Source: a virus. From it: 30,214 bases of DNA. The translations under genes and the position numbers were made by a program. The notes beneath the pieces were generated by a model, which was not told the origin of the DNA, ran no database searches, and was given only the letters and a program-made list of their open reading frames with translations. The stretch lies in IMG/VR virus record IMGVR_UViG_3300043436_001179, positions 1 through 30,214 of that record; one strand, 5' to 3'. Below are positions 1-30,214 of this stretch, piece by piece; the stretch's first letter is position 1, and every line of letters starts with the position of its first letter.

Positions 1-512
1 AAGTCTTGGTAATCTTCTGATATGTCACTGAATTTTGATCGTATAGCCTTCATATCTTTACACAGATAGTCTTTGTTTATTCCTGTTGCCTCTTGAATAT
101 CGCGGTAACTCTTTTCATGTTTAACGTTAATTGTTATCAAATGTTGCTCGTATTCATCAAGCTTCTTTATCTGTTCTTGTGTAGCGTAAAAAATCTCCGT
201 TTGCTTTTGAATATACTCGACAACGCAAGGTGGCTCTGGTAAGTTTCTGATTGCTTCAATGTCAACCTTTTTGATTTTATCCTGTTGCCTTTTGAATTGA
301 ATGAAGATGTTTTGTAATGTCTTGTAAACGTATGGAATGTTCACTGAGTTTTTATTTAGCACCTTTTCCGTTTTACCGTATTTGTGCATGAGCAAGTACA
401 TTTCTTGCACTAAGTCCTCGCAGTAATCCGATTCGCCAAACGTCTTAATAATTCGCACCCACATATCATGATGCTCGGCTACTTTATTCAAAATCAATTC
501 TTTTTCGCTCAT
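1..512 (-). CDS. Phage-encoded sigma-70-like RNA polymerase sigma factor (3' part missing)
   Basis: 170 residues are readable before the window ends, so the C-terminus is missing. Residues 29-46 (around CEDLVQEMYLLMHKYG) match the sigma region 2 helix with the DLVQE signature. Residues 121-161 (around KSYRDIQEATGINKDYL) look like the region 4 helix-turn-helix that reads the upstream promoter element. Small sigma-70/ECF-like proteins are known in Bacteroidetes phages, and this one presumably redirects host RNA polymerase to phage promoters. The ATG at 510-512 is the first start after a strong terminator at 552-580, so the gene seems to have its own transcription start. The -10-like sequence upstream (TATATTAG on the minus strand) is only a near match to the Bacteroidetes box. 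A different phage HTH regulator is possible but less likely. Confidence 0.72.
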   Translation of the reverse strand, partial: MSEKELILNKVAEHHDMWVRIIKTFGESDYCEDLVQEMYLLMHKYGKTEKVLNKNSVNIPYVYKTLQNIFIQFKRQQDKIKKVDIEAIRNLPEPPCVVEYIQKQTEIFYATQEQIKKLDEYEQHLITINVKHEKSYRDIQEATGINKDYLCKDMKAIRSKFSDISEDYQD

Positions 513-551
513 CGGGTTGCTATTTCATGTCGCTAATATACAACTTTTTGG

Positions 552-580
552 AAAAACAAAACCCCACTATTCAAGTGAGG
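552..580 (-). terminator. Rho-independent terminator before the sigma gene
   Basis: On the minus strand CCTCACT (580-574) pairs with AGTGGGG (568-562), with one G-U pair and a TGAAT loop, followed by TTTGTTTTT (560-552). It separates the orphan-gene island from the sigma gene. Confidence 0.8.
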
Positions 581-635
581 CTTTTTCTCAATCTAAAAAC
601 TTGTATTCGATTTTTCCGCTGTTTCGCGGGTTATC

Positions 636-878
636 TTAATTTCGCGTGTTTCCATTTTCGTCTTGGTTATTATAATTTATAATAGCAATGCTATCTGATT
701 GCATTTGCACAATTAAACCTTGTTGTTTTGCTCTTTTAATAATTTCATCAAATACACTTTTCAAAGGTACTGCGCTCATGTTTGGAGTGTTGATTTCGTC
801 TACAAAAAAGCAATTATTAATGATTTCTGAATCAAAATCTTTTTGTGGTAATTCCCAAATTCTTTTTCTATTGCTCAT
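636..878 (-). CDS. Small hypothetical protein, last ORF of the cassette-like island
   Basis: 80 residues, acidic to neutral, with no transmembrane segment. I do not recognise a family. The N-terminus (MSNRKRIWELP) is basic and the rest is mixed helix and strand. It is the last of four small orphan genes separated by palindromic elements (see 911-958). Upstream is an A/T-rich leader (AATATTAATTAAAATGATATG) like those before the neighbouring genes. The terminator at 552-580 lies downstream. No convincing inverted-repeat bracket surrounds it, unlike the next two genes upstream. The frame is well formed and starts just after a conserved type of spacer, so it is probably real; function unknown. 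Confidence 0.55.
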   Translation of the reverse strand: MSNRKRIWELPQKDFDSEIINNCFFVDEINTPNMSAVPLKSVFDEIIKRAKQQGLIVQMQSDSIAIINYNNQDENGNTRN

Positions 879-910
879 ATCATTTTAATTAATATTCTTT
901 CAACTCGTCG

Positions 911-958
911 CTAACAAAGCGCAAGCGGCATTAAAACGACCGCCTGCACGACTGTTAG
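911..958 (-). repeat. attC-like palindrome with constant 11-nt loop (copy 1)
   Basis: Outer arms CTAACA/TGTTAG (911-916, 953-958) enclose unpaired spacers of 4 and 5 nt and an inner 8-bp stem (921-928 with 940-947). The loop, 929-939, is cattaaaacga on the plus strand. The inner stem has an A-C mismatch on the plus strand that becomes a G-U pair on the minus strand. The layout (outer box, spacer, inner box, loop) resembles an integron attC site, but the outer boxes do not fit the GTTRRRY consensus. The loop is identical to that of the hairpin at 1327-1355. Confidence 0.6.
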
Positions 959-963
959 TGGCA
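951..963 (-). repeat. Downstream inverted-repeat arm of the 969-1175 gene
   Basis: actgttagtggca on the plus strand is the exact reverse complement of 1198-1210, so the ORF at 969-1175 sits between perfect 13-bp inverted repeats. The arm overlaps the outer box of the attC-like palindrome. Confidence 0.7.
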
Positions 964-968
964 ACCGC

Positions 969-1175
969 CTATTTACCTAGACTTTGTTTGTCGCAAATTT
1001 TTGGTCTTTTAATGTTTATGCTACACAATGGACATTCATGACAACCCCAATGAGGAACACATTTTCCACTCTCTTGATAAGCTTTTAATGCTATTTCAAA
1101 ATTATTTGTCATTTCTTTTAGTTCTGTTCTTTGAACTAAATTCGACATTTCTTCTTCGTTTAAAATATATTGCAT
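969..1175 (-). CDS. Small Cys/His-rich hypothetical protein
   Basis: 68 residues. The N-terminal half is helical and acidic (MQYILNEEEMSNLVQ). The C-terminal half carries a compact metal-ligand-like cluster, CVPHWGCHECPLC, followed by a later Cys (KICDKQ), which could bind Zn or an Fe-S cluster. I do not recognise a family. The gene is bracketed by perfect 13-bp inverted repeats (951-963 and 1198-1210) and is followed at once by a hairpin with the conserved cattaaaacga loop, so it looks like a cassette cargo gene. Start chosen as the first ATG after the A/T-rich leader. Function unknown. Confidence 0.6.
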   Translation of the reverse strand: MQYILNEEEMSNLVQRTELKEMTNNFEIALKAYQESGKCVPHWGCHECPLCSINIKRPKICDKQSLGK

Positions 1176-1197
1176 AGTTTATAAGTTTTTCGTGGTA

Positions 1198-1210
1198 TGC
1201 CACTAACAGT
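1198..1210 (-). repeat. Upstream inverted-repeat arm of the 969-1175 gene
   Basis: tgccactaacagt is the exact reverse complement of 951-963. It also contributes to a local hairpin, gccacta (1199-1205) with tagtggc (1221-1227). The stretch between this arm and the hairpin at 1327 (about 1228-1326) is non-coding and shows no feature I can name. Confidence 0.65.
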
Positions 1211-1326
1211 AGTCTTGAGCTAGTGGCTTATGGTTTTGTGTCCGAAATGACTCGGATAGTCTTAATTATTGTTTTATTTTTGTTGGCAATGGTCTTGATT
1301 CAAGCCACCAGCACAAGGCTACAAAC

Positions 1327-1355
1327 GTTAGTGTTCATTAAAACGAAACACTAAC
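1327..1355 (-). repeat. Perfect 9-bp hairpin with constant 11-nt loop (copy 2)
   Basis: gttagtgtt (1327-1335) and aacactaac (1347-1355) are exact reverse complements. They enclose cattaaaacga (1336-1346), the same loop as at 929-939 although the stems differ in sequence. It abuts the inverted-repeat arm 1356-1379 with no gap. Confidence 0.75.
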
Positions 1356-1379
1356 AGCAAGTAAGCAAAATATTAATGC
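1356..1379 (-). repeat. Downstream 24-nt inverted-repeat arm of the 1373-1678 gene
   Basis: Pairs with 1695-1718 over 24 positions: 21 Watson-Crick pairs, and the remaining three are G-U on the minus strand (A-C on the plus strand). It contains the stop codon of the gene. Confidence 0.78.
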
Positions 1380-1678
1380 TTCAAAGATTGTTGTATAAAA
1401 TCCATTTCTTTATGCCAATAAAAGAACATTTGATTTGGTTCAAAATGAGAACATGGAACGACTGTTAAAAACGTTCTAATTCTATTCTCTTTAGGTATTA
1501 ACTTTTCTAATTCATTACTTAGCATTAAGTGTGTTGGAACACCTTTCTCACGAACTTTTGTTATAATTTTATCAGTTCCTTTCGTGTTCTCTAAACATTT
1601 GATAAAATCAAGTTTTCTTTGATGTTCGATTTTATCGCATTGTTCTTTTATTGTTTCAAATACTTTTTCTAATTCCAT
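1373..1678 (-). CDS. Small hypothetical protein bracketed by 24-nt inverted repeats
   Basis: 101 residues, lysine- and glutamate-rich, with an amphipathic N-terminus (MELEKVFETIKEQCDKIEHQ) and an aromatic C-terminus (FEPNQMFFYWHKEMDF). No family is recognised. The striking feature is context. A 24-nt arm upstream of the start (1695-1718) and an arm overlapping the stop (1356-1379) would pair in the transcript or in single-stranded minus DNA with no true mismatch. A hairpin with a conserved loop follows directly. This makes the ORF look like a mobile cassette or an RNA-structured unit. Base use is AT-rich like its neighbours. Function unknown. Confidence 0.6.
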   Translation of the reverse strand: MELEKVFETIKEQCDKIEHQRKLDFIKCLENTKGTDKIITKVREKGVPTHLMLSNELEKLIPKENRIRTFLTVVPCSHFEPNQMFFYWHKEMDFIQQSLKH

Positions 1679-1694
1679 ATCTTTTTAAAATTTC

Positions 1695-1718
1695 GCATTA
1701 ATACTTCGCCTACTTGCT
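1695..1718 (-). repeat. Upstream 24-nt inverted-repeat arm of the 1373-1678 gene
   Basis: Partner of 1356-1379. It lies within a longer block (1697-1728) that on the minus strand reads TAACGGT..GCA...GCGAAG...ATTAAT, a layout also seen at 1980-2016 upstream of the next gene. Confidence 0.75.
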
Positions 1719-1723
1719 TACCG

Positions 1724-1963
1724 TTACCTGCCATTTTCAAGACACCAATACACAAAGATTTCGTCAACTTTTGCGTGTGGGTATTTAGATGGGTTATAGG
1801 ATAACATTTTTGGTGAACCTGCTACATAATAATTATCTCGGATAAAGTTTCCGAAAGCAATCATTTCATCTGAAGAAAAAACGGCAGGTAACAGCACATT
1901 TGCAATAGGCGGGGTTTCCTGCTCCGTTGAAAGTTTTTCGTTTTTATTAAGTTCTGTTTTCAT
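1724..1963 (-). CDS. Small hypothetical protein, first ORF of the cassette-like island
   Basis: 79 residues from the ATG at 1961-1963. A longer frame to 1999 runs through the repeat-like leader and is less likely. The N-terminus is polar and low in complexity (MKTELNKNEKLSTEQETPPI). The C-terminal half is aromatic (FGNFIRDNYYVAGSP...FVYWCLENGR), typical of a small folded domain. No family is recognised. Similar 'DEIFVYW'-type short proteins occur among small phage genes, but I cannot assign a role. It is preceded by the TAACGGT-type spacer at 1980-2016 and followed by a related one at 1697-1728, so it shares the layout of the other island genes. Confidence 0.55.
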   Translation of the reverse strand: MKTELNKNEKLSTEQETPPIANVLLPAVFSSDEMIAFGNFIRDNYYVAGSPKMLSYNPSKYPHAKVDEIFVYWCLENGR

Positions 1964-1979
1964 ATCAATTTTTTTAGTT

Positions 1980-2016
1980 ATTAATCCCGCCCATCGCAAA
2001 TCTGCAAACCGTTAGC
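1980..2016 (-). repeat. TAACGGT-type spacer element (related to 1697-1728)
   Basis: On the minus strand both elements contain TAACGGTNNGCA, then GCGA-G, then ATTAAT a short distance before a start codon. They look like diverged direct repeats at the 5' side of cassette-like genes. The exact limits are uncertain. Confidence 0.45.
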
Positions 2017-2073
2017 GCACATACCCGCTCATCAACTCATCAAAGTAATTCCGTGCAAGTGTCACGTGTTCTT

Positions 2074-2715
2074 TTACCTACCGTAAGGCTTCAACAATTC
2101 TTTAAATTGGCAATTTTCGATTAAGTCTTTAACTATCAGATCTCTTTCTTTTGCCGCGCTTTCAATTCGCTCAAGTATTTTGCTAACTACAGCTTGGTCA
2201 TATTTTACCACTATTTCATGTGTCAATTCTTGACCATTCCAAACAACGTAATTGAAAAAATGGCATTGCTCGGAGTTGGTGCATTTCATTTGTAGTTGCA
2301 TTTGATAGTAGTATTTTTTATCAATTGCATCCGTTCCCTTTTCAATCAGTTCAAAAAACTTCTCAGGACGTGGACATTTGATTTCTAAAACTGCATTTTG
2401 TCCAACTAATCCATCTGGAGATGCGCCCGAATTTAAACCTAAAGGGAAAAACGATGCTTTCTCAACTTCGATAAACTCTTTTGCCATGCGTTCCTTGAAT
2501 ATATCAAATGCACGTTCCTCTTGTTCAATACCCCTTTTCATATCCCAAGTTTCAACATTCCATGATTCATCACGTCCAAATACAATCTCTTGCGCTTTTT
2601 TGCGTGCGAGTGATAAACCCGTTTCACCAAGTGCTTTTGCACCCATTAGAGCGTGAATCTCGGACGCTGTAAAACGTCCAAGTCTCTGCTCATACCATTC
2701 ATTACTTCTTTGCAT
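2074..2715 (-). CDS. YqaJ-family phage recombination exonuclease (lambda Exo-like)
   Basis: 213 residues with the PD-(D/E)XK nuclease layout of YqaJ/lambda exonuclease proteins. It has an N-terminal RLGRFTASEIHALMG (residues 11-25), a GIEQEERAFDIF helix (62-73), the catalytic core GASPDGLVG...LEIKCP (D101, E111, K113) and the late YYYQMQLQM motif (136-143). It degrades one strand of duplex ends to give 3' single strands that the partner annealing protein uses. The start overlaps the end of the ERF gene by 14 nt, so the two are translationally coupled as a two-component recombinase. The pair is transcribed from the promoter module at 3254-3323. Confidence 0.9.
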   Translation of the reverse strand: MQRSNEWYEQRLGRFTASEIHALMGAKALGETGLSLARKKAQEIVFGRDESWNVETWDMKRGIEQEERAFDIFKERMAKEFIEVEKASFFPLGLNSGASPDGLVGQNAVLEIKCPRPEKFFELIEKGTDAIDKKYYYQMQLQMKCTNSEQCHFFNYVVWNGQELTHEIVVKYDQAVVSKILERIESAAKERDLIVKDLIENCQFKELLKPYGR

Positions 2716-3232
2716 AGTCTAAGTATTTTTTTTCAACATCTGGTGTAATTGTGTACGCTTGTTTGATTCGGTCAATAGTCGCACCCGCTGCTTTTGCTTT
2801 TTCAAAATTAGCCTCGGTAAATAACGGTTTTTCCTTTACTGGTTGTGGTTGTTGTTTAGGTAGTTGTTCACCTTGCGCATCGTTATCTTTGTCGGTTACA
2901 AGTCCAAGCATTGAACTAATCGCATAACGTCTAAGGTAAGTAATAGCCGAACCCATTACTTGAAATTCATTCATCCCTTTTAACTGAACGTCTTGCGGTA
3001 TGTTCAATGTGGATTCGATAAATTCACCACTTTCTACGTGGAAAACGATTGTCTTTAACACGTCACCCTCAATCAATTGGGTAAACCCTAACCCGTTCGA
3101 CTTCATTAGTGGGTTGATAACCTCAAAAATGCGTGGTAAGTCTGCGTATTTATACCCATACGCTTGGGTGTCTTTAAAAATTACAGGCACTTCTTGCTGA
3201 AAAGTAGCCAATGATTTGAATAGATTTTTCAT
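2702..3232 (-). CDS. ERF-family single-strand annealing protein
   Basis: 176 residues. It matches the ERF superfamily: an N-terminal domain with YGYKYADLPRIFEVINPL, NGLGFTQL (46-53), an HVESGE strand (65-70) and the hallmark GSAITYLRRYAISSMLGLV (94-112) followed by acidic DKDNDAQ. The C-terminus after a QPQP linker is a small helical domain. ERF proteins anneal complementary single strands during phage recombination. It overlaps the YqaJ exonuclease downstream. The start at 3230-3232 follows an A-rich leader and a TAAATTTG promoter box 22 nt upstream. It is the first gene after the activator-type element at 3291-3323. Confidence 0.88.
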   Translation of the reverse strand: MKNLFKSLATFQQEVPVIFKDTQAYGYKYADLPRIFEVINPLMKSNGLGFTQLIEGDVLKTIVFHVESGEFIESTLNIPQDVQLKGMNEFQVMGSAITYLRRYAISSMLGLVTDKDNDAQGEQLPKQQPQPVKEKPLFTEANFEKAKAAGATIDRIKQAYTITPDVEKKYLDYAKK

Positions 3233-3253
3233 AGTTATTTGTTTTTATTTCCT

Positions 3254-3323
3254 CAAATTTACTCATTTCCCTACGTTCATGGCTCTATATTGTGATGAAC
3301 GGTTGGTAGGTTTGATGAGTGGT
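3254..3323 (-). promoter_or_regulatory. Matched promoter module A (recombination genes)
   Basis: The -7 box TAAATTTG (minus; 3254-3261, plus-strand block caaatttact) lacks a TTG at -33. Further blocks follow upstream: cgttc (3274-3278), tgtgatgaacggt (3291-3303) and ttgatgagtggt (3312-3323). The same blocks recur at 10699-10767 with spacing equal to within 1 nt. The two tgatga half-sites start 20 bp apart, suggesting an activator binding on one face of the helix. A cgttcat/atgaacg inverted repeat (3274-3280, 3295-3301) adds symmetry. The distal block touches the stop codon of the upstream gene. Confidence 0.75.
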
Positions 3324-3679
3324 TATTTGCCAAATTCAGCCTCATAATTTCGCACCACTCTACGCAATTGCTCATTCACTTGCAATTGAACAATTAACTT
3401 GCCTTCCAAATCCATTGCCCGACTGCGAGCAACTTCCAATTCTCGTTGCAATTCTTCGTACTGATTGTACGTTAACGCTAAATTTTCAATTTCGTGCGTA
3501 CAGGTTTGTACAAAAGAATGGCTGTTTTTCGCTTCTGCTTGCTTTCTAAGCGACTTTAGCCAAAGAATGGTACTTGCTATTGACCGCTTGCCTATTAGTT
3601 GCTCTAAACGCTTTATTTGCTCTCTCTTTACTTCGTCACTACAATTGCGAAGTACTTCTGCTTTGCTTGCTTCAAACAT
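3323..3679 (-). CDS. Hypothetical coiled-coil protein of the replication operon
   Basis: 118 residues, strongly helical. Residues about 80-112 (EELQRELEVARSRAMDLEGK onward) have heptad-like spacing that predicts a coiled coil. The N-terminal half is basic (VKREQIKRLEQLIGKR). No family is recognised. The gene follows the helicase-like ATPase by 10 nt and ends at the upstream edge of promoter module A, so it is the last gene of that operon. A role as a small DNA-replication or packaging accessory would be a guess from position only. Confidence 0.6.
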   Translation of the reverse strand: MFEASKAEVLRNCSDEVKREQIKRLEQLIGKRSIASTILWLKSLRKQAEAKNSHSFVQTCTHEIENLALTYNQYEELQRELEVARSRAMDLEGKLIVQLQVNEQLRRVVRNYEAEFGK

Positions 3680-3689
3680 AACTTAATTT

Positions 3690-4664
3690 TTAAAATGGTA
3701 AATCGTTCTCAAAATTCGACTGAAATCTGTTTAACGATGTGTTTACTTGTTGCTTATTCATTGGCGCATCCTTTGGACTTGCGTAAATCTTTTCAATATA
3801 GTTTCCTTTCAATTCGTTTTGGTAATAGACCAACTTGTCTAAATCGAAATGCAGAACACAATCCCCAACACTACCACATGACCTCGGCTTAATCTTATTG
3901 AAAAATATCTGCACTTGGTTTGTGGTTATATCTTCACGGTGAACCGTTACCATACACTTCCCGGAGTTAAACCATTCTGAACCACCTTTCAGATCGTAGG
4001 GTGTAGGTGCTAATCTTTTCCCTTGTACCTTTTCCGTTAGTTTCGGGTGAATGATTGTGTGCAAATGTAAGTTATTATCTTCTGCAATTTGGTTTCTGTA
4101 AGGTAAAACAACCTCCAAATAAGTTGCATAACCTCCAAACTCGTTGTATGGGTGTGATAAATCCTTCCAAGAATCAATACAAGCAGTTTCTAATCCTTCG
4201 CTTTTTTTCAATTCAACTGCAAAATCCCAAAATTGAAACGGTGTCATCTTTGCTTTCACGTTTGACTTGGTCAAAATCTTGAAATGGTGCGTTATCCAAT
4301 TAATCTCGTTTGCAATTTCAGCATCAGTAATCGCATTGTGACTGTCTGGGTTAAAACTTTTACCTGTCTTTTTGTGGATTAGGTCTGCAATAATCTCCAC
4401 GTTGTTCCCGACATCAGGAAAATATACCAAGTGCTTCCAACCGTAGTACTTCGATGTGTTCATCAGCAACTCCATAAGCACCTGTGTTTTCCCTGACATT
4501 GGAAATCCTGTCCAATCTGTACACGTTCCAAGCATCATTGAATAGTGCTTGTCTATGTCTGCAAATCCAAGGTACTGCCCTTTCGTGTTGTAATTATCTC
4601 TGTACTTTCTCAGCTTCAAATCGACATCACTTGCTTTGGTTATTTCAAATCCTTCTATTGCCAT
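3690..4664 (-). CDS. RecA-fold replicative helicase-like ATPase (DnaB/RepA type)
   Basis: 324 residues. It has a Walker A at 53-60 (GFPMSGKT), a Walker B strand ending in D164 (ETACIDSW), and a sensor-like strand LHLHTIIHPKL near 199-209. The order and spacing fit the RecA-like domain of phage replicative helicases in the DnaB/Twinkle superfamily. The N-terminal primase or DnaB-N domain is absent, so it is a stand-alone motor. The last 25 residues (ending NFENDLPF) resemble the acidic Phe-terminated tail of single-strand binding proteins, which recruit partners. It overlaps the DnaD/O-like gene by 10 nt, consistent with a loader-helicase pair. A RadA/RecA-like recombination ATPase is the alternative. 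Confidence 0.75.
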   Translation of the reverse strand: MAIEGFEITKASDVDLKLRKYRDNYNTKGQYLGFADIDKHYSMMLGTCTDWTGFPMSGKTQVLMELLMNTSKYYGWKHLVYFPDVGNNVEIIADLIHKKTGKSFNPDSHNAITDAEIANEINWITHHFKILTKSNVKAKMTPFQFWDFAVELKKSEGLETACIDSWKDLSHPYNEFGGYATYLEVVLPYRNQIAEDNNLHLHTIIHPKLTEKVQGKRLAPTPYDLKGGSEWFNSGKCMVTVHREDITTNQVQIFFNKIKPRSCGSVGDCVLHFDLDKLVYYQNELKGNYIEKIYASPKDAPMNKQQVNTSLNRFQSNFENDLPF

Positions 4665-5350
4665 GCTGCTTTGAATTTTTGTTTGTCGTTTTCTTCTTGT
4701 TTCAGTCCGTATGTGGCATCAGTCTTTTGTCTTCTACGCATCCAATTCAAAAAAGTGAGATATGCACTTTGATTATCTGAAATCAACTTTTTGTAGTTGT
4801 GCATTGATTCCAATACTTCGGCTGTGTGTTTAGCGTTGTATTCTTGCTTTACTTTTTCAGCTTGTTCAATTGTGAACGGCTCATTCATTTGGTTAACTCT
4901 TGGGGCGTTCTTTTCAATCCACAAAATAAGACTGTGACTTTTTTCGCTACTGTCTTCTTGTATATTATCTACGTTAGTAGATATATATACTTCTTTAGTT
5001 GTTGCTTTTTTTGGTGACTTTTGCCTGCGGTTTTGTTTTGTCTCAAGTTGCAATTCTTCCCATTTGACAAGGGTTACAGCCTGATGTTTGTTTGTCGTTT
5101 TGCGTGTTATTTGATTGTCGTGTTCCAAACAAGATAACGAACGTCTCACTTGACTAACTGTCAAACCCGTTGCTGTTGCTAGCTTTTCGTAAGATGTAAT
5201 CAATTCACCTGCTTTAATTTCAACACCCCTCCAAATCTTTGGTTCATGGTTGACAGAAACAAGCAAATAAATTAATAGTCGTGTCGTGTTGTGGTCATCC
5301 CAAAACTCCCAATCGACTATTGAACGGAACAATTTAATGTAACCAGACAT
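4655..5350 (-). CDS. Phage replication initiation / helicase-loader-like protein (DnaD/O type)
   Basis: 231 residues. The N-terminus (GYIKLFRSIVDWEFWDDHNT) followed by RLLIYLLVSVNH and ELITSYEKLATATGLTVSQVRRSL is the winged-helix domain common to phage replication proteins. A basic linker (TKQNRRQKSPKKATTK) and a helical C-terminal half ending FLNWMRRRQK follow. This domain order matches DnaD-like or lambda O-like initiators that bind the origin and load helicase. It sits directly before, and overlaps, the helicase-like ATPase. If the protein binds within its own gene, the AT-rich linker region near 4950-5010 would be the obvious origin candidate, but I see no clear iterons. Confidence 0.72.
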   Translation of the reverse strand: MSGYIKLFRSIVDWEFWDDHNTTRLLIYLLVSVNHEPKIWRGVEIKAGELITSYEKLATATGLTVSQVRRSLSCLEHDNQITRKTTNKHQAVTLVKWEELQLETKQNRRQKSPKKATTKEVYISTNVDNIQEDSSEKSHSLILWIEKNAPRVNQMNEPFTIEQAEKVKQEYNAKHTAEVLESMHNYKKLISDNQSAYLTFLNWMRRRQKTDATYGLKQEENDKQKFKAAWQ

Positions 5351-5352
5351 GG

Positions 5353-5535
5353 CTAATTCATTTTACTTTTTAACATTTGTAAACAATTTATCAACTCGTC
5401 AATATCGCTTTTGTGCATTTCTATTGATAACTCTTCTTCATCATAACCAACCATTAAGAGGTTGATAGTGCTTTCAGAAATCAAGTTAATAACTAAGTGT
5501 TGGTCACTTCTGCAATCGTTAATAATGTATTTCAT
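5353..5535 (-). CDS. Small hypothetical protein downstream of the structured RNA
   Basis: 60 residues from the ATG at 5533-5535 (MKYIINDCRSDQHLV). A longer frame up to 5580 would run through the stem of the structured RNA and is unlikely. The C-terminus is an amphipathic helix (DIDELINCLQMLKSKMN). No family is recognised. It starts 14 nt after the U-tract of the RNA at 5549-5641, so its translation and that of the replication genes behind it may depend on read-through of that hairpin. It ends 2 nt before the DnaD/O-like gene. Confidence 0.6.
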   Translation of the reverse strand: MKYIINDCRSDQHLVINLISESTINLLMVGYDEEELSIEMHKSDIDELINCLQMLKSKMN

Positions 5536-5548
5536 AATTTTGGGTATT

Positions 5549-5641
5549 AAAAAACCCTTGTAATCCATCAGGGGTCTCACGTCTGACTTCTTACAAGGGT
5601 TGTTAATAATTCCTTTGGTTCACTTGTTTGAGACCCGAACC
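5549..5641 (-). ncRNA. Compact structured RNA: two hairpins with complementary loops and a terminator
   Basis: Starting near 5641 the minus strand forms P1, GGTTC/GAACC (5641-5637, 5621-5617), whose 15-nt loop begins GGGTCTCA (5636-5629). It then forms P2, an exact 11-bp stem AACCCTTGTAA/TTACAAGGGTT (5601-5591, 5563-5553), capped by a 4-bp TCAG/CTGA helix. The 11-nt apical loop of P2 contains TGAGACCC (5579-5572), the exact complement of the P1 loop. P2 runs into a short U-tract, so it is also terminator-like. The RNA follows a good promoter (5647-5674) whose predicted start falls at the base of P1. I do not recognise an Rfam family. It may be a free small RNA or a leader attenuating the replication operon. 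Confidence 0.65.
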
Positions 5642-5646
5642 GTATG

Positions 5647-5674
5647 CAAATATACTAAAAAATCTGAATATCAA
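5647..5674 (-). promoter_or_regulatory. Bacteroidetes-type promoter of the structured RNA
   Basis: TATATTTG (5654-5647 on the minus strand) fits the TAnnTTTG -7 box and a TTG lies at 5674-5672, 17 nt upstream. The start site would be near 5641, the first base of hairpin P1. It overlaps the end of the RusA-like gene. Confidence 0.72.
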
Positions 5675-5972
5675 TAAACTCGCATCCTTTTTGCACAATT
5701 TCTTTTGTTAACACAATCTTGTTAATGTACCTATCGTCAATCCCGTACTTTTTCACGATGCAGTCCAAGGATTGTTTGACGGCATTGTCAAGGTCGCTAA
5801 GTTTAGAACTGAACCCGAAGTGTAAGTGAACTTCCGAAATGCTTTGTAACGTCAAGTTAGGCAATAATAAAAGCATATCTCGCTGAAACTTTACATATGC
5901 AGGGGTCTTGAATCTTTTTCCTTGCCATGCGTTGTTGGTCGATAGCGGTTTAATCGGTAGCCTCGTTTTCAT
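5655..5972 (-). CDS. RusA-like Holliday junction resolvase
   Basis: 105 residues from ATG 5970-5972 (MKTRLPIKPLSTNNAW). The N-terminal PxKPLSxNxAW...GKRFKTPAY and the central SDLDNAVKQSLDCI, then YGIDDRYINKI, are the RusA family signature. The aspartates of the LDN and IDD stretches are the metal-binding positions, and the spacing is as usual for about 110-130 residue phage RusA proteins. It resolves recombination or replication intermediates before packaging. The start overlaps the upstream gene (5950) by 23 nt. The promoter for the downstream RNA lies at its 3' end. Confidence 0.82.
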   Translation of the reverse strand: MKTRLPIKPLSTNNAWQGKRFKTPAYVKFQRDMLLLLPNLTLQSISEVHLHFGFSSKLSDLDNAVKQSLDCIVKKYGIDDRYINKIVLTKEIVQKGCEFIDIQIF

Positions 5973-6204
5973 CCTCTGTAAAATTAGTTTCAATCCATTG
6001 CCTGAACGCTCGCTGAATGTCTATCTGTTGTTCATGAACTTGTGATTCCGTTCCTTTCAAAATCCACTCATCGAATGAGCGTATTTCCGCAATGATTCTA
6101 TTCGCTCTTTTCTTTGCTTCAAAGCGAAGCTCTGCATCTTCTAAGAAGTCAGCAACCACTGGACCAAGTGCCACGGCTGCCAAAAGTTTCCCGTTTTTTG
6201 TCAT
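5950..6204 (-). CDS. Small hypothetical protein before the resolvase
   Basis: 84 residues, mostly helical. The N-terminus is hydrophobic (LLAAVALGPVVADFL) and may be a weak membrane segment or an amphipathic helix. The rest is charged (ELRFEAKKRANRIIAEIRSF) and ends acidic (TEDENEATD). No family is recognised. It overlaps the RusA-like gene by 23 nt and lies 1 nt after the preceding gene, so it belongs to a tightly packed operon. Confidence 0.55.
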   Translation of the reverse strand: MTKNGKLLAAVALGPVVADFLEDAELRFEAKKRANRIIAEIRSFDEWILKGTESQVHEQQIDIQRAFRQWIETNFTEDENEATD

Positions 6205-6205
6205 T

Positions 6206-6388
6206 TCAAAATAGTTTTAGTTGATAATCCACATTTTCAAGCGAGAAAGGCAGTTCAGCGTTCTTTACAATCTCAATGTGATGACAGCAAATAGTAGCTT
6301 CAAACTTCTTTCCTTTGTCCTCGCAAAGTACGTCCATCATTGGAAAGTCAAAGACGTAATACACCTCGCTAATTATCTCGATTATCAT
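6206..6388 (-). CDS. Small hypothetical protein
   Basis: 60 residues, rich in beta-type hydrophobics (MIIEIISEVYYVFDFPMMDV) with a CC-H cluster (ATICCHHIEI) near the middle. No family is recognised. The start overlaps the stop of the upstream gene as ATGA (6385-6388), typical of coupled translation. Confidence 0.5.
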   Translation of the reverse strand: MIIEIISEVYYVFDFPMMDVLCEDKGKKFEATICCHHIEIVKNAELPFSLENVDYQLKLF

Positions 6389-6645
6389 AGTTTTGATTCA
6401 TACACCTCGCAGAAGTCACCATTGATGAAGTCAACTCGGTGCGTGTAGTTTGCTAATTTCAGAACATAGTTAATGTGTTCTAAGTCGATGCCGCTTTGAT
6501 TCATTGCACGTGAATACAAGTTGTTGTAGTCCTCGTTATGCACCCGGCACAACTCCGCAAAATCAATCCCCTTTCTGGATAGCATGATGAGCAAGTAGTT
6601 TCTTACTCTTCTTTTCAAAGATTCGTCTGTTATTCTCCCTTGCAT
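6385..6645 (-). CDS. Small putative DNA-binding protein, paralogue of the next gene upstream
   Basis: 86 residues. After a basic N-terminus (ESLKRRVRNYLLIMLSRKG) comes IDFAELCRVHNEDYNNLYSRA...IDLEHINYVLKLAN, a helix-turn-helix-like pattern. It aligns with the C-terminal half of the protein at 6630-7073: both share G-x-(N/D)-(L/F)-x-(D/E)-(F/L)-C-x-x-H-x-x-x-Y-N, then Y, then I-(N/D)-(L/I)-(D/E)-x-(I/M)-N. I therefore read the two as tandem paralogues that could bind DNA and regulate phage promoters. The genes overlap by 16 nt. The family name is unknown to me; XRE-like folds are a loose comparison only. Confidence 0.55.
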   Translation of the reverse strand: MQGRITDESLKRRVRNYLLIMLSRKGIDFAELCRVHNEDYNNLYSRAMNQSGIDLEHINYVLKLANYTHRVDFINGDFCEVYESKL

Positions 6646-7073
6646 ATTATAATTTTTAGCCGTTTGTTTTCATCTACCAAGCTAATCAACTCGTTCATCT
6701 CGTCTATGTTGATATTGTAGCGTGACAGCTTTTGATAGACCGTGTTGTAGTTCATGTCATGCTTAGCGCAAAAGTCCTTTAAATTCGTTCCATTGTCGTT
6801 CAGTAACCGCATGAACTCGCGGAGTAGTTGTTTTTTCATTTGCTCAGTATTAAAATGGTTTGCTTTTTTGCCACGAAGTCCAACACAATGAACTACATCT
6901 TGTTTCATTTCGATTTTAATAATTTCATCGAACAGATCACTTGATACATTCTTATTCGTTCCAACCCCATTTTTCGGGATGTACTTTACTTTTGTATATT
7001 CGCTTAGCCAATTCGGAGAAAACACCGTTGGTTTGATTCCGCGGCTTGCGTTTAGTTTGTCAATTGTTCTCAT
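6630..7073 (-). CDS. Putative HTH protein with N-terminal extension, paralogue of 6385-6645
   Basis: 147 residues. Residues 1-75 are a basic region without a recognised domain (TIDKLNASRGIKPTVFSPNW). Residues about 80-147 (QLLREFMRLLNDNGTNLKDF, then CAKHDMNYNTVYQKLSRYNI) mirror the whole of the downstream protein, with the conserved FC..HD.NYN..Y and I-D-E-M-N positions. A helix-turn-helix regulatory or DNA-organising role is plausible, and the pair may have arisen by duplication. The gene overlaps both neighbours (7060, 6645). Confidence 0.55.
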   Translation of the reverse strand: MRTIDKLNASRGIKPTVFSPNWLSEYTKVKYIPKNGVGTNKNVSSDLFDEIIKIEMKQDVVHCVGLRGKKANHFNTEQMKKQLLREFMRLLNDNGTNLKDFCAKHDMNYNTVYQKLSRYNINIDEMNELISLVDENKRLKIIICKGE

Positions 7074-7512
7074 CGTCTTTCAGTTTTAGTTCCTCGCCTG
7101 TGAGTGAAAACACAAGATTCTGTAATTGATGTACGTATTTAATTACACGTAAAGACACTGTTTCCCTATCTCCAATAAGATCATATTCATCTAAGGCAAT
7201 GTTAAATCCTTTTGAATTAATATGACCTCTTAAATAAGTGTCATCAGATAACTTTAGTCTAAAGACACCGTAATTTTCAAACCCAAACCTAAGCAACCAT
7301 TCTTCTGTGAGTGGGATTGGTTGTAAATCTTCATAAACTTCAATTTCTTCTTCTGTTTTTGTCATTGATTCAAGCAGGAAATCCCAGCCTTCACCAAGTG
7401 AAGAAGTTGAATCAACAGCAAGTATTTTAACAGTGTACAATTTCGTACTTCCATCTTCTTGTTCAACTTCTCCGTTGACAAAATTCCCAATTCTCAATTC
7501 ATTTGCTTTCAT
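7060..7512 (-). CDS. Conserved Bacteroidetes phage protein of unknown function
   Basis: 150 residues from ATG 7510-7512 (MKANELRIGNFVNGEV). The opening ANELRIGN, the central PIPLTEEWLLRFGFE and the closing VHQLQNLVFSLTGEELKL form a pattern I know from many small proteins encoded by Bacteroidetes phages and integrated elements, always without an assigned function. The first part looks like a small beta-barrel and the middle like a short helix. The upstream ATG four codons earlier is possible, but MKANELRIGN is the usual N-terminus. It overlaps the membrane-protein gene upstream by 14 nt. Confidence 0.7.
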   Translation of the reverse strand: MKANELRIGNFVNGEVEQEDGSTKLYTVKILAVDSTSSLGEGWDFLLESMTKTEEEIEVYEDLQPIPLTEEWLLRFGFENYGVFRLKLSDDTYLRGHINSKGFNIALDEYDLIGDRETVSLRVIKYVHQLQNLVFSLTGEELKLKDDENN

Positions 7513-7705
7513 TTCGCTTTTCAATTAATCGTTCAACATCATGTAATGATTCGGGAATCAGAGTCTCATATATGATACTCTGTCGCATTGTTTCAACACC
7601 GCTATCGAATCCTAAATCGTATCCGTTATTGTGTCCCGCTACGTAAAACATACCACACGCACCAATCAGTGCGAAGAGGTATATCAGTTGTTTAAATCGT
7701 CTCAT
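7499..7705 (-). CDS. Small single-pass membrane protein
   Basis: 68 residues. A basic start (MRRFKQL) is followed by a hydrophobic segment at about 8-24 (IYLFALIGACGMFYVAG) and a charged outer or cytoplasmic tail ending IEKRNESK. No family is recognised. The start overlaps the stop of the preceding 51-residue ORF as ATGA. Its role could be in host takeover at the membrane, but only the topology is supported. Confidence 0.55.
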   Translation of the reverse strand: MRRFKQLIYLFALIGACGMFYVAGHNNGYDLGFDSGVETMRQSIIYETLIPESLHDVERLIEKRNESK

Positions 7706-7857
7706 TTTCGTGTGATGTAATAAGGTTCAACATTGTATTCTTTCTTGAAGTTTGCCAAGGCATCTTCGATTGATTCGGCAAAAACCGTAATTCCTGTTAG
7801 AAGGTCTAAGCCTTGCTCATCCTTTCCAATGAGCCAACAAATGTGGTAAGTTTTCAT
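7702..7857 (-). CDS. 51-residue hypothetical protein
   Basis: Reads MKTYHICWLIGKDEQGL onward to YYITRK and stops at TGA 7704-7702. The ATG at 7857-7855 is the only good start. The middle (TVFAESIEDALANFKKEY) fits a beta-alpha unit, common in small phage proteins that begin with an 'MKxYxIxW' strand. It overlaps the next gene by 4 nt (ATGA), which supports translation. Function unknown. Confidence 0.6.
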   Translation of the reverse strand: MKTYHICWLIGKDEQGLDLLTGITVFAESIEDALANFKKEYNVEPYYITRK

Positions 7858-7874
7858 TCTGTTTATGTTTTAGT

Positions 7875-8312
7875 TTATATTCCGTTTTCTCTGTATGCGT
7901 GGTATCTGTCGCAATCGTAATCAGCTTCGTAGGATTCGCGTTGCGCTTCTAAGAAATCCTCTTCTAATTCGTCACCTACCTTGTGATTAACTCGGTTGTG
8001 AATCATGGTACGCACTGTTTCAAGTAGGTAATCAGGTAGCACCAAGTAATCGCCAAAACCATCCTCTTTAAGTATTTGGTCAATATCGCAGTACAAGCCA
8101 TCAGAATCGAACTTTACATTGCCTGTTACTTGAATCAGTTTGCCTGTAATGATTTCAATTTCGTAGTGAAATTCTGCTGTATTGCAATAGATTTCGGTTA
8201 TTCTTTTCGGCTGTCTACCGCCTTCGTAGATTTCCTCAATAACACCCTCATAAGAAGTGAGTGCGTTAAGTTGCTTGATAGCTTTGTCTAATGTTTGGTC
8301 TAACTTGTTCAT
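7875..8312 (-). CDS. Hypothetical acidic protein
   Basis: 145 residues. The N-terminus is helical (NKLDQTLDKAIKQLNALTSY), the middle is beta-rich (EFHYEIEIITGKLIQVTGNV) and the C-terminus is highly acidic and tyrosine-rich (LEEDFLEAQRESYEADYDCD). No family is recognised. The strongly acidic tail could mimic DNA or contact a basic partner; this is only a suggestion. Its leader (CAAAACAACATGAACAA) is nearly identical to that of the next gene upstream. Confidence 0.6.
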   Translation of the reverse strand: MNKLDQTLDKAIKQLNALTSYEGVIEEIYEGGRQPKRITEIYCNTAEFHYEIEIITGKLIQVTGNVKFDSDGLYCDIDQILKEDGFGDYLVLPDYLLETVRTMIHNRVNHKVGDELEEDFLEAQRESYEADYDCDRYHAYRENGI

Positions 8313-8333
8313 GTTGTTTTGTGTTTTTTGATT

Positions 8334-8522
8334 TTAAATAAACATTGCCCAAACACCATTCTCGTAAAATAGAGAATTTGATTTAGTTACCTCTTCACAT
8401 AATAACTCCATGTGTTTAGCAACTTTGTTTTGCTGTTCTATATCCCATAAAGCATAATCCTTAGACTTTACAGATAAATTATCAAAAGTGACTAACTTGT
8501 TTTTTTCTTGTAAATTGTTCAT
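8334..8522 (-). CDS. Small hypothetical protein
   Basis: 62 residues. The sequence has a helical middle (DYALWDIEQQNKVAKHMELL) and an aromatic end (NGVWAMFI). No family is recognised. It shares its translation leader (CAAAACAACATGAACAA) with the 7875-8312 gene, which supports expression of both. A GC-rich hairpin without U-tract lies just upstream, near 8540-8562. Confidence 0.5.
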   Translation of the reverse strand: MNNLQEKNKLVTFDNLSVKSKDYALWDIEQQNKVAKHMELLCEEVTKSNSLFYENGVWAMFI

Positions 8523-8571
8523 GTTGTTTTGTTTTAGTGCGCGTTACCGAGTCGCGCCCCTCGTTTTTTAA

Positions 8572-8826
8572 TTACTTACTTAACATTGAAACACCATCCC
8601 AAATTTTGTTGTTTACTGCAACTAAGATGTTATTTCCGTCTGTGTATTTGATTACTGAAAAACCTTTTCTTTCAAAGCTGTTGATTCTTAATTGAATGTC
8701 AAGGATTGAGTAAGGCTGTTCGTTAAAGAATCGTTTTCCAAACTCTTGTGTGTTCTTCAACATTTCTAACATTTCAGTTGTGACTTCTACTGTGTTAGCT
8801 GTTTTGATGTCTTTTAAAGTTTCCAT
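8572..8826 (-). CDS. Small hypothetical protein, first gene of the second module
   Basis: 84 residues from ATG 8824-8826 (METLKDIKTANTVEVTTEML). Earlier in-frame ATGs at 8853 and 8895 lie at or before the predicted transcription start and are rejected. The C-terminal half (ILDIQLRINSFERKGFSVIK) looks like an alpha/beta domain. No family is recognised. It is the first gene after the promoter at 8857-8886 and so probably an early-expressed gene; first early genes are often host-directed. Confidence 0.6.
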   Translation of the reverse strand: METLKDIKTANTVEVTTEMLEMLKNTQEFGKRFFNEQPYSILDIQLRINSFERKGFSVIKYTDGNNILVAVNNKIWDGVSMLSK

Positions 8827-8856
8827 TTTGTTCTGTTTTTGTTCGTTTGACATACA

Positions 8857-8886
8857 CAAATATAGAACTAATTTTGTTACATACAA
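8857..8886 (-). promoter_or_regulatory. Bacteroidetes-type promoter of the early/replication module
   Basis: TATATTTG on the minus strand (8864-8857) fits the TAnnTTTG box and a TTG lies at 8886-8884, 19 nt upstream. The predicted start falls about 25 nt before the ATG at 8826. The promoter stands just downstream of the late-operon terminator. Confidence 0.75.
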
Positions 8887-8905
8887 CAATTGCATGAAAA
8901 AAAAT

Positions 8906-8937
8906 AAAAAAAAATAGGAAGCGGTTAAACTTCCTAT
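8906..8937 (-). terminator. Strong rho-independent terminator after the endolysin gene
   Basis: On the minus strand ATAGGAAG (8937-8930) pairs with CTTCCTAT (8921-8914) around an 8-nt loop and is followed by nine T and a second T run. The stretch 8938-9039 between it and the endolysin holds no convincing gene. Confidence 0.88.
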
Positions 8938-9039
8938 CCTTGCAATGTGTCTAAGGCACTTAAATCAGAGGTGCATCTCGTTAATCGGTTGTTTCATTTG
9001 CATTGTCGACTTTAGCCACCGAAACAGTCATTGCGTTGT

Positions 9040-9522
9040 TTATTCTGGGTAAACAAATCCCAAAAGGCGCAAACCATTTGTGACCCGCCAAGCCTCTTTG
9101 CTTAACACCCTGTGACGTTGTGCAACTATTACACCATCTCTACCACCTCTCTCTGTTGTGTTTCCCTCAACCGTTGTGTAGGTCATGCCATCGACAGCGG
9201 TAACGACTCCGATATGTCCTGTGGTTTGACGTTTTCCCGATCTGAAAGTTGCCCAAACAACTACCGCACCCTCTTTAGGTTCGCTATGCCAATTACGTGC
9301 TTTGGTTGCTTTCTCAATGATACGTCTTGAAGATGCGCTTAACAGGCTAATGTTCTGACCCGCTTCCTTCCATACAAGCATGGCAAAGAATCCACACCAT
9401 GGCGCACCATCATAGAACCCAACACCTCGCATTTTCTTGTCGAATGATTCATCAATGAATCCCATGTTCCCGCGTTTCTCTTTTTGTCCGATGTAGGACT
9501 CCGCTATTTCTTTAATTGTCAT
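9040..9522 (-). CDS. CHAP-domain endolysin (peptidoglycan amidase/endopeptidase)
   Basis: 160 residues forming a single CHAP domain. The catalytic Cys is C43 in APWCGFF, the His is H103 in TTGHIGVV, and the acidic or Asn third position lies in VEGNT (E119, N121). The intervening GAVVVWATF strand is typical. It lacks a signal peptide and a separate cell-wall-binding domain, so release must depend on a holin; two candidates lie at 12380-12857. It is the last gene before a strong terminator and reads as the lysis enzyme. A virion-associated hydrolase is less likely given its position. Confidence 0.85.
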   Translation of the reverse strand: MTIKEIAESYIGQKEKRGNMGFIDESFDKKMRGVGFYDGAPWCGFFAMLVWKEAGQNISLLSASSRRIIEKATKARNWHSEPKEGAVVVWATFRSGKRQTTGHIGVVTAVDGMTYTTVEGNTTERGGRDGVIVAQRHRVLSKEAWRVTNGLRLLGFVYPE

Positions 9523-9532
9523 ATCTTTTTAT

Positions 9533-9847
9533 TTACGAATTTAAGCATTTTGCCCGATAGTAGTCTTCAAAGTATTGGTGTTCGTAAACCGTGCCATCTT
9601 TGCCCTCAATGACCTTTCTGAATAAGTGCAAGTTGCTGAATAGTAGCTGTACCTCTTTGTGGCATAGTTCCCTTGTCAACAGTCCACGTCTGTCGCAGTA
9701 CCAAATGCTTTCAAACACCTTATCCCTCTCATCGTCAAATCTTGCGCCAATGAAGTGTTGAACCACCGCAAATGGTTTCTTTTCGGTTAGTAAGTCCTTT
9801 AGCGATTTGAACCCTAACATTGTCCTAACTTCCTTTTTCTTTCTCAT
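9533..9847 (-). CDS. Hypothetical protein upstream of the endolysin
   Basis: 104 residues with a basic N-terminus (MRKKKEVRTMLGFKSLKDLL) and a helix-rich body (DDERDKVFESIWYCDRRGLL). No family is recognised. The start overlaps the upstream stop as ATGA, which favours the long start over the internal ATG at 9820. It precedes the endolysin by 10 nt, so a lysis or late regulatory role is possible but unproven. Confidence 0.55.
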   Translation of the reverse strand: MRKKKEVRTMLGFKSLKDLLTEKKPFAVVQHFIGARFDDERDKVFESIWYCDRRGLLTRELCHKEVQLLFSNLHLFRKVIEGKDGTVYEHQYFEDYYRAKCLNS

Positions 9848-10107
9848 AGCTTTTCGATTTCGGTTTTAACGTCTTCCCAGAATTTTCTTTCTTCTCTTTC
9901 ATTATGACCAACCACGTAAAAATGTAGTAAAGACTCTATCTCATCCACCGCAATTAGTGCGCATTGTTTGGCTCTTGGAATATTTGCAAATAAATCAATA
10001 TTACAAGATAACTCACCCGATTTTGTAGATGCCGTTGGTATTACCTTTGGAGGCATTTGTTTTGAAAAACTTCTTACCAACGCTATCGCCTTATCTCTCG
10101 CTGTCAT
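9844..10107 (-). CDS. Hypothetical protein of the lysis-side operon
   Basis: 87 residues. An N-terminal helix (MTARDKAIALVRSFSKQM) is followed by a Pro/Ser/Thr-rich linker, then CALIAVDEIESLLHFYVVGH and a charged tail. The 'ARDKAxxLVxxF...AKQCALIAVDEI' layout recurs in small Bacteroidetes phage proteins of unknown function. ATGA overlaps on both sides (10107/10104 and 9847/9844) show tight coupling. Confidence 0.62.
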   Translation of the reverse strand: MTARDKAIALVRSFSKQMPPKVIPTASTKSGELSCNIDLFANIPRAKQCALIAVDEIESLLHFYVVGHNEREERKFWEDVKTEIEKL

Positions 10108-10214
10108 TCCTCAAATCTTTTAGTTAGTTCATCCTCTTTTCTGTCAAGTGACTTAATCGCCCTCGCAAGGGTAATTAGCGCAATCATTCCGAATGCTAAT
10201 AGTGCTACTTCCAT
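10104..10214 (-). CDS. 36-residue single-pass membrane peptide
   Basis: Reads MEVALLAFGMIALITLARAI then a charged tail (KSLDRKEDELTKRFEE). The ATG at 10212-10214 is chosen because upstream codons in frame belong to the leader of another gene. A short hydrophobic helix plus a charged cytoplasmic tail, in the operon that ends with the endolysin, would fit a tiny holin, antiholin or pinholin-type peptide, but nothing specific proves it. Confidence 0.5.
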   Translation of the reverse strand: MEVALLAFGMIALITLARAIKSLDRKEDELTKRFEE

Positions 10215-10218
10215 TTTG

Positions 10219-10452
10219 TTAATGTTTAAAGGTTTCGTTGTAGTAATTACTTCCGTGATAAATAGCGTTGCCTTCTTGTACACAAGCACCATTATTATAA
10301 CCAATCTCAAATGCTTCCTTAATCTGATCCTTTTCCATCTGTTTGGATTGTTTGATTATATCGATAACCCATTGAGGCAAATCATGACCTATTAGTTTTT
10401 GCTTGAATACTTCTACCAACCACTGAACGGCTGTCGTTTGTTTTTCTTCCAT
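10219..10452 (-). CDS. Conserved small phage protein (MEEKQTTAVQWL type)
   Basis: 77 residues from ATG 10450-10452. The opening MEEKQTTAVQWLVEVFKQ and later KQMEKDQIKEAFEIGYNNG match a small family frequent in Bacteroidetes phages and prophages, with no known function. The longer frame to 10548 overlaps the coding part of the upstream gene and is rejected. It ends 4 nt before the membrane peptide gene. Confidence 0.65.
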   Translation of the reverse strand: MEEKQTTAVQWLVEVFKQKLIGHDLPQWVIDIIKQSKQMEKDQIKEAFEIGYNNGACVQEGNAIYHGSNYYNETFKH

Positions 10453-10462
10453 ATTGTTAAGT

Positions 10463-10675
10463 TTAAAGGTTTTCGTATGTGCTAACAAGTAGACTGTCAA
10501 CGTAGCATATTGCATCAATGTGTTTCTCATCGTTTGAATCGTCGCCAAACCAATCGAACGCTTCGCTATTCGTTGTGTGAGCCTTTACATCAACTCCGTT
10601 AACTATTCCTGTAACGATATATTGACCGTAACCGTTACCTCTTTTAATGTTTTGATTTGTGATTGTTGTGTTCAT
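10463..10675 (-). CDS. Small hypothetical protein, first gene after promoter module B
   Basis: 70 residues; the N-terminus TTITNQNIKRGNGYGQYIVT and the VNGVDVKAHTTNSEAFDWFG stretch predict a small beta-sheet protein. No family is recognised. It starts 24 nt downstream of the TACGTTTG box of the module at 10699-10767 and is therefore the lead gene of an operon that runs to the endolysin. A leader AAAAACAAAAATT precedes the ATG. Confidence 0.6.
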   Translation of the reverse strand: MNTTITNQNIKRGNGYGQYIVTGIVNGVDVKAHTTNSEAFDWFGDDSNDEKHIDAICYVDSLLVSTYENL

Positions 10676-10698
10676 AATTTTTGTTTTTGATTACATGA

Positions 10699-10767
10699 CA
10701 AACGTACTTAATAAAGTCGTTCGATTTCCGTTAATGTGATGAGCGGTAAATAAACTTGATGAGTGGT
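10699..10767 (-). promoter_or_regulatory. Matched promoter module B (lysis-side genes)
   Basis: The -7 box TACGTTTG (minus; 10706-10699) has no TTG at -33. Upstream are cgttc (10718-10722), tgtgatgagcggt (10735-10747) and ttgatgagtggt (10756-10767) on the plus strand. Spacer lengths are 9, 12 and 8 nt, against 10, 12 and 8 nt in module A at 3254-3323. The two tgatga half-sites start 20 bp apart. Confidence 0.75.
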
Positions 10768-10769
10768 AA

Positions 10770-10800
10770 AAGAAAAAGCGGAGAACAGTATCCTCCGCTT
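10770..10800 (-). terminator. Terminator after the tRNA
   Basis: AAGCGGAG/CTCCGCTT (minus; 10800-10793 with 10783-10776), 9-nt loop, followed by TTTCTTTT. It closes the tRNA unit just upstream of promoter module B. Confidence 0.75.
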
Positions 10801-10811
10801 AGCGTAGTTTG

Positions 10812-10884
10812 TTGCGAGGGCAGGACTCGAACCTGCGACCTTTTGGTTATGAGCCAAACGAGCTACCAACCGCTCCACCTCACG
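10812..10884 (-). tRNA. Initiator-type tRNA-Met (CAT anticodon)
   Basis: A complete 73-nt cloverleaf on the minus strand. The acceptor is CGTGAGG with CCTCGCA, leaving a C1-A72 mismatch. The D arm is GAGC/GCTC, the anticodon stem TTTGG/CCAAA with loop CTCATAA, the variable loop AGGTC and the T arm GCAGG-TTCGAGT-CCTGC; the discriminator is A. The C1xA72 mismatch and purine-11/pyrimidine-24 pair (A-U) are hallmarks of bacterial initiator tRNA, and the CAT anticodon agrees. One of the three G-C pairs usual in the initiator anticodon stem (29-41) is U-A here. No 3' CCA is encoded, as is often the case in this phylum. It has its own promoter and terminator. Confidence 0.92.
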
Positions 10885-10887
10885 GAG

Positions 10888-10895
10888 CAAATATA
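10888..10895 (-). promoter_or_regulatory. Promoter box of the tRNA unit
   Basis: TATATTTG on the minus strand ends 3 nt before the tRNA 5' end, so transcription would start at or just inside the mature end. No clear TTG is seen at -33. Confidence 0.5.
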
Positions 10896-10912
10896 CAAAT
10901 AGTTTTTAAAAT

Positions 10913-10938
10913 AAAAAAGCGCACCCCGAAGAATGCGC
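10913..10938 (-). terminator. UUCG-tetraloop terminator before the tRNA
   Basis: GCGCATTC-TTCG-GGGTGCGC (10938-10919 on the minus strand) with a C(UUCG)G tetraloop, then six T. It ends the operon that contains the permuted peptidase gene. Confidence 0.88.
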
Positions 10939-10978
10939 CAAAACCTAACTATGAACAAAAACTGTGTAAATGTACGAA

Positions 10979-11524
10979 TTAAAATACTACCCGGGAATAC
11001 CCTTTTTCAATAGTTTCAAATAAAAGGTCTTTCGGTGTCGGTTGTGCGTTCTCAAAACCTCGCACTAACGCAACGTGTTCAGTGCAGTATAAACGTTTCT
11101 GCTCCTTATCCTTGCTCTTTTCGTTCCAATTGTCACGCTTCTTTTTGCAGATGCGATTTAACAAGTCGATGAATCTTTTTCTCGGGTGACGAATAACGAG
11201 CGATTCAAAGTCGTAACGTGTGCCTAATAAGTCAAACTCGATTTCCTCGTATTGCTTGCGCTTTTCCTCGGTCATCGTTGTCTCACGCATTACGATGAAT
11301 TTGTAATTAAAACGCTCTACCCACTCATCCCACGGCTTTGCTGTCAGTCCCTCACGTTGTGCATCGACCACGTATGGTTTGCCGTTAATCAATCGGAAAT
11401 GACCAGCGTGTGAAAACTCGCTGTTTGCAATGGTTGTGATTGCCTTGCTCAATAAGCCATCACCTACGCAAAATAAAATGTCAAAATCTTGCAGTTGACT
11501 TGGGTTTACTTTTACTTCTTTCAT
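10979..11524 (-). CDS. Permuted NlpC/P60-like cysteine hydrolase (YiiX/YaeF type)
   Basis: 181 residues. The opening FDILFCVGDGLLSKAI and FSHAGHFRLI (H39), then a late Cys in RLYCTEHVALV (C147), give the His-before-Cys order of the circularly permuted NlpC/P60 (permuted papain) group. The usual 'D-x-L-F' strand that binds the substrate is present. Such enzymes cut amide bonds in peptidoglycan peptides or lipids; in a phage it may be a second wall hydrolase or act on host membranes. It has no signal peptide. It overlaps the phosphoesterase gene by 4 nt and is followed by a strong terminator. The family assignment is fairly sure, the substrate is not. Confidence 0.72.
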   Translation of the reverse strand: MKEVKVNPSQLQDFDILFCVGDGLLSKAITTIANSEFSHAGHFRLINGKPYVVDAQREGLTAKPWDEWVERFNYKFIVMRETTMTEEKRKQYEEIEFDLLGTRYDFESLVIRHPRKRFIDLLNRICKKKRDNWNEKSKDKEQKRLYCTEHVALVRGFENAQPTPKDLLFETIEKGYSRVVF

Positions 11525-12396
11525 AGTGGAAATTTAAATGAATCAATTTGGTTGTGGATTTTCAGCTCACCTTCTACGGTCATTGGCTTTGCAGTGAATT
11601 GTAGGATACGCCCTCCGATTGGCTTAGGTGGTGCGCCTCTTTCGATATGCCATCCCTTTGAGCCATCTCCGTATTCCTCTTTATACGTACCCGTAATCAT
11701 CATGTGAATCTGTCGTTGGTCAACGTAGTACCCTTTTTTAGGATGGTTTTTTAGTGTATCTCTTCTAACATCCCACGCCCAATTTTCATGAATGTGACCC
11801 ATTGAGAACACATCGAAATCTTCATAAGTTTCCATTGCTCTGGTTAGGTTAATCGCACCTTTCGTAACGATTCCCCCACCGCCTGAACCGTGAAAGTATT
11901 TTATCTTCCACGTCTTTTTCTGTGCGCTGCTATTGTATAGACGTTGTCGAATAACTATCCAACCACCGTAACCTCCCACCTCAATCTTGGTATTTGCTTT
12001 CGCGTTGAGTAAGTCAACAAAGCGTTTTAATACGTCCGTTTCTTGGTGCTTAATTATACCTGTCTCATGATTGCCTTGACCAAATCCGATGATGTGTTCA
12101 GCGTATGGCAAAAAGAAATCCACCGCTGTGTTAACGATGGAATCAAAATAGAAAGCATTGTTGTGTTCTGGTCGAATGTCTGATTTGTTTCCTCTACGAT
12201 CACCGCGCCCTTGCATAAGGCAGAATGTGTCTCCGTTAAAAAACATTGGAATGTTGTTTTTCTTGCAGTGTTCTAAGTCACGTTTAAGGACATCTAACCG
12301 TGTTTTCGGATTATCCCAATGTAAGTCACTGAACATACCAATTTGCACTTGGTCACCTACCAAATCAACTACATGAATATTATTCCCCTTGCTCAT
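11521..12396 (-). CDS. Calcineurin-like metallophosphoesterase
   Basis: 291 residues from ATG 12394-12396 (MSKGNNIHVVDLVGDQVQIG). The earlier ATGs in frame lie inside the upstream gene. The full metal-binding set is visible: SDLH (D24, H26), NGDTF (D56), GQGNHE (N109, H110), FHGSGGG (H169) and SMGHIH (H201, H203). The enzyme is therefore probably active on a phosphodiester or phosphomonoester. The location in the virion/lysis operon, between a holin candidate and a permuted peptidase gene, suggests an action on cell-surface or nucleic-acid phosphoesters late in infection; the substrate cannot be read from sequence. It overlaps both neighbours by 4-17 nt. Confidence 0.85.
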   Translation of the reverse strand: MSKGNNIHVVDLVGDQVQIGMFSDLHWDNPKTRLDVLKRDLEHCKKNNIPMFFNGDTFCLMQGRGDRRGNKSDIRPEHNNAFYFDSIVNTAVDFFLPYAEHIIGFGQGNHETGIIKHQETDVLKRFVDLLNAKANTKIEVGGYGGWIVIRQRLYNSSAQKKTWKIKYFHGSGGGGIVTKGAINLTRAMETYEDFDVFSMGHIHENWAWDVRRDTLKNHPKKGYYVDQRQIHMMITGTYKEEYGDGSKGWHIERGAPPKPIGGRILQFTAKPMTVEGELKIHNQIDSFKFPL

Positions 12397-12628
12397 CTTC
12401 TTGCTCTTTAGATTCAACTTGCGCACCATCATATAGTGCAGTTCCACCCGATAACGCTGCGATTGTTGTAAGTGCAGCAATACCCAAAGGCGCGGTTACT
12501 ACACCAGCCAAAAGTAGCGCACTTGCAGCCGTACCAATTACGGTCATAAGTCGACCACGTCTTTTATTCGCAGCGGGTGTCTTTGCCGTGAATCTCTTAA
12601 GCAATTTTTTGATTTTTCCTTTTTCCAT
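12380..12628 (-). CDS. Small basic protein with two membrane helices (holin candidate)
   Basis: 82 residues from the ATG at 12626-12628 (MEKGKIKKLLKRFTAKTP). A basic N-terminus is followed by two adjacent hydrophobic helices: VIGTAASALLLAGVVTAPLG and IAALTTIAALSGGTALYDGA. An acidic tail (ESKEQEDEQGE) ends the protein. Two short helices rich in Ala/Gly plus a charged C-terminus fit a class II-type holin layout, though similar proteins without known role are common in Bacteroidetes phages. It overlaps the gene on each side. Confidence 0.55.
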   Translation of the reverse strand: MEKGKIKKLLKRFTAKTPAANKRRGRLMTVIGTAASALLLAGVVTAPLGIAALTTIAALSGGTALYDGAQVESKEQEDEQGE

Positions 12629-12857
12629 TCGTTTCGATTTTAGTTTCTTTGGGAAGCACACACACTAACTGATTGGGTCGAGTGCCACTGTAATCAAGCA
12701 AATTTATCGCAGTGCTACGTGTGTAGCAATCATGTAACTGTTGCTCTACTCTTTCAAGTCGTGTTTCCAACTTGTTAATGTAGATTAAGGATAGGAATAA
12801 GGCTACCGTTGCGCCTCCGTTGACCTTGACAAATTGAATAATTTTTTCGGCATTCAT
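12597..12857 (-). CDS. Small membrane protein with coiled coil (BhlA/UviB-like holin candidate)
   Basis: 86 residues. A membrane segment at about 15-29 (GATVALFLSLIYINK) is followed by a short coiled coil (LETRLERVEQQLHDCY) and a basic tail (KIETNGKRKNQKIA). One N-terminal membrane helix and an 'ERVEQQLHDCY'-type helix resemble the BhlA/UviB holin-like proteins. The start follows a 59-nt spacer with only a weak promoter-like TACTTTTA. Holin or a membrane anchor; not proven. Confidence 0.5.
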   Translation of the reverse strand: MNAEKIIQFVKVNGGATVALFLSLIYINKLETRLERVEQQLHDCYTRSTAINLLDYSGTRPNQLVCVLPKETKIETNGKRKNQKIA

Positions 12858-12916
12858 TGCTTTTATAAGTGTGTGTGCGTAAAAGTACTAATTATTGATT
12901 AACAAGAACTAACAAT

Positions 12917-13183
12917 TTAACTATTCGCTGGTTCTTGCGGGTTATCACGTTGCAAGTCTAAGTTTATCATATCCATTAACGAAGTGACTTGTGGCAACTG
13001 TGAAAATGCCGTAAATGAACGCATATAAGACTTTACTTGAATCGAATCAATGATTTTCTCATCGTTGATTTCAAGCCATTCGTTGTACATTATCTGAATA
13101 GAATCGCCATCGATGTTGACGTTTATTCCTTTGATTGACCTTTTACGAATAAGGTCACCTGAATTTATTAGTTTTTCTGCCAT
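12917..13183 (-). CDS. Hypothetical protein next to the tail fibre
   Basis: 88 residues with a beta-type middle (RSIKGINVNIDGDSIQIMYN) and a helical end. No family is recognised. It follows the tail fibre gene by 8 nt, so it could be a fibre chaperone or another late accessory, a suggestion based only on position. Confidence 0.55.
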   Translation of the reverse strand: MAEKLINSGDLIRKRSIKGINVNIDGDSIQIMYNEWLEINDEKIIDSIQVKSYMRSFTAFSQLPQVTSLMDMINLDLQRDNPQEPANS

Positions 13184-13191
13184 GATAAAAA

Positions 13192-14334
13192 TTATTGAAG
13201 TGTTAAAAATCCACCGCCCACAACGTTTGTAGGGTTAGTTGCCCACGTAGGGTTAATGAATACCATACGCACAATGTCACCCGCTACATATGGTATGTTA
13301 AGTGAGGTATTTGTGAACGTTCGCACGGCTGTATTCGATGCAACTGTTTGAACAAGGTAATCCGTTCCTTGGTGACGAACATACAATGACCAAGATTCAT
13401 TAGTTCCCGCTACACCCGCTGCAAATGTTGTAAAGTCGCACCCACGAATCACACCATTTCCACGCATAACGATTTCAAAAGGAGCGGGGGATAACGATGC
13501 CAATTGAGGAGTACCCGCTGCCATTCCGAATGCTACTGTCTGCGCATCCGTTGGATTCCAAGTTGAAAAAAGCACTTGCAAAAATCGCATCGAAATACCT
13601 TGCCAAAACGTACCGTTGTAAACTTCCTTTCGATTCGTTGTTGTGTTGTAGATTTCCAATCCTGTTGCGGGTGAGCCAATCGCATTGCGTTGTGTAGTGG
13701 TCATGCGAGGTAACAGAACACCTTGAGTGGTCGAATCAATCTGAACCAACGATGAACCTGTTGCGGCAGTGCCGTTAAATAACGCTTTACCTTGACAATT
13801 CAACGCACCAGATGAACCTGTGTTTTCATAAGGCACAACACCGTAACCAGTACCTGTTGAGTAAGCGTAAACACCCGAACCACGAGATACACCTACAACT
13901 CCGTATGTATCACCTTGTCCTAATACACCGCTTACACCATTAAAAACCCCACCGTAATCAGTATTACTTAAACCGCTAACACCCGCTCCACTATTACTCT
14001 CACCTCTTACACCATCTTCAGAACCACCAACACCAAGCACACCAATTCCGTTGCCTGTGTTCAATCCGTAAAGTGAGCGTGTGGTTGATGCGCTTTCGAC
14101 CACTACTCCGTTGGTTGTGCCTAAAAAGGTTAATGAGTTACCCGCTTGCGTTACAGTTCTATTACCTGTTAACGTTCCGTTTGTGTTGTAGATATTGGTA
14201 TCTCCTAATTGCGCACCTGTAACGCGCTTTGAAACGTAGCCACCTAATCCATCTGGTTCGGAAATTTCGACCAAGTCTGTTGAGCCAATTGTTGAGCCTT
14301 TAGCAGGAAGTTCACTTATTTTTTTTGTTGACAT
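13192..14334 (-). CDS. Tail fibre / receptor-binding protein
   Basis: 380 residues. The N-terminus (MSTKKISELPAKGSTIGSTD, then LVEISEPDGLGGYVSKRVTG) is the attachment-type domain seen in many Bacteroidetes tail fibres. Residues about 90-170 are Gly-, Ser- and Val-rich with repeating G-V-x-G turns (GVRGESNSGAGVSGLSN, then GVVGVSRGSGVYAYS), typical of a trimeric beta-helix shaft. After QGVLLPRMTTTQRNAIGSPA comes EIYNTTTNRKEVYNGTFWQG and a C-terminal beta-rich tip that would meet the host. The VLLPRMTTTQRNAI motif is common before the tip in this phylum. Host specificity likely resides in the last ~130 residues. Confidence 0.78.
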   Translation of the reverse strand: MSTKKISELPAKGSTIGSTDLVEISEPDGLGGYVSKRVTGAQLGDTNIYNTNGTLTGNRTVTQAGNSLTFLGTTNGVVVESASTTRSLYGLNTGNGIGVLGVGGSEDGVRGESNSGAGVSGLSNTDYGGVFNGVSGVLGQGDTYGVVGVSRGSGVYAYSTGTGYGVVPYENTGSSGALNCQGKALFNGTAATGSSLVQIDSTTQGVLLPRMTTTQRNAIGSPATGLEIYNTTTNRKEVYNGTFWQGISMRFLQVLFSTWNPTDAQTVAFGMAAGTPQLASLSPAPFEIVMRGNGVIRGCDFTTFAAGVAGTNESWSLYVRHQGTDYLVQTVASNTAVRTFTNTSLNIPYVAGDIVRMVFINPTWATNPTNVVGGGFLTLQ

Positions 14335-14397
14335 TCTCTAATGATTTAAGGTAAATCTTAATTTTCTCCGCGTTCTTTTGGCGCGGCTTACTTTGTT

Positions 14398-14898
14398 TTA
14401 TAGTACCCATCCGATAAAATAATTGTCTGAATCTGGTGATACGTCAGCATTTGAGTTTTCGTTATACTCAGGAAACAAATCTTGATTGTAGCAGATGTAG
14501 TCGTTCAAACGCTCAGTGTAATTTTGCGCTGTTTGTCGTTCCTTTTCTACTAGGAAATCAACCTCATTCTTATCAACGCTCTCACTGTTTTCAGCACCGT
14601 GTTTAAATACGCCTTTGTTTGCAACCGTATAAGCCGCCCACGGTAAATATTCGACCATTGCCCAATGAATTAACACAGGTTTTATGTATTCAGTTACAAG
14701 CGTTAAATAATCACCTGACAATGTATTATCTTCAATATCTGATTTAATGCGATTCAATAACCGTGTGCCTAGTATATTCTGCAAATGTATATCCTGTGCA
14801 ATCTTGATGTATTGCACGAACTTATCCGTATCTGCATTTCCATTTAAGGAAGTGAATTTAACCAGATCGTTTCTGTTGATTAAAAGTGCCTCTGCCAT
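14398..14898 (-). CDS. Head-tail connector protein (DUF6712-like)
   Basis: 166 residues. LLINRNDLVKFTSLNGNADT, FVQYIKIAQDIHLQNILGTR and a Trp-rich helix (HWAMVEYLPWAAYTVANKG) form the pattern of the Bacteroidetes phage head-tail connector group (gp6-like all-helical adaptors). The protein would bind below the portal ring. It follows the portal gene by 1 nt, which agrees with the role. The C-terminus (FIGWVL) is short and aromatic. Confidence 0.68.
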   Translation of the reverse strand: MAEALLINRNDLVKFTSLNGNADTDKFVQYIKIAQDIHLQNILGTRLLNRIKSDIEDNTLSGDYLTLVTEYIKPVLIHWAMVEYLPWAAYTVANKGVFKHGAENSESVDKNEVDFLVEKERQTAQNYTERLNDYICYNQDLFPEYNENSNADVSPDSDNYFIGWVL

Positions 14899-14899
14899 T

Positions 14900-16810
14900 T
14901 TACCCGATGTTTTTCTTTATCCAATTAGGATGATGTCCGTTGTAAGGCATATCCTTTGGAGCAATTTTACTTTGTGCGTTTCCTGTTGGTCTAGGTTGGT
15001 ATGTCTTTGGTATTGAACTCACCTCTTTAGCTGAACTCAATGATTTAAATTCTGTGTCCTTTTTAAGGCGATACAAAGCCTCTGACCAATAGTGTGAACA
15101 GTTTACACCGCCTTTAAATTTGAATAGGTCATAAGGCTGTTTTTCATGTCCTAATTCTTTGTTAACTCCTGCACGGCTTGCGCGGTCAATATCTTCTAGT
15201 CGATAAACAACACCGCTGTTTGTACGGCTCATCATTTGCTTGCAGAATTCGCGACTGTTTGCGGATGAATAACGCTCCGAATATTGGTAACGCACTTTGT
15301 AAACTGATTTGTCTAAGTAGCTATCTCGGCTAGGTTGTGCTTTGATAACCTCTGCAAGTTTTGTGAGGAACGTCTTTTTTGGTTTAATCAAACGATTTGC
15401 CCAATCTTCAATAGACTCATTACCCTCTTTATACTCGCGTGTGTCAACCAATTCCCACTCATCGTCTAGACTTTCACCTTCAAGTGTTTCTAATATGCCG
15501 TTAAATTCATCATCGTTTAAGTCATCTTTATGTGATAGGCAAACTGACATCTCAACAGGTTGTGCAATTTGTCCGCCACCGCTTTCCGCTTCAAGTCCAA
15601 CCAATGCGCGTATTTCGTTAGGTGTCATTGATTCCAAAACCTTATTTGCAACCAATGGAGAAAGCGAGTTGATGGCTTCAATTACGCGAGAATTAGAATC
15701 ATCTTTTGTAAGGTCACCAGATGCATCTAGTGGATTCAAAGAATCAAAGTATAGTTCTAAAGAGTTTACTCCGTTATATGATAAAATGGTATAATAAGAA
15801 TCAATCAAAACTTGTTGCTTAGGATTGATTACCATATTCTCAAACAAAATCGCAGCGTTTCGCATTTCATCAGCATTGGATGAGAATCCATTTGCCGAAC
15901 CAACCCCAAATAATAGCGGACTAGTAACGTTGTGCGAAAGCATAATTTTACGCAGGCATTCTTCACTTAAGTACTCGTAATGTTTCGGTGCATCGTTCAA
16001 AGGAATATCGTCAACCGTTGTACGCATTTCTGCATTCTGGTTGAATGATACGATAACCTTTTGACCTTTTGAACCTGTCAGCTTGTTCAATACCTTTCGG
16101 CTAGTTACATTCTGTTGTTCCTCACTTGGAATGCCATTGTTGAAGTTTACAACCTTTGTACCGCTAAAGCCATTCTGAACCTCGTTTATAAGGTAGTCTG
16201 ATATCTCTTCTTCTAGCAACGCATAAGGCAAAGCACCTTGGTAATCTACTAAAGAATAGTATTTCATCCCCACAGTATACTTGCGAACGAACATAACCTC
16301 TAATCCCTCATTTGAAGTACCAAACGCAGGTACTCTTTTAGGTGGAAACTTCTTTGTGTCGTTCCAATTGTCAGAATAGTAATACCCTTTAATGTCTCCG
16401 TTTTCATCACATTTTTCAGATCTCCAAAGCTGAACAGGTGAATGATACACGCTTACAATCTTTTTACGGTCTTTACTGTAAATAACCTGAATCATTGCAC
16501 CACCTAGTAGGTACAAATCATCGACCATTTTACGCACTTCCTCTTTAGGGAATAGCGTTACCATTTGCGCATATTCATTCGGGTGTTGAGATGCGTTTAA
16601 TGCACCCAAACCGCGACCATAAATCAAACGACAAATGTTGTTAATTATCGCATTGTTAGTCGCGCTTCCTGTGTACCTGTCAATCAAGTACTGATAGAAG
16701 TCGTTGTTTGCTCCGTATTCAACCCATTCATCCTTTTTACTTTCCTGAATCACAGGTGAAGTGTAAGACGATAGTTGCAATACGTGAACGTTTGTATTAT
16801 TATCACTCAT
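14900..16810 (-). CDS. Portal protein with C-terminal extension
   Basis: 636 residues from ATG 16808-16810 (MSDNNTNVHVLQLSSYTSPV). Residues 20-400 hold the portal core: WVEYGANNDFYQYLIDRY, the ring-forming LYLLGGAMIQVIYSKD, and LSEECLRKIMLSHNVTSPLLF followed by SSNADEMRNAAILFENMVI. After about residue 400 comes an acidic segment (HKDDLNDDEFNGILETLEGE) and a distinct domain that includes RSDSYLDK-like, MSRTNSGVVYRLEDIDRASR and KGGVNCSHYWSEALYRLKK. Such a tail resembles a minor-head (MuF-type) module, so portal and head-morphogenesis parts may be fused. The portal is ~11 kb from the terminase. Confidence 0.8.
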   Translation of the reverse strand: MSDNNTNVHVLQLSSYTSPVIQESKKDEWVEYGANNDFYQYLIDRYTGSATNNAIINNICRLIYGRGLGALNASQHPNEYAQMVTLFPKEEVRKMVDDLYLLGGAMIQVIYSKDRKKIVSVYHSPVQLWRSEKCDENGDIKGYYYSDNWNDTKKFPPKRVPAFGTSNEGLEVMFVRKYTVGMKYYSLVDYQGALPYALLEEEISDYLINEVQNGFSGTKVVNFNNGIPSEEQQNVTSRKVLNKLTGSKGQKVIVSFNQNAEMRTTVDDIPLNDAPKHYEYLSEECLRKIMLSHNVTSPLLFGVGSANGFSSNADEMRNAAILFENMVINPKQQVLIDSYYTILSYNGVNSLELYFDSLNPLDASGDLTKDDSNSRVIEAINSLSPLVANKVLESMTPNEIRALVGLEAESGGGQIAQPVEMSVCLSHKDDLNDDEFNGILETLEGESLDDEWELVDTREYKEGNESIEDWANRLIKPKKTFLTKLAEVIKAQPSRDSYLDKSVYKVRYQYSERYSSANSREFCKQMMSRTNSGVVYRLEDIDRASRAGVNKELGHEKQPYDLFKFKGGVNCSHYWSEALYRLKKDTEFKSLSSAKEVSSIPKTYQPRPTGNAQSKIAPKDMPYNGHHPNWIKKNIG

Positions 16811-17147
16811 AGAAAACAAATTCGTTATTAGTGCTTGTTGCTGTATATTGACCGTTGTTAATTGTAAACGATGTTAGCGGTTGATTAGTGCAGAACACTT
16901 TGTCGTAAAACACTAAATCCGTTCCGTTATAAACCTTAACAATGTAAAACCGATTTTGAACCGTTGGAAATATCGCGTTGAATGAATAGTAATAGTTCCC
17001 ACTTGTGCTTGGTATCTGAATATTTGAAATAGTAAGCACCGTTAATTCACCGCTTAATTCATCCAATACCGTAGCACCATCGAAACTTGTGCCTTGTGGC
17101 ATGAATCTGAACGTTTGCGCGCTGTTTGTTTCATTTAGTATTGTCAT
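16803..17147 (-). CDS. Hypothetical small structural protein
   Basis: 114 residues, almost wholly beta-strand in character (SGELTVLTISNIQIPSTSGN, YSFNAIFPTVQNRFYIVKVY) with few charged residues. This composition fits a virion decoration, neck or tail-tube accessory. No family is recognised. It lies between the major tail protein unit and the portal and overlaps the portal start by 8 nt. Confidence 0.55.
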   Translation of the reverse strand: MTILNETNSAQTFRFMPQGTSFDGATVLDELSGELTVLTISNIQIPSTSGNYYYSFNAIFPTVQNRFYIVKVYNGTDLVFYDKVFCTNQPLTSFTINNGQYTATSTNNEFVFYE

Positions 17148-17183
17148 ATTTTTATAATAACGAATTTCCGATTTTGTATTAAT

Positions 17184-17207
17184 AAAAAAGGGTGACCGTA
17201 GCCACCC
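17184..17207 (-). terminator. UACG-tetraloop terminator after the major tail gene
   Basis: GGGTGGC-TACG-GTCACCC on the minus strand (17207-17190), a 7-bp stem with a UNCG-type loop, followed by six T (17189-17184). Confidence 0.88.
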
Positions 17208-17233
17208 CTCTTAACTCAACAAATGGAAATCTA

Positions 17234-17800
17234 TTAAGACGCAACGATTGAAGAACCTGCACCAAATACAGCACCAGAAGCATCTGCAAGTGTTGCCTCG
17301 CTCGCACAATCCAAGAAATTAGCAGGAATGTTCTCCATTGCTGTGAACGTCAAATTGTAACCATTGAAATCACCCATTGCAGTACCACTTGAAATTGTAC
17401 CCGCTGTCATGTCACAACCACGCTCCAATCCCATTAAAAAGAATTGATTTGTGCGTGTCTTAACAACGATGTGTGGACGTCCATAAGCTAACAATTTAAC
17501 TGTTTTGTGTGTAGCAACGTCCTGTTTTTTCAACTGAATCGTTAACACTTGCTCAACGAATGTCGTTCCGTTGTCGCGTGAAGTTTGAATCGTTTGCTCA
17601 AATGAGTTTGCACCTTTCAATTCGTACTTGTACAAAGAAGTAACACCTGCAACGTCAGTGATTAAGTCAGTGTTCGTATTGTCGTATGTCACATCAGATT
17701 CAGCATCATACGCTCCGTAGTTAATAAAGTAGACTGCATCCAATCCTGATACACTGTCTTTGCAGGATTCTGCTCTACCATTTGCAATATCGCAAGCCAT
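17234..17800 (-). CDS. Major tail protein (tail tube)
   Basis: 188 residues. MACDIANGRAESCKDSVSGL then VYFINYGAYDAESDV, YKYELKGANSFEQTIQTSRD and VVKTRTNQFFLMGLERGCDM, ending in a Ser/Ala tail, match the tail tube family of flavobacterial siphophages: a beta-sandwich with a conserved 'ANGRxxxCKDSVGG' opening and 'EQTI..SRENGT'. It stacks in hexameric rings around the tape measure. The gene has its own flanking terminators at 17823-17851 and 17184-17207, so it is likely expressed at high, separately tuned levels. Confidence 0.8.
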   Translation of the reverse strand: MACDIANGRAESCKDSVSGLDAVYFINYGAYDAESDVTYDNTNTDLITDVAGVTSLYKYELKGANSFEQTIQTSRDNGTTFVEQVLTIQLKKQDVATHKTVKLLAYGRPHIVVKTRTNQFFLMGLERGCDMTAGTISSGTAMGDFNGYNLTFTAMENIPANFLDCASEATLADASGAVFGAGSSIVAS

Positions 17801-17822
17801 GTCTTTTAATTTTTAATGTTAT

Positions 17823-17851
17823 AAAAAAGGGTGGTGTTTTTTGCACCACCC
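17823..17851 (-). terminator. Strong terminator after the major capsid gene
   Basis: Minus strand GGGTGGTG (17851-17844), 7-nt loop, CACCACCC (17836-17829), then six T. An 8-bp GC-rich stem. Confidence 0.9.
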
Positions 17852-17872
17852 CATTACCTTGTTTGCTAGTTA

Positions 17873-18829
17873 TTAGTTAGCGGAGTTAGTGATTCCGTAA
17901 GTTACGATGTCACCTGCAAAACCGTACTGAACACCTGCTGTCAAACGCATGATTACGCGAACGTTTTGTGAACCATCCAAATCACCCATGTCAATCAATT
18001 TTACTTCGTTATGGTCAGACAACAATCCTGTACCAAACCACAAGTTTTCTTTTGTAGTCAACATTGCAGTGTTAGCAGCAAGACCGTTCACCATTTCAAC
18101 AGGAATACCATCGAAAGACAAACCGCTACCCATTGAGTACCATTGTGTACCTTGGTTGTTTGTACCGTTAGCACCTACACCAGATGCAGCAAAACCACCC
18201 AATGCACGTACATACGCTTTGTAGATGTTTTGAGAAACGTACAAAATCAACCCTTCTTTTCCGTACAAACGTGAAGGCAAAGCATCAACGATTTTACCAA
18301 GTTCTGCAACAACGTTAGCAGCGGTTACAGTAGTACCAGCAACTTCTTGTGCAGAAGGCAAAGCAGCATCAGCAGCAATCAATGTAGCAAATCCTGCAAA
18401 TTCACCAGCGTTTGAGTTAACACCTGTCCAAATGTTCGTTTCGTTTTTAGCAGCTACTTTCTCAGCAACGTGTGCCAAAAGGAAATCAGCAAGAGACTGT
18501 GGCAACTGATCGAAAGCTGAATACCCCATAGATACAGCATCCCAATCTGAACGGAAATCTTTTTTACACAATTCCAAATTCACTTGGAATTCCTCTGGTT
18601 GCAAAACGCGCTCTGCGATTGTTACAGTTGAAGTAGCCGAAAAGTCACAAGTAGCATTTTTCAAGATATCGTCAGTAGACAAAGTCTTAACAACTTGCTT
18701 GTACTTGATGTTTGGTTTAACCGTGATTAGGTTTTTTGAAATTGTTGGAGCAGAAAGCAATGCAGCAGCGATGTATTTACCTGCTGATTCACCTGCGTAA
18801 GTTGTAGTGATTGATGTTGTTGTAGCCAT
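17873..18829 (-). CDS. Major capsid protein
   Basis: 318 residues. The Thr-rich N-terminus (MATTTSITTTYAGESAGKYI), the KYKQVVKTLSTDDILKNATC stretch, SVSTVTIAERVLQPEEF-like strand and the helical EKVAAKNETNIWTGV region, then LPSRLYGKEGLILYVSQNIYKA, are those of HK97-fold capsid proteins of this phage group. The codon choice is richer in G/C third positions than neighbouring genes, as expected for a highly expressed protein. A scaffold gene lies 5 nt upstream and a protease before it; a strong terminator follows. Confidence 0.88.
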   Translation of the reverse strand: MATTTSITTTYAGESAGKYIAAALLSAPTISKNLITVKPNIKYKQVVKTLSTDDILKNATCDFSATSTVTIAERVLQPEEFQVNLELCKKDFRSDWDAVSMGYSAFDQLPQSLADFLLAHVAEKVAAKNETNIWTGVNSNAGEFAGFATLIAADAALPSAQEVAGTTVTAANVVAELGKIVDALPSRLYGKEGLILYVSQNIYKAYVRALGGFAASGVGANGTNNQGTQWYSMGSGLSFDGIPVEMVNGLAANTAMLTTKENLWFGTGLLSDHNEVKLIDMGDLDGSQNVRVIMRLTAGVQYGFAGDIVTYGITNSAN

Positions 18830-18834
18830 CTTTA

Positions 18835-19425
18835 TTATTTATTTAAGAATGAATAAACTGATTGTTTAATTGAAGGCGCGCCTTTTGCACCCCATGTGAA
18901 GCCTTCCGACTTCGATTCGTTTTCAGGATTGTGAACGATAGGAGCAGCAGCAGGCTCATCACTTTCCGTAGAAAGTTCAACAGGCTTTTGCTCTTTCAGT
19001 TCTTGAATTTGTGATTTCAAAGATTCGATTTCGGCTTTTAAAGTTGCTACTTCATCAGCACTGAAATACGTTTCCTTAACCACAGATTCAACAGTCTTTT
19101 TAGGAGCTGTTTGCTCCATTTCAGTAGGTACTGCTTCAGGTGCTTCAATCTCAATTTCGACCTCTTGTTCTGGCTCTTCCGCTTCTTTGATTTCGGCAAT
19201 GATTCCTTCCTGCTCGACAACCAAGACGCGCCCATCTTCAAGAGAATACTCTCCAACAGGCAATGCAACAGTACCACCGTCTGTAACGATAGCAACCTGC
19301 ATACCTGCTTCAAAAGATTCTGCTTCGATTGTAGTCACTCCATCCTGCAAAACCATTTGAGCTAATTTGACTTCAACAGCCTTTAACCCTACTGCTTTCA
19401 AAATGTTGTTAATTTGTTCTTTCAT
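18835..19425 (-). CDS. Capsid scaffolding-type protein
   Basis: 196 residues. The N-terminal part (ILKAVGLKAVEVKLAQMVLQ, ALPVGEYSLEDGRVLVVEQE) is a small beta-domain; the middle is extremely acidic (EAEEPEQEVEIEIEAPEAVP); a coiled coil follows (SADEVATLKAEIESLKSQIQ); the C-terminus is short and conserved-looking (SIKQSVYSFLNK). An acidic spacer, a coiled coil and a C-terminal capsid-binding tail before the capsid gene is the usual scaffold layout. It would be removed by the upstream XkdF-like protease during maturation. Confidence 0.75.
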   Translation of the reverse strand: MKEQINNILKAVGLKAVEVKLAQMVLQDGVTTIEAESFEAGMQVAIVTDGGTVALPVGEYSLEDGRVLVVEQEGIIAEIKEAEEPEQEVEIEIEAPEAVPTEMEQTAPKKTVESVVKETYFSADEVATLKAEIESLKSQIQELKEQKPVELSTESDEPAAAPIVHNPENESKSEGFTWGAKGAPSIKQSVYSFLNK

Positions 19426-19461
19426 ACAATTAAAATTTAGGATTTACAAAATGTATGTTTT

Positions 19462-19650
19462 TTAGTTGCTCACACGAACGATTGTACGCTCCGTGTTTGT
19501 GTTGGTAATGTTTGATAATCTTTGACCTGTCGTTGCTCCGATTCCTTGGTTCAACGTTTCGCCTTTACAGTTTTCGATGCTGTAAGTGCCATCTTCACCA
19601 AGGCATCCACGCTTACCGCCTTCTGGACTTGTGCTTTTCTTTTTAGCCAT
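19462..19650 (-). CDS. Small hypothetical protein between protease and scaffold
   Basis: 62 residues, lysine-rich start (MAKKKSTSPEGGKRGCLGED), then GTYSIENCKGETLNQGIGAT and a Thr/Asn-rich end. No family is recognised, but small genes of this type are regular neighbours of the XkdF-like protease in Bacteroidetes phages. Two Cys (C16, C28 region) may be structural. It begins 1 nt after the protease stop. Confidence 0.6.
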   Translation of the reverse strand: MAKKKSTSPEGGKRGCLGEDGTYSIENCKGETLNQGIGATTGQRLSNITNTNTERTIVRVSN

Positions 19651-19651
19651 A

Positions 19652-20236
19652 TTACTTGTTGTTTTTAATTACTTCCTCTAGTTGCTTAATGATATCGTTT
19701 TCGTCCGATGCTTTAAACAGTTTATCCAATCCCGAAAACATAGCTTCAATTGAAAAGCCTGAATAGTCACCTGCTTTTACTTTACTCCATTCATCATCAT
19801 TGTATAGCTTCATCTTAACCGCCCAACCGTCTTTAATTGGTTCGATTCCGTACATATTGATTTTGTCATTTTTGACATCTTCTGTCATCCACGATTCGAT
19901 AACACTAACACCGCTAACAGGCTTTTCATGCTCACTTGTAACGTTGTTTAAGTTCAAACGCTTCATGAATAGTTCTGCAGCTAGTTTTACCGTGTCACCT
20001 GTGAAGTAGATATTAAACTCCTTGTCCTGCATTTTACGGTAAATGCGTTTGTCAGGAATGAGCGCATAACCTACTACCTCGCGCTTTTCTTCGTCCGTTA
20101 CTTTAAGTTCAATCTTATGTTCTGAAAGCGCAATGAAGTTCTCTTGAATAGCAGGATTTTTCACAAGGCTAATTGCAAACACTCCATCCTTTTCAAAATC
20201 TTCAATCGTCAATTCAACTTCTGGTAGATTCTTCAT
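19652..20236 (-). CDS. XkdF-like prohead serine protease
   Basis: 194 residues. The AISLVKNPAIQENFIAL opening, then VVGYALIPDKRIYRK, TSEHEKPVSGVSVIESWMTE (H103, ESW 114-116) and WSKVKAGDYSGFSIEAMF (GFSIEA 160-165) are the signature of the XkdF/phage prohead protease group. It would cleave the scaffold and capsid subunits inside the prohead. It lies between the tape measure gene and the scaffold gene, marking the junction of the tail and head modules. Confidence 0.8.
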   Translation of the reverse strand: MKNLPEVELTIEDFEKDGVFAISLVKNPAIQENFIALSEHKIELKVTDEEKREVVGYALIPDKRIYRKMQDKEFNIYFTGDTVKLAAELFMKRLNLNNVTSEHEKPVSGVSVIESWMTEDVKNDKINMYGIEPIKDGWAVKMKLYNDDEWSKVKAGDYSGFSIEAMFSGLDKLFKASDENDIIKQLEEVIKNNK

Positions 20237-20278
20237 GTTATTTTTATTTTAAAAGTTTACAGTAATTGTTTTGTATGT

Positions 20279-22309
20279 TTATCCAAACGTGGCATTTCTT
20301 ACTATGTTTCGGTCTAAAGCCTGTTGACTTGTAACATCGTTACTCACTACATAAGCCTTCACAGGTTGTTGTGTGTCGAATTGTTTAAGTGGGTTTTCGC
20401 TACCTTGGCCAACCAAATTAAATGAAGGTGTAATGCTACCCGCGCCTGTCGAACCGCCACCACCGCCTGTTGCACCCGCTGATACTGAACCACCGCCATC
20501 GAACTTCTGAGCCGCAATCTTCTTAACGTTTGCAATACCTGCAGCAACAGCAGCAGCAGCCGCAATCGCACCACGAATTGGTGATGTTGGATCTGGAGCA
20601 GGAACGAACTGTGAAGCATAAGCAGCGGTCGCACTTTTGTATGTGTCAATCAAAGCACTCGCAATATTCACAGCCTTTTGCACTTTAAACGCACGTTCAG
20701 CAGATTTCTTAGATTTGCCTGCGAATATTTCAGTTAAAGATGAAATAGTGCTTAGTACATTCTGCGCTGTTTGGATTCGTTGTTCCTCTCTTAATCGTCT
20801 AGCTTCATCTAGCTTATCCTCTTCATCTCTTTGTTTTTTCTTTGCTGATAAATACGCATCAATGCCCGCTTGATTGATTTTCTGCATATCATCGTTCTGC
20901 TTTATCTCAATCGTTTTGGCTTCTGTTTTACGGTTTTTAAGCGCATCAATATCAGCACGCATATCTTCATTCTCTTTGCGTATTGCATCTTGACGAATCT
21001 TAAACAATGAATCCTGTCGCGCTTGCTCTAAAACCGATGTATCCTGACCATACTTTTTTGCAAGTGCAATTAGTTCAGCATACTTTTCTTCCGTGCGTTT
21101 TATCTCTAATTCATCCGATGAAAGTTTGCTATCTGCGTAATCTTGTTCTGCTTGTTTGATTTTCTCAATTGCTTCACGTCTAGCATCCGCTGCTTTCTGT
21201 GCTGCCTCTTTTTGTTTCTCAGCCATTGCAATAGCAGATTCACCTGATATGCCATTTTGCTTTTCAATCTTTTCGGATTCAGTGAGAAGTTTACCTGCAA
21301 TTTCTTGAAAAGTATTCGCCTCTTTCTGTAACTGATTTACACGCTTTTTAGTACCCTTTGCCTGAGCATCGAATACCTTTTGAGTACCTTTTTCAGTGTT
21401 GCCCAAAGCAAGTGTAATACCCGCTGAAACTTTGTCAGTAAGAGACATATTATTCTCTTGCGCTGCTGTATAAGACTCAGCCATTTTTTGGGCGCTCAAT
21501 TCAAATAATGCGTTTGCCTGCGCTTTTTTCGCTTGTGCCTTTACATAATCCTGCCATTTAGACGCGTATAGACGTTCTGCTTCATCTAGTGATTTAGCCT
21601 TACCAAGCGAATCTCCTAGAGTGTCGTTGTACGTCTTTAATGCCTCTTCTTTTGACACAACACCAGAACGCGCCATGTCGAAAGCAGCCTTTACTTTTTG
21701 CGTTTTCAAAGCAGCCTCTTGCGCTCCTGTTTGATATGCTTCTAAACTTTCATTTAATGCCTCTTGTTTTTTATTGCTTATGCCTAATGATTCCGAAACT
21801 TTATCCCAATTAGCAGCCAAAGCACCAACCGCTGCAATAAACACACCAATACCTGTTGCAAGTAACGCGCCCTTAATACCTTTGAATGTTTCCATAGCAA
21901 CAGCACCTAATGCTTTGAATGAACGTCCTGCATCTTCTAATCCTTGCAACCCTTGAGCCAAAGCCATAGCAGATTGCACTTTAAGCATTGCCTCTTCAAC
22001 TTTGCCACCTTCTGCACCAACCAAACCAAGCGCACCTTGCACCGCACTGAATCCAGATGCAGTTGCAGTCAACGATGAACCCAAAGCCGTGAACGCTCCG
22101 CCCCCTTGCAAGTTCTTAATTGCTTCACCTGTATCGTCAATGATGTCTTTTAATTCCGCTGCACGTTTTGCGGCTGCAATAGCCTGCGCTGATGATTCGC
22201 CATAAGCGGCTGCCATTTGTTGAAGTTCCTTTTTAGCCTCTGCAAATTGCTGTTTTACAGATTTTAGGTTGTCCTTAACTTCTAATTCAATTACTCTTTT
22301 ATCAGCCAT
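20279..22309 (-). CDS. Tape measure protein
   Basis: 676 residues. Long helical stretches start at the N-terminus (VKQQFAEAKKELQQMAAAYG). Hydrophobic membrane-like segments follow at about 95-175 (GALLATGIGVFIAAVGALAA). A long charged coiled coil spans about 330-530 (EAIEKIKQAEQDYADSKLSS and onward), with a Gly-rich patch near the C-terminus. This is the standard tape measure layout. By the usual ~1.5 Angstrom per residue rule the tail would be near 100 nm, so the phage is a siphovirus (no sheath gene seen). Its start ATG overlaps the stop of the 51-residue ORF as TAATG. Confidence 0.85.
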   Translation of the reverse strand: MADKRVIELEVKDNLKSVKQQFAEAKKELQQMAAAYGESSAQAIAAAKRAAELKDIIDDTGEAIKNLQGGGAFTALGSSLTATASGFSAVQGALGLVGAEGGKVEEAMLKVQSAMALAQGLQGLEDAGRSFKALGAVAMETFKGIKGALLATGIGVFIAAVGALAANWDKVSESLGISNKKQEALNESLEAYQTGAQEAALKTQKVKAAFDMARSGVVSKEEALKTYNDTLGDSLGKAKSLDEAERLYASKWQDYVKAQAKKAQANALFELSAQKMAESYTAAQENNMSLTDKVSAGITLALGNTEKGTQKVFDAQAKGTKKRVNQLQKEANTFQEIAGKLLTESEKIEKQNGISGESAIAMAEKQKEAAQKAADARREAIEKIKQAEQDYADSKLSSDELEIKRTEEKYAELIALAKKYGQDTSVLEQARQDSLFKIRQDAIRKENEDMRADIDALKNRKTEAKTIEIKQNDDMQKINQAGIDAYLSAKKKQRDEEDKLDEARRLREEQRIQTAQNVLSTISSLTEIFAGKSKKSAERAFKVQKAVNIASALIDTYKSATAAYASQFVPAPDPTSPIRGAIAAAAAVAAGIANVKKIAAQKFDGGGSVSAGATGGGGGSTGAGSITPSFNLVGQGSENPLKQFDTQQPVKAYVVSNDVTSQQALDRNIVRNATFG

Positions 22310-22464
22310 TACGCGTATTTTTTAGCGTGCATTTTACGCACCTTTTGTTTGTAGATTTCCTTTGCGGTTGTGTGGTATTTATGGCTACCTTTTGCAAAGT
22401 CGATGTATGCACTTTTTCCGTGCCATTCATCCAAAGCCAAAATTTCTAAAAGAATATCAATCAT
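22309..22464 (-). CDS. 51-residue protein between the tail hub and tape measure genes
   Basis: Reads MIDILLEILALDEWHGKSAY, then IDFAKGSHKYHTTAKEIYKQ, then a basic end (KVRKMHAKKYA). It overlaps the preceding tail gene by 8 nt and its TAA overlaps the tape measure ATG as TAATG, so it is coupled to both. It is too short for standard ORF filters. The site is where many siphophages place a chaperone-like gene just before the tape measure gene. The sequence is helical and basic, so it may help fold or load the tape measure, but that is inference. Confidence 0.7.
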   Translation of the reverse strand: MIDILLEILALDEWHGKSAYIDFAKGSHKYHTTAKEIYKQKVRKMHAKKYA

Positions 22465-24781
22465 ATTGTGAGATTATAATATAACAAGTATATGTTTCAC
22501 CGTTTGTATAGGTGTATGTAACAGGTATTAGGTATGTCAAATCGTCACCTTCTTCATTTCGATGTCGTTCACCTTCTTCTTGTATTCGTGCCACACCATC
22601 CTCTGTCAAACGCAAATAAATAGGTGAAGCATTCGCAGGCACTGTAACCGTACAAACTCCATCCGCTGTAAATGTGTCTGGCGATACAGTGCAACCTGTG
22701 CTTGTATCATCTACGAAAGCACTTACAACGCCATTGGGTAAAGTTATGCTCACGTCAACAGTGCCACCTGCATTTTCAGCGCGATACAGGTTATTGCTAC
22801 AAACGTCACGTAAATCATTCAGCAATGTAAACTCAACTAGACCGCTTGTAAGGTCTGATTTCATTTCGTTGATAATATACCGCTTGTCACGAATAATGAG
22901 TTTATCATTCAGTTTTAACGCTGTCAGAATCGAAATAGGCAAAACCGTTTTAACGTAGGTCAACCTGTTTTTACGATCGTATAAATTGTTCAGGTAGTTG
23001 AAGTAGTATGTATTGAACAGACCGTTTGTAATTGGGAATAATAACAACGAACTGACATCGTTACCAAAGTTCAATGAGTAATTCAAGTTATTATAATACA
23101 AATCCTGCCCTAGTGGGTAATAAGACGTCACAGCTACATTCGATGAACCGTTGTAGAAGTACCACTGTGAACACGTTTTTTGTTCGTATTGGTAGAAGAT
23201 AATCGGCTTGGTAATGTACGGTTGAAAGTCTTGATTAAGCGCGTAGGCAACTTGCAAATTTGAACCTGTGAATTGTTGAAATAGGATATTCTCAAACGGC
23301 ACTTTTATCTGGTAATCCGCACCGTCATAAGGATAAACATAAGACAAATCTCCGTAATTGATTGAGAATAGTTCCTTATATTCCTTATTCATAAACGATT
23401 CAGATTCCTCATGCAGAAACTCAATCTTTTTGTACAGCTTAACACGCTCAACGTCGATGCTCTCAATATCGGTGTAAGTGGTAATATCGTAAACGCGCCC
23501 TGCACCGTACCAATCTTCTAAAGGTAACAGTCTGAACGTAGTGTTGTTTTGCGGCTCAATAGTTAGATTAAATTTTTTTAGCAACCCAGACAGGTAGTCA
23601 TATATCTTCATGTCTGGCAAATACTGATTCACGTTCATTTGCGCTGTGAATGTCATTGTAGCGCATTGTCCTGTTTCACTCAGATAAAACGAACCACCAA
23701 CAGAAAGACCGCCAAAATTGTAAAACACAACAGGCTTTAATGACATTGCTTGGTTGGTGCGAATCTTGAAAGTGTAAACTGTGTCTAACGATGCGATATT
23801 CTGAACCGACACAACGTTTGTAAATGTTTGGTTGCCTAAACCAGAAACGGTTGTAAATAGATTTCCGTTTGCAAAGATATCAATGTAGTAAATCGCAGTT
23901 GGTACGGTTACGTTGGTAATAGCAATTGATATTGTATGCGTACCAAAAGAAACAATCGAACCTGCAGGTGTTGTTGGTAAATATTGAACCGTTACTTCGT
24001 TTGTAGTTGTATTGATTACACCACTTGAACCACCTGTTGTTGTAACGCTTGTTATATCTACTTGTTGTGGTGGTGTTGTGAACTGAAACTTTTGCGCATT
24101 CTTGCAATACAGAAACGAACGCTCAAAACGTGGACTTGTAATAAAGTTACCTGTGAATGCAAGACCGTAGGCGTTTTCTATGCGCTCTAAAATTGCGGTG
24201 TTCTTAATCGCAGGGAATAATTCAGTGAACGCTATTGCACCGCCTGTTGTGTCGATGTTGTTCGCGGCTGTTGCTCCGTTGTAATCCCATAAACGCGATG
24301 AACTTACTAGTGGGTAAGTTACCGAATAGTTATCCGATTGAATACGCGTTAAAACCTCAGTACCGCTATATGTGTGTGCATACGGTGTAAAGTCTAAGTC
24401 CGATAACTTAGCTTCACCAATCGCATCTTTTAAGCTGATAACATCACCGTAAAATGTAAGCGAATAAGAGTGTGGTTTTCCGTTCTTTACATTCGCCTTT
24501 TCTAGTTGTATCTTCCCAGAACGAAAGTGCGTTAAGTCAACTTCAATAACTGACTGTCTCCGTATCTGATAGTCAATTACACCGTTTACATCGGATTCGT
24601 AAAAATGCTCGAATATCCAATTGTTATTAGGTGATGCAGGAACGGTAAACGACTGCGAGAAATCTGTGAATACAAAAGCAATGTCTGAAATATTCTGAAC
24701 GGATGAAGAAACGCTTATTTTCTCATCATCGAATAAGTCTAGCAAATAACCCTCAATTCTAATATGTACGCTCCTTTTCAT
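22457..24781 (-). CDS. Large tail tip / hub protein
   Basis: 774 residues. MKRSVHIRIEGYLLDLFDDE, FVFTDFSQSFTVPASPNNNW and HYGDVISLKDAIG-type strands open a beta-rich N-terminal domain. The middle (residues about 240-380) is Thr/Asn-rich beta-sandwich; the later part has PDMKIYDYLSGLLKKFNLTI, followed by DWYGAGRVYDITTYTDIESI. The 'SQSFTVPASPNN' stretch is typical of the large tail proteins of Bacteroidetes siphophages, probably baseplate hub or tail-tip proteins. C-terminal residues 690-774 form an Ig-like beta domain that may bind saccharide. It overlaps the distal tail gene by 1 nt. Confidence 0.7.
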   Translation of the reverse strand: MKRSVHIRIEGYLLDLFDDEKISVSSSVQNISDIAFVFTDFSQSFTVPASPNNNWIFEHFYESDVNGVIDYQIRRQSVIEVDLTHFRSGKIQLEKANVKNGKPHSYSLTFYGDVISLKDAIGEAKLSDLDFTPYAHTYSGTEVLTRIQSDNYSVTYPLVSSSRLWDYNGATAANNIDTTGGAIAFTELFPAIKNTAILERIENAYGLAFTGNFITSPRFERSFLYCKNAQKFQFTTPPQQVDITSVTTTGGSSGVINTTTNEVTVQYLPTTPAGSIVSFGTHTISIAITNVTVPTAIYYIDIFANGNLFTTVSGLGNQTFTNVVSVQNIASLDTVYTFKIRTNQAMSLKPVVFYNFGGLSVGGSFYLSETGQCATMTFTAQMNVNQYLPDMKIYDYLSGLLKKFNLTIEPQNNTTFRLLPLEDWYGAGRVYDITTYTDIESIDVERVKLYKKIEFLHEESESFMNKEYKELFSINYGDLSYVYPYDGADYQIKVPFENILFQQFTGSNLQVAYALNQDFQPYITKPIIFYQYEQKTCSQWYFYNGSSNVAVTSYYPLGQDLYYNNLNYSLNFGNDVSSLLLFPITNGLFNTYYFNYLNNLYDRKNRLTYVKTVLPISILTALKLNDKLIIRDKRYIINEMKSDLTSGLVEFTLLNDLRDVCSNNLYRAENAGGTVDVSITLPNGVVSAFVDDTSTGCTVSPDTFTADGVCTVTVPANASPIYLRLTEDGVARIQEEGERHRNEEGDDLTYLIPVTYTYTNGETYTCYIIISQYD

Positions 24782-25833
24782 TATACCACGCTGTTAATTG
24801 TGTCGAATGAATAATCAAACTCTAGTGTGTAGTTAATCATCTTGGTGTTGATTTGTTTCTGCTTTTCTAGTGACTTTGTACGTACCTTTGCGGGTTGGTT
24901 GTTAATCATTATTCGTTCGCTTAGCATCAACTGTTTAAGCACTTCTGCATAGTCATCATTTACAAATCCTGTATTAACCCGAATAAACTCTTTACCGTTC
25001 GCATTGAATACCTGCCTTTGCCCTTCATAAATTGAATAATTCAATGAATCTGTTTGCATAAGGTTGTATTCCGCGTTATCCACTTCTAACGTTTCAGAAG
25101 ATGCTTTGTAGAAAAATGCCCTTTGCCATGCTCCAGACTTATTGACAAAGTCACAGGTTACAACATCGTATCTACATTCTTCAATTGGTCGGAAGTAGTA
25201 GGTGTTTCTCACAGTACCAACAGAATTTTTCACTTCCACTTTATTTCCATCTCCATACCACGTATTGTAAACACATGGAAAATCATGTGGTACACTGTAA
25301 CTTGATAGCGTTTGAGTTGCTCCTGTTTTTAGGTTGGTATAAACAACACTCCCAGATAACACACCGCTCGCTCTAAAGAACCCTGCAAAATGCAATGGAT
25401 TCGTAACAGGTGAAACTCCTGAATTGTAATAGTAGTATGTGCCATCGTCCAACGAACTTACACCGTTATCTGGGTTATACCCTTCCGAATAATAACCGTA
25501 ACCATCGAACGCATTGTGATTTTCTGTGTCGATTAAAACACCATCACTATACTTTTTTACAATCACATTGCACCATTGTTCGTGTGGTGTATCTACGGAT
25601 GCGCTGTAAATAGGTTGAACTTCTGAGTGCGTAATATACTCACGAACGTAGTTTGAAATATTATAAAGAGTTTGTACGTTGCTCGCGCTTGGTACGTTTT
25701 TGGATAGTGTGTATTGCGGTTGTGCGGGTGCTGAACCGTTGCCATTCCAAATGAACAACTCTATTTTTGTAGACTGCTGTCCTACTTCATTTATCTCAAT
25801 AATGTACGGTGAACGCACGAATATTCTAGCCAT
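24781..25833 (-). CDS. Distal tail / tail tip protein
   Basis: 350 residues, beta-rich. MARIFVRSPYIIEINEVGQQ then STKIELFIWNGNG is a typical opening of Bacteroidetes phage tail-tip proteins. Later DFPCVYNTWYGDGNKVEV, YYFRPIEECRYDVVTCDFVN and a C-terminal MINYTLEFDYSFDTINSVV strand pair suggest jelly-roll-like folds. It overlaps the large hub gene by 1 nt, so the two may form one complex. The exact position in the tip is inferred from gene order only. Confidence 0.62.
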   Translation of the reverse strand: MARIFVRSPYIIEINEVGQQSTKIELFIWNGNGSAPAQPQYTLSKNVPSASNVQTLYNISNYVREYITHSEVQPIYSASVDTPHEQWCNVIVKKYSDGVLIDTENHNAFDGYGYYSEGYNPDNGVSSLDDGTYYYYNSGVSPVTNPLHFAGFFRASGVLSGSVVYTNLKTGATQTLSSYSVPHDFPCVYNTWYGDGNKVEVKNSVGTVRNTYYFRPIEECRYDVVTCDFVNKSGAWQRAFFYKASSETLEVDNAEYNLMQTDSLNYSIYEGQRQVFNANGKEFIRVNTGFVNDDYAEVLKQLMLSERIMINNQPAKVRTKSLEKQKQINTKMINYTLEFDYSFDTINSVV

Positions 25834-25834
25834 G

Positions 25835-26344
25835 TTATCTTAAATTTGGTAGTGTAAATTCCATTAATTCTGCAACGTCTAAACCGTATGCTTCAACCAA
25901 TTCTGGGGAAAGTTTCTTAAACGCTTTCTCAAACGGTTTGGTAAAGAATAGACTTGGTTTAATTCCGTTCATGTAAATGCCTCTAGCAATCGCAAAAGAC
26001 AACCCTTTTCTGTTTTGAAATTGCCCTTTTTCGTTTCGTGGTGCAATGCCTTTTCGAACCATCCATTTATCAAATACTCGCGCTGGAGGCATCTTATTCT
26101 TGTACGAATACGGTGTGTTGTATTTTTTCTTTTTACCGCTAACTCCTTTATCTTGAAACTGACCATAAGGCAACATTTGAATATCTAACTCAAAACTATT
26201 TGCGTTTACCTTTACGCTACCTTTGATTGATTGATACAGCTTGTTAGATGAATTTTTCTTCATCCGTTTAAGGTTGCTCCTAGATTCACGAACAACGTAC
26301 TGCTGAAAGCGTTTAAGCGCGTTATATGTTTCCTCTTTATCCAT
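25835..26344 (-). CDS. HK97 gp10-like neck/tail completion protein
   Basis: 169 residues. A basic helical N-terminus (FQQYVVRESRSNLKRMKKNS) is followed by LYQSIKGSVKVNANSFELDI, MLPYGQFQDKGVSGKKKKYN and a basic, aromatic second half (SFAIARGIYMNGIKPSLFFT). The 'L..S...V......F.....YG.F.D.G' pattern is that of the HK97-gp10 family, which joins head and tail. The start overlaps the upstream stop by 1 nt. A tail assembly role is probable; exact placement is inference. Confidence 0.6.
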   Translation of the reverse strand: MDKEETYNALKRFQQYVVRESRSNLKRMKKNSSNKLYQSIKGSVKVNANSFELDIQMLPYGQFQDKGVSGKKKKYNTPYSYKNKMPPARVFDKWMVRKGIAPRNEKGQFQNRKGLSFAIARGIYMNGIKPSLFFTKPFEKAFKKLSPELVEAYGLDVAELMEFTLPNLR

Positions 26345-26808
26345 TAGTCATGTACGTTGCAAATTGTCATGTCATTAGGTGTAAGAACGTCAAAAGTCAT
26401 AGTCCACCCTGCAAGGTTGTTTTCATGTCGTTCTCTAAATGGTTCGCACGTGTTCCCACCGTCAATCTGAAAGTTTGTACTGTAAATGTCACCACGAGAA
26501 ATGCGCTCATACACGCGGTTCAATAACGACAGCTGAGTGTTCAGTACGTCCTGCTCATTGTCGTTCCCTCTGAACGCGTTAAATTCAATATCCTTTGAAA
26601 TGTCGACAATATCCATCGCAATGATTGAAACGTTGAAACGAATTACATTTTGCTCAAACGATGCGCTGTTAACTACTAGGTGCGACAGTGGGAATATGGT
26701 TTGTTTTTTCAGATCTATTTCGTAAAGGTCGCCTTCTGTAACCGTATTGCAAAACGGCTCTAAAAGTAGCGCATCTTTGATTGTGTTTATAACGTGAAAA
26801 TATGACAT
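26344..26808 (-). CDS. Putative tail terminator / minor tail protein
   Basis: 154 residues. VINTIKDALLLEPFCNTVTE then GDLYEIDLKKQTIFPLSHLV and the C-terminal NLAGWTMTFDVLTPNDMTIC show the alternating helix-strand layout of phage tail terminators. The 'GWxxxFxVxxPNxMTIC' ending is common in this family in flavobacterial phages. It is preceded by a terminator-like hairpin (26847-26872) within 40-60 nt of its start, so a separate promoter or read-through must supply its mRNA. Confidence 0.5.
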   Translation of the reverse strand: MSYFHVINTIKDALLLEPFCNTVTEGDLYEIDLKKQTIFPLSHLVVNSASFEQNVIRFNVSIIAMDIVDISKDIEFNAFRGNDNEQDVLNTQLSLLNRVYERISRGDIYSTNFQIDGGNTCEPFRERHENNLAGWTMTFDVLTPNDMTICNVHD

Positions 26809-26846
26809 TGCTTTATTTTTAAAATAGGATTTCGGTCAATGTGTAT

Positions 26847-26872
26847 AAAACAAAAGCGGGTTACATTCCCGC
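26847..26872 (-). terminator. Hairpin terminator containing the stop codon of the frameshift product
   Basis: GCGGG/CCCGC (minus; 26872-26868 with 26860-26856) with a 7-nt loop, followed by TTTTGTTTT. The TAA (26863-26861) that ends the -1 frame lies in the loop. Confidence 0.68.
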
Positions 26873-27130
26873 CTTCATTTGTCGTTGCATTCGTCTATAT
26901 TCGATTTCTGCTTTTTCCTTCTCAAATTCTAAATAGGTGAAACACTTAAATAGTGGCTCTTTTGCAACAGCATCAAACTTTGTAATATCTCCCTTAGCGA
27001 GGACATAGATTGATTGATATGCTCCCCAACGTTTTCCGAATTGTGTTGCCTCGCTAAAGTCTTCAAACTCTTGCTCTCTTTCTCTAAATAGTCCGCTAAA
27101 GCGTTGAGTAAGTCTTTGCCTAAATGATAA
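26861..27130 (-). CDS. -1 frameshift extension of the tail-assembly-chaperone-like gene
   Basis: Reading the minus strand in the -1 frame after the T run gives 89 residues: FREREQEFEDFSEATQFGKR, WGAYQSIYVLAKGDITKFDA, a central LFKCFTYLEFEKEKAEIEY and a basic end. This is a well-formed protein sequence with Trp, Tyr and conserved-looking turns. The frame is open back to about 27205 but has no ATG, GTG or TTG before RRMQRQM near its end, so it is most simply made by a -1 slip on the zero-frame gene. The fusion would be 253 residues (164 plus 89), ending in the loop of the hairpin at 26856-26872. Confidence 0.72.
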   Translation of the reverse strand, partial: LSFRQRLTQRFSGLFREREQEFEDFSEATQFGKRWGAYQSIYVLAKGDITKFDAVAKEPLFKCFTYLEFEKEKAEIEYRRMQRQMKAGM

Positions 27131-27621
27131 AAAAAAAGCGAAGCACCAAATACGACATCCATTGTAACGTGTAGCATAACTTCTGAATAAGTCGCACTGC
27201 CCTCGTAATCTTCAATTTCATACGTTTGTTTTTTGATTGTCTTGGTTGGTCGATACATTACTGCCATTGCACTGTGAAAGGTTGACCAATCTTTAAAGTT
27301 TGCATCTAAGTCTAAGTATTCACCATACGACATACTTTGCAACTCTGGAATGAATCCAAATCGTTTACCGCCTATTTCAATGATAGGTTGCATTGAAGGC
27401 TTTTCTTTGAAGTAACCCGCGATTGCATCGTGAATTGAATCAACGTCCATTTTCTTCATTAGCCGAACGTATTGCAACGGCACACGACAAAAACAACTTA
27501 TTGCTAGTAGCTTCATCATTTCTTCGTTGTCTGCAAACTTCTCGGTTTGCTTCACGTATTCTTGGTACTGTTGCAAGGTTATCTCATGCAACCCGCTTGG
27601 TATTACTAATTCTACTTTCAT
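26929..27621 (-). CDS. Tail-assembly-chaperone-like protein, zero-frame product
   Basis: 230 residues. The opening MKVELVIPSGLHEITLQQYQ, KLLAISCFCRVPLQYVRLMK and RFGFIPELQSMSYGEYLDLD is the pattern of a Bacteroidetes phage family whose N-terminus carries the 'P.....ITL.QYQ' motif. After MDVVFGASLFFYHL the reading frame meets nine T (27137-27129), where a -1 slip would give a different C-terminus. Both frames code for plausible protein. This pairing resembles the lambda G/GT tail chaperone pair, though here the gene lies beside the terminase and far from the tape measure. It begins 2 nt after the large terminase stop. A sequencing indel in the homopolymer is the alternative explanation. Confidence 0.72.
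   Translation of the reverse strand: MKVELVIPSGLHEITLQQYQEYVKQTEKFADNEEMMKLLAISCFCRVPLQYVRLMKKMDVDSIHDAIAGYFKEKPSMQPIIEIGGKRFGFIPELQSMSYGEYLDLDANFKDWSTFHSAMAVMYRPTKTIKKQTYEIEDYEGSATYSEVMLHVTMDVVFGASLFFYHLGKDLLNALADYLEKESKSLKTLARQHNSENVGEHINQSMSSLREILQSLMLLQKSHYLSVSPI
27129..27137 (-). other. Slippery T9 run for -1 frameshifting
   Basis: Zero-frame codons are CTT TTT TTT TAT, so a T-TTT-TTT heptamer is in phase for a -1 slip. After the slip TTA TCA TTT AGG is read. No strong downstream stimulatory hairpin is obvious; CGC-TTTA-GCG lies ~25 nt on. Confidence 0.7.
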
Positions 27622-27623
27622 GT

Positions 27624-28784
27624 TTAATAAATATGATATTGTCCGTATCCTGCATTCACTCCTAGCGTTTCCATTTCGTGATACCTTACAGCATCAATAG
27701 CGTGGTTAAAAGTGTCGACAGGCTTTGCTAATGTGTTCCCTTGTTTATCTTTTGCCCATGTGTAATTGCGCAATTCTTTGATTAAATTTAGGCTATTCTT
27801 TGTAACTAAGTATTCCTGTCTTTGCATCACACCAATTCCGTAGTTAATCGAATCTTTGCCCTTTGTCACACCGCGAATCATCTTGCCGTAACGCTGTATC
27901 TCGGCAATAGATTTTGGCTCTGCTGAATCTGCATACACAATTACACCATCTGGTATTTCGCGTGCAATCATATCGTTCAACATTCCTTTCTTGTACACCT
28001 TTTCGTTCAGTATTCGTTTTCCGTTATAAGTGTACACCTCAATCAGTGCTGCAGGGTCATCTGAATAACCAAAGTCTAAGCCTAGTCCAATTAAACGAGC
28101 TTCATTTGGTATCGTGTCAATTAGTTGATAATTGTTAAATACAACCCCTTCTAAGTTTCCGATTTCACCAAGACCGTAAACGCGATACCAATTATCCCAA
28201 TATGCAGAAGTCTTTGCTTTCTCTTTTGCCTTTAGGATGAATTTCAACGCGCTTTCAGGACACGCTTCATTATCCTGATAGTTTACAATGATAAAGTCAA
28301 CGTCCTCATCATGTTGCAAGTGTTCATGAAACCAGAACTCATTGACAGGATTCCAATCTAGGTACACACCTTTTTTGGTGCGTGATGCAAGCTCAGTGTA
28401 CGCGTGGAATGTCATGTTGTTGCACTCATTCATGTAAAGGAAGTCACGCCTTGCGCCACGTAGTTTTGAATCGTTGTCAGCCGAAAAGAACTCAATCACT
28501 GATTTATTTCCAAAGGTGTACTTAAAGTCGCTCGCGTTCCAATGTGAATCCTGCCAACGCCCTGTTGAAATCATTATTTTTTTAAAGTCCTTCATCGCAC
28601 CACGCTTCAAATGTGGCATTGATTCAGCAACAACGCTTATTTCAGTCGCTGGATGCTTGGCTGCTATGTGAATAAGGATAGGCAAAATGCCGAATGTTTT
28701 TCCTGCAGATGTCCCGCCTTGGACACCCTTAACAAAGCGCGTTAAAGCACGAATCTTTTTTATGCACGTTGTTACCTTGAACAT
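27624..28784 (-). CDS. terL: Terminase large subunit (Terminase_3/PBSX type)
   Basis: 386 residues. The ATPase Walker A is GVQGGTSAGKTFG (residues 20-32), Walker B is DFLYMNECN (114-122). A coupling region follows at WNPVNEFWFHEHL. The RNaseH-like nuclease domain has its three acidic positions at GLGLDFGYSDD (D237), VIVYADSAEPK (D286) and TFNHAIDAVRY (D364). It packages DNA into the prohead and cuts it. The length is a little short of typical (~420) because the N-terminus starts close to Walker A. It is 83 nt after the small subunit and 2 nt before the frameshift gene. Confidence 0.92.
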   Translation of the reverse strand: MFKVTTCIKKIRALTRFVKGVQGGTSAGKTFGILPILIHIAAKHPATEISVVAESMPHLKRGAMKDFKKIMISTGRWQDSHWNASDFKYTFGNKSVIEFFSADNDSKLRGARRDFLYMNECNNMTFHAYTELASRTKKGVYLDWNPVNEFWFHEHLQHDEDVDFIIVNYQDNEACPESALKFILKAKEKAKTSAYWDNWYRVYGLGEIGNLEGVVFNNYQLIDTIPNEARLIGLGLDFGYSDDPAALIEVYTYNGKRILNEKVYKKGMLNDMIAREIPDGVIVYADSAEPKSIAEIQRYGKMIRGVTKGKDSINYGIGVMQRQEYLVTKNSLNLIKELRNYTWAKDKQGNTLAKPVDTFNHAIDAVRYHEMETLGVNAGYGQYHIY

Positions 28785-28867
28785 ATTAATTCAACCACAA
28801 ATAAAAACCCCAATACGTGTTAACACTTGCATAGCTTATTTGCATCAAATAAAAGTCATTGATACCG

Positions 28868-29296
28868 TTAGTCATCTTCTTCGGTGTCACTTTCATCGTC
28901 TGAAAATAAAGGCTGTTCGATTACGGTTTGTTCAACCTTGTCAACTAGGTTGTTCAATCGTTGTGTAATGCTTGGGTTGTAAATTCCCGCCATGCCGCCT
29001 TGAATCTGATCTGCTCGAATCTCTTTCTTAATACGCGAACAGATGGACAAAAAGCGTTTATAACGTCCCTGTTGATTGCTAAAAATATGGTCAATACCTT
29101 TCGATATACCTTTTTCCCAAACAAAGCACTCAAAGCCTTCAAATGTCAATGGCTTTTCTTTTTCACGTCTTACTTCGCTCGCATCTTTTCCAACGAAATC
29201 ATGCACCAAAATAGGTGTACTTTTCACTTCTTTTTTATACTGCTGAAACAATTCATACAGCATTTCTGGTGATTCAATTTTAGGAGGTCGTCCCAC
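28868..29296 (-). CDS. terS: Terminase small subunit / DNA-packaging gp3-like
   Basis: 142 residues. MGRPPKIESPEMLYELFQQY then DAS-EVRREKEKPLTFEGFE and a HTH-like core fit the Bacteroidetes DNA-packaging 'gp3' terminase small subunits, with a very acidic C-terminus (SDDESDTEEDD). The N-terminal half likely binds the packaging site; the tail may bind the large subunit. It overlaps the gene upstream by 17 nt. The region 28785-28867 before the large subunit is a short spacer with no gene. Confidence 0.82.
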   Translation of the reverse strand: MGRPPKIESPEMLYELFQQYKKEVKSTPILVHDFVGKDASEVRREKEKPLTFEGFECFVWEKGISKGIDHIFSNQQGRYKRFLSICSRIKKEIRADQIQGGMAGIYNPSITQRLNNLVDKVEQTVIEQPLFSDDESDTEEDD

Positions 29297-29495
29297 TTTG
29301 CCAAAGTTTTAGTAAATTTTTCCAATGTAATCCTGTAAGCGTCAATCCATTTTCACTGTTGAAACTAGGATGATTGAGTGTGTATGTATCTTCATCATTC
29401 ATCTCCTTCACCATTTTTTCAAATTCAATGTTATGGATAATATTGCGCATTACTTTGCGCCTGTAATTACGCTGTTCTTTTTCTTGTTTACCCAT
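29280..29495 (-). CDS. Small hypothetical protein before the terminase
   Basis: 71 residues, highly charged (KQEKEQRNYRRKVMRNIIHN), with NHPSFNSENGLTLTGLHWKN near the C-terminus. No family is recognised. It overlaps the lipoprotein stop and the terS start, so it belongs to the packaging operon. Confidence 0.5.
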   Translation of the reverse strand: MGKQEKEQRNYRRKVMRNIIHNIEFEKMVKEMNDEDTYTLNHPSFNSENGLTLTGLHWKNLLKLWQSGTTS

Positions 29496-29740
29496 TAGTT
29501 ACACTCAATTACATAGTAAGTGTTCGTGGTCTTTTCAATCACTTTACCATCATTGTTGCAATCCTCTGAAACTTCCTCACTGTTGTACTGCCAAGTTGAA
29601 ACGACCTGCATACTCACACCGTTCCACTGAGCCTCTTTAGCGTAATGTTTCTGGATGCAATCGCATCCTGTTGATTTTGTTTTCTTTTCGCATGACATCA
29701 AAACCAATGCCGATACGATTAATAGTTTAATTGTTTTCAT
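29495..29740 (-). CDS. Small lipoprotein with Cys-rich body
   Basis: 81 residues. A basic, hydrophobic signal (MKTIKLLIVSALVLMSC) ends in a lipobox-like LMSC, predicting lipid anchoring at Cys 17. The mature part is small and has Cys pairs (GCDCIQKHY, EDCNNDGK, VIECN) that could form disulphides outside the cytoplasm. Prophage lipoproteins of this size can exclude superinfecting phages; that role is only a suggestion. It overlaps both neighbours, so it is part of the packaging-side operon rather than a moron with its own promoter. Confidence 0.62.
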   Translation of the reverse strand: MKTIKLLIVSALVLMSCEKKTKSTGCDCIQKHYAKEAQWNGVSMQVVSTWQYNSEEVSEDCNNDGKVIEKTTNTYYVIECN

Positions 29741-30110
29741 TCATTTCTATTTTATACTGTTCAATTAATTTTTGCAATCTATTGATTATTTCTCTCCAAC
29801 AACTTGAGCAATTGGTAGGCTGTTGGTTGATGTTAAATACACGGTTGTAAACTTTCAACAGTTGGATTTGTTCGTTTGGTGAATACGAATTTTTGCCTGC
29901 TGTTATGATTTCTGTAAGCGTGTTAAATTCACGTTCCTCTAAGCATTCAATCTTATTGTAAGGAAACAATTTATTCAGCTTTTCCTTTCTAGCATCGCAT
30001 CCGCAATCATCACCAAACAATGCTTTCACTACTGTTTTGATTCCTGTCACTTCTGTGATTTGTTCGATTGTATCTCCCAATCCTTGTGCTTTTTTTCTTG
30101 GTCTACCCAT
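29727..30110 (-). CDS. Hypothetical Cys-rich protein
   Basis: 127 residues. GRPRKKAQGLGDTIEQITEV then a DDCGCDARKEKLNKLFPYNK motif, LTEIITAGKNSYSPNEQIQL and a C-terminal CSSCWREIINRL with paired Cys. The DDCGCDxRKExLNKLFPY motif is frequent in Bacteroidetes phage proteins of unknown role. The spaced CGC and CSSC pairs could form a Zn site. It begins with ATGGGTAG, overlapping the stop of the partial gene upstream. Confidence 0.65.
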   Translation of the reverse strand: MGRPRKKAQGLGDTIEQITEVTGIKTVVKALFGDDCGCDARKEKLNKLFPYNKIECLEEREFNTLTEIITAGKNSYSPNEQIQLLKVYNRVFNINQQPTNCSSCWREIINRLQKLIEQYKIEMNENN

Positions 30111-30214
30111 TTTCTCTTGTGTTTAGTTCTTCTGTTAAAAATTTAATCTTTTCAATCATTCGCGTTTCGTTTTCTGTCTTGAAGTTTGACAGCTTAAACA
30201 AATCGTTTCTTAAC
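30103..30214 (-). CDS. C-terminal part of a partial gene (window edge)
   Basis: 36 residues are readable to the stop (LRNDLFKLSNFKTENETRMI then EKIKFLTEELNTRENG). The start lies outside the window. It is a helical, charged tail with no recognised family and overlaps the next gene by 8 nt. Confidence 0.5.
   Translation of the reverse strand, partial: LRNDLFKLSNFKTENETRMIEKIKFLTEELNTRENG

Follow-up and report, generated by a model that had tools for sequence, protein, structure and literature searches.

The two promoter modules found in the window, that is, in the whole 30,214-nucleotide stretch of viral DNA analysed here, are probably activated by a LytTR-type response regulator of the host, encoded in a histidine kinase-LytTR operon like the hydrolase-kinase-regulator operon of Saprospiraceae. 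We give this reading, which was drawn from sequence comparison, a probability of roughly three in four. It builds on the strict architecture of the modules, on their recurrence in viral DNA, on the likeness of their repeats to LytTR sites and on the presence of the same element at chromosomal kinase-LytTR loci.

Two minus-strand promoter modules in the window

The initial annotation had described a five-block module with fixed spacing, present in two copies on the plus strand. All blocks were located: caaannTact at 3254-3263 (copy 1) and 10699-10708 (copy 2), cgttc at 3274-3278 and 10718-10722, tgtgatgaRcggt at 3291-3303 and 10735-10747, and ttgatgagtggt at 3312-3323 and 10756-10767, with spacers of 10/9, 12/12 and 8/8 nt. 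The 20-bp distance between the two tgatga half-sites was likewise found in both copies. The blocks themselves are right but the strand had to be corrected: because all genes of the region run on the minus strand, the modules are read as minus-strand promoters.

Read 5' to 3' on the minus strand, each module has the form ACCACTCATCA-N9-ACCG[T/C]TCATCACA, followed after ~30 bp by TAnnTTTG (TAAATTTG or TACGTTTG) and an ATG. In other words, a tandem 11-bp repeat, ACC[AG][CT]TCATCA, recurs at exactly 20 bp and is followed 41-42 bp downstream by a TAnnTTTG -7 box and then by a start codon. In module 1, the distal repeat A (ACCACTCATCA) lies at 3313-3323 and the proximal repeat B (ACCGTTCATCA), 20 bp from it, at 3293-3303, while the -7 box TAAATTTG spans 3254-3261, its TA being 42 bp from the start of repeat B. 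Module 2 comprises repeat A (ACCACTCATCA) at 10757-10767, repeat B (ACCGCTCATCA) at 10737-10747 and the -7 box TACGTTTG at 10699-10706, with the TA 41 bp from the start of repeat B. The four repeats, all on the minus strand like the boxes, are kept in relatives. The strict repeat pair gave exactly two matches in the window versus none in 100 dinucleotide shuffles, indicating that its occurrence is not due to chance, and the next-best pairs in the window show six mismatches.

Promoters of the Bacteroidetes sigma-ABfr type combine a -33 TTTG with a -7 TAnnTTTG located 4-5 nt before the transcription start (PMC6847099). Both modules match this -7 consensus, and applying the same distance rule places the predicted minus-strand starts at ~3248-3249 (module 1) and ~10693-10694 (module 2). 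The window modules thus resemble sigma-ABfr promoters in the -7 box and in how far it lies from the predicted start, but the -33 TTTG is missing in both, with a putative upstream activator site in its place. A TAnnTTTG box lacking the -33 TTG, as noted in the initial annotation, is borne out for both copies.

The first gene behind module 1 (2702-3232, minus strand) encodes an Erf-type single-strand annealing protein and is followed by a RecE/YqaJ-type exonuclease gene (2074-2715, minus strand); the two were annotated based on PHROG phrog_2324/phrog_155 and Pfam ERF and YqaJ. Module 2 sits just downstream of a tRNA-Met gene. Its first open reading frame (10463-10675, minus strand; 70 aa) belongs to no known family and lies upstream of small open reading frames and a CHAP-domain endolysin gene (9040-9522, minus strand).

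Conservation and geometry in viral DNA

The promoter class was looked for upstream of the same genes in related phages and is kept in the close relatives L111, L112, G022 and G034, where both repeats and their -7 box are constant and the intervening DNA has changed. This does not hold for the cgttc block (3274-3278; copy 2: 10718-10722), which reads GAACG on the minus strand. Orthologous promoters carry GAATC instead (L111) or, among the relatives of copy 2 (L202, L231, L107, L066, L079), GGATT/GGATG, while the repeats and the -7 box stay. We therefore rejected cgttc as a functional block and judge it incidental, so that the five blocks originally proposed reduce to three, namely both repeats and the -7 box. 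The annotated phage collection contained no relatives of the window beyond tRNA matches and chance-level matches.

The gene behind the promoter is less constant than the promoter. In G022 and G034, a RecT annealing protein is encoded behind the module 1 promoter where the window has Erf, and the first genes behind other sites encode Erf (G017, G023), replication-initiation-like proteins (G020, G027) or many small proteins of no assigned function. Among 50 Erf-carrying loci examined, the site was present in L111 and L112, and in the 48 more distant ones (L113-L160) none turned up in any of the DNA retrieved. The element thus follows the phage lineage rather than the gene; together with the replacement of Erf by RecT, these loci rule out that the site is tied to Erf.

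Across IMG/VR, 109 stretches contain the strict pair, compared to none for the reversed pattern and four for a spacing of 21 bp; two groups among the 109 matches (the L008 and L030 groups) are unrelated repeats. Nearly all viral matches outside these groups show the same order of repeat pair, set gap, -7 box and start codon. When spacings of 15-25 bp were permitted, 200 of 201 relaxed sites still had a repeat period of 20 bp. The distance to the -7 box, counted from the proximal repeat, is similarly constrained: 51 non-redundant sites contain 37 TAnnTT[T/C]G boxes, and 36 of these fall at 41-43 bp (26 boxes), 51-52 bp (2) or 61-63 bp (8). An activator that contacts RNA polymerase requires such steps of about one helical turn between repeat and -7 box. 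Most members of the 52/62-bp class have a TTTGG stretch close to -33 and most of the 42-bp class do not, and one locus (L043) has a third, degenerate repeat, making 62 = 42+20. The richest contig, G015, carries seven sites and one copy at the contig end; as only a short end repeat was found, it was counted as a fragment and not as a closed genome.

Based on this geometry, we regard it as near certain that the modules represent an activator-type promoter class. What the initial annotation had proposed as an activator-dependent class is upheld in that tandem sites lie upstream of a -7 box, that recombination genes stand under one copy and that the class is common to related phages; its candidate regulators did not hold up, as described below.

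The same element at chromosomal kinase-LytTR loci

In general, the repeats of LytTR sites measure 9-11 nt and are spaced by 11-13 nt (PMC4847170), a format that the phage repeat fits with a 9-nt core, ACC[AG][CT]TCAT, and an 11-nt spacer. The core is similar to the experimentally defined sites of YehT (oligonucleotide ACCGCTTA-N13-ACCACTCA; PMC4847170) and AlgR (CCGTTCGTC; PMC4064291). The Escherichia coli YehT/BtsR site upstream of yjiY/btsT likewise comprises direct repeats whose unit is almost the same, ACC[AG][CT]TCA, and which stand some two turns of the helix apart. However, its period is 21 bp instead of 20 bp, and regulator and site share one genome, whereas here the sites occur in phages without the regulator. 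For Pseudomonas aeruginosa AlgR, the core of CCGTTCGTC is nearly identical to the phage CCGTTCATC, but AlgR sites need not be tandem and may be hundreds of bp away, in contrast to the strict geometry of the phage site. As LytTR regulators are said to have no single common consensus (PMC4847170), sequence resemblance alone would be weak.

A search of ~85,000 species genomes for the strict pair returned 12 loci. In seven, genes for a histidine kinase (His_kinase, PF06580) and a LytTR response regulator lie alongside; five of these loci are in Saprospiraceae and one each in Massilia and Pseudoduganella (Betaproteobacteria). Four Saprospiraceae regulators were analysed with Pfam, and all contain Response_reg (PF00072) and LytTR (PF04397); the remaining ones were assigned by tblastn with the same proteins. 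The order in Saprospiraceae is site, secreted alpha/beta hydrolase, kinase and regulator. Upstream of all 18 Saprospiraceae hydrolase-kinase-LytTR operons examined, 12 of which were found by homology of the response regulator alone and not by the motif, we detected the pair with 0-6 mismatches in 22 positions. Each of these operon sites scored better than all of its 200 shuffles (200/200), and a TAnnTT lies exactly 42 bp from the pair in all 18 operons. Hydrolase homologues that lack the kinase and regulator genes elsewhere in the phylum sample had no such site, so hydrolase homologues as site carriers across the phylum were rejected; the site occurs only where kinase and LytTR regulator follow. 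A site upstream of the operon that encodes its own LytTR regulator is the picture expected of an autoregulated two-component operon. Overall, the repeat pair is very likely a LytTR-type site, as predicted from its format and its genomic neighbours.

At the cut-off used, only 16 of 150 Saprospiraceae yielded an orthologue of the response regulator. This speaks against the host reading, which needs phage hosts with this LytTR regulator or another of equivalent function. Querying Saprospiraceae DNA with the window returned, among the matches listed, only its tRNA region; a second phage query gave few weak matches and phage-like contigs binned in one metagenome-assembled genome (MAG). These phage-like contigs are related to the phage group of the window and so lend the host reading weak support, but that they carry no site counts against it.

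Origin of the regulator and implications

The site in front of the phage genes is shared with a host LytTR operon, and a LytTR domain was found neither in the window nor in 50 motif-bearing viral records (none in 51 viral records; contigs may be incomplete). A profile built from host LytTR regulators matched viral proteins with a best E of 0.24, which is at chance level. Weak matches at relaxed thresholds were also at chance level, and a phage-encoded LytTR protein was rejected for the records searched.

An activator of another kind encoded by the phage (HTH-like, a sigma factor or some small protein that went unrecognised), with a specificity coinciding with or copied from the host LytTR regulator, is the strongest alternative but appears unlikely. 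It would fit with the several near-consensus sites per phage contig (seven in G015), where chromosomes usually have one, and phage contigs hold strict sites far more often than chromosomes do, as a phage-borne regulator might lead one to expect. The window moreover encodes a sigma-factor homologue (3-512, minus strand, reaching the contig edge; phrog_1740, E 3e-7) and a weakly HTH-like protein. The initial annotation had named this sigma factor and the HTH-like proteins at 6385-6645 and 6630-7073 as candidate regulators. However, of 27 site-bearing contigs just 7 encode a member of the sigma family, G015 with its seven sites has none, and BLAST relatives of the HTH-like proteins were confined to the close kin G005, G022 and G034 (and G010 for the second protein). 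Pfam recognised no transcription factor in G015, not one protein family occurs in every site-bearing contig, and nothing LytTR-like emerged even at relaxed thresholds. Since the sigma gene is present in 7 of 27 contigs and the same promoter stands in chromosomes with an ordinary -7 box, we also rejected that the promoter is read by the phage's own sigma factor. Against any phage activator speaks the host operon promoter, which agrees with the phage modules in repeats, period and 42-bp spacing. Identical promoters upstream of host LytTR operons point to the host response regulator instead of the phage candidates, and we consider it likely that the regulator is host-encoded.

That the host LytTR regulator binds the repeats but represses from them, or is drawn off host genes by them as decoys, is quite improbable. 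A phage genome with several high-consensus sites would titrate well, but a decoy needs no promoter, and activation is what one expects from a fixed distance to the -7 box, in phase with the helix, combined with a poor -33 in the 42-bp class. Replication iterons or recombination sites, suggested by short repeats in tandem close to genes for recombination and replication, can practically be dismissed, as each site has only two or three repeats, the loci are scattered, a -7 box at a set distance and a start codon follow each time, and the same element heads host two-component operons.

Activation by a host LytTR regulator would work as follows. The module would be a sigma-ABfr-type promoter (-7 TAnnTTTG) in which a tandem site for a LytTR response regulator replaces the weak or missing -33 element. 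Two regulator protomers would occupy ACC[AG][CT]TCAT-N11-ACC[AG][CT]TCAT, two helical turns apart; the proximal repeat would end near -44, and the bound regulator would recruit the host RNA polymerase. The regulator would be the host's own, from a kinase-LytTR operon like the one in Saprospiraceae, itself headed by the same site at the same spacing. An active host kinase would thus switch on two phage operons, the annealing/exonuclease one (2702-3232 and on) and the one at 10675. Binding and activation, as well as the exact host regulator and its signal, are thereby proposed from the arrangement and distribution of the sites.

The closest documented case is that of cyanophages and the host PhoBR system, in which phage genes carry binding sites for a host response regulator, as proposed here; these genes include DNA polymerase and a UvsX-like recombinase (PMC10976474). 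That case concerns the PhoB family, cyanobacteria and phosphate, whereas here the regulator would be of the LytTR type and the phylum Bacteroidota, and the LytTR-type phage site spans many phage lineages with a strict architecture. In open-licence papers, we found no report of LytTR-controlled phage promoters.

As a tentative extension, a broad set of Bacteroidota phages may have slaved their early program (recombination, replication and small genes) to a single LytTR two-component system of the host, by a portable promoter that recurs at host kinase-LytTR loci as far as Betaproteobacteria. If true, the infection program of these phages would be gated by a host sensor kinase, and the promoter would be an element that stays while the gene behind it changes (Erf in the window, RecT in G022 and G034). 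Activation by a host LytTR regulator would represent a second, independent case of host two-component control of phage genes, with another regulator family and in another phylum. With a specific host operon (hydrolase-kinase-LytTR) named, the timing of these phages becomes a gene-deletion question. The DNA tag itself, ACC[AG][CT]TCATCA twice, 20 bp apart and 42 bp before TAnnTTTG, can serve to annotate promoters in uncultivated phages and to suggest hosts open to them.

Repeat-pair sites outside the window

Several promoters of the class in which the -7 box lies about 42 bp from the start of the proximal repeat (loci L053, L076, L084 and L097) have the half-site once more in inverted orientation, as GAACGGT or GGACGGT, in the stretch that separates the repeats from the -7 box. 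The same repeat pair was also found in the Betaproteobacteria Massilia (L188:3287-3317) and Pseudoduganella (L191:1239-1269), in both cases inside a locus of histidine kinase and LytTR response regulator genes and followed downstream by a small ORF.

Saprospiraceae-related sequences

Directly upstream of module 2 and on the same strand, the window carries a single tRNA-Met (CAT) gene (10811-10884). Many Saprospiraceae genomes contain stretches that match the DNA of this gene at approximately 81-91% identity. One Saprospiraceae MAG has two phage-like contigs (L319 and L320) in its bin; they are related to the site-bearing phages in replication and structural genes, and the repeat-pair site is absent from both.

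Small ORFs and gene exchange

Within window positions 880-2070, inverted repeats, some with GTTAG-like ends, enclose or overlap small ORFs: 969-1175 (repeat 948-963/1198-1213), 1373-1678 (1356-1379/1695-1718) and, perhaps, 1724-1999 (1723-1737/1878-1892). The arrangement is reminiscent of a phage-borne array of gene cassettes, either of the integron type or of another kind.

Behind the same promoter, the window encodes Erf (2702-3232) and its close relatives G022 and G034 encode RecT (L230:1203-2024); the two annealing proteins are non-homologous. This difference is a gene swap in which the promoter was kept.
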